Source of the DNA: Thiomicrorhabdus sp.
GTDB lineage: Bacteria > Pseudomonadota > Gammaproteobacteria > Thiomicrospirales > Thiomicrospiraceae
Assembly (NCBI GenBank): GCA_015487495.1
Contig: WFPP01000049.1
Location: 1-34,793, forward strand
Direction of reading: 5' to 3'
DNA length: 34,793 nt
The position numbers were made by a program, and so were the translations under genes. Below the pieces are notes generated by a model. The model was given only the letters and a program-made list of their open reading frames with translations, searched no databases and was not told where the DNA came from. This document shows positions 1 through 34,793 of this stretch, in pieces. Numbering within the stretch: the first letter of the stretch is position 1; each line of letters opens with the position of its first letter.

Positions 1-1
1 A

Positions 2-151
2 ATTCCGAATATCAGAAGAGGCGATACGGTTGAATTTTATGGCGAATACGAGTGGAACGAAAAAGGGGGCGTGGTTCACTGGACGCATCACGATCCAAGA
101 GGCCGACATATTGGCGGTTGGCTCAAGCACAATGGACGAACTTACGAATAA
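2..151 (+). CDS. DUF3465 domain protein, C-terminal fragment (5' end outside window)
   Basis: An open frame runs from the window edge to a TAA at 149-151 and encodes 49 residues. It contains [14 protein letters not shown], then [12 protein letters not shown], then [12 protein letters not shown]. This is the conserved end of the DUF3465 family, small secreted or periplasmic proteins of unknown function common in gammaproteobacteria. The N-terminus and any signal peptide lie upstream of the window. The family call rests on motif recognition. The biochemical role is unknown. Confidence 0.75.
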
Positions 152-239
152 TTTATGAATAAACAGATGACTTAATGGTGGCGTAAATTCGTTAGAAGAG
201 GGGGGGGAAGAAATTTAAGTTTAAAAATTAAGGCATTTT

Positions 240-954
240 ATGCAAAAAATTCAGAACAATAAAACAGGAATGGTTGCTCTTTTGTTTTTGTTTTGGCCAC
301 TTCAAGCCGTGGCAAATCAAACAGCTAAAGAACCCAGTTATTGGGGGATTCAAATTGAAAATGACCTTTTTGGTAGTGGTGATGACCGGTTTTATACCAA
401 TGGTTTGCAAATCAACTACATGAAGCGACATACCTCACCTTTATGGTTGGAAAAACCAGTTAAAAGATGAGCTTGATGTCTTTGCAACCTATGTTCGAAA
501 AACCGAATATTTTACATTCTTAAAGAATGGCTTAGAATACGCTTGGTCGCCTTATCGTGTGTTGGTATTAGGAAACGTATACACCTATGCCGGTGCGGGG
601 TTGATGTTTCGTATGGGTCAGAATTTAAAAAATGACATCGGTCCTCCCAATATCAGTCCTGGGTTTCCAAGGGCTTCATTTTTTAGTGCCACTAAAGAGG
701 GAAAAGGTTGGTATATCTTTGCTGGGACAGAGGGCAGAGGGGTTTTTCGTAATATCTTTTTAGATGGGAATGCCTTTCAGGAAAGCCATCGTGTAGAGAA
801 AACCCCCTGGATTTTAGATTTTCAATACGGTATTGCCTACCAGCACAAGAATGTACGAGTGGCTTTTAGCAATGTCTTGCGTTCTAAAGAGTTTGAAGGG
901 CAGGAGGATAAGGCTGCTTTTGATGCAATGAATATTTCATTTTTTTTGAATTGA
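240..954 (+). pseudogene. LpxR-like (DUF2219) outer-membrane lipid A deacylase, internally deleted and frameshifted
   Basis: The N-terminal piece (ATG 240, TGA 468-470) has a signal peptide ending near AVA and the family motif IENDLFGSGDDRFYTNG. A second piece in another frame, open from about 424 to the stop at 952-954, has LYGWKNQLKDE, then GAGLMFRMGQNL, GPPNISPG, GWYIFAGTEGRG, RNIFLDGN and a final beta-strand like SFFLN. Both match the start and end of one LpxR/DUF2219 beta-barrel. About 100 residues between them, where the family carries its catalytic histidine, are missing, and the halves are out of frame. Known members remove a 3'-acyloxyacyl group from lipid A in the outer membrane. 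This copy should be inactive. The GTG at 559 could in principle start a 131-residue C-terminal product, but no such protein is known to me. Confidence 0.8.
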
Positions 955-1152
955 TTGACTGTAAATAAACAAAGGTATTTTTTATATAAGAATTGGGGTT
1001 ACGGCATCGGTTATAAAAAGTCTTGCTGGAGTGCTGGTATGGTATGAAAATCCATATTTGGTAGTGCAAAAACCATTTCGCTGGGCATCAACGGTTTCCC
1101 TGGTTGGGTATAGAATATAAACAAGCCTCAAATCAATAATGGAGAGCGTATT

Positions 1153-1632
1153 TTGTATTCAGTGGTGATTTCAGTTTCTTCACAAACGCTCTGTCTTTAT
1201 CAGGGTAAACAAAAAGTGTGTCAATACCCCATTAGCTCTGCACTAAACGGCATAGGGGGGGAAAAAAATTCAGGTAAAACGCCTTTGGGGCGTCACCGGA
1301 TTCGTGCCAAAATTGGAGAAGGATTGCCCATTAACAGTGTGTTGATTGGCAGGCGGCCAACAGGGGAAATTTACACCCCTGAACTCGCTCACGCTTACCC
1401 CGAACGGGACTGGGTACTCAGTCGTATTCTTTGGCTGTCTGGGCAAGAAATTGGTATGAATCGTTTAGGACAGGTTGATACCATGCAGCGTTATATTTAC
1501 ATTCATGGCACACCCGATTCGGAGCCAATGGGTGTGCCTCGTTCACATGGTTGTATTCGAATGCGAAATGCAGATGTGATGGCGTTATTTGATTGTGTAT
1601 CCGTCGGGACAGAGGTGTTAATTACGGCATGA
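1153..1632 (+). CDS. L,D-transpeptidase (YkuD domain)
   Basis: This 159-residue protein is essentially one YkuD domain. The signature is complete: HGTP at residues 118-121 and SHGCIRM at 131-137, with Cys134 as the nucleophile. YkuD enzymes form 3-3 peptidoglycan crosslinks, attach lipoproteins to peptidoglycan, or cut related bonds. No signal peptide is visible, so the export route is unclear. The start is a TTG, chosen because GGAG at 1141-1144 is correctly spaced and the ATG at 1139 is out of frame. The stop overlaps the next start as ATGA (1629-1632), so the permease gene is probably translationally coupled. A 7-G run (1255-1261) lies inside the reading frame. Confidence 0.88.
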   Translation: MYSVVISVSSQTLCLYQGKQKVCQYPISSALNGIGGEKNSGKTPLGRHRIRAKIGEGLPINSVLIGRRPTGEIYTPELAHAYPERDWVLSRILWLSGQEIGMNRLGQVDTMQRYIYIHGTPDSEPMGVPRSHGCIRMRNADVMALFDCVSVGTEVLITA

Positions 1633-2552
1633 TTTCCTATTTTTTTAAATTGTTTGGTTCGGTTTTGTTTATTTCCTGGGTGGTGGGGACTCTGGTGTTT
1701 TTTTTAATCCACCTTGTTCCCGGTGATCCGGTTGCCGTTATGTTAGGCGATTGGGCCAGTCCAGCGGATGAAGAGGCCTTGCGAACGCAACTGGGTTTGA
1801 ACTTGCCGATTGCAATGCAGTACTGGCACTATATTTCAGGTATTTTTCAATTTGATTTAGGGGAGTCGCTGTTTTTTCATCAACCTGTTTCAGAGTTGAT
1901 TGCTGAGCGTTTTCCCATGACGTTGCAGTTAGCACTAATGGCTCTGTTGATTGCTGCTTTAATCGCCTTTCCATTGGGATTGTGGGCGGCATTACGTGCA
2001 GGAAAATGGCCAGATCATCTTTCGATGACGGTCTCGTTAATTGGGGTTTCCATTCCTAATTTTTGGCTAGGGCCGATGTTGATTTTGCTTTTTTCATTAA
2101 GTTTGGCGTGGTTACCAGTCAGTGGAGCAGAGCAACCTTTTTCCTGGGTATTGCCCGCCGTCACACTGGGAACGGCATTGGCCGCTATTTTAGCCCGAAT
2201 GTTGCGTGCTTCGCTCTTAGAGGTATTGCATGAGGATTACATTCGCACTGCCCAGGCCAAAGGGTTGCCTGCACGCCTTGTGTATGGCAAACATGCACTG
2301 CTTAATGCCTTATTGCCAGTCGTGACCATTTTAGGCTTGCAGTTGGGGACGTTATTGGGCGGTGCGGTGATTACCGAAGTGGTATTTGACTGGCCGGGAT
2401 TGGGACAACTTTTAGTCGAATCCATTCAACGGCGTGATTATCCCGTGGTGCAAGGCTGTATTTTAGTAATCAGTGTGGCGTACATTACCATTAATGGTTT
2501 AACCGAATTGGTTTACGCCTGGTTAGACCCCAGAATTCGGGTGGCCACATAA
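1629..2552 (+). CDS. ABC transporter permease, DppB/OppB/NikB family
   Basis: This is a 307-residue inner-membrane protein with about six hydrophobic segments. It has the N-terminal family motif FFLIHLVPGDPV, and the cytoplasmic EAA loop (YIRTAQAKGL followed by LLPVV) that contacts the ATPase. It ends with FDWPGLGQLL and LDPRIR, both typical of DppB. The frame is open further upstream, but ATG 1629 overlaps the transpeptidase stop and matches the family's usual start. DppB-type proteins pair with DppC to import peptides, nickel or murein peptides. No binding protein or ATPase gene lies nearby, so the substrate cannot be assigned. Co-transcription with a peptidoglycan enzyme suggests wall peptides, which is inference. 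Confidence 0.88.
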   Translation: MISYFFKLFGSVLFISWVVGTLVFFLIHLVPGDPVAVMLGDWASPADEEALRTQLGLNLPIAMQYWHYISGIFQFDLGESLFFHQPVSELIAERFPMTLQLALMALLIAALIAFPLGLWAALRAGKWPDHLSMTVSLIGVSIPNFWLGPMLILLFSLSLAWLPVSGAEQPFSWVLPAVTLGTALAAILARMLRASLLEVLHEDYIRTAQAKGLPARLVYGKHALLNALLPVVTILGLQLGTLLGGAVITEVVFDWPGLGQLLVESIQRRDYPVVQGCILVISVAYITINGLTELVYAWLDPRIRVAT

Positions 2553-2554
2553 TC

Positions 2555-3370
2555 ATGTTGAAATACCTAAGTTACAGCATTGTGATTCTTTGGCTTTTTA
2601 TGGCCATTGCCGGTTTTTTTATAGGTGAGCATGCCAATGAAGTGGTGTTATCTCAGTTTTTGTCCCCCCCAAGTTCAGAGGCTTTGTTAAGTCGTCAGGC
2701 GTTCGGTTCAGATGAACTGGGGCGCCCTGTACTGGAACGTTTAATTCTGGGGGCGCAAACCTCTTTATTTGTAGCATTGGGCGTGGTCTTTTTTTCAGCA
2801 GTGATTGGAACAACCATTGGAGTATACAGTGGTTATATGGGAGGGATAACCGATAAGGTCATTACTAAAATAATTGATGTTTTTTTGGCTTTTCCCGGAT
2901 TATTACTTGCGATTGCTCTGGCGGCCATTTTAGGTCCAGGAATTGAAAATGTGGTGTTTGCACTGGTGGTGGTTGGATGGGTTGGTTATGCTCGGTTAGC
3001 ACGTGCACAAACCTTAAGTTTACGGCACAGAGAGCATATTTTAGCGGCGCGTTCATTAGGTATTTCGACGCCTTTGATGCTGTGGCGTCATGTTTTACCC
3101 CTTATTTTAGCGCCATTAGGGGTTGAAGCCACCTTTGGCATTGCGGGTGCTGTTATTTCTGAAGCGGGGCTCTCTTTTTTGGGACTGGGAGTACAACCTC
3201 CAGATGCTTCATGGGGCAGTATGATTAAAGAGGGAACCCGTTATTTACTCATGGCTCCCCATTTGGTTCTGGCACCAGGAATCGCCTTAATGCTGGTGGT
3301 ACTCGCTATTAATTTGATTGGTGACCAGTGGCGGGATTCTCTGGATGTAAAATCAGGGCAAAAAAACTGA
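2555..3370 (+). CDS. ABC transporter permease, DppC/OppC family
   Basis: This 271-residue integral membrane protein is the expected partner of the upstream permease and starts 2 bases after it. Markers are FGSDELGRPVLERLI near residue 50, the EAA loop HILAARSLGIS with HVLPL, EAGLSFLGLGVQPP, and SWGSMI with a late GIALMLVVLAINLIGD segment. It is slightly shorter than many DppC proteins because the N-terminal extension is brief. The two permeases should form a heterodimeric channel. The ATPases DppD/DppF and a periplasmic binding protein are absent here and would have to be encoded elsewhere. Confidence 0.88.
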   Translation: MLKYLSYSIVILWLFMAIAGFFIGEHANEVVLSQFLSPPSSEALLSRQAFGSDELGRPVLERLILGAQTSLFVALGVVFFSAVIGTTIGVYSGYMGGITDKVITKIIDVFLAFPGLLLAIALAAILGPGIENVVFALVVVGWVGYARLARAQTLSLRHREHILAARSLGISTPLMLWRHVLPLILAPLGVEATFGIAGAVISEAGLSFLGLGVQPPDASWGSMIKEGTRYLLMAPHLVLAPGIALMLVVLAINLIGDQWRDSLDVKSGQKN

Positions 3371-3450
3371 AAGGATAGTTGTTTCTGATGAAAAATGGAT
3401 TTTCCTTAACAGGGTATTGTTTTATTGCAAAAGCCATTTGAGAGTCCATG

Positions 3451-3720
3451 TTACGATTTGTATTTACCCCAGTTTGCTTTTGATTTAAGGTAAAGTTGTT
3501 CTACTTTGGTTCTGGCCCAAGGTGTTTTTCTTAAAAACGTTAAACTGGATTTGAGTGTAGGGTTGTTTTTGAAGCAGTTAATGGGAATTCGCTCGGCCAG
3601 TTTTTCCCAGCCATAATGTTGTTCAAGTTGCATCACAATTTCTTTTAAAGGTATTCCGTGCAAGGGATCATTGGGGTGCGCTCTAGGGGCATTAGACGAT
3701 GGATTGGTTGAGTGAGTCAT
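3451..3720 (-). CDS. VF530 family (DUF2132) small protein
   Basis: This 89-residue protein contains NDPLHGIPLKEIV, HYGWEKLAERI, INCFKNNPTLKSSLTFL and RKTPWARTKVEQLYL, the recognisable core of the VF530/DUF2132 family. The family name comes from a Vibrio fischeri protein with a small helical fold that has been proposed to bind DNA. The first 17 or so residues are low-complexity and variable. It is transcribed towards dppC, on the same strand as the glycosyltransferase upstream of it. The cellular role is unknown. Confidence 0.85.
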   Translation of the reverse strand: MTHSTNPSSNAPRAHPNDPLHGIPLKEIVMQLEQHYGWEKLAERIPINCFKNNPTLKSSLTFLRKTPWARTKVEQLYLKSKANWGKYKS

Positions 3721-3790
3721 AAGAGAACCTTTATTGAGTTTTGGGTAAGTGGTTTAACCCGTCTATAAAGCCCCCCTTTTTCAGAGGCCT

Positions 3791-5098
3791 TCAGGGGCGG
3801 ATTGAGTTGTTGTTTTTTGCTTCAATCCATTGTGCCATATACTGTGTGCTTTTGTGATGATGGTGATTAAGCATTAAGCCAATAAAACTGGATTGACGAT
3901 GTTGTTCGGGACATCGCATGATTTTTTTTAGTTGACTTAAGAAACGAACCTGGCTGTTATGGGGTAACATATAACGTGATTGTATAATCTCAAATCCTGT
4001 TTGTTGGGCTTTTTGCCAACAAGATGGGGAGCGGTAAAGTTCCACTGCCTGCATGGCAAAATCATGGGGGGTATTGGAAATTTTTCCCCCCCATGTTTGG
4101 GATGTGCCTTGCATGGATTCGGCTCCAATCTCGGTAGTAACACTGGGTGTACCACAGCGCATGGCATCCGCTAACTTTCCTTTCATGCCTGCGCCAAAGC
4201 GTAAAGGAGCTAAACACACTCGGGCATTTTGCATAACCTCAAGTGCATTTTCAGCCCAGCCTAATACATGAAATCCTTGTTTTTCATTGTGTAATTGAGT
4301 GGCTTTGGGAGGGGGATAGGCACCGTAAATATGCAGTTGGGCTTTAGGCAGTTGTTGGCGAATTGTAGGCCAAATGGTTTGTTTTAGCCAAAGCACGGCA
4401 TCCCAGTTAGGGGCGTGTCTAAAATTGCCAATGCTTATAAAGTGCTGGCGTGTTTCAAAAGAGGGGAAAGAGTTTTGGATAAGCGGGTTGTTTGGGTATA
4501 ACAGTGGCAAATAGCACAGTTGTTGACGCGGAACTTGAAATTCGGTTTGCAATAATGCCATTTCAAATTCTGAAACCATTAAGGTTAAGTCGCATCGAAA
4601 AATAGCCGCAACTTCTCGTTTGGCCAGATCGGTCGATGCCATTTGGTAAAATACCGTTTTTGGGTTCGTTAGAGTCAGGTCGTTTAAGTCAAAAGAGGTT
4701 GGATTCTGTTTTAAATACTGTTTAACACAATTTTGACGAACTGCTCTCAGGCTATGAAGGTCTTCCGTATTTAATATGCGAATGGCATTGGGAAGGTGTT
4801 TGGCTATACGCCACCCAAATTGCTCTTCCATCATAAAGCGGTCAAATATTACACAGGCTGGCTTGAGTTGTTGAATAAAATGGTCAAAGCTTGAGTGATT
4901 GAGTTCAATAGAGTGTTCCTGAACCCCCAAAGTGGTTAGATCGACTTTGTGCGCTCCTTGTTTGGCTGGACTGGCAAAAACAATGTGCCAGTCTTGCTGC
5001 CGAAAGAGTGTAATCAATTGCATCATTCGAGTGCCAGCAGCCGATGAATTGGGTTCTGGCCAGACATAACCGATAATAAGCAAGGTGTGATTGGACAT
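3791..5098 (-). CDS. Glycosyltransferase, GT-B fold (GT4-like)
   Basis: This 435-residue soluble protein begins IIGYVWPEPNSSAAGTRM, a nucleotide-sugar transferase N-domain start. Mid-protein RILNTEDLHSLR is characteristic of this group. The C-terminal Rossmann domain has FISIGNFRHAPNWDAV, HVLGWAENALEVM and LAPLRFGAGMKGKLADAM followed by CGTPSVTTEIGAESM, the donor-binding loop with its conserved Glu. It probably transfers a sugar to a surface glycan or glycolipid from the cytoplasmic face. No other glycan genes flank it, so donor and acceptor are unknown. An 8-C run (4086-4093) lies inside the coding sequence. Confidence 0.8.
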   Translation of the reverse strand: MSNHTLLIIGYVWPEPNSSAAGTRMMQLITLFRQQDWHIVFASPAKQGAHKVDLTTLGVQEHSIELNHSSFDHFIQQLKPACVIFDRFMMEEQFGWRIAKHLPNAIRILNTEDLHSLRAVRQNCVKQYLKQNPTSFDLNDLTLTNPKTVFYQMASTDLAKREVAAIFRCDLTLMVSEFEMALLQTEFQVPRQQLCYLPLLYPNNPLIQNSFPSFETRQHFISIGNFRHAPNWDAVLWLKQTIWPTIRQQLPKAQLHIYGAYPPPKATQLHNEKQGFHVLGWAENALEVMQNARVCLAPLRFGAGMKGKLADAMRCGTPSVTTEIGAESMQGTSQTWGGKISNTPHDFAMQAVELYRSPSCWQKAQQTGFEIIQSRYMLPHNSQVRFLSQLKKIMRCPEQHRQSSFIGLMLNHHHHKSTQYMAQWIEAKNNNSIRP

Positions 5099-5189
5099 GG
5101 TAAAAAGACGTTAGATTTGATTTTAAAAGAAGTATGTTACCCTAAATTTTTAGAGCAGGTTCTTGAAAAAGCTTAAGAGGTAAATGCTT

Positions 5190-5198
5190 TGCTACAAT
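5190..5198 (+). promoter_or_regulatory. Possible extended -10 promoter for the small lipoprotein gene
   Basis: TGC followed by TACAAT (5193-5198) resembles an extended -10 element. Transcription would start near 5205, leaving a short leader with GAGG at 5213-5216 before ATG 5221. No good -35 is seen at 17 bases, as is often the case for extended -10 promoters. The divergent glycosyltransferase gene starts at 5098, so this 122-base gap must drive both genes. Confidence 0.35.
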
Positions 5199-5220
5199 TG
5201 TACGAATAAAATGAGGTAAA

Positions 5221-5535
5221 ATGAGTATGTTTTTAAAAAAAACCCTATTGGTAACAGGTGCAATGTTAACCGTTTTGTTATTTTCTGCGTGTGATAAGGT
5301 TGCCAACAGTGCAAAAAATTTGCAATCGGATTGGGTCGGGTTGGATCGAAAAATCGAATTATACAGTTGCATGACCGGAAAGGTTATTAAGGTGTATAAA
5401 GGGGATGTTCGAGTGAACCCTGAAGATGTTATGGGAACGTCTTTATTAGTGAACGGCAAAAAATTACAGACCAACTTGTGTTATGTGATTGCAGAAGTGG
5501 GGATTAAAGAAGAAGTGATATTGGAGTCTCCCTAG
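5221..5535 (+). CDS. Small predicted lipoprotein, function unknown
   Basis: The 104-residue product has a basic N-terminus, a hydrophobic stretch and the lipobox LFSAC, placing the lipidated cysteine at residue 24. The mature part is about 80 residues, with two more cysteines (YSCMTGK and TNLCYVI) that could form a disulfide in the periplasm. I do not recognise the family. ATG 5227 is a possible alternative start two codons later, with better spacing from GAGG. The TAG stop at 5533-5535 lies inside the terminal repeat of the adjoining 169-bp element, so the present C-terminus may have been set by that insertion. Confidence 0.7.
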   Translation: MSMFLKKTLLVTGAMLTVLLFSACDKVANSAKNLQSDWVGLDRKIELYSCMTGKVIKVYKGDVRVNPEDVMGTSLLVNGKKLQTNLCYVIAEVGIKEEVILESP

Positions 5536-5699
5536 GAGTCTGTCGGACTTAGGTGATCGTCACGAGAGAAAGCCATTTTGAGACCATTTTTTCGATCATT
5601 TGAGGCGAATATTGAGTATATTTAACGAAATTGATCGGAAAAATGGACCGAAATGGCTTTTTCGCAGTAGATTCATCCTAAATCCGACAGACTCATAGG
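5531..5699. repeat. 169-bp inverted-repeat element (MITE-like or long hairpin)
   Basis: The left end (5531-5553) and the inverted right end (5677-5699) match over 23 bases with only three differences, sharing GAGTCTGTCGGA. Inside, AAAGCCATTT near 5569-5578 pairs with AAATGGCTTT at 5651-5660, and CGATCA near 5593 pairs with TGATCG near 5632. The whole element could therefore fold into one long interrupted stem with a loop of about 30 bases. It has no reading frame. It looks like a miniature transposable element or a REP-type hairpin. A 12-base match to its end (CTAGGAGTCTGT) recurs at 15946-15957. Confidence 0.8.
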
Positions 5700-5782
5700 A
5701 GTGGCCTGTCCCAAGGAATGACCTGATTACGCAGTATCATGTAAAGGTCTTGTGATTTTGTAAAGGATAAAAAGAAAAAAGT

Positions 5783-6235
5783 ATGAATATAACCCAAAAA
5801 ACAAGTAATAAAATGGTTAAAAAAAGATGGCAGTCAAGCCTTTTAGTTGTTACCATTCCCCTCCTTTTTACGGGGTGTTCAAGCGTAAGCAGTACGCTTA
5901 ATGCAACGGGAGAAGTGTTAGGAAATTTAGGCGATGGACTGCAATCGATTACCCGTGATGTTCAGGTGGTTCAGATTAGTAAAAAAATGTATGACTTAAC
6001 GGAATACTATAACGAACCTGTAACGGGGTTCGACAGTTGGGCCATGCGCGTTAAAGCCAATCAGGTGTGCCAAGAAGGTTATATTTATCGTTCTCGTAAT
6101 GCTCTTAAAAAGGGGGCGTTTTCCGCAGATCATGCACAATGCATTGAAAATGCAACCTGTGGTTATGCTCTGGAGTGGCGCATTGAATGCAAAAAGGTTC
6201 CTTATGAGCCGTTTAGTTTATTTGGTAAAACATAA
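5783..6235 (+). CDS. Predicted lipoprotein with cysteine-rich C-terminus, function unknown
   Basis: This 150-residue protein has a basic start (KMVKKRW), a hydrophobic segment and the lipobox LLFTGCSS, with Cys32 as the probable lipidation site. The mature domain has a Ser/Thr-rich linker and then cysteines in NQVCQEGY, HAQCIENATCGY and RIECKKVP, which suggests two disulfides in the periplasm. I do not recognise the family. ATG 5813 (residue 11) is a credible alternative start that would still leave a complete signal peptide. The gene sits between two different repeat elements. Confidence 0.72.
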   Translation: MNITQKTSNKMVKKRWQSSLLVVTIPLLFTGCSSVSSTLNATGEVLGNLGDGLQSITRDVQVVQISKKMYDLTEYYNEPVTGFDSWAMRVKANQVCQEGYIYRSRNALKKGAFSADHAQCIENATCGYALEWRIECKKVPYEPFSLFGKT

Positions 6236-6290
6236 ACGGGCTTTTTGATTTTAAAGTTCAAAATATGAATTAAAAAATGGAAGAGTGTGT

Positions 6291-6397
6291 TTAAGGAAGC
6301 TCTGATTAAGCCCCAATCAACATTTTCGTCATTTTATTAATCAATGACTTACATGTTTATTTCTGGTAAAAAATGGACTTATTCAGAGCTTCCTTAA
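6291..6397. repeat. 107-bp terminal-inverted-repeat element, copy A
   Basis: The ends are TTAAGGAAGCTCTGATTAAG on the left and, inverted on the right, TTAAGGAAGCTCTGAATAAG, so the 20-base arms differ at one base. The core (ATCAACATTTTCGTCATTTT, then TTAATCAATGACTTACATG) is nearly identical to copies at 13819-13925 and 19773-19878. It is non-coding and lies between the second lipoprotein and the GGDEF gene. Confidence 0.88.
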
Positions 6398-6474
6398 CGA
6401 CTCCATGATAGCGTACCCTTTCGTGCAAAAGTTTTAGGGTAGGTCGTTATCAAGTTTAGTGTTATGGAATATAG

Positions 6475-7707
6475 ATGGTCATTGTAAAACATTATACATG
6501 GTTGCTTATTGTAAGCTTATTTGCCATTTGGTCCTCGCATCAAATACCTTCCTGGCCAAACTCTATTCAGGCACTTGTTGTGTTTTTTCCTTATGTGGCG
6601 GTTGCGTTGGGCGTGTTTATTGCGTTGTGGTTAAACCGTCTTCAACCGGTATTAATTTTATTAAGTATTGGGTGTTTTAATGCGGTACTGTTTTATTTCT
6701 CCTCTTTTGGGTTAAACATTCCTGTTACGGCAGATACGTTGTTTCCCATTTTAATTGTGTTATTGCCTTTAAATATTTTATTGTGGGTTTTTCTACCGGA
6801 AAAAGGGGTGTTTAATGTACGTTTAAATACTCTGGTTCTGTTTATTTTTTTTGTGCAGGCGGCCATTGTCTTTTGGTTGGTAAGATCACTTCCCTCAGAA
6901 GACCTCGCGTTATTGAGTATTCCGATTTTAAAAGATTCTGATATTCTGTTTTTGTCTTTTTCAACAGGACTGATGTTTTTATTAACGCTGTTTTTTCTTG
7001 TGTTAAAAATGAACCAGTCCAGTTTTAAAATTCTTTATCATGCTGTTTTTGTGGTTCTGGTTTTAATGTTGTATGGCTTTAATCAGGGGTTTGAGCTGGA
7101 TGTATTGGCCTGGATATCAGCCTTTTCGGCCATTATTTTAACGTTTGCGATTATTTTTGAAGCTCATCATATCGCCTATACGGATGAGTTAACTGGCATT
7201 TATGGTCGCAGAGCCTTAATGGAATATTTTTTGGGGCTCGGGAAAAAATACGTTGTTGCTATGGTGGATATTGACCACTTTAAAACCTTTAATGATACTT
7301 ATGGTCATGATGCTGGTGATGAAGTATTACGTCGTGTTGCTTGTGTGTTAAATAATGTACAAGGAGGACGGGCTTTTCGTTATGGGGGGGAAGAATTTAC
7401 ACTTGTTTTTGCCAATAAAACCATTGAACAGGTTTTGCCTGAGCTGGAGAAAATACGCCGTACTGTGGAAGCGGGTGTGATTGAATTTAGGCTGGGTACG
7501 CAATCAACCCGAACCAGGGTAACGGTGAGCATTGGTGTGGCTCAATCGCATGAAGATCTTTATGATGCACGGGAAGTTTTGACGTTGGCTGATAAGGGGT
7601 TATACGAGGCTAAGGCAACAGGGCGTAATAAAGTGGTTGTAAGTGATTTAAAGCCAAACAAAATAAAAGCAAATCATTATAAAAAAATAGTTAAAAAAGT
7701 GAGTTAA
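6475..7707 (+). CDS. Membrane diguanylate cyclase (GGDEF domain)
   Basis: The 410-residue protein has about seven hydrophobic segments in residues 1-220 and then a GGDEF domain. DELTGIYGRRAL opens the domain, followed by MVDIDHFKTFNDTYGH, which supplies metal-binding Asp residues and GH. RYGGEEF is the active signature, with SIGVAQ and LADKGLYEAKATGRNKV after it. It should make cyclic di-GMP from GTP at the membrane. The inhibitory I-site (RxxD just before the active site) is replaced by VQGG, so product feedback is probably absent. The N-terminal sensor is not a family I can name. Neither a phosphodiesterase nor an effector lies next to it. A 7-G run (7384-7390) encodes part of the GGEEF motif. 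Confidence 0.9.
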   Translation: MVIVKHYTWLLIVSLFAIWSSHQIPSWPNSIQALVVFFPYVAVALGVFIALWLNRLQPVLILLSIGCFNAVLFYFSSFGLNIPVTADTLFPILIVLLPLNILLWVFLPEKGVFNVRLNTLVLFIFFVQAAIVFWLVRSLPSEDLALLSIPILKDSDILFLSFSTGLMFLLTLFFLVLKMNQSSFKILYHAVFVVLVLMLYGFNQGFELDVLAWISAFSAIILTFAIIFEAHHIAYTDELTGIYGRRALMEYFLGLGKKYVVAMVDIDHFKTFNDTYGHDAGDEVLRRVACVLNNVQGGRAFRYGGEEFTLVFANKTIEQVLPELEKIRRTVEAGVIEFRLGTQSTRTRVTVSIGVAQSHEDLYDAREVLTLADKGLYEAKATGRNKVVVSDLKPNKIKANHYKKIVKKVS

Positions 7708-7792
7708 AAAGTGTTAATTTCTCTTAAATTCAACCATTTTTTTCCCTCCTGATTCCTTACACGGCTTTTCATATTTTTAAAGGAAATACGTT

Positions 7793-8236
7793 ATGACAAC
7801 AAGCCCGTTGCCCTTGACTGTTGCAGAAAACAGTCAGGTTGAGATTGAATTTGAATTGACATTGCTGGATGGTACGCAGATTGAAAAAACGGATGCTCCT
7901 TTTACGTTTACATTAGGGGATGGCACCTTTTTGCCTAATTTGGAAGAGATGTTAATTGGATTGGAAGAGGGGACAACCGCGAAATTTACGTTATCACCAG
8001 AGCGAGCATTTGGAGGGTCTGACCCTGCCAATATTCACTCCATGCCGCGTGCGGATTTTTCAGAGAAGATGAATTTGCAACCGGGGGTCGTGATTGGGTT
8101 TAAAACCCCAACAGGGGAGGAAATTCCTGGAACCATTGTTGAGGTAAGTGACGATGTTGTTTTAGTGGATTTTAATCACCCATTGGCAAATCATTCCATT
8201 GTGTTTACCGCAACCATTTTGGCTATTCACTCTTAG
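7793..8236 (+). CDS. fkpB: FKBP-type peptidyl-prolyl cis-trans isomerase, SlpA/FkpB type
   Basis: The 147-residue cytoplasmic protein carries the FKBP fold split by the IF chaperone insertion typical of SlpA. Markers are VEIEFELTLLDGT, FTFTLGDGTFLPNLEEMLIGLEEG, FTLSPERAFGG, then after the flap VVLVDFNHPLANHSIVF. It catalyses proline isomerisation and acts as a folding helper. A good Shine-Dalgarno (AAAGGAAA) sits about 7 bases before the start. In many gammaproteobacteria this gene precedes ispH, but not here. Confidence 0.9.
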   Translation: MTTSPLPLTVAENSQVEIEFELTLLDGTQIEKTDAPFTFTLGDGTFLPNLEEMLIGLEEGTTAKFTLSPERAFGGSDPANIHSMPRADFSEKMNLQPGVVIGFKTPTGEEIPGTIVEVSDDVVLVDFNHPLANHSIVFTATILAIHS

Positions 8237-8289
8237 GACGTTCTTTGTACGAGAGAGGGGGGAGAAAATTAGGCATTTTTTTATCTGTG

Positions 8290-8310
8290 CCTCCTTCGTG
8301 TGGAGGTCTT
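8290..8310 (+). terminator. Weak hairpin and T-rich tail after fkpB
   Basis: CCTCC (8290-8294), a 7-base loop and GGAGG (8302-8306) are followed by TCTTTCTTGCG and a T run. The stem is short but all G-C. The facing gene ends at 8321, so the hairpin lies between convergent genes, as expected for a terminator. Confidence 0.4.
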
Positions 8311-8320
8311 TCTTGCGTTT

Positions 8321-8575
8321 TTACGGTGTGTTTTGCTGAAAACGCTTCATATGCCCTTCGCTACAAAAGGTGTCTTTTCCATCATAATACGCATTTGACT
8401 GAGGTAAATGCACGCCACATTGGGCGCATTGAACCATTGCCTCGGCTTTTTGTGGTTCAGAGGCTTTGGGGTCAAGTTCACGTTGTTTGTTTCGGATTTC
8501 AATGATTCGATTAAGAGTAAAACGAATGACTAAAAAGACGAATATGACAAACAGTAAAAAAATAATGGCTCTCAT
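8321..8575 (-). CDS. PP0621-family small membrane-anchored protein with zinc-ribbon-like motif
   Basis: This 84-residue protein starts with one transmembrane helix (IIFLLFVIFVFLVIRF) and has a basic/acidic linker. The C-terminal domain reads MVQCAQCGVHLPQSNA, then YYDGKDTFCSEGHMKRF. The CxxC plus C...H pattern suggests a small zinc-binding knuckle. This arrangement is that of the PP0621 family of conserved proteobacterial proteins. AAGGGG lies about 7 bases before the start on the minus strand. The function is unknown. Confidence 0.78.
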   Translation of the reverse strand: MRAIIFLLFVIFVFLVIRFTLNRIIEIRNKQRELDPKASEPQKAEAMVQCAQCGVHLPQSNAYYDGKDTFCSEGHMKRFQQNTP

Positions 8576-8984
8576 TGCGGCCCCTTTTGTTTAAGAAAAA
8601 TGGATGTTTTTTAGGGTTAGAGGAGTAAGTAACATGCAATTTGATTCTAAAAATCATACAATAACAGCAAATTTGTAGCGACTCAGAAGACTCCTTTTTA
8701 AAGGAGGAAGCGGAGTCGTTAGCCCCAGTTTTTTTTAAAAGAGACCTTTGTTCGATATTCAGCGTAAAATGAAATACTCGATGCCCGCACAAGGTAAGTT
8801 TTGGTAAATAGAGAAAGAAATAGACCTCATTTTTACGTGTGATGATTTCATTCAAAGATTTCTTTTCATTCATCTTAGCACGACGCACGCAAGAATTCAT
8901 TCTGTGTGCGTTGCTTATTAAAAATTCTGTTGTATCAGGAATCGTTACGGTTCTTTCGGCAGGAGGTTGGAGACGTTTCATTAC
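8576..8984. other. 409-base intergenic region upstream of sucC
   Basis: I see no convincing gene here. The region holds a compound hairpin (8679-8718) and a smaller ACGCAC/GTGCGT inverted repeat (8883-8888 and 8906-8911) closer to sucC. AGGAGG at 8961-8966 and GGAGA at 8969-8973 lie just before sucC. It must contain promoters for the PP0621-type gene and for sucCD-nadE. The leader of the sucC transcript could be long. Confidence 0.5.
8679..8718. repeat. Compound hairpin upstream of sucC
   Basis: The outer arms CGACTC and GAGTCG enclose a second perfect stem, CTCCTTT/AAAGGAG, with a 2-base loop. A T-rich stretch is missing on the plus side (TTAGCCCC follows), so it is not a typical terminator for rightward transcription. 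It could be a regulatory structure in the sucC leader. Confidence 0.55.
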
Positions 8985-10148
8985 ATGAATCTACATGAGT
9001 ACCAGTCTAAGGCGCTTTTTTCGGAATACGGAATTGGCGTACCTAAAGGTTATTTAGTTTCTCACTTAAGTGAGCTTGAGACCGCCCTTAATGCAATTAA
9101 CAGTGATGGTTGGGTTGTAAAAGCTCAAATTCATGCTGGCGCACGAGGTAAAGCAGGGGGGGTAAAACTTGTTTCGACACTTGAAGAAGCGCACCAGATT
9201 ACCAGCGAATTATTGGGCAGCTCTTTGGCAACGATTCAAACCGCAGGTAAGGCATTGCCTGTTAATAGCGTATTAGTTGAAGGAACGTTGGCGATTGAAG
9301 ATGAGCTGTATTTAAGCTTGGTGGTGGATCGTGTTACCCGAACTCATACGTTTGTGATTTCTGCATCAGGGGGGATGGATATTGAAGAGGTTGCACAAAC
9401 CTCACCTGAAAAAATACTTTCTGTTCATATTGATGCCACCGTGGGTGTGATGCCTTATCAGTGTCGAGAAGTGGGGTTTGCATTAGGGCTAAAAGGAGAG
9501 GCGTTTAAGCAAATTGGTTTTTTAATGAAGCAGTTATATCAACTGGCGCTGGATAAAGACGTTTCTCAAGTAGAAATTAACCCATTGGTGCGTACCGCTG
9601 ACAATCAACTGGTTGCTTTGGATGCCAAGGTAAATATTGATTCAAATGCCCTGTATCGCCAACCTGAGTTGGTTGATATGCGGGATGATTCTCAGGAAGA
9701 TGCGCGTGAAGCAAAGGCCTCTCAGCACAATTTAAACTACATTGCTTTGGATGGTGATATTGGTTGCATGGTTAATGGTGCAGGATTAGCGATGGCCACA
9801 ATGGATCTTATTAAATTAAATGGTGGCGAGCCTGCTAATTTTTTGGATGTGGGCGGAGGTGCGACACCTGATCGTGTAGCAGAAGCGTTTAAATTAATTT
9901 TGTCTTCATCTGATGTCAAGTCAATTTTAGTCAATATTTTTGGGGGCATTGTGCGTTGTGATTTGATTGCAGAAGGCATTATTAAAGCGGTTCAAGAGGT
10001 TGGCTTGACCATTCCTGTTGTGGTTCGGCTGGAAGGAACCAACGTTGAATCAGGGCGAGAAAAGCTTGCTCAAAGTGGCTTAAGAATTATAACCGCAGAT
10101 GGATTGGCAGATGCCGCCGCGAAAGTGGTTGAAGTAGCAGGAAAGTAA
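8985..10148 (+). CDS. sucC: Succinate-CoA ligase, beta subunit
   Basis: The 387-residue protein starts MNLHEYQSKALFSEYGI, exactly as family members do. ATG 8985 was therefore chosen over upstream in-frame TTG 8967, with GGAGA 11 bases before it. An ATP-grasp domain follows (WVVKAQIHAGARGKAGGVKL). The C-terminal CoA-ligase domain includes LDVGGGATPDRVAEAF and NIFGGIVRCDLIAEGI. With SucD it interconverts succinyl-CoA and succinate with nucleotide phosphorylation. No sucAB genes for 2-oxoglutarate dehydrogenase accompany it. Malate-CoA ligase is a related alternative that sequence inspection alone cannot exclude. Confidence 0.93.
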   Translation: MNLHEYQSKALFSEYGIGVPKGYLVSHLSELETALNAINSDGWVVKAQIHAGARGKAGGVKLVSTLEEAHQITSELLGSSLATIQTAGKALPVNSVLVEGTLAIEDELYLSLVVDRVTRTHTFVISASGGMDIEEVAQTSPEKILSVHIDATVGVMPYQCREVGFALGLKGEAFKQIGFLMKQLYQLALDKDVSQVEINPLVRTADNQLVALDAKVNIDSNALYRQPELVDMRDDSQEDAREAKASQHNLNYIALDGDIGCMVNGAGLAMATMDLIKLNGGEPANFLDVGGGATPDRVAEAFKLILSSSDVKSILVNIFGGIVRCDLIAEGIIKAVQEVGLTIPVVVRLEGTNVESGREKLAQSGLRIITADGLADAAAKVVEVAGK

Positions 10149-10151
10149 TAG

Positions 10152-11033
10152 ATGAGTATTTTAATTGACCATTCGACAAAAGTGATTTGCCAGGGATTTA
10201 CTGGAAAACAAGGTACTTTTCACTCAGAACAAGCCATTGCATATGGAACAAACATGGTTGGGGGGGTCACCCCTGGTAAAGGAGGGCAAACGCATCTGGG
10301 GCTTCCCGTATTTAATACGGTTAAAGAAGCGGTAGAGCAAACCGGTGCGGAAGCCAGTATGATTTATGTGCCACCTGCGTTTGCAGCCGACTCGATTATT
10401 GAAGCCATTATGGCAGGCATTCAGGTAATTACCTGCATTACCGAAGGCATTCCAGTGGCGGATATGTTGAAAGTTCGTGCGGTACTGGATAAATCCGAAG
10501 CGTATTTAATTGGCCCAAATTGTCCTGGTTTAATCACGCCTGGCGACAATCAGGATGGGTGTAAAATCGGAATCATGCCTGGTCATATTCATTTGGCTGG
10601 AAAAGTCGGCGTGGTTTCTCGTTCGGGGACGTTAACCTATGAAGCCGTGCATCAAACCACACAAAATGGCTTAGGACAGTCAACTTGTGTTGGTATTGGT
10701 GGCGATCCCATTCAAGGCATGAATTTTATTGATTGCTTGGCGCTGTTCCAAAAGGATCCTCAAACCGAAGGCATTATCATGGTGGGTGAGATTGGTGGTC
10801 AAGCGGAAGAGGATGCGGCAGCGTTTATTAAAGCGTATGTAACCAAGCCTGTTGTGGCTTATATTGCGGGTGTTACTGCACCTGCGGGCAAACGAATGGG
10901 CCATGCCGGTGCGATTGTCAGTGGGGGTAAAGGCACCGCTGAAGCAAAATGTGCAGCACTTAAAGCAGCAGGCGTGGTCGTGGTGCCGTCTCCTGCTGAT
11001 TTAGGGGATGCGATGTTAAAGGCTCTTTCTTAA
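10152..11033 (+). CDS. sucD: Succinate-CoA ligase, alpha subunit
   Basis: The 293-residue protein begins with the CoA-binding Rossmann domain ([23 protein letters not shown]). It has [27 protein letters not shown] and the phosphohistidine loop [21 protein letters not shown], with His251 as the catalytic residue. The gene starts 3 bases after sucC. The protein carries the phosphohistidine and binds CoA in the heteromeric enzyme with SucC. Length and motifs are complete. Confidence 0.94.
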
Positions 11034-11034
11034 A

Positions 11035-12696
11035 ATGTCGTCGCATGTAACGGTTGTTATGGCACAAATTGACCCTGTTGTGGGCGATATTTCGGGGAAT
11101 GTTCAACGCATTGTGCAAGCTTGTCATCAAGCCAAAAAAGAGCGTGCTGCCGATATTATCGTCTTTCCTGAAATGACCATTACAGGGTATCCACCAGAAG
11201 ATTTGCTGTTAAGAGAGGGGTTGTATCCTCAGGTAAACCAGGCACTTTCTGCAATTTGTGAACAGGTTAAAGACATTGTATGTGTGATTGGTTATCCCAT
11301 GAAAGATGCCTTGGGTGAATGTTTTAATATGGCGGCCTGGATTGAAAATGGAGAAATTCAAGCCAGTTATATGAAACAATATTTACCAAATTACAGTGTG
11401 TTTGATGAACAACGCTACTTTAATGCCGGCAATCGTCCTTGTGTGGTGGCGTTTAAGGGCATTCGGTTTGCTTTATTGATTTGTGAGGATATTTGGAAAA
11501 TTTCGCCAGCCACCCAAGCGAAAGAGGTTGGTGCAGAGGTTGTTTTATCTTTAAATGCATCGCCCTTTTCGGCCGAAAAGCACCAGGATCGCCTGAATAT
11601 GATTCAGCGTCGTGTGGATGAAGTTGGTATGCCGGTGATTTATGTGAATCAGGTGGGTGGGCAGGATGAACTGGTCTTTGATGGCGGTTCTTTTGCAATG
11701 GATTTAAATGGGCAAGTGTGCGTTCAAAGTCCAGAGTTTAAACCGGCTCTTTCTGCGGTAAAACTGGTTAAAAAAACACAAACGATTGAAATGCTCTCTG
11801 GTGAAATGGCGCCCTTATATGAAGATGAAGCACGGGTGTATCAGGCATTGATTATGGGTGTGAAGGATTATGTGACTAAAAATGGATTTTCAGAGGTCGT
11901 GCTTGGATTATCGGGCGGCATTGATTCGGCACTTACACTGGCCATTGCGGTCGATGCCTTGGGGGAAGACAAGGTGGAAGCAGTTATGATGCCATTTCGT
12001 TATACCGCCGATATGAGTATTGAGGATGCTAAAAAACAGGCCGATACATTAAGAGTTGCTTATCAATCCATTTCGATTGAGCCGATGTACGTTGCTTTTG
12101 AGTCGGCATTATCGCCTCTTTTTTCAGGCATGGAACCAGATATAACGGAAGAAAATCTGCAAGCGCGTATTCGAGGAACACTGTTAATGGCCATTTCTAA
12201 TAAAACAGGAAAAATGGTGTTAGCAACCAGTAATAAAAGTGAAGTAGCGGTGGGGTATTCCACTTTATATGGTGATATGGTAGGCGGGTTTTCTCCACTG
12301 AAAGATGTGCCTAAAACATTGGTGTATCGTTTGGCGAAGTACCGCAACCAGTTATCACCTGTGATTCCTGAGCGGGTGATAACACGTCTTCCGTCAGCGG
12401 AGTTGCGCCCTGATCAAGTCGATCAAGACTCTTTGCCAGATTATGGTGTGTTAGATGCCATTATTAAAGCGTATGTTAAACAGGATAAAACCCCTGAACA
12501 AATTTGTGCCTTACCTTGTGTTAACCCGTTCAATTTAAGTCATGAGAAGGTAAAAAAAGAAGTGCAACGGGTGATTAAAATGATTGACCGTAATGAGTAT
12601 AAACGGCGCCAGGCCGCGCCTGGTATTAAAATTACACACCGGGCCTTTGGACGAGATCGTCGTTATCCAATTACCAGTGGCTATCAAGAGTCATAG
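11035..12696 (+). CDS. nadE: Glutamine-dependent NAD+ synthetase
   Basis: This 553-residue two-domain protein has an N-terminal nitrilase-type glutaminase with catalytic triad Glu46 (FPEMTITGYPPED), Lys114 and Cys150 (LLICEDIW). The C-terminal synthetase domain has the PP-loop LGLSGGIDSALTLAIA (SGGIDS at 293-298), then LATSNKSEVAVGYSTLYGDM and the C-terminal KRRQAAPGIKIT. It uses glutamine nitrogen to amidate deamido-NAD in the last step of NAD synthesis. Its start is 1 base after the sucD stop, so all three genes form one operon. nadC, an earlier step of the pathway, is in this window at 18160-19008. Confidence 0.95.
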   Translation: MSSHVTVVMAQIDPVVGDISGNVQRIVQACHQAKKERAADIIVFPEMTITGYPPEDLLLREGLYPQVNQALSAICEQVKDIVCVIGYPMKDALGECFNMAAWIENGEIQASYMKQYLPNYSVFDEQRYFNAGNRPCVVAFKGIRFALLICEDIWKISPATQAKEVGAEVVLSLNASPFSAEKHQDRLNMIQRRVDEVGMPVIYVNQVGGQDELVFDGGSFAMDLNGQVCVQSPEFKPALSAVKLVKKTQTIEMLSGEMAPLYEDEARVYQALIMGVKDYVTKNGFSEVVLGLSGGIDSALTLAIAVDALGEDKVEAVMMPFRYTADMSIEDAKKQADTLRVAYQSISIEPMYVAFESALSPLFSGMEPDITEENLQARIRGTLLMAISNKTGKMVLATSNKSEVAVGYSTLYGDMVGGFSPLKDVPKTLVYRLAKYRNQLSPVIPERVITRLPSAELRPDQVDQDSLPDYGVLDAIIKAYVKQDKTPEQICALPCVNPFNLSHEKVKKEVQRVIKMIDRNEYKRRQAAPGIKITHRAFGRDRRYPITSGYQES

Positions 12697-12762
12697 TGAA
12701 TAGACAGAAGAACGGTTGAAAGGTCTGTATTTTTTTATACAAATTCAGAAGGTTATAAAAAA

Positions 12763-12785
12763 GGCCACACATTGTGGTCTTTTTT
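12763..12785 (+). terminator. Rho-independent terminator after sucCD-nadE
   Basis: GGCCACA and TGTGGTC form a 7-pair stem with a 3-base loop, preceded by an A run and followed by TTTTTT. It ends the operon 67 bases beyond nadE. Confidence 0.85.
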
Positions 12786-12803
12786 ATTTGTGTTTTCATT
12801 TTA

Positions 12804-12827
12804 GGGACTTATTCAGAGCTTCCTTAA
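12804..12827. repeat. Solo end of the 107-bp element (copy D)
   Basis: GGGACTTATTCAGAGCTTCC followed by TTAA is the right terminus of the 107-bp element, without its core or left end. It lies between the nadE terminator and the 3' end of bamD. Confidence 0.75.
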
Positions 12828-12850
12828 AAAGGATAAAGGGGGGGGGGAAA

Positions 12851-13699
12851 TTATTGTGAAACCCCTTCAAAAAAGTCTTTGGTTGCTTGCCAAATGCCTT
12901 TGTTTTCTTGTTGTACAGGTTCTGTTCGTTTTTTTGGGGTCAGGTTTTTTTCATTTAGGTGGTATACGGTTTGAATATCTTGTGCGATTTCAGGCATTTC
13001 AAGTTTGAGGTAAGCACGCTCCAATAGTGCCAGAGTGTCTAGAGTAATAACCGCTTGAGGGTATTGTTCAAGTATGTAGCGTGCTCGGTTAGCCGCTGCC
13101 AAATAAGCTTGTTTGTTAAAGTAAAATTGTGCAACGTGAAATTCATGGCGAGCCATCTGGTTACGCAATACAATTAAGCGTTTGCTGGCCGTTGGAGCAT
13201 ATTGACTGTTGGGAAAACGGTTTAATAGCTCACTGTAGTATTGAAATGCTCGTAAAGTGGATTTGGTGTCCCGACTGGCAGGATCGGTTATAAATTTATC
13301 CAGCCAGCTTTTATTAATTGAATCTGCTGCCAGTGCACGTAGGTACAAAGCATAATCGACATTAGGGTGTTTGGGGAAAAGGCGAATAAATTCATTGAGT
13401 TCTCGAATAGCGGATTCGGGTTCGCTGTAACGATAGTAAGCATACGCCAGTTCAAGGTAGCTTTGTTCCGCATATTTTCCGTAAGGATAGAAAGACCTGA
13501 GTTTTTCATACTCTTTAATGGCGGCATCCCACATTTCGGCTTTAAAGGAGGTGGTTGCGGAGGCATAAAACTCTTCAACCGTTTTTTCAGAATCCTCTTT
13601 TTCAATGAGTGAAGAAAGGGTTGAACACCCTTGTAAGCCTAATGTTGCAACGAATAGTGAAGCAAACAATGTTTTCTTTATAATAGTTTTTAGGTACAT
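12851..13699 (-). CDS. bamD: Outer-membrane assembly lipoprotein BamD
   Basis: The chosen ATG gives 282 residues with a basic N-terminus, a hydrophobic stretch and the lipobox GLQGC, lipidated at Cys25. The ORF is open 19 codons further upstream, but that extension would bury the signal peptide. Tetratricopeptide-like helices follow, with typical BamD phrases: AIKEYEKLRSFYPYGKYAEQ, ELAYAYYRY, IRLFPKHPNVDYALYLRAL, LLNRFPNSQYAP and MARHEFHVAQFYF. It is the essential scaffold lipoprotein of the BAM complex that inserts beta-barrel proteins. Divergence from rluD is a conserved gammaproteobacterial arrangement. A 10-G run (12838-12847) lies just beyond its stop. Confidence 0.95.
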   Translation of the reverse strand: MYLKTIIKKTLFASLFVATLGLQGCSTLSSLIEKEDSEKTVEEFYASATTSFKAEMWDAAIKEYEKLRSFYPYGKYAEQSYLELAYAYYRYSEPESAIRELNEFIRLFPKHPNVDYALYLRALAADSINKSWLDKFITDPASRDTKSTLRAFQYYSELLNRFPNSQYAPTASKRLIVLRNQMARHEFHVAQFYFNKQAYLAAANRARYILEQYPQAVITLDTLALLERAYLKLEMPEIAQDIQTVYHLNEKNLTPKKRTEPVQQENKGIWQATKDFFEGVSQ

Positions 13700-13818
13700 C
13701 TTGGGTATACAATACGTTTTAATAAAAAAATTAAGACGATTGTACCATAATTCCATAATTACGCGCCTTGAAAGGGGTTAATTTGATGGATTGCACCAAG
13801 ATAGTATTGAGCCGTTTT

Positions 13819-13925
13819 TTAGGGAAGCTCTGATTAAGTCCCAATCAACATTTTCGTCATTTTATTAATCAATGACTTACATGCTTGTTTCTGGTAAAAA
13901 ATGGACTTATTCAGAGCTCCCTTAA
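13819..13925. repeat. 107-bp terminal-inverted-repeat element, copy B
   Basis: The ends are TTAGGGAAGCTCTGATTAAG and, inverted, TTAAGGGAGCTCTGAATAAG. The core is almost identical to copy A. It sits in the divergent bamD-rluD promoter region, so it may supply or separate regulatory signals. CTTAATCAGAG at 13931-13941 just outside repeats part of the left end in reverse, which hints at a nested or partially duplicated copy. Confidence 0.88.
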
Positions 13926-13987
13926 GCGACTTAATCAGAGGGGGCAGCTTCGTTAGGTGATTAGAGCAAAACAACAAGGGTATTTCA

Positions 13988-15031
13988 TTGAATAAACAGA
14001 CATTAACAGCCACCATTCCACATGATGCATTAGGCGAACGCCTGGATATGGCCATTGTGCCACTTTTTCCGGAGTATTCTCGAAGCCGTATCCAGAAATG
14101 GATTAAAGAGGGAAATGTTTCATTGGATGGTGTGGTGTGGACCAAGCCCAAACAGACTGTTTTAGGCGGTGAGCAAGTGTCATTATTGGTGGATATTGTG
14201 ACAGATTTAAATTCACCTGCACAAGATATTCCATTAAACATTGTGTATGAAGATGATGATGTGATGGTGATTAACAAGCCTGTTGGTTTGGTGGTTCACC
14301 CTGGAGCAGGTAATCCTGATGGCACTTTAATGAATGCCTTGCTGTTTTATCATCCCGATTTAAGAGAGGTGCCACGTGCAGGAATTGTACACCGTTTGGA
14401 TAAAGACACCTCCGGGTTGATGGTGGTGGCCAAAACCATTCCTGCTCAAACGCATTTGGTCGACCAATTACAGCGTCATGAGGTTGAACGTATTTACGAT
14501 GCTGTTGTGGTCGGGAAAATGTCGATTGGTGGCACAGTGAATCAGCCAATTGGTCGCAACCCTAAAGACCGTACCAAAATGGCAATTAGAGCCTTTGGTG
14601 GTAAAGAGGCGGTGTCTCATTATCGCGTTTTAGAACGATTTAGAGAGCATAGTCGTATTCGAGTTAAGCTGGAGACGGGACGCACACACCAGATTCGAGT
14701 GCACATGGCTTCATTAGGTTACCCTTTAGTAGGGGATCCAGTGTATGGTAAACGCTTTAAAATTCCTAAAAATATGATGGAAGAGTTCGTTGATTTTTTA
14801 CGTAACTTTAAGCGTCAGGCTCTTCATGCTGGCGCACTCAGCTTTACTCATCCTGTAACGGGAAAATGCATCAAAAAAAAGGCCGAAATGCCTGATGATA
14901 TGTTTGAATTGATTGATGTGTTGCGTGAAGATGTTGAGGTGTTTGAATCCTCCATGCAAGGAAGCGATGATTTTGACTATGATTATGGTGTGGAAGTGGA
15001 GTGGGTAACCGATGAAGACATTCCTAAATGA
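13988..15031 (+). CDS. rluD: Ribosomal large subunit pseudouridine synthase D
   Basis: The 347-residue protein begins with an S4-type RNA-binding domain (GERLDMAIVPLF, SRSRIQKWIKEGNVSLDG) and then the RluA-family catalytic domain. The catalytic motif is IVHRLDKDTSGLMVVAKT with Asp138. LETGRTHQIRVHMASLGYPLVGDPVYG is also present. It makes pseudouridines in the helix 69 loop of 23S rRNA. The start is a TTG with AAGGG about 8 bases before it. No upstream ATG is in frame, and the next one (codon 21) would remove the S4 domain. The acidic C-terminal tail is an extension beyond the fold. Confidence 0.93.
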   Translation: MNKQTLTATIPHDALGERLDMAIVPLFPEYSRSRIQKWIKEGNVSLDGVVWTKPKQTVLGGEQVSLLVDIVTDLNSPAQDIPLNIVYEDDDVMVINKPVGLVVHPGAGNPDGTLMNALLFYHPDLREVPRAGIVHRLDKDTSGLMVVAKTIPAQTHLVDQLQRHEVERIYDAVVVGKMSIGGTVNQPIGRNPKDRTKMAIRAFGGKEAVSHYRVLERFREHSRIRVKLETGRTHQIRVHMASLGYPLVGDPVYGKRFKIPKNMMEEFVDFLRNFKRQALHAGALSFTHPVTGKCIKKKAEMPDDMFELIDVLREDVEVFESSMQGSDDFDYDYGVEVEWVTDEDIPK

Positions 15032-15127
15032 CCCGTAACAAGTCAATGATTTCTTGAATTCGCGCCTTTTTTATTTGTGATGGGATTGTTGTGCAACGTT
15101 TTTAAATTGATATTGAGTTGTTAGCGG

Positions 15128-15931
15128 ATGTTTATTACCCCAAACTGGCCTGCACCTAAACAGGTAAAAGCCCTTTGCACCACTCGTAAAGGCGGGAAAA
15201 GTTTAATGCCTTTTGATTCTTTTAACCTCGCTTTGCATGTGGGCGATGAACCTGATCGAGTTGCATATAATCGTCAAAACCTTATAAAACAGGCAAAATT
15301 GCCTTCTTCTCCTGTTTGGCTTGACCAACAACATACCGATGTGGCGGTTGCTTTACCGTTAACATTGGCGTTTGATGCGTCCCCAAAAAATATTTCCCCC
15401 CCCATGTATTCTCCTGTTGCAGATGCATCATGGACCACTCAAAAAGGGTGTGTGTCTGTCGTGATGACGGCGGATTGCTTACCGCTACTCGTCACGAACC
15501 AGAGTGGTACATTAGTGGCGGCCATTCATGCAGGATGGAAAGGATTGCAGAAGGGGGTTGTGAGTAAAACCATTCAAGGTTTTTTAGCATCGAATGCCGT
15601 GGCGTGCCATCCTAGTGAATTAATGGTGTGGATTGGCCCAGCGATCAGTGCTGCCCATTTTGAAGTTGGACAGACTGTATTTGATGCGTTTGTAAACAAA
15701 GACGCACGAAATCGTGCGTTTTTTACAGACGTTGAAGCAAGGAAAGACAAGGAGGCCTCTCCCAAATATTTAGCCAATCTGGTTGGTCTGGTCAGTCAAG
15801 AACTACAGGATTTGGGAATTGATTCTGTTTATGGTGGGGATTTATGCACTTATTCGCAACCAGATTCTTTTTATTCTTATCGCCGTTCAGGTCAAACAGG
15901 GAGAATGGCTTCTCTTATTTGGATAGAATAA
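15128..15931 (+). CDS. pgeF: Purine nucleoside phosphorylase / peptidoglycan editing factor, YfiH/PgeF family
   Basis: The 267-residue protein has the zinc/active-site residues of the YfiH (DUF152) family: His69 in DQQHTDV, Cys117 in TADCLPLL and His134 in AIHAGWKGL. It ends with DLCTYSQPDSFYSYRRSGQTGRMASLI. Members act as copper-dependent oxidases or adenosine phosphorylases, and in E. coli YfiH is linked to fidelity of muropeptide composition. The order bamD/rluD/pgeF is conserved. An 8-C run (15396-15403) encodes Ser-Pro-Pro in a short variable loop. Confidence 0.92.
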   Translation: MFITPNWPAPKQVKALCTTRKGGKSLMPFDSFNLALHVGDEPDRVAYNRQNLIKQAKLPSSPVWLDQQHTDVAVALPLTLAFDASPKNISPPMYSPVADASWTTQKGCVSVVMTADCLPLLVTNQSGTLVAAIHAGWKGLQKGVVSKTIQGFLASNAVACHPSELMVWIGPAISAAHFEVGQTVFDAFVNKDARNRAFFTDVEARKDKEASPKYLANLVGLVSQELQDLGIDSVYGGDLCTYSQPDSFYSYRRSGQTGRMASLIWIE

Positions 15932-15974
15932 ATACACAACCATGACTAGGAGTCTGTTCTCTTTTTTTTATTTG

Positions 15975-16004
15975 ACCCTCCTTTGGCCAAGCCAGGTGGA
16001 GGGT
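15975..16004. repeat. GC-rich hairpin between pgeF and the antiporter gene
   Basis: ACCCTCC and GGAGGGT form the outer stem, and TGGC/GCCA continues it after a small internal bulge. It lies between convergent genes, but neither strand has a proper T run directly after the stem. Termination is possible rather than shown. Confidence 0.45.
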
Positions 16005-16044
16005 GGGAAAAAGAGCTGGGAGGGGAGACACGGGGCAGAGCGGG

Positions 16045-18048
16045 TTATGGTTGCTTTCCTGTTTTAAAATAAAACTCTGCCTTTTCAACATTTTCAGGTA
16101 GCCCTGTAATGACAATGCTGTCGTTTTCTTTAATAACGGTGTTTTCGGAAGGGCTTTCACCTCTTACTTGCCCGCGTTTAATTGCTTTGATACTGACATT
16201 GAGTGCTTCTAAGTCCATATCCTTGATTTTTTTACCAACAATAAAAGCCGATTCATCCAGTGGAATGCTGTGAATAATGTGTTTCATTATTTGATGTTGT
16301 CTATGTGGATTGTCATCTTCACCTGGGTAAAAATTTTCTAATAACTGGTAGCGATCTTGTCGAATACTTCGGGTTAATCTAAGTACTCGTCTGGGAGGGT
16401 GTCCTAATACAAGTAACAGATGAGAGGCCAGCATAATACTGGATTCAAAGGTATCAGGAATGACTTCTGTTGCGCCTGCTTCAATCAGCTCGTTTAGATT
16501 TTGATCGTCCTGTGTTCGAATAATAATGGGAATATCTGGATTCATTTGGCGCACGGCTTTTAATATTTTTAATGAGGTGTGGTAGTCACTAAAGGTAATC
16601 ATCAACACCTTGGCTCGTTGAATGACTGCGGCATGTAAAATGGTTTGTTTACTGGCATCACCATAATAGACATTTTCCCCTGCGGCATGCGCTTCATTTA
16701 CACGAGAAATATCCATGTCCAATGCGATAAAACGCTGGTTTGAGAAGTGCAGTAAACGTCCGACAATTTGACCAACCCGCCCAAAACCGCACAAGATAAC
16801 GTGGTTTGATATGTGTTGTGTATCACTTTCAATTGAGTGTTCAATCTCTTTTTGATTGGCTTTATAGCTGGTGGGGTGAATCAGGTTAGCAATGCGACCA
16901 TTAAATTTAATTAAAAAGGGAGCAATGGACATGCTTAATACCGCAGCGGTTAATAAAATGTTTCCTTCTTCTTGTGGCAACAGATTATAGGTAAAGGCCA
17001 GTGTGATAATGACCAATCCAAATTCGCCCACCTGAGAGAGTGATAGGGCAATGCGTGTTGAGACTCCCGATGGTTTGTTAAACAGACGAGCTAATCCATA
17101 TAGAATCCCCCCTTTAACAATAAAAATGACCAGAGTGATTAGCATCACTGTCCAAAAGTGTTCCATAAGAATATCAAGGGAAATTAACATACCAACGGTG
17201 ACAAAAAACAGGCCTAATAAAATGTCTTGAAAAGGACGAATATCAGATTCAATTTGATGACGATATTCGGTTTCGCTGAGCATCATGCCTGCTAAAAAAG
17301 CCCCCAATGTCATGGAAAGCCCCATCTCTTCGGTAAAGGCTGCTGCTCCCAGTGCAACGGTCAGTACGGTAAGGGTAAAGAGTTCTTGAGATTTCGCACT
17401 GGCAACTTCATGGAACAGGAGTTTTAATAAATATTTGCCCATTAAATGCATTAGAAAAACCACTAAAATGCCTTTTAAAAAGGCAATGCCTAAAGTGGAA
17501 GCCAGTGCGTGCTCGCTATTGTCTCCCATACTTATGGCCAGTGCAGGAATTAAAATCAGAAGGGGGATGGCCATAATGTCCTGAAAGATCAAAATCCCTA
17601 CGGTAGAACGTCCGTGTCGGGAGTGAATTTCGGACTGTTCTGTCAACTGTTTAATTACGATTGCGGTGGAGGAGAGGGCAAATGCCCCTGCAATGACGAT
17701 ATTGGTGTTGTTATCTAACCCTACAATCCAGCCAATAAAATAAACCACCAAAGCCGTGGTAAAGACTTGTGCCGTTCCTAGCCCAAATACCAGTTTTCGC
17801 ATGGCAATCATTTGAGTAATTGAAAACTCCAGTCCAATGGCAAAGAGTAAAAAGACAATGCCAAACTCTGCCAGCAGCGTAATGGTTTCTTCTTTTTCGA
17901 TAAGGCTAAACCCATAAGGCCCAACCACCATTCCCACAATGATATAACCCAAAATAGAAGGGAAATGGAGGCGTCGAGAGATTGAAACGGTTAAGACCGC
18001 AATACCAAGTAATAAGACGATGTTTAATAAAAGGTGTTCATTGTGCAC
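16045..18048 (-). CDS. CPA2-family cation:proton antiporter with TrkA-N/TrkA-C domains (KefB/YbaL-like)
   Basis: The 667-residue protein has about 12 transmembrane segments in residues 1-390. They include FPSILGYIIVGMVVGP, FGIVFLLFAIGLEFS, ALSSTAIVIKQL and GILIFQDIMAIPLLIL, typical of CPA2 exchangers. Near residue 415, HVILCGFGRVGQIVGRLL is a GxGxxG nucleotide-binding TrkA-N domain. A TrkA-C domain closes the protein. Such proteins exchange K+ or Na+ for protons and are gated by NAD(H) or a bound ligand. The start appears to be GTG (18046-18048) without a clear ribosome-binding site. The specific KefB/KefC/YbaL subtype cannot be decided by eye. Confidence 0.88.
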   Translation of the reverse strand: MHNEHLLLNIVLLLGIAVLTVSISRRLHFPSILGYIIVGMVVGPYGFSLIEKEETITLLAEFGIVFLLFAIGLEFSITQMIAMRKLVFGLGTAQVFTTALVVYFIGWIVGLDNNTNIVIAGAFALSSTAIVIKQLTEQSEIHSRHGRSTVGILIFQDIMAIPLLILIPALAISMGDNSEHALASTLGIAFLKGILVVFLMHLMGKYLLKLLFHEVASAKSQELFTLTVLTVALGAAAFTEEMGLSMTLGAFLAGMMLSETEYRHQIESDIRPFQDILLGLFFVTVGMLISLDILMEHFWTVMLITLVIFIVKGGILYGLARLFNKPSGVSTRIALSLSQVGEFGLVIITLAFTYNLLPQEEGNILLTAAVLSMSIAPFLIKFNGRIANLIHPTSYKANQKEIEHSIESDTQHISNHVILCGFGRVGQIVGRLLHFSNQRFIALDMDISRVNEAHAAGENVYYGDASKQTILHAAVIQRAKVLMITFSDYHTSLKILKAVRQMNPDIPIIIRTQDDQNLNELIEAGATEVIPDTFESSIMLASHLLLVLGHPPRRVLRLTRSIRQDRYQLLENFYPGEDDNPHRQHQIMKHIIHSIPLDESAFIVGKKIKDMDLEALNVSIKAIKRGQVRGESPSENTVIKENDSIVITGLPENVEKAEFYFKTGKQP

Positions 18049-18159
18049 GAAGATTACAAGCCTGTTTTTTTTATTGTTAAATTAGGTATCTGTTAATAGT
18101 TTTTGTATTCTAATAATTTAAAAAATCAATTGGTTATGATTTATTTTGAATGTTAAATA

Positions 18160-19008
18160 TTAGTTGTTTTTCATATTAAATCGCATTGAAAGATCAATTG
18201 CTTTAATGTGTTTGGTAATGGCACCTGTTGAAATGAAGTCTACTTGAGTTTCAACCAAAGATGCAAGGTGTTGCAGCTCGACATTGCCAGAAACTTCCAG
18301 TTTGGCTTTTCTTGCGACGATTTGAACCGCCTGGTGCATCATTTCAATGGTAAAGTTATCCAGCATAATAATGTCTGCACCAGCTTGCAAGGCTTCTTGA
18401 ACTTCTTCCAGACTTTCGGTTTCTACTTCAACGGTTATGTCAGGGTGGTTGTGTTTTGCTGTGCTGACCGCTTTTGAAATACTGCCTGATGCCATAATAT
18501 GATTTTCTTTAATTAAAATGGCATCGTATAATCCGATACGATGATTATTCCCCCCCCCACAAGCGACGGCATATTTTTGCGCTAAACGCAATCCAGGTAA
18601 CGTTTTTCGGGTATCCAATAGCTGTGTTCGTGCGCCATTAAGTTGCTTAACGTATTGTGCGGTAACGGTTGCGGTGGCAGAGAGCGTTTGTAAAAAGTTT
18701 AAAGCGGTACGTTCAGCCGTTAAAATTTTTTGAGCAGACCCTTGAAGGGTACATAAAAGCTGATCGGCCTTAATTTGATCCCCTTCTTCTGCAACCCATT
18801 TAATTTGAATGGAAGGATCAATTTGCCGAAAAACTTCGTCAAACCAGGGGCGACCACATAATATGGCTGGCTCTCGGCAAAAAATATTGGCTTCTGCCTG
18901 AGTGGTATGGGGGATTAATTCTGCGGTTAAATCCCCACCTTGAACATCTTCTTGTAACGCGGTAAAAACCGTCTCTTCTAACGTATCAAAGTAGTTTATA
19001 TCATTCAT
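18160..19008 (-). CDS. nadC: Nicotinate-nucleotide pyrophosphorylase (quinolinate phosphoribosyltransferase)
   Basis: The 282-residue protein contains ALQEDVQGGDLTAELI, then ERTALNFLQTLSATAT, then LLDTRKTLPGLRLAQKYAVA and NNHRIGLYDAILIKENHI. VEVETESLEEVQEAL, IIMLDNFT, EVSGNV and FISTGAIT complete the QPRT barrel. It converts quinolinate and PRPP to nicotinate mononucleotide with loss of CO2. Divergence from ampD is conserved in gammaproteobacteria. The active-site Gly-Gly-Gly is encoded by an uninterrupted run of 9 G on the coding strand (18550-18558), an unusual place for a slippage-prone tract. Confidence 0.95.
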   Translation of the reverse strand: MNDINYFDTLEETVFTALQEDVQGGDLTAELIPHTTQAEANIFCREPAILCGRPWFDEVFRQIDPSIQIKWVAEEGDQIKADQLLCTLQGSAQKILTAERTALNFLQTLSATATVTAQYVKQLNGARTQLLDTRKTLPGLRLAQKYAVACGGGNNHRIGLYDAILIKENHIMASGSISKAVSTAKHNHPDITVEVETESLEEVQEALQAGADIIMLDNFTIEMMHQAVQIVARKAKLEVSGNVELQHLASLVETQVDFISTGAITKHIKAIDLSMRFNMKNN

Positions 19009-19103
19009 TTTTGGGATCGTTTTTTTCTTTTTTTAAGGTTAACATGGTTTACAAAGGCTCCATTATAGTTCGTGCAATGGCTCTGGTGGGAAAAATGTTT
19101 TTC

Positions 19104-19127
19104 TTAAGGAATCTCTGAATAAGTCCC
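19104..19127. repeat. Solo end of the 107-bp element (copy E, inverted)
   Basis: TTAAGGAATCTCTGAATAAG followed by TCCC is the right terminus of the element in reverse orientation, with one change from the consensus. It lies in the nadC-ampD divergent region, upstream of the likely ampD promoter. Confidence 0.7.
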
Positions 19128-19182
19128 TTAAATGCGTTCAGCGTTCTTTTGGGTTGGCTTTTTTATCAGGGGGTGAGCGTTG

Positions 19183-19188
19183 TATACT
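19183..19188 (+). promoter_or_regulatory. Putative -10 box abutting the ampD start
   Basis: TATACT lies 6 bases before ATG 19195. If used, transcription would begin at or next to that ATG and the mRNA would be leaderless or nearly so. A -35-like TTGGCT (19154-19159) is 23 bases away, too far for sigma-70, so this remains tentative. Confidence 0.3.
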
Positions 19189-19194
19189 AACGTT

Positions 19195-19776
19195 ATGAAT
19201 ACAGATATTTTAGAAAATACTTATATGGTACAATCGCAAACAGGATTGTTGGATGGGGTGACGTTTAGGGATAGCCCTAATGCCAATGCACGCCCTGAAG
19301 GTGTGTTGCCCGAACTGATTGTTGTGCATGGCATGAGCTTACCTCCGAACCAGTTTGGGGGAGACGCAATTGACCAATTATTTTTAAATCAGCTTAACCC
19401 AAAAGAAGACCCTTATTTTAAAGAAATACAACATTTAACCGTGTCGGCACATGTGGTCATTCATCGTGATGGCTCCGTAATACAATACGTTCCTTTTCAT
19501 CAACGTGCATGGCATGCTGGTGAATCGTCTTTTAAAGGGCGAACAAACTGTAATGATTTTTCGATTGGAATTGAGTTGGAAGGCACGGATAAAACTTGCT
19601 ATACCGCCTCTCAATATCATAGTTTATCTGGGGTTATTAAGGCGTTGTGGCAAGCCTATCCCAGTTTACAGTCGCACGATGTTGTTGGACACAGTGATAT
19701 TGCGCCTCAACGTAAAACGGATCCTGGCCCTTACTTTTTATGGTCAGCTTTAACGAGACTTTTGGCGTCTTCTTAA
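19195..19776 (+). CDS. ampD: 1,6-anhydro-N-acetylmuramyl-L-alanine amidase AmpD
   Basis: This amidase_2 protein of about 193 residues has zinc ligands in LIVVHGMSLPPNQFGG and VVGHSDIAPQRKTDPGP. VSAHVVIHRDGSVIQYVPF, RAWHAGESSFKGR and CNDFSIGIELEGTD are diagnostic. It cuts the stem peptide from anhydro-muropeptides in the cytoplasm and so controls AmpR-type beta-lactamase signalling where that exists. Possible starts are TTG 19180, ATG 19195 and ATG 19225. GGGGGTGAG at 19169-19177 is too close to the first and far from the second. The third best matches E. coli AmpD in length. The TAA stop lies inside the end of repeat copy C. Confidence 0.92.
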   Translation: MNTDILENTYMVQSQTGLLDGVTFRDSPNANARPEGVLPELIVVHGMSLPPNQFGGDAIDQLFLNQLNPKEDPYFKEIQHLTVSAHVVIHRDGSVIQYVPFHQRAWHAGESSFKGRTNCNDFSIGIELEGTDKTCYTASQYHSLSGVIKALWQAYPSLQSHDVVGHSDIAPQRKTDPGPYFLWSALTRLLASS

Positions 19777-19878
19777 GGAAGCTCTGATTAAGCCTGAATC
19801 AACATTCTGTGATTTTATTAATCAACGACTTACGTGTTTGTTTCTGGTGAAAAATGACCTTATTCAGAGCTTCCTTAA
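19773..19878. repeat. 107-bp-family terminal-inverted-repeat element, copy C (106 bp)
   Basis: The ends are TTAAGGAAGCTCTGATTAAG and, inverted, TTAAGGAAGCTCTGAATAAG. The core has diverged more than in copies A and B (ATTCTGTGATTTTATTAATC, ACTTACGTG). The left end overlaps the ampD stop codon (19774-19776), and the right end is 12 bases before the stop of the facing small gene. CTTAATCAGAAC directly after it again echoes the left end in reverse, as beside copy B. Confidence 0.87.
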
Positions 19879-19889
19879 TCAGAACTTTC

Positions 19890-20111
19890 TTAGGCAATCC
19901 AGCCATTGTGTTTGTTAGAGGAAGAGCCACGGTTATCATTTGGTTTTGGGCTAAATTTTAGGCAAGGTTCGCCAGAGGTTTCTAAAACCACTGCGCTGGG
20001 AAGTTGTGTGGTTTTAAAGCCAAAGGCTTTGCAACCTCTAGGGTTGTTTGAATCCCACGTTACAAAAAAATAACGACATTTAAAACAATCAACAGGTGGT
20101 GTGTTTTTCAT
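19890..20111 (-). CDS. Small conserved cysteine-rich protein
   Basis: The 73-residue product begins KNTPPVDCFKCRYFFVTWD, then NNPRGCKAFGF and SGEPCLKF. The CxxC...C...C pattern suggests one metal site. I recognise this as a widespread short gammaproteobacterial protein without established function. The last 20 residues are polar and variable. No good ribosome-binding site is visible. It faces ampD, with only the end of repeat copy C between them. Confidence 0.72.
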   Translation of the reverse strand: MKNTPPVDCFKCRYFFVTWDSNNPRGCKAFGFKTTQLPSAVVLETSGEPCLKFSPKPNDNRGSSSNKHNGWIA

Positions 20112-20273
20112 ACAAAATTAACTTGAAATTTTATTTAAAATCGCTTGGATTCTGGGCAAGCCAAATTGTCAGCATCAGGCACTCAAATATTTATTTTAAC
20201 AGCAGTACGAAATTCAATACATAGGTTTTGAACTGATTTTTAGATAAAAAGAGCGCTGTTGCAAAGAAAGAGT

Positions 20274-20292
20274 TGGTTTCGTTATGAAACCA
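20274..20292. promoter_or_regulatory. Palindrome 1 upstream of fldA
   Basis: TGGTTTC, a 5-base spacer and GAAACCA form perfect 7-base arms. The spacing would suit a dimeric regulator or a short hairpin. No known operator (Fur, OxyR, NtrC) is matched. Confidence 0.4.
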
Positions 20293-20334
20293 AAATTTGG
20301 TATTTTATTTTTAGATTTAAAAATCATCGTTTTT

Positions 20335-20388
20335 GTAGCTACGTTTTTGTAACTACTTAACGTAGTTGTGGAACGACTTAAAGTCGTT
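20335..20388. promoter_or_regulatory. Palindromes 2-4 upstream of fldA
   Basis: Three perfect inverted repeats follow one another: GTAGCTAC (20335-20342); AACTAC/GTAGTT around a 5-base loop (20351-20367); and AACGACTT/AAGTCGTT around a single A (20372-20388). GTAGCTACG and AACGTAGTT also resemble each other. They end 78 bases before the fldA start. They could be operators, REP-like repeats or transcript hairpins. Confidence 0.45.
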
Positions 20389-20466
20389 AAAATATGGGTA
20401 ACCGGTTTGAGTCTGCTTTTTTTGAAGGCTGGATTGAATCGCTACAAGATAAAAAAGGATAAGAGC

Positions 20467-20985
20467 ATGAGTAAAGTTGGTCTATTTTATGGAACCGATA
20501 CTGGAAACACTGAGCGAATCGCTGATATTATTAAAGATAAAATAGGTGCAGATCAGGTTGATGTTTACGATGTATCAACGGCACGAGTAGAAGATTTTGA
20601 AAAATACGATAACATTATTTTAGGTCAGCCAACCTGGTATTATGGCGAGTTGCAGAGCAGTTGGGATGACTTTTGGGAAGAGTTTAAAGGCATTGATTTT
20701 ACGGGTAAAACCGTTGCCTGTTTTGGATTGGGTGATCAAGCGGATTATTCTGAGTATTTTTTGGATGCGATGGGCTTTATGCACGATATTGCCGTTGAAA
20801 ATGGGGCAACCCCAGCAGGCTATACTTCTACAGAAGGGTTTGAATTTGATGAATCTAAAGCCGTAACAGAGGATGAAGAATTTTTTGTTGGACTGGGGAT
20901 TGACGAAGATCAGCAACCTGAATTAACCGATAGCCGTATTGAGGAATGGGTTGCACAAATAAAAGAAGAGATGGGCTTGTCATAA
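20467..20985 (+). CDS. fldA: Long-chain flavodoxin
   Basis: The 172-residue protein starts SKVGLFYGTDTGNTERIAD, the FMN phosphate loop. GQPTWYYGELQSSWDDF and VACFGLGDQADYSEYFLDAMG provide the flavin-facing loops and the insertion of the long-chain class. Electron carriers of this type replace ferredoxin, often under iron limitation. ATG 20467 was chosen over the longer frame because it matches the family and follows GGATAAGAG. The protein is strongly acidic, as expected for a flavodoxin. It has its own terminator and appears monocistronic. Confidence 0.94.
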   Translation: MSKVGLFYGTDTGNTERIADIIKDKIGADQVDVYDVSTARVEDFEKYDNIILGQPTWYYGELQSSWDDFWEEFKGIDFTGKTVACFGLGDQADYSEYFLDAMGFMHDIAVENGATPAGYTSTEGFEFDESKAVTEDEEFFVGLGIDEDQQPELTDSRIEEWVAQIKEEMGLS

Positions 20986-21030
20986 TCGTCCCCATGATTT
21001 ATCTCATTATTTTATGAATAAAAACAAAAA

Positions 21031-21057
21031 GTCGTTCAATGTTTGAATGGCTTTTTT
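21031..21057 (+). terminator. Rho-independent terminator of fldA
   Basis: GTCGTTCAA and TTGAATGGC form a 9-pair stem with two G-T pairs and a 3-base loop, followed by TTTTTT. It lies 45 bases after the fldA stop. Confidence 0.8.
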
Positions 21058-21222
21058 GCTTTTTAAAATAAAAATTAAAAACGAAAATAAAAAATAAAGG
21101 GGGTCAAGTTTATTGTATAACAGCATAAATAGCATTTTGATATTTATACAATAGGCTTCTCCTCTTGCTTTCCTTACGCTCTTACTTCATTAATCCAAAG
21201 TATGCCGTAAATAGTGCTTTAA

Positions 21223-21246
21223 GGGAGTTATTCAGAGCTTCCTTAA
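21223..21246. repeat. Solo end of the 107-bp element (copy F)
   Basis: GGGAGTTATTCAGAGCTTCC followed by TTAA matches the right terminus of the element with one change (GGGAG for GGGAC). The core and left end are absent. Confidence 0.72.
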
Positions 21247-21253
21247 TAAAATA

Positions 21254-21290
21254 GGGGGGGAGAAAAAATTTAATTAAAAATTTTTCCCCC
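21254..21290. repeat. G-run/C-run hairpin downstream of the MOSC gene
   Basis: Seven G (21254-21260) and five C (21286-21290) bracket an A/T-rich stretch whose AGAAA and TTTTT parts can pair, giving a long stem on either strand. It lies 50 bases past the stop of the minus-strand MOSC gene. It is the only place here where the genome's recurrent G-run plus A/T motif occurs as two facing halves. Confidence 0.55.
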
Positions 21291-21340
21291 TTTCTTAGTA
21301 TGTTTACAAGCATGTTTATAAGCCTGAATACCATAATGGT

Positions 21341-21823
21341 TCATAAAGACTTGTTTTTAGAGTGAGTTGATTCTGGTTTTAAACGCTGTACCGGATCGCC
21401 AAGTTTGATTTTTCCCTCTTTTAACACCTTGCACCGTACCCCGCCTGACCAGTTGGGAGTAAGCGCTTTTTTTAAACCTTTGCACAGTTGCTCCATTCGT
21501 TCACATGGATCGGTTTCAGCGGTAATTTCAAGTAAAATAGGGCCTACTTTAATGCGTTGTCCAATCAGTTGCCTTCCTTCGCTAAAATTCATGTCATCTA
21601 TGAGCAGGTTGGCGCGTCTTTCAGACCAATCTAATGTGGTATTTAATGCTTGGCAAACACGACGCCATGTTTTGGCGGACAATAGAGTGACTTGAGTTTG
21701 TGCATTGAGTTGCCCTCGGTAATCTTTTTCAAGCCCTGACTTTAAGTGGACGTATATGCTTTGGTGTTTGGAGATCGCGCCTTTTGAGCAGGAGTGCGTT
21801 GCAATTCCAATAAGTTTTGGCAT
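21341..21823 (-). CDS. MOSC domain protein
   Basis: The 160-residue protein shows VTLLSAKTW, WSERRANLLIDDM and GPILLEITAETDPCERM, then GGVRCKVLKEGKIKLGDPV with the conserved cysteine of MOSC domains. These domains also occur in molybdenum cofactor sulfurases and in YiiM/YcbX, where they bind or transfer sulfur to Mo cofactor. This is a stand-alone domain without an aminotransferase or ferredoxin part. The substrate is unknown. It diverges from nagZ. Confidence 0.87.
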   Translation of the reverse strand: MPKLIGIATHSCSKGAISKHQSIYVHLKSGLEKDYRGQLNAQTQVTLLSAKTWRRVCQALNTTLDWSERRANLLIDDMNFSEGRQLIGQRIKVGPILLEITAETDPCERMEQLCKGLKKALTPNWSGGVRCKVLKEGKIKLGDPVQRLKPESTHSKNKSL

Positions 21824-22036
21824 GAGGCTTTTCTTCTTTTGTTAAAATCGCTTCGCGTAAGTGTTATTTGTGTTGTGAGTATTGTTAAATTATAGAGTCA
21901 TTTTGAGTAGGTTGCACAATACGGTCATGAATTTTTTTCTCAATTTACCCTTACTGGTGGTGAATTTTTTATGGTTGGCATTGCACAAAGGTTTCTTAAA
22001 AAAGGGGATAGCATGAAAAAAATAGAGGGTAAAGCG

Positions 22037-23083
22037 ATGTCTTTAGGTTCGATAATGGTGGACATTGAAGGCGTGCATTTACAACCTTTGGAAGCCGAAC
22101 GCTTGATGGATCCTTTGGTGGCAGGTGTCATTTTATTCAGTCGTAATTTTGAATCGATTGAGCAGTTACAAAGGCTAACAGCACAAATTCATGCTCTGCG
22201 CCATCCTAGGCTTTTGATTGCGGTGGACCACGAAGGTGGGCGGGTGCAGCGTTTTCGTGAAGGATTTACCCATATTCCTCCCATGCGCCTTTTAGGTGAA
22301 TTGTATGAACAAAATGAACAACATAGTTATGATGTTGCTGAAAAAATAGGTTGGTTGCTGGCGGCAGAGTTATTGTCTGTAGGGGTGGACTTTAGTTTCG
22401 CACCCGTGGTGGATTTAGATTATGGTGGTAGCAAGGTGATTGGTGATCGTGCGTTTCACCGCCATTGTGTTGCAGTGGGTAATTTATCGTTTCATGTCAT
22501 GCTGGGGATGCGAAAGGCTGGAATGGCCGCTGTAGCTAAACATTTTCCTGGACACGGTTTTATTGAAGCGGATACACACCTTGAGGTGGCGATGGATGAA
22601 CGCCCTTTTGTGGAGATTCAACAACATGATATGCAACCTTTTTTACGCCTGATTGAAAATGGGCTGGATGCGGTGATGCCCGCGCATGTTATTTACCCTA
22701 AAATGGACAGTTTACCAGCGGGGTTTTCAGAAGTTTGGTTGCAAGCGGTCTTGCGTAAGCAGTGTCATTTTGAAGGAGCCATTATCAGTGATGATATGAG
22801 CATGAAAGCGGCACAAGCTTATGGAACGGCACCAGAACGTGTTTTAAAAGCATTGCAAGTAGGGTGTGATCTTGTGTTGGTATGCAATGATTCTGTGGCG
22901 GCAGATGAGGTGTTAAGTCGATTAAACTGGCATGCTGAAACCTTGTCTCATGCACGATTAATTCGGTTACATGCACACGGAAAGTTTAAATATCAAACAT
23001 TACAATTTGATCCACAGTGGCAAGCCGCGGTAAGCGTAGTGAATGATTTAAATCAAAAAAATAATCAGCAGGAGCTAATTTAA
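22037..23083 (+). CDS. nagZ: Beta-N-acetylhexosaminidase NagZ
   Basis: This GH3 enzyme of 348 residues contains GSIMVDIEG, VAGVILFSRNFES, LIAVDHEGGRVQRF, FAPVVDLD and AVAKHFPGHGF (catalytic histidine loop). IISDDMSMKAA includes the nucleophile Asp. It removes GlcNAc from muropeptides in the cytoplasm, working with AmpD. Two starts have good ribosome-binding sites: ATG 22013 (AAGGGG before it) and ATG 22037 (GAGGG before it). The second fits the family N-terminus better. Its stop is 2 bases from the MscS gene, so they are co-transcribed. Confidence 0.94.
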   Translation: MSLGSIMVDIEGVHLQPLEAERLMDPLVAGVILFSRNFESIEQLQRLTAQIHALRHPRLLIAVDHEGGRVQRFREGFTHIPPMRLLGELYEQNEQHSYDVAEKIGWLLAAELLSVGVDFSFAPVVDLDYGGSKVIGDRAFHRHCVAVGNLSFHVMLGMRKAGMAAVAKHFPGHGFIEADTHLEVAMDERPFVEIQQHDMQPFLRLIENGLDAVMPAHVIYPKMDSLPAGFSEVWLQAVLRKQCHFEGAIISDDMSMKAAQAYGTAPERVLKALQVGCDLVLVCNDSVAADEVLSRLNWHAETLSHARLIRLHAHGKFKYQTLQFDPQWQAAVSVVNDLNQKNNQQELI

Positions 23084-23085
23084 AG

Positions 23086-24234
23086 ATGGATGCAGTGATG
23101 AGTCTTTGGGGCGATTTGGTCGCGTTGTTTGGTGGTCAGGTTTGGTTATTGCTGGTGATCAGTATTTTATTGGTTACTGCCATTGCGGATGTGGTGCAAC
23201 GACGGGTATTAAAAACGACTCACCTGTATTTGGAAAAAAAAGAGCAAGTTTGGCTTGATAGTTTTGTAGATGCCGCAAGGGCACCCGTCTCTTTCTTTAT
23301 TTGGGTGACAGGAACCATTCTTGCCTTAACCACTTTGATTTTGCAGTTAGAAATTTATGTTGGAATGGTGGATTACATTAATGCTTTTAAGAATACCATT
23401 TTAACATTGTCGGTTGGGTGGTTTGTGATTCGTCTGGTACAACGGTTAGAAACGCATTTAAAAGTATTTGCAGAAGGCGACGACCGTTTGGATGAGGTGA
23501 CGGTTGAGGCATTAGCCAAAATCATTAAACTGTTTGCTTTTATTTTAACAGGGCTGTTTTTCTTAAATGCTTTTGGCGTAAGCTTAACGGGCTTGCTGGC
23601 CTTTGGTGGGGTTGGGGGCATTGCCATTGGGTTTGCGGCCAAAGATTTATTGGGTAATGTTTTTGGTGGGTTAATGCTGTATTTGGATAAACCGTTTAAG
23701 GTAGGAGAGTGGATTCGTTCACCTGATCGCCAAATTGAAGGAACGGTTGAACACATTGGTTGGCGCATGACTACGGTGCGTACTTTTGATAAGCGCCCGT
23801 TGTATATTCCAAACGGAATTTTTGCAAATATTGCAATTGAAAACCCATCTAGAATGACCAATCGTCGTATTAAAGAAACGATGGGCGTGCGTTATGCAGA
23901 TGTGCATAAAATGCGTGAAATTATTAAGGCGGTTAAAAATATGCTGCAAAATCACCCTGAAATTGATACTCGACAAACTTTGATTGTAAACTTTAATCAG
24001 TTTAACGCCTCTTCGCTAGACTTTTTTATTTACACCTTTACCAAAACGACAAACTGGATTCGTTATCATGAAATTAAAGAGGATGTGTTGTTGAACATTA
24101 GTGATATTGTTGAAGCGCATGGTGCTGAAATGGCCTTCCCAACACGGACATTGCATATTGAAACTCTGAATTCTGTGCCAGAAAAAGAGGATTTAATTAG
24201 CACTTCTCTTGATGAGTTAAGCCAAGTCAAATAA
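23086..24234 (+). CDS. MscS-family mechanosensitive ion channel
   Basis: The 382-residue protein has about four hydrophobic segments and then the MscS pore helix and beta domain: FGGVGGIAIGFAAKDLLGNV, GGLMLYLDKPFKVGEWI and GTVEHIGWRMTTVRTFDKR with LYIPNGIFANIAIENPSRM. The C-terminal alpha/beta part ends the protein. It should open under membrane tension and release solutes on hypo-osmotic shock. The N-terminal part is longer than in E. coli MscS. GGAGCT lies 10 bases before the start. Confidence 0.92.
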   Translation: MDAVMSLWGDLVALFGGQVWLLLVISILLVTAIADVVQRRVLKTTHLYLEKKEQVWLDSFVDAARAPVSFFIWVTGTILALTTLILQLEIYVGMVDYINAFKNTILTLSVGWFVIRLVQRLETHLKVFAEGDDRLDEVTVEALAKIIKLFAFILTGLFFLNAFGVSLTGLLAFGGVGGIAIGFAAKDLLGNVFGGLMLYLDKPFKVGEWIRSPDRQIEGTVEHIGWRMTTVRTFDKRPLYIPNGIFANIAIENPSRMTNRRIKETMGVRYADVHKMREIIKAVKNMLQNHPEIDTRQTLIVNFNQFNASSLDFFIYTFTKTTNWIRYHEIKEDVLLNISDIVEAHGAEMAFPTRTLHIETLNSVPEKEDLISTSLDELSQVK

Positions 24235-24280
24235 GGGCTTTTTAAGCATGGAAGGGTTCTTTTTTTAAGAGGCAGAATCG

Positions 24281-25303
24281 TTACAAAATAATCACTTCGG
24301 GTTCGAGATGTATGCCAAATTGATGGTTTACTTCTTCTTGAACCATATGCGCCAGCTCTTCAATTTCTGAACCTTTGGCACCTCCTAAATTTAATAAAAA
24401 GAGGGCGTGTTTATTGGAAACAGCAGCATGACCATGAAACTTGCCTTTTAATCCGCTTTGCTCAATTAACCAGGCGGCGGGAATTTTATAATTTCCATCA
24501 AGCATTTTGTGACTAAGAATATCAGGGTGCTTTTCGATCAGGTTGGCAAAGTACTCCGCATCCACAATCGGGTTTTTAAAAAAACTGCCTGCATTGCCGA
24601 CTTTGTTGTAGTCTGGAATGCGTTCTTGTCGAATTTGAACAACGGTATCGTATATCATTTTAGGAGTGAGTTCAGATACTGGGTGTTCTGACAAGGCTTG
24701 TTTAAGAGGAGCGTACACCAGATTGGGTTTGCCTTTATGGTATTTTCTAAGTTGAAAGGTTACACGATAGACTAAGAGTTTATTAATAAATTCTTGTTTA
24801 AAAATACTGGTTCGGTAGCCAAACTGACAGTCTGAGTGCCTGAATTCTTGACGCTGTCCATCGTAAATATTTAACGTATGTACTCGGGTAATGCTGTCTT
24901 GTGCTTCGGCACCATAAGCACCGATGTTTTGCACAGGTGCTGCCCCTACGGTTCCTGGAATGAGGGCTAGGTTTTCCAGTCCCCACCAACCTTTTTCAAC
25001 GGTGTGCGTGACCAAGTCATGCCATTTAACACCAGCCCCGACTGAAATCCAAACATTGTCACCGTCCTCTTTTACGATTTTAATTTGTTTATAGGTACAC
25101 CGAATGGTCACGCCTTCTAAATCATGGGTTAGCAGTAAGTTACTGCCATCACCAATAATACGCCAAGGCAAAGAAGCGAGTTTAATATCTGTTCTAAGCG
25201 TTAAAATATCACTTTGACGGTTAATTTCCACGTAATATTGGGTTTTTACGTCTAGTTTAAACGTATTATGGGGCTGTAAAGAGTAGTTGGCCTGAATGTG
25301 CAT
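24281..25303 (-). CDS. murB: UDP-N-acetylenolpyruvoylglucosamine reductase
   Basis: The 340-residue flavoprotein has HNTFKLDVKTQYYVEI, then the FAD-binding IIGDGSNLLL and the motif LALIPGTVGAAPVQNIGAYGAE. The catalytic region includes FGYRTSIFKQE and GNAGSFFKNPIVD, with the conserved serine in GSFFKNP. The C-terminal extension is that of type I (E. coli-like) enzymes. It reduces the enolpyruvyl group to form UDP-MurNAc. It faces the MscS gene across 46 bases and diverges from the NSS transporter. Confidence 0.95.
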   Translation of the reverse strand: MHIQANYSLQPHNTFKLDVKTQYYVEINRQSDILTLRTDIKLASLPWRIIGDGSNLLLTHDLEGVTIRCTYKQIKIVKEDGDNVWISVGAGVKWHDLVTHTVEKGWWGLENLALIPGTVGAAPVQNIGAYGAEAQDSITRVHTLNIYDGQRQEFRHSDCQFGYRTSIFKQEFINKLLVYRVTFQLRKYHKGKPNLVYAPLKQALSEHPVSELTPKMIYDTVVQIRQERIPDYNKVGNAGSFFKNPIVDAEYFANLIEKHPDILSHKMLDGNYKIPAAWLIEQSGLKGKFHGHAAVSNKHALFLLNLGGAKGSEIEELAHMVQEEVNHQFGIHLEPEVIIL

Positions 25304-25359
25304 AGGTCACTTGTGTATAATCATTTCTTGAAAAGATTTCTCATTATAAAGGAAGATAG

Positions 25360-26793
25360 ATGGGGCAGTTAAAACTTTCGACGGATTTGTGGTCTTCACA
25401 AACGGTTTTTATTTTGGCCGCAGTAGGGTCGGCTGTGGGTTTGGGAAATTTATGGAAGTTTCCTTACATTACAGGTGAAAATGGAGGTGGGGCATTTGTA
25501 TTAGTGTATTTAGCGTGTGTCTTGCTAATAGGGATTCCTGTCTTAATGTCTGAAATTGCTTTGGGGCGAGCGGGAAAAGCCAATCCTGTTCAGGCAATGT
25601 CTAATTTGGCGCGAGAGAATGGTGCCAGTCGATTATGGGCTTTGCTTGGATTAAATGGTGTGTTGGCTGGGGCACTTATTCTCTCTTTTTATACCGTCAT
25701 TGCGGGTTGGGCGGTATCGTATTTTTTTCAAAGCTTTTCGGGGGCATTTGTTGATATGAATGCCAGTGAGGCAAATAGCCATTTTGATGCATTAATGGCC
25801 AATCCGTATGAACTGTTGTTTTGGCATACGGTAATGAGTTTGGTTACCATTTTGATTGTTTCAAAAGGGGTGAAAGCGGGGTTGGAAAGAGCCATTAATT
25901 TAATGCTGCCTGCCTTGTTGCTTATTTTGCTGGTGTTGTTGGGTTATGCAACCACGACAGGGGCATTTGGTAAAAGTTTTAATTTTTTATTTGCGGCGGA
26001 TTTTTCTAAATTAACGTGGGAATCTGTCCTGATTGCAATGGGGCACGCCTTTTTTACTTTAAGTATTGGGCTGGGCACCATGATGGTATATGGTTCGTAC
26101 TTATCTCAAAAAAGCTCTATTGTTAAGGCCAGCTTGTGGATTGCATTTGCGGATACCGCCATTGCGTTAATTGCAGGGTTGGTTATCTTTTCAATCGTTT
26201 TTTCAAACGGACTTGAAGCGGGATCTGGTCCTGGGTTGTTATTTGAAACCTTGCCTGTGGCATTTGGCCAAATGGCAGGCGGTTGGTTTTTTGGAACCCT
26301 GTTTTTTGCTTTGGTGGTCATGGCAGCACTCAGTTCAGCTATTTCACTGATTGAACCAGTAGTAAGCTGGTTTGATCAAAACTGGGGAATTAAGCGTGAA
26401 AAAGCCGTTTGGATTTTAGGCACTCTTATTTGGGTATTTGGTATTGGAACGGTGCTGTCGTTTAATGTATGGCAAGACGTTCATTTTCTGGGAGAGAAAA
26501 CTTTCTTTGGAACCGTGGATTATTTGACCTCTAATATTATGTTGCCTTTAGGTGGCTTATTAATGGCGGTATTTATGGCATGGGTTATGACCAAAGAACA
26601 AATTAAGACGCAAATTGACTTATCATCAGGCTGGATGAAGTGGTTTATTTTAGATTTAAAATGGCTGTCACCGATTGCGGTATTGGTGGTTTCTTCATCT
26701 GGTTTGGTGGCATCTGAAAGTGTGCTTATTATGGTTGCAATAAGTTTATTTCTTTATGGGGCTTATGTTTGGAATGTAACCCGAAAAAATTGA
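25360..26793 (+). CDS. Sodium-dependent transporter, NSS/SNF family
   Basis: This 477-residue membrane protein has about 11-12 transmembrane segments. It has the LeuT-family signatures AAVGSAVGLGNLWKFPYITGE (start) and GGGAFVLVYLACVLLIGIPVL, plus GHAFFTLSIGLGTMMVYGSYL, which forms a sodium site. NSS proteins import amino acids or related solutes with sodium. The substrate cannot be read from the sequence. AAGGAAG lies 7 bases before the start. It looks monocistronic and faces the cNMP-domain gene. Confidence 0.9.
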   Translation: MGQLKLSTDLWSSQTVFILAAVGSAVGLGNLWKFPYITGENGGGAFVLVYLACVLLIGIPVLMSEIALGRAGKANPVQAMSNLARENGASRLWALLGLNGVLAGALILSFYTVIAGWAVSYFFQSFSGAFVDMNASEANSHFDALMANPYELLFWHTVMSLVTILIVSKGVKAGLERAINLMLPALLLILLVLLGYATTTGAFGKSFNFLFAADFSKLTWESVLIAMGHAFFTLSIGLGTMMVYGSYLSQKSSIVKASLWIAFADTAIALIAGLVIFSIVFSNGLEAGSGPGLLFETLPVAFGQMAGGWFFGTLFFALVVMAALSSAISLIEPVVSWFDQNWGIKREKAVWILGTLIWVFGIGTVLSFNVWQDVHFLGEKTFFGTVDYLTSNIMLPLGGLLMAVFMAWVMTKEQIKTQIDLSSGWMKWFILDLKWLSPIAVLVVSSSGLVASESVLIMVAISLFLYGAYVWNVTRKN

Positions 26794-26825
26794 GGTTTTT
26801 AGCGAAAAGGGGATAACATGATGAA

Positions 26826-26852
26826 CTCGACATCCCTGTAAGGGAAGTCGAG
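26826..26852. repeat. Perfect hairpin between convergent transporter and cNMP-domain genes
   Basis: CTCGAC and GTCGAG enclose a second stem CCCT/AGGG with small internal loops. It is placed where a bidirectional terminator would be, but neither strand has a T run after it. Confidence 0.5.
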
Positions 26853-26893
26853 AAATAAAAAATGGAAATGCCTGTATTTAATAATAACTGTTA

Positions 26894-27373
26894 TTAATAT
26901 TGTGCGGTATATTGAGATTGAATCATACGATGCATTTCCAAGTATTTTGCATTCATTTTACGCTGTAATTTATGTGAATAACGTAAAATGGAGCGCATGA
27001 CATTGAAAGTAAGCATGGGGTGTGCTTCCACCAAATCCTCGAACTGTTGGCGTTGTAACATTAAGACTTCACTGTCTTTTTTGGCAATCAAACGCATGGA
27101 GTGTGGTGTACCATCAATAAAGCTTAATTCTCCTGTCATTGAGCCTTCTTTTAAAATATCAATGGTTAAAGAGGTATCGGGCGTGAGCATTTTTAATACT
27201 TCCAGTTTACCACTTACCAAAATATATAAGGTTTCGTCCCGAGTATCGGCATCAAATAAAATATCGCCTTTAACAAGATGACGTACCTCAATGGCTTTGG
27301 ATAATTTTTTGCACTCCTCTTTTGTTAAGTCTTGACCCAAAATAGAGTTAGAAATCTTTTTAGCAATAGGCAT
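26894..27373 (-). CDS. Cyclic-nucleotide-binding domain protein without DNA-binding domain
   Basis: The 159-residue protein is one CNBD (residues about 20-130): VKGDILFDADTRDETLYILVSGKLEV, then GSMTGELSFIDGTPHSMRLIAKKDSEVLML. GELSFIDGTPHS fills the phosphate-binding cassette, where classic cAMP sites have GELALxxxxPRxA. A His-Ser replaces the usual Arg, so cyclic nucleotide binding is doubtful. The C-terminal helix (RSILRYSHKLQRKMNAKYLEM) has no helix-turn-helix. AAGGAG lies 10 bases before the start. It lies downstream of the PP2C-kinase gene on the same strand and may be a signalling partner. Confidence 0.85.
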   Translation of the reverse strand: MPIAKKISNSILGQDLTKEECKKLSKAIEVRHLVKGDILFDADTRDETLYILVSGKLEVLKMLTPDTSLTIDILKEGSMTGELSFIDGTPHSMRLIAKKDSEVLMLQRQQFEDLVEAHPMLTFNVMRSILRYSHKLQRKMNAKYLEMHRMIQSQYTAQY

Positions 27374-27554
27374 AGGTGATGCTCCTTTTTATTTTTAACG
27401 TACCCATATTTTACGCTGATTGGAGGGATATTGACAGCTTTTCAATAGGTAATATATCGTATCAAAATGGATGGTTAATTTTTTTTTGGGAAGGAGATTT
27501 TTGTTTTTAATGAAAAATCAAAGCCTTAGGCCCCCCCCTCTTTTTAATATTTTT

Positions 27555-29288
27555 TTAAGGCGGGAAGGCGTCCTGACTAAGTAAAAAGATAACAATAAGT
27601 GCCAGAATAAAAGAGATGGATTGCCAGAACAGAACAGGGTTGCGCTCAATTAACGGTGGACGTGTTCGGTTAATAAAGTGTTTGCTGGGATGGCGAAGGT
27701 TATAAATAAACTCGGAGAGTGTGTCGTAGCGTTTATAAGGGTCTGGGTGCAAGGCTTTTTTAAGGGCTTCATCCACCCAAACAGGAATTTCCTGATGATC
27801 ATCAAGTACGCTTTGGTATTTTAGGTTTCGTTGGGCCGCTTTGGTGCGCGACATGGAAACTTTTGTTCCGTAGGGTAGCCTGCCTGAGAGCATTTGATAG
27901 CAGATAACAGCCAGTGAAAACAGGTCAGAATGTTTGCTGCCTGCTTCACCTAAAAAGCATTCGGGAGCGGTGTAAAGTGCGGTACCAATCGCGGTTTGTT
28001 CCTCTATTGGACTGGCGATTTCCATTAGGCCAGCAACACGCACTGATCCAAAGTCAATGATTTTAACGGTGCCTGTTTCATCAATCATGATGTTATCTGG
28101 ACGTAAATCTTGGTGAAACATTTCTTGGCGGTGAAAGGCGCGTAACCCTTTGGAAATTTGCTCCACAATGTCTCTTACTGTTTCAATATTGGGTTTTGGG
28201 TGGTCAATCATCCACTGCTTAAGGGTTTTACCTTTAATAAATTCGGTTACTATGTAGAGATAATTGTGTTTTCGGGTTTGTTGGCAAGGCTTTAAAACAT
28301 GTGCATTGTTAATGCGGCGAGCAATCCATTCCTCCATTAAAAAACGCTCAAGGTAGTCGGTGTTTTTTCGAAGATCAATAGAAGGAACTTTTAATACCAC
28401 TTTTTCTTGTGTTTCAATGTCTACAGCAAGGTAGATGTGACTGCGGTGACTGTTGTGCAACTCTCTAAGAATTTCATAACCATCAAACTGCATTCTCGCC
28501 TTAAGTTCAGGTGGAAAAGGCAAGGTGGTGATTTGTTGGTAAACTTCATCGGCACTTTGACTGGGAAGCTGGTCAATTCTAACAATTTGAATGCTTAGGT
28601 TGTCGGTACTGCCTTGTTGATATGCATGCTCTAAAATAAGAGAGGCGGCTTGTTCCAAATCGTCGTTTTCCTGAATGGTGTTAATTATGACATCATGATT
28701 TGCAAATTCATATATACCATCTGTGGCTAAAATAAAAAGGTCACCTATATCTAAAGGCACGCTTTGATAATCCAGCTCTAGTGCATCTCCCATACCAAGT
28801 GCGCGTCTTAGATAACTTTTTTCTTTTGAAACCCATAACCGGTGATCTTCGGTCAGTTGTTCCAGTGCATTATTGCTTAAACGGTATACCCGTGTGTCGC
28901 CTACATGAAAAATATGTGCGGTATTGGATTTAATGATCAAAGAGGTGAAAGTGCAAACATAGCCACGATCAGGTGAATAACGGTAGGGGCTGTTTCGGGT
29001 TTGTAGGTAAAGCCAGGAGTTGGTGGCTTTTAAAACACGCTGAACGGAGGTTTTAACCGTCCAGGATTCGGGGGTACTAAAGTAGTCCTCTAAAAAACTC
29101 TTAATGGCGATTTGGCTGGCATGTTGACTGACATCACTGCTACTGATGCCATCGGCCAGACTGATTGCAATGCCTTTTGAGCTGAGTTGCGGCTCTTTAG
29201 GGATAAATGCCCCATAAAAATCTTGATTAATCTTCTTTCGACCTTTGTCTGATTTTTGCCCAAGTGAAATTTTAAGCGATTGTGACAT
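27555..29288 (-). CDS. Fused PP2C-type phosphatase and Ser/Thr protein kinase, membrane-anchored
   Basis: This is a 577-residue protein. Residues 1-240 form a PP2C domain (SLADGISSSDVSQHASQIA, FHVGDTRVYRL, ILATDGIYEF, STDNLSIQIVRI). Residues 265-530 form an Hanks-type kinase: VVLKVPS with the ATP lysine, FHQDLRPDNIMID with the catalytic Asp, KIIDFGSVRV (DFG) and YTAPECFLGE. A single C-terminal helix (ISFILALIVIFLLS) anchors it. Related fusions are known beside nitrate/nitrite transport and assimilation genes in several proteobacteria. Here it lies 130 bases downstream of an FNT channel on the same strand. It probably regulates transport or nitrogen assimilation by reversible phosphorylation, which is inference. 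Confidence 0.9.
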   Translation of the reverse strand: MSQSLKISLGQKSDKGRKKINQDFYGAFIPKEPQLSSKGIAISLADGISSSDVSQHASQIAIKSFLEDYFSTPESWTVKTSVQRVLKATNSWLYLQTRNSPYRYSPDRGYVCTFTSLIIKSNTAHIFHVGDTRVYRLSNNALEQLTEDHRLWVSKEKSYLRRALGMGDALELDYQSVPLDIGDLFILATDGIYEFANHDVIINTIQENDDLEQAASLILEHAYQQGSTDNLSIQIVRIDQLPSQSADEVYQQITTLPFPPELKARMQFDGYEILRELHNSHRSHIYLAVDIETQEKVVLKVPSIDLRKNTDYLERFLMEEWIARRINNAHVLKPCQQTRKHNYLYIVTEFIKGKTLKQWMIDHPKPNIETVRDIVEQISKGLRAFHRQEMFHQDLRPDNIMIDETGTVKIIDFGSVRVAGLMEIASPIEEQTAIGTALYTAPECFLGEAGSKHSDLFSLAVICYQMLSGRLPYGTKVSMSRTKAAQRNLKYQSVLDDHQEIPVWVDEALKKALHPDPYKRYDTLSEFIYNLRHPSKHFINRTRPPLIERNPVLFWQSISFILALIVIFLLSQDAFPP

Positions 29289-29418
29289 AGAAACAACTCT
29301 CTAAAAAGTGAACGATCAGAAGGCTCGGGGAAGAGAATATCCGAGAGTAAAAGAAGATTAATCAAGGCTTTAAACCATTCGACGCCCATAAAAGGGCGTC
29401 GAAAAAACTCACACTGTA

Positions 29419-30234
29419 TTACTTATTCAGTTTACGATCAGGGCATGTTCTAACATGCGTGTAGTACAACGGAAGGGCAACAAAGACCAAGCCTCCGACT
29501 AAATTTCCGAGTACGGTGGGCAGCTCATTCCAGATCAGGTAGTCCATAATGGTAAAATCTCCCCCCATAATCAATGAGAATGGGAATAAGAACATGTTTA
29601 CAATTGAGTGTTCAAAACCCATGTAAAAGAACAACATAATTGGCATCCACATGGCCGCAATTTTACCCGTTGCAGAGGTTGAAATCATTGCACCAACCAC
29701 ACCCATTGATACCATCCAGTTACAAAGCATACCGCGCATAAAGATGGTAAACCAGCCGTCAGCTCCTTGCTCTTTATATCCTAGGGTTCTGGATTCACCA
29801 ATGTGTCCTACCTTATCGGCAATGGCTCCACCATCAATGTTGTAACCATAGGTTAAGACAAAGGACATAATAAACGCCACCGTAAGAGCGCCTCCTAAAT
29901 TACCAACAAATACCCAGCCCCAGTTACGCAGTACTTGGCCAATCGTTACCCCGGGTCGCTTGTCTAACCATGCAAGTGGAACCAGTGTAAAAACGCCTGT
30001 TAATAAATCAAATTTCATTAAATACAACATAATAAAGCCAACAGGGAAGAGTATCGCACCTAAAATGGCAGAGCCTGTTTGAACCATAACGGTAATCGCA
30101 AACATGGCAGCAAGGCCTAATACGGCTCCGGCCATAAAGGCTCGAATAACCGTGTCTTTGGTTGACATATAAACTTTGGACTCCCCAGCGTCCACCATTT
30201 TGGTTACAAATTCTGAAGGTTCTAAATAAGACAT
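29419..30234 (-). CDS. Formate/nitrite transporter (FNT) family channel
   Basis: The 271-residue protein has about six transmembrane segments and the FNT hallmarks: ESKVYMSTKDTVIRAFMAGAVLG (start region), LGAILFPVGFIMLYLM, WVFVGNLGGAL, MLCNWMVSMGVVGA and FYMGFEHSIVNMFLFP with the conserved pore His. The pairing with a PP2C-kinase fusion points to nitrite rather than formate. Formate, nitrite or another monovalent anion cannot be separated by sequence alone. AAGGAAG lies 5 bases before ATG on the minus strand. Confidence 0.92.
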   Translation of the reverse strand: MSYLEPSEFVTKMVDAGESKVYMSTKDTVIRAFMAGAVLGLAAMFAITVMVQTGSAILGAILFPVGFIMLYLMKFDLLTGVFTLVPLAWLDKRPGVTIGQVLRNWGWVFVGNLGGALTVAFIMSFVLTYGYNIDGGAIADKVGHIGESRTLGYKEQGADGWFTIFMRGMLCNWMVSMGVVGAMISTSATGKIAAMWMPIMLFFYMGFEHSIVNMFLFPFSLIMGGDFTIMDYLIWNELPTVLGNLVGGLVFVALPLYYTHVRTCPDRKLNK

Positions 30235-30498
30235 AAAGCTTCCTTATGCTAAAAATACTAAAAAATAAAAGTGATTGTTATTGTATGGAACATGCCATTT
30301 AAAGCAATCTTTAAGCCAAAAAAATAATAAATTTATACTTACTTGTAAACACAGGCTTATTTAATTTTTTCTTATGATAAATAGAGTGGATGTTGATTAA
30401 AACAATCGTTTTTTGCTTAACTATGGTGCAAATTGTTCTTTTATGAGTCAATTAAAAAAGAAGGAGGGGGAACAGGCTTCTTTCAAAGCAATACAGGG

Positions 30499-30762
30499 TT
30501 AATTTGGAGGAATGCCATCTAAACGTTCGATAGGAAAAAAGGCATCAAAAAATGCTCCCATTCCATAGCTAAAGAGAAAGATAATCACAAACACAATAAT
30601 AATGGAACGAGCGGTTTTATTTTCAATGAACTTTTTGTGCCACCTCTCTTTACGAACATAGGGCCAAACAAGATAGATAAACCCAATAGTGGCGAATATT
30701 TGTATCGAGATAAGCAGGTATTGAATACTCTCTGGCAGTTCGGTTTCTGTCATCTCTGTCAT
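30499..30762 (-). CDS. Small two-helix membrane protein downstream of dapE
   Basis: The 87-residue protein has an acidic N-terminus, a hydrophobic helix (YLLISIQIFATIGFIYLVW), a basic loop (RKERWHKKF) and a second helix (SIIIVFVIIFLFSYGMGAFF). The positive loop would face the cytoplasm. It begins 2 bases after the dapE stop, so it is translated with dapE. ATG 30753 is an alternative start. I do not recognise a family. E. coli also has a small membrane gene (ypfN) after dapE, but the sequences do not look alike. Confidence 0.65.
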   Translation of the reverse strand: MTEMTETELPESIQYLLISIQIFATIGFIYLVWPYVRKERWHKKFIENKTARSIIIVFVIIFLFSYGMGAFFDAFFPIERLDGIPPN

Positions 30763-30764
30763 CT

Positions 30765-31937
30765 TTAGGTAAGTATGTTAATCAATGTATGGTAGTACAC
30801 TTCAGTAAGCTGGTTTAAGTCATTAATGCTAACACGTTCATCAATTTGGTGAATCGTGGCGTTTATTGGCCCTAGCTCAATGACTTGCGCTCCCGTTGGT
30901 GCAATAAAACGTCCGTCCGATGTGCCTCCCGCCGTAGACAGTTTAGGTTGATAACCCAGTACCGTTTCCGATGCTTTTTTGACCGCTTGAATCAGTTGCC
31001 CGTCTGCAGGGGTAATAAAGGGCATTCCTGAAAGTGTCCATTCTAAATCATAATCAATTTTGTGTTGATCCAATATACTATGAACACTGGATTTTAAACT
31101 GTCTGGCGTATGCTCAGTTGAGAAGCGAAAATTAAACAGCACCTCTACGTTACCCGGAATGACATTCGTCGCGCCCGTGCCACCATTAATATTGGATATT
31201 TGAAAAGAAGTGGGAGGGAAATACTCATTTCCATGATCCCATTGCAGTTGCACTAGCTGTTCTAGTGCTGGAGCAAGTTGATGAATGGGGTTGAGCGAAA
31301 GTTCAGGGTAAGCAATATGCCCCTGTATGCCCTTAACCGTCAACGTGCCACTAAGTGAACCTCTGCGACCATTTTTAATGGAGTCGGCTAACTTTTGACT
31401 GCTGGAAGGTTCGCCAACTAAGCAGTATTCAAATTTTTCCCCCCTGTTTTCTAAGGTTTCAATCACTTTAACCGTACCATCCAGGGCAGGGCCTTCCTCA
31501 TCACTGGTAATTAAATACGCAATCGACCCTTTATGATTAGGGTAGTCCTGTACAAAACGTTTGCTGGCCACCATAAAGCAGGCAATGCTGCTTTTCATAT
31601 CCGCCGTGCCACGACCATACATCATATCGCCATCAATGTGCGCCGAAAAAGGCGGGTGCGTCCACTCCGATTCAGGGCCTGTGGGAACCACATCCGTATG
31701 CCCCGCAAAGACCAAACAAGGGCTTTTTGTCCCTTTACGAGCCCATAAATTCTCAACCTCGCCAAACGGCATCGCTTCAATGTTAAACCCTAACGGGTCT
31801 AAATGATCGGCAATGATTTTTTGGCAGCCCTTATCATTCGGCGTAACAGAGTCAATTTGAATGAGGCGTTGAGCCAGTTGAATGGTTTCGGTTGTGTGGT
31901 TGGAGATTGTGTGGTCAGGTATTTTGTAATCAGACAT
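30765..31937 (-). CDS. dapE: Succinyl-diaminopimelate desuccinylase
   Basis: This M20-family dizinc hydrolase of 390 residues contains [41 protein letters not shown] with the catalytic Glu pair, [12 protein letters not shown], and a late HQIDERV region. These supply His, Asp, Glu-Glu, Asp and His ligands in order. It removes succinate from N-succinyl-LL-diaminopimelate, two steps after DapD. ATG 31937 was taken instead of TTG 31943. The N-terminus is about 15 residues longer than usual. The adjacent ArsC-like gene and divergent dapD match gammaproteobacterial order. Confidence 0.94.
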
Positions 31938-32022
31938 GAGCAACGTTTTCTTGTATTATAAAAAGTTCCCTTATTCTAGGCGTTATACTGCTTTTTGAGA
32001 AGCCTTTGATACCGATTTTGAT

Positions 32023-32376
32023 TCAGGTTTTTAGTGATTGATACGTTTTTTCACTAAAACCAATCAAAATGCTTGAAGGATTGCTGTCCTCACATTGCAA
32101 AACAGGGCGCTTAATAAGCGTGGGGTGCGCCATTAAAATAGACAAATCATTATGAGAAATAAGCGCCTCTTTCTGCGCCTCAGTAAGTTGCCGCCAACTG
32201 GTACTGCGCTTATTAACCAAAGTAGTTATAGGGTGTTGTGCAAGCCATGTTTGCAACAGCTCAAGAGAGAGACCGTCTTTTTTAAAGTCGTGAAACTGGT
32301 AAGGAATTTGATGGTTCTCTAAAAACTTTCGAGCTTTACGCACCGTATCGCAATTGGGTATACCGTATAAAATCAT
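32023..32376 (-). CDS. ArsC/Spx-family thioredoxin-fold protein, YffB-like
   Basis: The 117-residue protein starts ILYGIPNCDTVRKARKFL, with one cysteine (CDTV) rather than a CxxC pair. FHDFKKDGL, TTLVNKRSTSWRQL and MAHPTLIKRPVL are typical of the YffB branch. It lacks the extra catalytic cysteines of arsenate reductases, so an arsenate role is unlikely. It lies next to dapE, as yffB does in E. coli, probably in the same transcript. The function is unknown; glutathione-dependent thiol chemistry has been proposed for relatives. Confidence 0.85.
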   Translation of the reverse strand: MILYGIPNCDTVRKARKFLENHQIPYQFHDFKKDGLSLELLQTWLAQHPITTLVNKRSTSWRQLTEAQKEALISHNDLSILMAHPTLIKRPVLQCEDSNPSSILIGFSEKTYQSLKT

Positions 32377-32499
32377 CGTATTGTCCTATCCTGTTATTTT
32401 TTGTCTTTGTCTGCCAAAGGCCTGATTGAGAGAGAATTGTAACAAGAGAAAGTCTCCTAAGAGAAAATAGTATAGGCTGTAAATTAATACGTTAGAAGG

Positions 32500-32505
32500 T
32501 ATAAT
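32500..32505 (+). promoter_or_regulatory. Possible dapD -10 box
   Basis: TATAAT is a perfect sigma-70 -10 element 43 bases before the dapD start. The matching -35 region (near 32477-32482, CTGTAA) is weak. Transcription would start near 32512. Confidence 0.45.
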
Positions 32506-32548
32506 TCGTTCAACTTTATTTTTAATTTTTACTTTTAAGAGAAAAAAC

Positions 32549-33451
32549 ATGATGACAATCAAACGAATTGGACACCGCTACAGCGATGCAAAAACTGGTG
32601 CGACTTTAGATGTGTGGTTTCCGCGCTCAAATAAAGAAATTGCTCGTAACTGCCTAGCTTTACAAGCAGGTTTGATTAAAAGCGATTTTGTTACCGTTGA
32701 AATCGCTTCGGTTGACGATGCACCAACCTCAGCCGAAGACGCTTACCTTCGTCTTCACCTATTGTCAGAATGTGCCGTTAAGCCCAATGAAATTAATTTA
32801 GACGGCGTTTTTGGCTTACTCAATAACGTGGCTTGGACAACCGCAGGGCCCGTTTTACCAGCCGAAGTTGAAAACTTGCGTGAAGCGATAGCCAATGAAG
32901 TACACCAATTTAATGTCACCTGCATTGATAAGTTCCCACGCATGACCGACTACGTAATTCCAGAAGGCGTTCGTATCGGCAATGCCGATCGTGTCAGACT
33001 CGGCGCACATTTAGCCCCCGGCACAACCATTATGCACGAAGGCTTTGTCAACTTTAACGCTGGAACACTAGGCAACTCAATGGTCGAAGGGCGTATCAGT
33101 GCCAGTGTGGTCGTGGGCGAAAACTCCGATATCGGTGGCGGAGCCTCCATTATGGGAACTCTTTCAGGTGGTGGAAAACAAGTCATCTCAATGGGCAAAA
33201 GAAATCTATTGGGCGCCAATGCAGGACTAGGCATCTCATTAGGCGATGATTGCATTGTCGAATCAGGTCTCTATTTAACAGCAGGAACAAAAGTAAAAAT
33301 GCCCGATGGCTCAATCGTCTCCGCTCGTGAACTATCAGGCGCATCTAAATTACTCTTCAGACGACACAGCCAAACCGGAGCAGTTGAAGCCATCGTAACA
33401 GACGGCTCTTTATGGGGCGGCCTAAACACCACATTGCATAATAACGACTAA
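32549..33451 (+). CDS. dapD: Tetrahydrodipicolinate N-succinyltransferase, long (Pseudomonas/actinobacterial) type
   Basis: The 300-residue protein has a variable N-terminal domain and then a left-handed beta-helix of hexapeptide repeats from about residue 130: VIPEGVRIGNADRVRLGAHL, TIMHEGFVNFNAGTLGNSMV, then IGGGASIMGTLSGG and LLGANAGLGISLGDDC. This is the DapD branch seen in Pseudomonas and Corynebacterium, not the E. coli branch. It makes N-succinyl-2-amino-6-ketopimelate on the lysine/diaminopimelate path. Two adjacent ATGs (32549 and 32552) could start it. Confidence 0.94.
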   Translation: MMTIKRIGHRYSDAKTGATLDVWFPRSNKEIARNCLALQAGLIKSDFVTVEIASVDDAPTSAEDAYLRLHLLSECAVKPNEINLDGVFGLLNNVAWTTAGPVLPAEVENLREAIANEVHQFNVTCIDKFPRMTDYVIPEGVRIGNADRVRLGAHLAPGTTIMHEGFVNFNAGTLGNSMVEGRISASVVVGENSDIGGGASIMGTLSGGGKQVISMGKRNLLGANAGLGISLGDDCIVESGLYLTAGTKVKMPDGSIVSARELSGASKLLFRRHSQTGAVEAIVTDGSLWGGLNTTLHNND

Positions 33452-33462
33452 TCTTTTCTATA

Positions 33463-33490
33463 AGGCTTCACATTCACATTCGTGAAGCCT
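33463..33490 (+). terminator. Hairpin terminator after dapD
   Basis: AGGCTTCAC and GTGAAGCCT form a perfect 9-base stem with a 10-base loop, 12 bases after the dapD stop. A short T stretch (AATTTT) follows after four bases. It lies between convergent dapD and intI and may serve both. Confidence 0.65.
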
Positions 33491-33592
33491 GCCTAATTTT
33501 CCCCCCTTTATAGTCCAACAAAATAACTGTAATGGTCAAGTACTTCTGTAGGCAACCAGTTTATCATCTTGGGTATGAATAGACAGGAGGCA

Positions 33593-34579
33593 TTACTCCA
33601 GTAATGTATCAAGTGGACTCACCACTCCTTGTCCTCCCTGTTTTAATACATGCGTATAAATCATCGTCGTTTGTAAATCTGTATGGCCTAACAGAGCCTG
33701 AATGGTTCGAATATCCGTTCCCGTTTGCAAAAGATGTGTTGCAAATGAATGACGAAAAGTATGTGCGCTGACTTTCTTGGTGATGCCACACTGCTTAACT
33801 GCGCGTTTAATCGCCTTGTTTACCACCGACTGATCAACATGATGCCTTCTTTTCATGTCACTTCTCGGATCGGGAGCCAAATGTTTACTCGGAAATACAT
33901 ACTGCCAGCCAATCGCCTTATCTGCGTTAGGGTACTTTTTAGCCAAGGCATAAGGCAAATAAACCGAACCAAAGCCCATCTCTAAATCCTTCTGATGAAC
34001 CAAAGCAACCCTTTCCAACTGTAATTGTAAAGGCGCAACTAAATGATGAGCCAATGGCGTAACTCGATCTTTCTTGCCCTTACCATCTCGTACCGTAATT
34101 TGCTTAAATCCAAAATCAATATCCTGAACACGCAATCGTACTGCCTCTGAAATACGCAAACCACTTGCATATAACAGTTTTATAACTAATCCAGCCGTTC
34201 CCTCCACCAACGTTAAAACTTCAGCAACCTCCTCCTTGGTTAATACCACAGGAATTCGAGGCTCTTTACGAGAACGGCTTGCACTTACGCTCTTTAAAGG
34301 CGCATTCAATACCTTAGTGTATAAAAAAACCAACGCATTAAGCGCCTGATTTTGAGTAGAAGGTGCGACCTTTTTATGAACCGCCAAATGCGTCAAGAAT
34401 TGCTCAACTCTTGACTCCGAATCCACCAACAGAGTTTCTCTGCTTTGAAGCGAATGAAACTTAATAAATCGTTTAACCCAATCACAATACGTTAATTCCG
34501 TTTTATAAGCATAGCCCTGTCTGCGTAAAATATGACGCATCTCCTCTAATAAAGAAATTTTTTGGATAGAATGAGGCAT
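33593..34579 (-). CDS. intI: Integron integrase IntI (tyrosine recombinase)
   Basis: The 328-residue protein has an N-terminal SAM-like DNA-binding domain. The catalytic domain carries the full tyrosine-recombinase set: Arg142 (ASGLRISEAV), Lys (DGKGKKDR), His273 and Arg276 (HTFRHSFATHLL), His299 (LLGHTD) and Tyr308 (MIYTHV). Residues about 205-230 (VYLPYALAKKYPNADK, IGWQYVFPS) form the extra patch unique to IntI, needed for folded single-stranded attC sites. This separates it from XerC/D and phage integrases. It is transcribed away from the array and appears intact. The cassettes would lie to the right. Confidence 0.95.
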   Translation of the reverse strand: MPHSIQKISLLEEMRHILRRQGYAYKTELTYCDWVKRFIKFHSLQSRETLLVDSESRVEQFLTHLAVHKKVAPSTQNQALNALVFLYTKVLNAPLKSVSASRSRKEPRIPVVLTKEEVAEVLTLVEGTAGLVIKLLYASGLRISEAVRLRVQDIDFGFKQITVRDGKGKKDRVTPLAHHLVAPLQLQLERVALVHQKDLEMGFGSVYLPYALAKKYPNADKAIGWQYVFPSKHLAPDPRSDMKRRHHVDQSVVNKAIKRAVKQCGITKKVSAHTFRHSFATHLLQTGTDIRTIQALLGHTDLQTTMIYTHVLKQGGQGVVSPLDTLLE

Positions 34580-34744
34580 AATAAAGCATCTCTTGAATGT
34601 GAAAGAATGAAAAACGTCTTAATGACAGACTACTCATATAATACCAATATCAGGTTAAAACATCAGGTTTTTTAAAACCCTGTCAAATTGACAGGGAATA
34701 GGGTATATTAACGGATGGAGAGGCAAAAATGCCTTATACTATAT
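34580..34744. other. Putative attI region and intI promoter region
   Basis: This 165-base stretch between intI and the first core site is where attI lies in all known integrons. It contains a direct repeat ATCAGGTT (34649-34656 and 34662-34669), an inverted repeat GGTTTT/AAAACC (34666-34679), a 19-base palindrome (34678-34696) and TATACT (34735-34740). Direct repeats are known IntI-binding sites in attI1, so the ATCAGGTT pair is a candidate. No attI sequence is conserved enough to confirm it by eye. Confidence 0.6.
34678..34696. promoter_or_regulatory. 19-base perfect palindrome upstream of intI (operator candidate)
   Basis: CCCTGTCAAATTGACAGGG has 9-base arms around a central A. It contains CTGT and ACAG separated by 7 bases, where the standard LexA operator has 8. 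Many integron integrases are SOS-controlled. Either this is a variant LexA site, or another dimeric repressor binds it. Confidence 0.5.
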
Positions 34745-34793
34745 GTTAGAAGCGCCCGCAAGCGGCCGCTTCTAACGGGGTGGCGATCAAGGA
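34745..34793 (+). repeat. Start of cassette array: core site plus GC-rich palindrome (array runs off window)
   Basis: GTTAGAAGC at 34745 fits the recombination core (GTTRRR) expected at the attI/cassette joint. It is followed at once by its inverse, GCTTCTAAC (ending 34776), so 34745-34776 is a 32-base palindrome with 15-base arms, one mismatch and a loop of AA. The second half resembles the R'' box opening an attC, which would continue into GGGGTGGCG past the edge. The GC-rich content contrasts with the AT-rich surroundings. Confidence 0.6.

Follow-up and report, generated by a model that had tools for sequence, protein, structure and literature searches.

An intact integron integrase and dispersed attI sites in Thiomicrorhabdus, and the possibility that one integrase serves several cassette platforms

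In genomes of Thiomicrorhabdus we observed an intact integron integrase gene (intI), a common attI, cassettes or attC sites behind many attI that have no adjoining intI, some intI remnants, and breakpoints at GTTA. The window, i.e., the whole stretch of DNA analyzed here, is an entire contig (C49:1-34793; 34,793 bp) of a draft Thiomicrorhabdus genome in 132 contigs. Comparing it with related genomes, we propose, at a probability of roughly 0.6, that several attI platforms exist, many of them left behind by loss of intI, and that one integrase serves them in trans. On this reading, the window ends in a chromosomal integron, in which IntI and attI are followed by the beginning of a gene-less first cassette; the genome has a single IntI and further attI with cassette DNA at dispersed loci; this IntI would insert, or would once have inserted, circular cassettes at remote attI by attI x attC recombination at G|TTA; and many of the intI-less sites would descend from complete integrons that lost intI and retained attI. 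Recombination in trans, the retention of platforms because they are used, and an array following position 34793 would all belong to this reading. A wider version would be a polycentric integron, both in Thiomicrorhabdus and in related genera: a single integrase tending attI platforms across the chromosome, intI moving from one platform to another between species, and the gene-less hairpin cassette living as an integrase-dependent, MITE-like passenger that takes up residence on the platforms. This version is tentative and, in our judgment, somewhat doubtful.

The intI product matches the TIGR02249 integron integrase profile over its full length (434.3 bits, cut-off of 265, profile positions 1-315 of 315), and Pfam recognizes a Phage_integrase domain and a SAM-like N-terminal domain. 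Its top match among solved structures is Vibrio cholerae IntI4 (2a3v, E 1.3e-89); this alignment runs through the IntI-specific insert (query about 195-250), where it has a gap of one residue, and places R142, K167, H273, R276, H299, and Y308, all at motif positions, opposite 2a3v residues 135, 160, 267, 270, 293, and 302, which we take to be catalytic. A sequence-only reading of this contig had described an intact IntI with all catalytic residues and its diagnostic additional domain, transcribed away from a candidate attI. These results bear it out, as does the recurrence of the attI core upstream of intI in relatives described below; that finding is correct, and ordinary in itself.

Three PF00589 genes are present in the window genome, with a single IntI match at E 1e-40. 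Among named genomes, the nearest IntI is that of a Thiomicrorhabdus MAG (WFQP01000074; 81% identity), followed by those of two further MAGs (80%); identities to T. marina, T. arctica, T. chilensis, and T. heinhorstiae are 72-77%. Outside the genus, IntI is 76% identical to that of Allopseudospirillum japonicum and 75% identical to that of Hydrogenovibrio sp. SC-1, whose genus we take to be family kin of Thiomicrorhabdus. The intI genes of G026 (L123) and G014 (L124) each contain one in-frame stop.

The neighboring gene, convergent with intI, is presumably dapD-like. At the corresponding locus of the sister genome G023, the place of intI is occupied by a conserved module and an attI, and the G023 intI lies on a different contig. 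Of 30 genomes searched up to 1.5 kb from the dapD-like gene, only G023 and the window genome (G000) yielded an attI. No common stretch of at least 300 bp was found in the far flanks of intI among G000, G023, G013, G028, G014, G012, and G011 (7.7-33 kb compared at E 1e-20 in one orientation). The conserved module (TATATAAATACTGTTTGCCTCCTGTTATACTCATTTTTTATTATT) and its relatives occur upstream of intI-less attI in G000, G001, and G023, at the usual place of intI.

Comparison identifies the segment adjoining intI as its predicted attI (Table 1). The 27-bp attI core of the genus is GGCAAnAnTGCCTTATACTAAATGTTA, from which the window copy differs by one mismatch. When up to 5 substitutions are tolerated, 13 of 27 related loci (L037-L063) have this core upstream of intI; some of the loci are short of upstream DNA, and 19 of the 27 were inspected directly. 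The crossover would fall within G|TTA, between G 34745 and T 34746, because the homology of orthologous sites stops at GTTA. A consensus scan for the cassette promoter Pc returned two promoter-like sites (shuffles, 0.8; sd, 0.9), and promoter and terminator scans were at most slightly above shuffles. At gathering thresholds, Rfam gave no match on the window or on loci L023, L024, and L025.

Table 1. Coordinates of the features discussed; positions without a locus prefix are those of the window
Feature	Position	Strand	Basis or remark
Neighboring gene, 300 aa, convergent with intI	32549-33451	+	ORF list
intI, intact integron integrase, 328 aa	33593-34579	-	ORF, profile, and alignment to 2a3v
Predicted attI region, about 105 bp to crossover	34640-34748	+	comparative
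Predicted attI core GGCAAAAATGCCTTATACTATATGTTA	34722-34748	+	1 mismatch versus genus core
Start of gene-less mini-cassette, 49 bp, truncated by contig edge	34745-34793	+	49/49 identical to C58 and C7
First palindrome of mini-cassette	arms 34745-34759 and 34762-34776	.	15 nt, 93% complementary
GGGGTGGCGAT, left arm of outer attC stem	34777-34787	+	right arm beyond contig, visible on C7
Conserved module (TATATAAATACTGTTTGCCTCCTGTTATACTCATTTTTTATTATT type)	L023:10612-10960; L024:172-517; L303 end; L242 about 2480-2648; L146		

The attI runs directly into the start of a mini-cassette, within which the contig ends. The full copy on contig C7 of the same genome measures 158 bp (L023 10960-11117), has no ORF of at least 60 aa, and comprises two palindromes and an attC with outer arms TAACGGGGTGGCGAT and ATCGCCACCCCGTTA; the next gene begins 31 bp beyond it. 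The sequence-only reading had expected a cassette array just outside the window. Such an array is predicted and supported by the cassette start at the contig edge and by attC-bearing cassettes at the same position in relatives, while the content beyond 34793 is unseen because the contig breaks within a repeated cassette and allows no certain contig join. The further suggestion that the DNA to the right of 34793 is the most likely place for new functions needs tempering: the first cassette is gene-less, and this is not the sole place to look because intI-less attI on other contigs hold cassettes too.

Taken as single-stranded DNA, the bottom strand of the mini-cassette folds at -62.4 kcal/mol (shuffle mean, -27.7; z, -11.6), and the fold contains an additional side hairpin and the second palindrome. 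Twelve copies from 7 genomes were aligned, of which one lacks the first palindrome and another the right end: the first palindrome pairs in 94% of cells, 5 of its 15 pairs show changes on both sides, and shifting the partner by 1-3 columns reduces whole-structure pairing from 93.6% to 32-48%. No shuffle (0/500) matched the observed values for paired cells or for the covariation score; 44/500 matched that for double-change pairs, and 173/500 that for further pair types. Any cassette integrated at attI should have a left end matching its own R'' box; integration at attI alone does not account for pairing beyond about 8 bp. The mini-cassette recurs in at least 7 genomes of the genus, and it lies directly at attI in 10 of the 42 attI sites found in the genus (one copy shortened).

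Elsewhere in the window genome, the last 154 bases of the window match C58:101-256 (79%), C7:10959-11008, and C127:2602-2651. An attI without intI is present on C58 and C127 and, with part of it deleted, on C7. The C7 copy has lost about 20 bp of the core; in the C127 copy, the core differs at 3 positions and the mini-cassette is shortened. At its end, C116 carries a related module and bases that in G001:C82 run into attI; C116 thus seems to break at a fourth intI-less attI. No intI remnant was found beside the attI of C58 or C127. On C7, the gene directly upstream of attI in the ORF list is one that we take to be purD; it is the sole purD match of the genome, and attI, the cassette, and the next gene follow it on one continuous stretch of the contig. 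A search within 1.5 kb of purD with a 7-mismatch pattern found only G019 (7 mismatches) among 29 loci, the C7 site being missed because its core is partly deleted.

One attC is present on C7, and C58 and C127 hold one each, partial or whole. The attC covariance model R1 (see below) found one site in the window genome, on C53 (150 of 433 candidates scored); the remaining arrays of this genome are of other attC types or absent from the draft. The C53 site (C53:3685-3782, L301:1501-1598; E 0.008) is a lone attC-like site followed by an acetyltransferase-like ORF, inside an operon that is presumably for sugar modification of the pseudaminic-acid type.

Across the genus, 20 of 32 Thiomicrorhabdus genomes contain the core with at most 3 mismatches, at 42 sites in all, and order-wide it occurs at 55 sites in 28 of 62 genomes, with no hits of the reversed control pattern in either set; the intI, attC, and flank analyses cover the 42 genus sites, and the 13 order sites outside the genus were counted only. 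Seventeen of the 42 sites adjoin intI or a remnant of it (11 intact or broken genes and 6 short remnants), and at the other 25 neither was found within 1.4-6 kb upstream. Where the first gene is clear, it usually starts 13-57 nt past GTTA and ends at an attC. The attI 19-mer had no exact match in viral contigs and the C7 stretch none in plasmids, so that no phage or plasmid carrier was seen.

The attC sites behind these attI were located with R1, a covariance model built from 23 of the sites; two versions of a simple attC scanner were too insensitive and were replaced by it. R1 gave 58 hits (E <=0.01, loci with mapped attI), every one of them downstream of attI and on its strand, distributed over 26 of the 42 sites; up to 23 of the 58 hits had gone into building the model, which leaves about 35 as independent. 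At least one hit was found at 16 of the 25 intI-free sites (two or more at 7, one at 9, none at 9), with four at G021:C5, three at G027, and two each at G021:C2, G022:138, G022:1064, G024:984, and G030:2179. Eight of the 42 sites have less than 1 kb of downstream sequence; an R1 hit is absent at 8 of the 34 sites with at least 1 kb, and 4 of these 8 have the mini-cassette attC, which is of a different type. The search selected for attI, and these arrays are therefore those headed by attI only.

Decay has contributed to this distribution, and the most serious alternative takes it as the whole explanation: the intI-less attI would be plain fossils of several complete integrons whose arrays were filled in cis before intI was lost, without any action in trans. 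Remnants of intI persist at 6 of the 31 sites where no intI was called, and therefore decay explains part of the pattern. At one locus, moreover, intI is broken but long in G015, deleted in G022, and absent from G030; the C7 core is partly deleted; and no IntI was present at E 1e-40 in 7 of the 20 genomes that carry attI, so that their platforms are probably frozen now. We nevertheless consider fossils alone unlikely, since at one orthologous locus the flanks align up to GTTA, no remnant is present, and the cassettes differ since the split, and since identical cassettes stand next to diverged attI in both G000 and G023. Given the broken and deleted intI genes, the genomes without IntI, and an exact GTTA that is altered at 5 of the 42 sites, the likely history is one of several integrons or platforms, with intI lost at most of them and the rest still used where IntI remains.

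The orthologous locus is an intI-free attI shared by three species (G030:2179, G022:1064, and G016:1921), in none of which an intI remnant was found. Its flanks are 80-85% identical up to +4 (GTTA) and are followed by different DNA; in the G016 pairs, the flank alignment has one break of 107-160 bp about 1 kb upstream. Common DNA resumes at +4974 (G030), +7780 (G022), and +2468 (G016), the one exception in between being a 363-bp patch of 71% identity between G030 and G022. Among five first-cassette proteins compared, the best match had an E of 0.02 over 49 residues, an unconvincing likeness. At G021:C5 and G005:962, the flanks are common outward from about -338/-201 and from +2676/+2674, and this homology fails to reach attI.

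The second line of evidence for service in trans comes from cassettes that are more alike than the attI beside them. Between C49 and C58, the mini-cassette is identical at 49/49 positions and the adjacent 105 bp at 70% (74% without gap columns; p 1e-5). In G023, the cassettes of C74 and C142 are identical at 109/109 positions and their attI at 63% (71% without gap columns; p 6e-11), these p values being guides only because alignment columns are not independent. Two cassette copies in G014 are 84-95% alike, compared with 61-73% for attI. The C58/C7 pair (cassette, 149/149) is weaker evidence because the DNA upstream of the core is itself 92% alike over 347 bp outside the C7 gap. Gene conversion, or an assembly artifact at the repeat, might instead have produced identical mini-cassettes without repeated insertion; C49 and C58 both break within the repeat, and the assembly is a draft. 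We find this improbable as a general account, in view of the similar pattern in G023, the unbroken C7 sequence that links the sole purD match, attI, cassette, and next gene, and the orthologous locus of G030, G022, and G016, which it leaves unaffected; gene conversion could explain part of the identical cassettes.

Off-target, attG-type insertion at chance attI-resembling sites is highly implausible: IntI is able to use secondary sites (PMC2426708 and PMC12444791), but attG sites are short and unrelated, whereas many sites here share the 27-bp core and more upstream similarity of a long common attI, and the control gave 0 in 32 and 62 genomes. The attG and MITE readings of the attI sites were dropped as unsupported.

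Ten cassette ORFs were scanned for function: two exceeded the Pfam cut-off, three were weak, and five had no match at 0.01. The C7 cassette gene (L023:11149-11721) encodes a 190-aa protein of the EcoRV family (156 of 244 profile positions, 266 bits), called REase_II by PADLOC; this EcoRV-like type II restriction enzyme is perhaps shortened. Its position behind an intI-less attI agrees with the expectation, made from the sequence alone, of defense genes in cassettes. The first cassette at G022:1064 encodes an AbiTii-like protein (PADLOC E 4.5e-6; under the Pfam cut-off), and the G030:241 cassette protein is SnoaL-like. The 274-aa ORF behind the C127 attI (L025:2792-3616) matched nothing in Pfam at 0.01 or in PADLOC at 0.001. 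After the EcoRV-like gene, the end of C7 (L023:11756-11820) holds the start of another gene, presumably IS66-like.

In the standard picture, an integron has one integrase, one attI, and one array. CALINs are clusters of two or more attC with no integron integrase gene nearby; they usually have no attI at their head, a feature that is not part of their formal definition. The system described here resembles CALINs in having cassette arrays remote from intI; its arrays differ in that they start at attI, and this attI is of the type found beside intI. With the sedentary chromosomal integrons of Vibrio and Xanthomonas it shares a chromosomal intI, an adjoining attI, and similar attC (genus-type consensus), and it differs from them in having attI away from intI within the same genome and unshared far flanks of intI. 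For Xanthomonas, PMC12444791 places nearly all intI near ilvD, reports conserved CALIN loci, and describes CALINs as mobilizable in trans; CALIN origins listed in PMC8618304 are off-target insertion, intI loss, and rearrangement. Hydrogenovibrio crunogenus SP-41 carries three CALINs and one complete integron, according to PMC10295459. CALINs and intI loss are thus known already, and the distribution of the attI sites is the interesting part.

ORF-less cassettes are likewise known already (PMC8618304 and PMC12444791), and the mini-cassette differs from them in its genus-wide recurrence, its position at attI, and its extra side hairpin and second palindrome. The Delta-attI-type cassettes of mobile integrons are similar in having attI away from its usual spot beside intI; as described in PMC12901181, attI parts lie within an array cassette, whereas in Thiomicrorhabdus a complete attI stands at the head of a chromosomal locus of its own. 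A literature search that covered few subscription papers yielded none dealing with both Thiomicrorhabdus and integrons and, in the portions of text available, no description of several attI platforms per genome.

If one integrase does stock several attI platforms, several cassettes could hold the first position simultaneously, and loss of intI at one locus would cost little. Part of the CALINs reported elsewhere may then be unrecognized platforms, because standard software misses attI outside class 1, as stated in PMC9024848.

Three loci add further observations. The G009 genome encodes an IntI of another lineage, only 51% identical (L131, G009:C1:1131388-1132335), together with three attI of the type studied here. 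In a Bathymodiolus heckerae symbiont (L044 about 8930-9116), attI is followed by a gene-less palindromic cassette that, judged by eye, is similar in layout and unrelated in sequence. In a Psychromonas MAG (L046:1-24), the contig, like the window, breaks within a palindrome at attI that resembles the mini-cassette.
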